Assembly: GCA_014859225.1 (NCBI GenBank)
Contig: JACUUP010000091.1
Location: forward strand, 1-5,754
DNA from: Candidatus Aerophobota bacterium
GTDB lineage: Bacteria > Aerophobota > Aerophobia > Aerophobales > B3-G15
DNA length: 5,754 nt
Direction: 5' to 3'
The number at the start of each line of letters is the position of its first letter. Within the stretch, counting starts at the first letter, position 1. Both the position numbers and the translations under genes were made by a program. Below, piece by piece: positions 1 through 5,754 of this stretch. The notes beneath the pieces are model-generated. The model saw only the letters and a list, made by a program, of their open reading frames with translations. It was not told where the DNA came from and ran no database searches.

Positions 1-797
1 TCCTGTACGAAATTGTCGATCCATTGCCGGCACAAGCGATTCCCCATAGCTAAGTCATCATCCTCGAAAATGAAGATGCGCATACCACGCTCATCAAATA
101 GTTGCTCCATTTCTCGGATAACATTACCAGGAGAACGAGAACGTCGTTTTTGACCTGGCGATCCACTATAAAACTGGTGAATACTGCAAAAACTACAGTT
201 GTAATAACACCCTCTACTGGATAGAATGGAGCAGATTCCTAGTCCCCGGTGAGTCACGACTCGCTCGCTTCTAAGTGGATATGGCAAATTGTCAAGATTC
301 TCTATTAATGGACGGGGTGGAGTTACCTTAATTTTTCCATTACTTGCATAGGCAAGTCCCTTAATTTGTGCCCATGCATGCGGTTGGTCGAGATGGTGAA
401 ATAGCTCCAGTAAAGTTTCCTCACCCTCTCCACAGACCACCGAATCCAGTCCCGGAATTGACTGCAGCGTGCTCTCAAATTCGATGCTCGGGAAATGGCC
501 ACCCATAGTGAAATGGGCAGCAACAACATTTTGACGAAGGTAGGAAATTAAATCAGCAAACTCGTAGAGCATGCGTTGAAAAATTAAAGAAAATCCAACA
601 ATTTTGGGTTTATCTCTATGAATGGTTGCAAGAATGTCATTTTTCGGTGTTTTGTCACAAGCTAATATCTTTACTTTTATACCGTACTTAGTCAGAAACC
701 CAGCAATTGAGCGTAACCCAAGGTTTTCCCACTCTTCGTAGCCAATCAGTAGCACATCAAAACCTGTTTTTGTCGTGCCTTTCCCCTTTGTTTTCAC
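1..797 (-). CDS. B12-binding radical SAM protein (3' end outside window)
   Basis: 265 codons are visible from a GTG start and the frame is still open at the left edge. AAGAGG at 804-809 lies 6 nt before the GTG, and no ATG lies in frame just upstream. Residues 13-135 look like a cobalamin-binding domain: FDVLLIGYEEW at the start, GFSLIFQ near 68-74, GGHFPS at 99-104 and CGEGEETLLEL at 122-132. A linker with RPLIENLDNLPYP (162-174) leads to the radical SAM core, where CYYNCSFC (197-204) supplies the three cysteines for a 4Fe-4S cluster and FEDDD (244-248) is the next strand. Family knowledge: such enzymes reduce S-adenosylmethionine to a radical and often methylate unreactive carbons or rearrange small molecules, lipids or peptides. 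The substrate cannot be read here. The canonical DxHxxG cobalamin motif is not obvious in the N-terminal domain, so base-off B12 binding is not assured. It is the last visible gene of a likely operon with the 110-residue protein. Confidence 0.93.
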   Translation of the reverse strand, partial: MKTKGKGTTKTGFDVLLIGYEEWENLGLRSIAGFLTKYGIKVKILACDKTPKNDILATIHRDKPKIVGFSLIFQRMLYEFADLISYLRQNVVAAHFTMGGHFPSIEFESTLQSIPGLDSVVCGEGEETLLELFHHLDQPHAWAQIKGLAYASNGKIKVTPPRPLIENLDNLPYPLRSERVVTHRGLGICSILSSRGCYYNCSFCSIHQFYSGSPGQKRRSRSPGNVIREMEQLFDERGMRIFIFEDDDLAMGNRLCRQWIDNFVQ

Positions 798-880
798 GTT
801 TTTCCTCTTGGTATGATATGTGGCGTTTGGGGGCCCCCGAGCACAGAGGTTTTGAAGCCTTCACTGCTGGGAGGTCCCAT
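794..880 (-). CDS. Possible 28-residue peptide overlapping the radical SAM start
   Basis: An ATG frame of 28 codons begins MGPPSSEGFKTSVLGGP and ends IIPRGKT. Its TGA stop shares bases with the GTG start of the radical SAM gene (GTGA), a typical arrangement for translational coupling. It fills most of the gap between the 110-residue gene and the enzyme. No good ribosome binding site is visible before its ATG (ACGGTCAAA precedes it), which is the main argument against it. It contains a Gly-Gly-Pro and several prolines but no cysteine. If real it could be a peptide substrate or only a coupling leader; no family is recognised. Confidence 0.35.
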   Translation of the reverse strand: MGPPSSEGFKTSVLGGPQTPHIIPRGKT

Positions 881-910
881 TTTGACCGTCTATAGAGAGA
901 CGAAGCTGTC

Positions 911-1243
911 CTATTTGATCTTATACTCTTCTTTCAGTAGATTGCGTTCTAACTTAAGGAAGTCGATCTGTTTTTCCAGTTCCGTAATTGCTGCGTCAAT
1001 TTGACGAATTTTGAGTTGAGCCAATTTCGCCTTATCCAAGAGATACCATGGGGCAGGGTCAGCTACAGGACCGCGAATGCCCGCCCACTGTGGGAGCGAT
1101 TCGGTTACCGCACCTCGTGCCCATCCAGGGGATGGATCGGCTACTGGCCCTCTCAACCCGGCTGCGCTTATCGCACCGATGTCCAGTTTAACCCGGATAG
1201 CTTCCAAGGTTGAAGCTATATCTTTCAAGATTTTTTCATCCAT
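911..1243 (-). CDS. 110-residue protein with threefold RGxV...P.W repeat
   Basis: The ATG has an excellent ribosome site, AGGAGG at 1251-1256 with 7-nt spacing, and the frame ends in TAG. No family is recognised with certainty. Residues 1-20 are a likely amphipathic helix (MDEKILKDIASTLEAIRVKL). Residues 31-66 hold three related units: RGPVADPSPGW (31-41), RGAVTESLPQW (43-53) and RGPVADPAPW (57-66), sharing Arg-Gly, Val, an acid, Pro and Trp. Residues 70-110 form a long charged helix with coiled-coil character. There is no signal peptide, membrane segment or cysteine. It lies 113 nt upstream of the B12 radical SAM gene on the same strand and downstream of a GEMM-I riboswitch. A repeat centre between helices would suit a modified substrate, a scaffold or a partner of that enzyme. 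This role is inferred from context only. Confidence 0.85.
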   Translation of the reverse strand: MDEKILKDIASTLEAIRVKLDIGAISAAGLRGPVADPSPGWARGAVTESLPQWAGIRGPVADPAPWYLLDKAKLAQLKIRQIDAAITELEKQIDFLKLERNLLKEEYKIK

Positions 1244-1263
1244 TGTACATCCTCCTACTATTC

Positions 1264-1338
1264 TTACTGTTTAGCTGGTGTCTCTTCCTTGAAATATTTC
1301 ACCCGCCAGCCATAAAGATCCTTCCCTTTTTCTTGCAT
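1264..1338 (-). CDS. Possible 24-residue peptide upstream of the repeat protein
   Basis: A short ATG frame starts MQEKGKDLYGWRVKYF, ends ETPAKQ and stops at TAA, 20 nt before the next start; that gap holds the next gene's ribosome site. The composition is protein-like. No close ribosome site precedes it: the nearest strong one (1360-1370) is about 21 nt from the ATG. The same frame continues upstream through two TGA codons to an ATG at 1515, so this may be the tail of a decayed or recoded gene. Function unknown. Confidence 0.3.
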   Translation of the reverse strand: MQEKGKDLYGWRVKYFKEETPAKQ

Positions 1339-1359
1339 CGTAACATTATCTCATATAGC

Positions 1360-1370
1360 ATCACCTCCTT
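1360..1370 (-). promoter_or_regulatory. Full-length Shine-Dalgarno sequence without an obvious start
   Basis: On the minus strand this reads AAGGAGGTGAT, complementary over 11 bases to the usual 3' end of 16S rRNA. The nearest ATGs are only 2 nt away (a 20-codon frame), 9 nt away (ATG AGA TAA, two codons) and about 21 nt away (the 24-residue frame). Which start it serves is unclear. Confidence 0.5.
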
Positions 1371-1658
1371 CAATCCGCCAGGCAAAATGCCCGCTAACTC
1401 GTTGATATGCAAACACGTGGCAACTCATCCTGCTGGACGATCATAAATATCGTTCTTTGGAGCCAACAACACATGATACAACGATGAAGAGGTTAACTAT
1501 AAGCCTTACTTCCATCCTGCAGTTTCTTGAGCAAAATTATTTTTATTCTGGAAGATTAAGGGATTTGAGTGTAGAAGAATTGTTTCGGGAAGAGTGAAGG
1601 GATAGAGCTATGAACAAGAAACCTCATCTTTTTTCCAAGAACAGGCTTTTGACATCAA
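1371..1658 (-). other. Leader between riboswitch and small genes, no confident gene
   Basis: This stretch joins the riboswitch to the 110-residue gene. It holds only tiny frames: a 23-codon frame at 1556-1627 (starts MRFLVHSS, weak ribosome site) and the upstream part of a frame with two TGA codons that begins at 1515 with the hydrophobic run LIVNLFIVVSCVVG. No hairpin followed by a T-run was found after the riboswitch, so control by termination is not evident. Confidence 0.4.
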
Positions 1659-1742
1659 AGAGCTTCGGTAGCCTGGCAGTTGGCAATAGCAACCCATGGC
1701 TTTGCGCCCCACCTTTGCAGATAGTTTGCCTTTGTCGGCTCT
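1659..1742 (-). promoter_or_regulatory. GEMM-I cyclic dinucleotide riboswitch
   Basis: Read on the minus strand, the segment has the order and wording of the GEMM-I (cyclic di-GMP-I) aptamer: AAAGGCAAAC (GGCAAAC at 1724-1730), a stem closed by a TGCAAAG-type loop, GGTGGGGCGCAAAGCC (core at 1698-1708), a second stem, and GGCTACCG at 1666-1673. The ends pair as AGAGC (1738-1742) with GCTCT (1659-1663), closing P1. The family binds cyclic di-GMP, and some members bind 3',3'-cGAMP; by my hand alignment the base equivalent to Vc2 G20 is G, but I would not assign the ligand. A TTGACA lies at 1794-1799 upstream without a convincing -10. The first downstream genes on this strand are the small frames, the 110-residue protein and the radical SAM enzyme. 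Confidence 0.85.
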
Positions 1743-1996
1743 GAAAAACTTCGTTTTGAACGAGCTATTTCATTGTGCACCTTGAAGCGTTTTTGTCAAG
1801 TTTTACTCCCCCTCTTGTCAGCATTGCAGACATTTAACCAGAAAACAAAGGAGGTAATCACGAGAATCTCTGATAAGCCGCAAGCGTATGCAGTTACCGG
1901 CGTCGGAGATAAGAAGGGGATGAGAACAAATCCGGGCGATGAACCGCCCTACGTTCCTTTGCGGCCACACTACTTGCCCGAGGGTCCCAACTTTTT
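1743..1996. other. No confident gene; protein-like plus-strand stretch
   Basis: The space between the membrane gene and the riboswitch contains no called gene. On the plus strand AAAGGAGGTAATC (about 1848-1860) is a strong ribosome site, but the codon that follows at start distance is ACG, not ATG. The frame after it reads RISDKPQAYAVTGVGDKKG and continues DEPPYVPLRPHYLPEGPN before running antisense through the membrane gene. GGGCG...CGCCC at 1936-1951 can form a small hairpin. It may be a decayed gene start or chance. Confidence 0.3.
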
Positions 1997-2188
1997 TTAT
2001 TTTCTTTTGTGTGCGAGAGTACGGGTAGAAAATGCTAATCCCCCGTGCACGATCGCCACAACGAGCGTCATAATGGCAAGCCAGAAGTGTGCAGAGAAAT
2101 TCCACCCGAAGAATCCGAAGAGAAAGGTTGCAACGAGGAGAATAAATGCGGCTCCTCCTACTACTTTGAGAAGTGTAAAAACATGCAT
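1997..2188 (-). CDS. Small two-helix membrane protein with paired histidines
   Basis: 63 residues with an ATG start preceded by AAGGAGG at 2194-2200 and 5-nt spacing; the stop is TAA. Two hydrophobic spans are clear: about residues 5-28 (LLKVVGGAAFILLVATFLFGFFG) and 34-54 (HFWLAIMTLVVAIVHGGLAF). The tail TLAHKRK is positive and probably cytoplasmic. His34 and His48 sit 14 residues apart in the second span, one near each end, which recalls haem-ligand spacing in small cytochrome b-like proteins, but there is no supporting partner here. The family is not recognised. It stands alone, with the palindrome array upstream and no terminator downstream. Confidence 0.82.
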   Translation of the reverse strand: MHVFTLLKVVGGAAFILLVATFLFGFFGWNFSAHFWLAIMTLVVAIVHGGLAFSTRTLAHKRK

Positions 2189-2222
2189 ACGGGCCTCCTT
2201 TCATGCGGTAGAGTATTGCCAA

Positions 2223-2540
2223 CTCACTCCCTCTTCCATTGGAGGAGAGTGTTAGGATGGGGGGTATTTGTCCGATTTCCTTCACCCCCACCTTGGAAAC
2301 CTCTTCACCCCACCTTGATCCTCTCCCATCAAGGGGGAGGAAAAGAGGAAGATGGTTTAGTGCTCCTCCACCAAGGGAGGAGAGGAGGAACCAGGTCCAC
2401 CAGTGCTCCCTCACCAATGAGAAGACCAGGAACGTAGTTCAGTGCTCTTTCAGTGAGGGGGAGAAAGAGAGAAATTAGGTCAAGTGCCCCCCAAGGGGGA
2501 AGAGGCGAAAAGGATAGATACTTCTCCTCGAGGAGAAGTA
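2223..2540. repeat. Array of GC-rich palindromic repeat units
   Basis: At least six hairpin-forming units follow one another. Unit starts at 2317, 2360, 2403, 2442 and 2484 give steps of 43, 43, 39 and 42 bp, and four begin GTGCTCC or a close variant. Examples: CCTCTCCC-atcaa-GGGGGAGG (2320-2340), CTCCTCC-accaag-GGAGGAG (2363-2382), CTCTTTC...GAAAGAG (2445-2469), CCCCC-aa-GGGGG near 2487-2499. An opposite-facing partial copy lies at about 2225-2267, and TTCACCCC(C)ACCTTG occurs twice (2281, 2304). The stems keep pairing while their sequence changes. The array resembles REP- or MITE-like intergenic palindromes. It lies between the ComEA-type gene and the membrane gene, with no transposase beside it. 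Confidence 0.75.
2519..2540. repeat. Perfect 22-bp palindrome ending the array
   Basis: TACTTCTCCTC is followed directly by its exact reverse complement, with no spacer. It stands at the position of the next array unit (about 35 bp after the last), so it may be an array member, but it could also be a binding site for a dimeric protein. Confidence 0.7.
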
Positions 2541-2779
2541 GTATTCTTCTTTTTCCATTTCCTCATAGAAAAATAACCTGCTATTCCCTTCTCATGCCAA
2601 TCACGCATCAGTTTCCTTTGCCTCGCTCTGGAGCACGAATTCTCTTCTCAAGGAATTTGAAAAAAATCCGCATCTGGTGTATATTTGAGGTAGTTTCACC
2701 CTTCTTTCTCAAGGTAGATTAACAGCACTTTTACCTGTTTTCTGGGTACATCTTGCGTCTAGCCTGGTGCTCTTCAGGG
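2541..2779. other. Gap between array and ComEA-type gene, no gene seen
   Basis: Only frames of about 30 codons without ribosome sites occur on either strand. No rRNA, tRNA or convincing terminator was recognised after the ComEA-type stop codon. Confidence 0.5.
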
Positions 2780-3142
2780 TTACTCAACCTTTACCGTGTC
2801 CTTTATTCTGCCAAAAGTTGTCGCACTTATCCCTGGCACTTTCATGACCTCTTCTATGGATTTGAAAGCACCATGTGCATCTCTATAATTTATTGTTCTC
2901 TCGGCTAAAATCTCACCTACACCAACGAGAGTGGTGAGCTCTTTTTTGAGAGCTGTATTTATATTTATTTTCTTTTTTCTTCCCAAGTTTTTTCTGTCCT
3001 GCCAGGCCCTCCTTAGTTTTGCTTTCCAGGCCGATGCATCCGTGATAATCCCACGCTGCATAACAGGATTTCCGTTTATCCAAACTGATGCGTCCCGATA
3101 TGTAAGCTTCATATCTTTTTTGAATTGCGCTTCTGTCTTCAT
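2780..3142 (-). CDS. ComEA-type helix-hairpin-helix protein, soluble form
   Basis: 120 residues from the ATG at 3142, chosen because AAGGTGG lies 5 nt upstream; a GTG three codons earlier is too close to that site. Residues 59-119 match the ComEA DNA-binding region: ININTALKKELTTL, hairpin GVGEILAERTINYR (74-87), then GAFKSIEEVMKVPGISATTFGRI (91-113). Family knowledge: two helix-hairpin-helix motifs contact DNA backbone without sequence preference; ComEA is the uptake receptor in natural transformation. Here the N-terminal 58 residues (KLTYRDASVWINGNPVMQRG, later RRAWQDRKNLGRKKK) contain no signal peptide or membrane anchor, so this is more likely a cytoplasmic DNA-associated protein than a true uptake receptor. 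The N-terminal domain is not recognised. No other competence gene is in the window. Confidence 0.88.
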   Translation of the reverse strand: MKTEAQFKKDMKLTYRDASVWINGNPVMQRGIITDASAWKAKLRRAWQDRKNLGRKKKININTALKKELTTLVGVGEILAERTINYRDAHGAFKSIEEVMKVPGISATTFGRIKDTVKVE

Positions 3143-3157
3143 GTTTACCACCTTTTT

Positions 3158-3385
3158 TTATTCATTACTATATAATACGTATACAAAGGAACCGTGCTGA
3201 TATACATGCAGCTCTCCTTTTGTATCGACTATGCAGGATATATGTGGCGATATCCAAGGATACCCGGAGCCCCTTCGTTGCGGCGAATACTCTGCCCGTT
3301 TTCCTTCGATCGTCTTCGGTTCCTGGATTCTTGCTCGTCTTGTAAGAATTTTGCTGGGAAGGTCATTTAAGTTGATGAGAACCCT
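3158..3385 (-). pseudogene. Open frame without a start, ending before the ComEA-type gene
   Basis: 75 codons between two stops read, for example, ILTRRARIQEPKTIEGKRAE and later GELHVYQHGSFVYVLYSNE, with TAA 15 nt before the ComEA-type ATG. There is no ATG, GTG or TTG start in its first two thirds. It could be the tail of a decayed upstream gene or chance. No family recognised. Confidence 0.2.
3181..3225. repeat. Interrupted inverted repeat upstream of the ComEA-type gene
   Basis: ATACAAAGGA (3181-3190) faces TCCTTTTGTAT (3215-3225), pairing with one bulge. Inside, GCTG (3196-3199) faces CAGC (3209-3212). Together they form an extended imperfect hairpin about 40 bp upstream of the start. It could be an operator or a transcript structure; there is no T-run for a terminator. 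Confidence 0.45.
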
Positions 3386-3616
3386 CTATGGGTTAAAAAA
3401 AGTGAAGGTTCATACCTTAATCTTTAACTCATGTCTGTGCAGTTCGCCCAGGAAAAACCCCACGTATCAGGCACAACAATCTGTGTACACAGCCCCACCT
3501 GATTCTTGCGTCCCCTGACTTTTCACACAACAATTTCTTTCTATTAAGTATAGCAGAAAAAAGGGCTTAAGCAACTATTCGCCTTAAATCTGAAAAATTG
3601 AAAGTAGTTCGTTATT
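3226..3616. other. No confident gene
   Basis: About 390 bp without a supported gene. The part from 3226 to about 3520 is richer in GC than its flanks and broken by stops in most frames, which may mean decayed coding or structured RNA sequence. AACCC-tctat-GGGTT (3380-3394) is a short hairpin followed by an A-run on the plus strand; the minus strand has no T-run after it. Confidence 0.4.
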
Positions 3617-3820
3617 TTGGGAATTTTTAAGGAAAGCATAGATAAAAATAGGGAATTTGTAGCACAAAATGGTGGGCATGAGGTTAAACTCTTAGACGTC
3701 TCTGCCTTAATTTATTACATTTGTGACAGACAGCAAGAAAAATGCAAAATTACCCTAACACAAGGGAAATGTACCCTTTTTGGAAATGGCAAACTGAATT
3801 CCTATTACTATGGTAAATAG
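3617..3820 (+). CDS. Possible 67-residue protein, TTG start
   Basis: A frame with start TTG reads MGIFKESIDKNREFVAQNGG, continues EVKLLDVSALIYYICDRQQ and ends LNSYYYGK with TAG. The composition is balanced and the opposite strand is full of stops, which favours real or recently real coding sequence. Against it: no ribosome site before the TTG, no ATG in the frame, and it would be the only plus-strand gene in the window. It may be a truncated gene. No family recognised. Confidence 0.28.
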   Translation: MGIFKESIDKNREFVAQNGGHEVKLLDVSALIYYICDRQQEKCKITLTQGKCTLFGNGKLNSYYYGK

Positions 3821-3908
3821 ACCCCACGTTTTTCTTATTCATTTAGTTTACTCTCGTATTCTTCCTGTTCTTGCTTGTTTCCGAAAAAATCAGTTTCAAA
3901 ACTATTGG

Positions 3909-3930
3909 AAAAGGGGACAGATTTATTTTT
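3909..3930. repeat. Short dispersed repeat, GGGGACAGATTTATTTTT type
   Basis: AAAAGGGGACAGATTTATTT and two further T match a second copy at 5497 with about three differences. It lies just past the end of the AbiEii-like remnant. Motifs of this wording are common dispersed sequences in some bacterial genomes (recollection, not checked). Confidence 0.5.
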
Positions 3931-3968
3931 GTATTTTTGTTGTGCTTTGCCACCTTTTTCTTTCCCCT

Positions 3969-4233
3969 TCAAATGTTTATCTTCTTAACTTCTGCCTGGA
4001 AAAACGTTTCTAATTTCTGAATGGTAACGTCTTCTTTTAAAAATTGAACTTCAATCCTCTCAACATCTTCTAAGTAAACGAGCTGTCCCACCTGCTAAAT
4101 AAAACGCAGGGAAACATCTGAGCTTATCAAGTATTCTTTTATCTTTCTCAGGATCAATACAGGAGAATTTATATGACCAAAATAGCGGTTTAAAAAATTC
4201 AGGGAGTTTTAAACTCCTGGTTTTTGCTCTCAT
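3969..4233 (-). pseudogene. DUF6922-like / AbiEii nucleotidyltransferase wreck
   Basis: Three pieces run head to tail. From 4233, RSLKLPEFFKPLFWSYKF followed by CIDPEKDKRI resembles the start of DUF6922-type proteins, which often precede AbiEii genes. At 4131-4081 it changes to LDKLRCFPAFYLAGGTA, the N-terminal motif of AbiEii nucleotidyltransferase toxins (GGTA leads their nucleotide-binding region). The frame then shifts, and 4085-3969 reads QLVYLEDVERIEVQFLKED to FFQAEVKKINI-stop, a typical AbiEii C-terminus. The rest of the catalytic domain, including the Asp pair expected after GGTA, is absent. Both readings share ACAGCTC at the junction, consistent with deletion at a short homology. Intact members are several times longer, so no active toxin can be made. 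Family names are from motif recognition; AbiEii is the safer one. Confidence 0.72.
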
Positions 4234-4248
4234 TTTACCCCCAAAAAT

Positions 4249-4335
4249 CAAATTTTCATGAATAGTATCGTGTCCTTTGTTTTCCAGCCAGATAACCGTA
4301 GATTGCGAAATTCCCATATCAGCGAGAAACTTCAC
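4249..4335 (-). pseudogene. N-terminal fragment of a DUF5615-like PIN-type toxin
   Basis: From a GTG start, MKFLADMGISQSTVIWLENK is followed by GHDTIHENL, the characteristic opening of DUF5615 (PIN-like) proteins: the early Asp, the S-x-x-T helix and the GHD turn are all present. Intact family members are about 110-120 residues; only about 29 remain before the frame runs into DUF6922-like sequence, producing a 91-codon fusion. The later acidic residues of the active site are missing. GGA lies 9 nt before the GTG and a stronger AGGAG further up. A near-consensus promoter at 4396-4424 precedes it. Confidence 0.68.
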
Positions 4336-4395
4336 GTTTTAGATTCCAGGTGGCTCCTTTTATTTTACCACTTATCACTTTCTTTCACTGTCATT

Positions 4396-4424
4396 ATTTT
4401 AATGCTAAATATCTTTAGTGTCAA
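4396..4424 (-). promoter_or_regulatory. Sigma70-type promoter of the toxin remnant
   Basis: Minus-strand TTGACA (4424-4419), 17-nt spacer, TAAAAT (4401-4396). Transcription would start near 4389, about 55 nt before the GTG of the DUF5615-like fragment. It is the best promoter match I found in the window. Confidence 0.65.
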
Positions 4425-4481
4425 AACTAATAAGGCTTATATCACTTTTCCCAGGCTCTTCACTATTATTAAAAACTTCAA

Positions 4482-4504
4482 TGTCAAGACCAGACCCTCT
4501 TTTC
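4482..4504. repeat. Short dispersed repeat, TGTCAAGACC type (copy 1)
   Basis: This 23-bp sequence, TGTCAAGACCAGACCC then TCTTTTC, matches 5634-5656 at 22 of 23 positions. It abuts the stop codon of the PgeF gene. Confidence 0.7.
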
Positions 4505-4507
4505 TAT

Positions 4508-5323
4508 TTAGCTTCTTAAACTGGCAATCAATCCGAATCTACCTGTTTGCCCTTTATCTTTTCGGTAGGAATAAAAAAGTTCGGGAGAACAGGTGCTACA
4601 TATATTCGCTACTTCTATACACTCAGGTTGAACCTGCGCTGCTAAAAGATTGTACACATTCAGTTTCCACAAATTTAAATGAAAAATACCTCCTGGTTTA
4701 GCAATGAGAAAATTATTGCAGTTTCCGGGAAAACAAGCGGTCAATTTTTCCAGAACTACTTTTCCAATCTCATAGCAGCACGGACCAATGGATGGACTGA
4801 TTCCTACATGCAGCTTACGTGGATTGGTATGGAAATTTTGATTCATAGCTTTTACTGCTTTGCCTGCAATGCTCTCAAGGCTTCCTTGCCAGCCAGCGTG
4901 AGCAAGTGCTACTACGTGATGTTCAGGGTCAAAAAATAGTAACGCTGGACAGTCGGCAATCATAACCTGCAATGAAATACCTTGCATCTTTGTGATTAAA
5001 ACATCGGTTTCCGGGAAAATATTCCCCCGGGCAACAGAATTACCACGTTTACTTGTAGGTGTAACAATTTGAATGTGAGTGCCATGAACTTGCTCACCGG
5101 TCACAACTGAATTTGAATCTAAACCAAGCGCTGCGCATAGCAATCTTCGGTTTTCTAAAACGTTACCTGGTTCATCGCCAACGTTGAAACTGATGTTTAA
5201 TGATTTATAACTGCCGGTGCTTACCCCACCTAACTTTGTTGAAACAGCATGTGTTAAGCAATCAAGTTTGCCTAAATGAGGAAAGGTAAGATAAATAACT
5301 TTGTTTTTTTGATGAATTAGCAT
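4508..5323 (-). CDS. pgeF: Laccase-domain protein, PgeF/YfiH family
   Basis: A complete 271-residue protein of normal family length. Family motifs occur in order: GGVSTGSYKSLNISFNVGD (32-50) then NRRLL, TGEQVHG (75-81), ETDVLIT (105-111), ADCPALLFFDP (123-133), ALAHAGWQGS (139-148), GISPSIGPCCYEIG (174-187) and FYSYRKDKGQTGRFG (250-264). His80, Cys125 and His142 are the metal/active-site triad of this fold. Family knowledge: despite older names (polyphenol oxidase, laccase), YfiH/PgeF acts in the cytoplasm, hydrolysing misincorporated peptidoglycan precursors such as UDP-MurNAc-L-Ser, and relatives act on purine nucleosides. The ATG at 5323 is the first start after an in-frame TGA; the sequence before it (GAAAAAAACAA) is a poor ribosome site. 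It has no cell-wall gene beside it and appears to be a single gene among repeats and remnants. Confidence 0.95.
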   Translation of the reverse strand: MLIHQKNKVIYLTFPHLGKLDCLTHAVSTKLGGVSTGSYKSLNISFNVGDEPGNVLENRRLLCAALGLDSNSVVTGEQVHGTHIQIVTPTSKRGNSVARGNIFPETDVLITKMQGISLQVMIADCPALLFFDPEHHVVALAHAGWQGSLESIAGKAVKAMNQNFHTNPRKLHVGISPSIGPCCYEIGKVVLEKLTACFPGNCNNFLIAKPGGIFHLNLWKLNVYNLLAAQVQPECIEVANICSTCSPELFYSYRKDKGQTGRFGLIASLRS

Positions 5324-5368
5324 TTGTTTTTTTCAGAATTTTCTAAGATGTCGTAGAAAAATACTAAA

Positions 5369-5476
5369 CTACTTTTGCACCATATATATTGAGTAAAAAT
5401 TATCATTATTTCCCTGTGTGTCAAATCCTACGTACCCTTTTTGCTTGGCATGAAAGTTCGTTAAAAGATTATCCAT
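5369..5476 (-). CDS. Possible 35-residue frame or gene tail upstream of PgeF
   Basis: From ATG it reads MDNLLTNFHAKQKGYVGFD and ends YSIYMVQK with TAG, 45 nt before the PgeF start. The frame stays open upstream to a TAA, and its beginning falls in the repeat at 5497-5520. No ribosome site is evident. It looks like the C-terminus of a longer protein cut by the repeat, but could be chance. Family unknown. Confidence 0.25.
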   Translation of the reverse strand: MDNLLTNFHAKQKGYVGFDTQGNNDNFYSIYMVQK

Positions 5477-5496
5477 TTCTAAATCAACAATACGAG

Positions 5497-5520
5497 AAAA
5501 GGAAAACAGATTTATTTTTT
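5497..5520. repeat. Short dispersed repeat, ACAGATTTATTTTT type (copy 2)
   Basis: A variant of 3909-3930 (AAAAGG.., ACAGATTTATTTTT), with GGGG changed to GGAA in the variable part. Confidence 0.4.
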
Positions 5521-5563
5521 TAAAAATAGCTTAATATCTAAAAATTTCAAGTGAGAGAAAATT

Positions 5564-5656
5564 AGGGTCTTGACACATAATAAACACTCTACCATAAAAC
5601 ACTAACAGTTGCTTGCTTCCGGCAAATGTCAAATGTCAAGACCTGACCCTCTTTTC
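5564..5656. repeat. REP/MITE-like element with inverted TGTCAAGACC ends (copy 2)
   Basis: AGGGTCTTGACA at 5564-5575 faces TGTCAAGACC-TGACCCT at 5634-5650 (one half interrupted), giving an element of about 90 bp. The right end also has tandem ATGTCAA (5626-5639). The right arm equals the copy at 4482. The interior has no gene. Confidence 0.55.
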
Positions 5657-5754
5657 GTTCTGGAATCTATGGATAATTTGTAAAAATTCCTGGGGCAGTC
5701 TTTCTCGCACATTACTCGTTATTTCATCAGGAATTTTTTTGTAGAAAGCATGCG
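5636..5754 (-). CDS. C-terminal tail of an unidentified gene (5' end outside window)
   Basis: The right edge is open in one minus frame: 38 residues beginning HAFYKKIPDEITSNVRERL and ending FQNEKRVRS, stop TGA. The composition is clearly protein-like (PQEFLQIIHRF forms an amphipathic helix). The last few codons and the stop lie inside the dispersed repeat, so the natural C-terminus may have been replaced. Too little is present to name a family. Confidence 0.55.
   Translation of the reverse strand, partial: HAFYKKIPDEITSNVRERLPQEFLQIIHRFQNEKRVRS

Follow-up and report, generated by a model that had tools for sequence, protein, structure and literature searches.

The locus and its repeat protein

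The window analysed here, a stretch of 5,754 nucleotides, belongs to a draft genome of 1.8 Mb, in which it is contig C219. On its reverse strand, an ORF with an ATG start and a strong Shine-Dalgarno sequence (AGGAGG) at positions 911 to 1243 encodes a 110-residue protein that we regard as a putative substrate or precursor. The gene of a B12-binding radical SAM enzyme begins 113 nt downstream, at a GTG at position 797 of the same strand, and its N-terminal half (3 to 797) leaves the window at base 3. The preliminary description of this DNA had placed the small protein directly upstream of a cobalamin-type radical SAM gene, and both the spacing and the B12-binding domain of the downstream product (Pfam PF02310, E 3e-20) bear this out. 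Immediately upstream of the repeat gene, at 1264-1338 (reverse strand), is a 24-aa ORF, MQEKGKDLYGWRVKYFKEETPAKQ, whose Shine-Dalgarno sequence is poorly placed.

The three repeats that had been read in the protein are real. RGPVADPSPGW (residues 31-41; 1121-1153, reverse strand), RGAVTESLPQW (residues 43-53; 1085-1117, reverse strand), a diverged copy with TES in place of ADP, and RGPVADPAPW (residues 57-66; 1046-1075, reverse strand) start 12 and 14 residues apart. The third is the counterpart of the DPVPW motif that occurs once in the Nitrospira proteins described below. No shuffled sequence scored as well: the best internal self-match was 59 against a shuffle maximum of 49 (0 of 1000 shuffles reached it), and the best repeat triple was 19 against a maximum of 15 (0 of 200).

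An AlphaFold2 model (ma46308d17811) predicts an N-terminal helix over residues 2-29 (1157-1240, reverse strand; pLDDT about 76 over residues 1-20), a low-confidence stretch over residues 25-59 that contains repeats 1 and 2, and a C-terminal helix over residues 66-109 (917-1048, reverse strand; pLDDT 87-95 over residues 71-110) that begins at the Trp of unit 3. The view that helices frame the repeats therefore holds in the prediction, because repeat 3 caps the C-terminal helix. This helix is the segment most widely conserved among relatives of the protein, and we propose that it serves as a follower-like recognition segment, separate from the variable units. Scans of Pfam and NCBIfam returned no family match for the repeat protein or its homologues, PHROGs returned none for those of them that were scanned, and neither the motif nor the cassette turned up in the papers that we searched.

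Some 420 nt before the repeat gene, and on its strand, is a c-di-GMP-I-GGC riboswitch aptamer of the GEMM-I type (1663-1739; Rfam RF03167, 63.8 bits, E 8.8e-14), with a promoter-like TTGACA-16-CACAAT immediately upstream of it (1799-1772); the repeat-protein gene is the first well-supported ORF downstream. The genome holds a second copy (G000:C234:4438-4516), the aptamer is common across the order to which the organism belongs, and none was found around the JdFR-85 cassette described below. Control of the cassette by this aptamer is only a lead, because the distance of about 420 nt exceeds that of several other copies whose next gene could be read.

Elsewhere in the window, a ComEA-like helix-hairpin-helix protein (2780-3151, reverse strand; PF12836, 4.7e-18) carries an additional N-terminal region. 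A 25-nt direct repeat, AATGTCAAGACCWGACCCTCTTTTC (96%), occurs at 4480-4504 and 5632-5656, and we take it to resemble the ends of REP or transposase-associated elements.

A subfamily of class B radical SAM enzymes

The first 55 bases of the window overlap exactly with the end of another contig of the genome (G000:C34), and joining the two gives an enzyme ORF of 529 aa. A B12-binding Rossmann domain lies at the N-terminus of the product, followed by a Radical_SAM match (Pfam, 2.2e-5) with the [4Fe-4S] motif CxxxCxxC as CYYNCSFC (186-209, reverse strand), conserved in 16 of 16 subfamily members; the enzyme model also aligns with the cobalamin domain of methionine synthase (Z about 13). By this motif and domain the enzyme is a class B radical SAM protein with predicted cobalamin use; AprD4-like relatives are not known to use cobalamin.

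In sequence scores, the enzyme stays under every NCBIfam cut-off and is, on that footing, a member of a previously uncatalogued subfamily. For TIGR03975 (cut-off 281.85) the window half scored 62.5 bits and the full-length enzyme of Nitrospirae bacterium JdFR-85 scored 74.7; the latter reached 132.5 bits for ApyD, its top score (cut-off 750), 125, 111 and 108 bits for BchE, HpnJ and HpnR (481, 578 and 650), and 62.5 bits for TIGR04014, the MgmA family (360). The model of the JdFR-85 enzyme (pLDDT 90) has a class-B fold. Its top structural match is MgmA (Z 25.1, rmsd 3.0, 367 residues, 18% identity), with OxsB (Z 25.1, rmsd 4.2, 483 residues), AprD4 (Z 24.4, rmsd 3.5, 412 residues), TsrM (Z 23.1, rmsd 3.3, 432 residues) and CysS (Z 23.0, rmsd 4.1, 415 residues) close by. 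MgmA and TsrM are methylases of peptides, proteins or amino acids, and OxsB, AprD4 and CysS act on small molecules. Because these nearest structures are almost tied, the fold does not discriminate between substrate classes; the modelled fold fits peptide and protein methylases and is also compatible with small-molecule substrates.

These comparisons bear on the chemistry that would follow if the repeat protein were the substrate of the enzyme. A radical reaction other than methylation (ApyD- or BchE-like cross-linking, epimerisation, cyclisation or oxidation) would agree with the two highest NCBIfam scores, 132 bits for ApyD and 125 for BchE, both far under cut-off, and with the structural proximity of OxsB and AprD4, which are not methylases and are as near in fold as MgmA. 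We nevertheless consider such chemistry unlikely, if well worth keeping in mind, given that the fold is non-discriminating and that the B12-dependent radical SAM enzymes so far characterised as acting on peptides or proteins are mostly methylases. Since most peptide-acting members of the class carry out C-methylation, we take it as the likeliest chemistry, and within a substrate and enzyme pair we rate it somewhat above another radical reaction.

A related cassette in Nitrospirae bacterium JdFR-85

We scanned 84,980 species genomes by a method whose reach is limited to close relatives, and the sole full-length relative of the 110-aa protein was found in JdFR-85 (L003 8001-8336). It is 67% identical and keeps three units (RGPVADPPPG, RGVIADPLLP and RGPVADPAPW). 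Its gene stands directly upstream, at a distance of 60 nt, of the gene for an enzyme of 520 aa with 70% identity to the window half. Identity between the two small proteins is 15/29 in the N-terminal helix, 10/12 in unit 1 (residues 30-41), 3/11 plus gaps in unit 2, 11/12 in unit 3 and 33/43 in the C-terminal helix. Differences between the repeat genes fall mainly at third codon positions (0.24, 0.11 and 0.61 per first, second and third position), a pattern that resembles that of the enzyme genes (0.27, 0.14 and 0.54) and indicates, at the level of codons, that purifying selection acts on the repeat gene.

The window also encodes a PgeF (Cu-oxidase_4) protein (4508-5323, reverse strand; TIGR00726, over cut-off). 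This protein shares only 32% identity with the PgeF of JdFR-85, which suggests, on the thin evidence of one gene, that the cassette has moved between lineages. Between the JdFR-85 precursor and enzyme genes is a perfect 15-bp hairpin (L003 8349-8382, z -5.9), possibly a partial terminator; we rejected it as a cassette-wide feature, with z at -1.1 in the window and no strong hairpin in the others.

Searches with the 110-aa protein and with a profile of the window and JdFR-85 pair gave nothing credible in 97 other genomes on the window side or in a further 394 from the phylum of JdFR-85, and no relative of the repeat protein was found in viral contigs and plasmids. Four weak matches were discarded: a chance match in Streptomyces (L004) that covers just 22 residues of an ORF of 200 aa, itself unrelated; one with an internal stop (G022); one in G164; and one in G378, where the matching gene encodes a membrane protein of 486 aa that is likewise unrelated and the 16 kb read hold no copy of the enzyme. 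B12-binding radical SAM proteins on plasmids, at 24-32% identity, belong to other subfamilies, and the three whose surroundings were read have no DPxP repeat neighbour.

Small proteins and enzymes across the subfamily

Of 395 genomes sampled from the phylum of JdFR-85, 12 encode the enzyme subfamily, at 36-40% identity outside JdFR-85; we term these genomes Nitrospira relatives. We read the directly upstream gene for 16 subfamily members. In nine it encodes a small protein of one plan, with 1, 3 or about 5 DPxP(W/F) units followed by a C-terminal helix. Two of the 16 are the three-unit proteins of the window and JdFR-85. Five are 77-aa proteins (..RVPINWDPVPWWFFERANLPKEALSQLALIQLENQRAI..) and one is a 68-aa protein (..KDPVPPWIRNFLDKTVLRELAIVQLEYQ..), all from Nitrospira relatives and all with one DPVP(P)W unit and a helix. 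One is a 171-aa protein (L024, in genome G298) in which VVDPAPW, VVDPGPF, IVDPGPF, VADPAPY and GDPPP precede a C-terminal helix-like segment; two further subfamily genomes (G784 and G799) belong to the genus of G298. The other seven, which form one clade, have an unrelated 331-aa protein (L027 491-1486; equivalents in L023, L025, L026, L028, L029 and L040).

Profiles of the window and JdFR-85 proteins and of the Nitrospira 77/68-aa proteins align over the DPxPW-helix segment (hhalign E 3.2e-5), and by this comparison the two groups are homologous across it. A Nitrospira profile built with JdFR-85 left out had the JdFR-85 repeat gene as its sole match in that genome (E 0.0017), and across the 395 genomes it gave no strong match away from the enzyme, the five strong matches being its own members. 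Whole-protein profile comparison of the five-unit protein gave no significant match; its tie to the group is its position, its repeated DPxP(W/F) motif and its helix layout. The preliminary description had considered that homologues might occur mostly without the radical SAM gene, or that the repeat might not be conserved. Both checks came out in favour of the link: every strong homologue in the 395 genomes adjoins the enzyme, and the motif is conserved at one copy (77/68 aa), three (window) or about five (L024).

In the enzyme tree the subfamily is monophyletic (support 99/99), and the type of upstream gene follows the tree without exception over the 16 members, requiring 4 changes, the minimum, a value reached in 0 of 200 shuffles. 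On this evidence the small protein and the enzyme evolved together. Being adjacent to the enzyme and co-evolved with it, the repeat protein is probably its substrate. The two genes might instead be independent neighbours, the enzyme making a lipid or a small molecule, as its HpnJ-, HpnR- and BchE-like scores would allow. We hold this to be very improbable, for the pairing is conserved in two unrelated lineages and several sub-clades, and the small proteins are homologous.

The suspected link between repeat protein and enzyme stands in its conserved pairing and motif; it fails to extend to the whole subfamily, since seven of the 16 enzymes have the 331-aa gene upstream instead. In profile comparison the 331-aa protein does not convincingly resemble the repeat protein, one DPSP apart, and for this reason we consider that its clade may have exchanged one substrate or partner for another. 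Of six genomes examined, two (L062, L070) carry a gene for a C39-peptidase type I exporter next to that of the 331-aa protein.

Substrate or partner

The pattern by which RiPP systems are recognised, a small gene-encoded peptide conserved beside a modifying-type enzyme, is present at 9 of 16 enzyme genes and in two lineages. Downstream of the five-unit protein and its enzyme, G298 encodes on the same strand a RiPP-maturation B12-binding radical SAM methyltransferase (TIGR03975, 716 bits, cut-off 282) and a PatA/PatG protease (724 bits, cut-off 421); a PatG was seen beside the cassette in this genome only. The role of this protease is doubtful because in G200, a genome of the Nitrospira type, PatG adjoins a small protein of its own on a different contig from the subfamily enzyme; by analogy, the G298 PatG may act on something other than the five-unit protein. 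Near PatG-type proteases we also saw small proteins starting MKIP/MKLP..G.NR (L082 7898-8266 and L046 14494-14814), the probable cognate precursors of those proteases. A search of the window's genome found no PatG, and the window, whose end falls mid-gene, contains no protease or exporter gene.

The main alternative is that the repeat protein is a scaffold or adaptor rather than a substrate, its helices and proline-rich linker binding the enzyme or recruiting to it a third protein or a lipid substrate, much like a small accessory subunit. The long, confidently predicted C-terminal helix is the most widely shared segment, the number of units falls as low as one, the window has no release protease or exporter, and one enzyme clade carries an unrelated upstream protein, all of which would suit such a partner; conservation of the DPxPW-helix segment would be expected equally if the protein merely docked. 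We judge this alternative improbable, because the units vary from 1 to 3 to 5 while the enzyme stays single, as is typical of multi-core substrates, and the five-unit form adjoins a recognised RiPP C-methyltransferase.

We therefore favour a pair of substrate and modifying enzyme, RiPP-like and variable in its number of cores, and put the probability of this reading, drawn from sequence, at roughly 0.6. The 110-aa protein would serve as a precursor of the RiPP type or else mature in place as a small protein. The B12-type radical SAM enzyme would bind its C-terminal helix, which has DPxPW at the start, and the RGPVADPxP(W) units that precede the helix would be offered in turn for radical modification. 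That step could be the C-methylation of an unactivated carbon in the Pro, Val, Asp or Trp/Phe of a unit. The common element of the profile-linked small proteins is one DPxPW and the helix, with the upstream units apparently duplications; one shared unit and helix with extra units upstream fit a follower at the C-terminus on which the enzyme would dock during modification of one or several units. In this model we infer the modification itself, the substrate role, the helix role, the modified residue and methylation as the reaction.

It is a tentative proposal, with rather less than an even chance, that these genes represent a new RiPP-like class in which one B12-dependent radical SAM enzyme modifies one to five internal (R)GPVxDPxPW units between two helices, guided by the C-terminal helix, in a two-gene cassette that moved between phyla and is possibly under the control of a cyclic-dinucleotide riboswitch here. 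If the units are modified, the cassette would amount to a small system of two genes whose replicate sites (1, 3 or 5 copies) are built in, and to a good model for site choice and iteration by B12 radical enzymes. It would also yield a defined modified-peptide product for Nitrospira-like bacteria and for an uncultured lineage.

Comparison with known systems

Cyanobactin precursors can have several cores. Systems of the PatA/PatG type share with ours the PatG-type protease downstream of the cassette in G298, whereas no PatG was found in the genome of the window. Members of TIGR03975 (rSAM_ocin_1) likewise combine B12-binding and radical SAM domains, and one of them lies in the same gene run as the five-unit protein; scores of 62-75 bits against a cut-off of 282 nevertheless set the window and JdFR enzymes apart as a separate subfamily. 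ApyD, the B12-binding radical SAM enzyme of aminopyruvatide, acts on a RiPP and gives the full-length JdFR-85 enzyme its best NCBIfam match, but the score is 132 bits against a cut-off of 750, and the partner genes of aminopyruvatide were not recognised beside the cassette.

The top structural match to the JdFR-85 enzyme model, the methyl-coenzyme M reductase glutamine C-methyltransferase MgmA, methylates a protein residue (PMC11796369). Its substrate, however, is a large archaeal enzyme, and identity is 18%. The nearest precedent is bottromycin, whose core precedes a C-terminal follower and is C-methylated at Pro, Val and Phe by three B12-dependent radical SAM enzymes (PMC11285071). The enzyme type (BotRMT1-3) is alike, and so would be the order of core and proposed follower. 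Bottromycin has a single N-terminal core and several tailoring enzymes, whereas in the cassette described here a single dedicated enzyme accompanies one to five units that lie internally, between helices.
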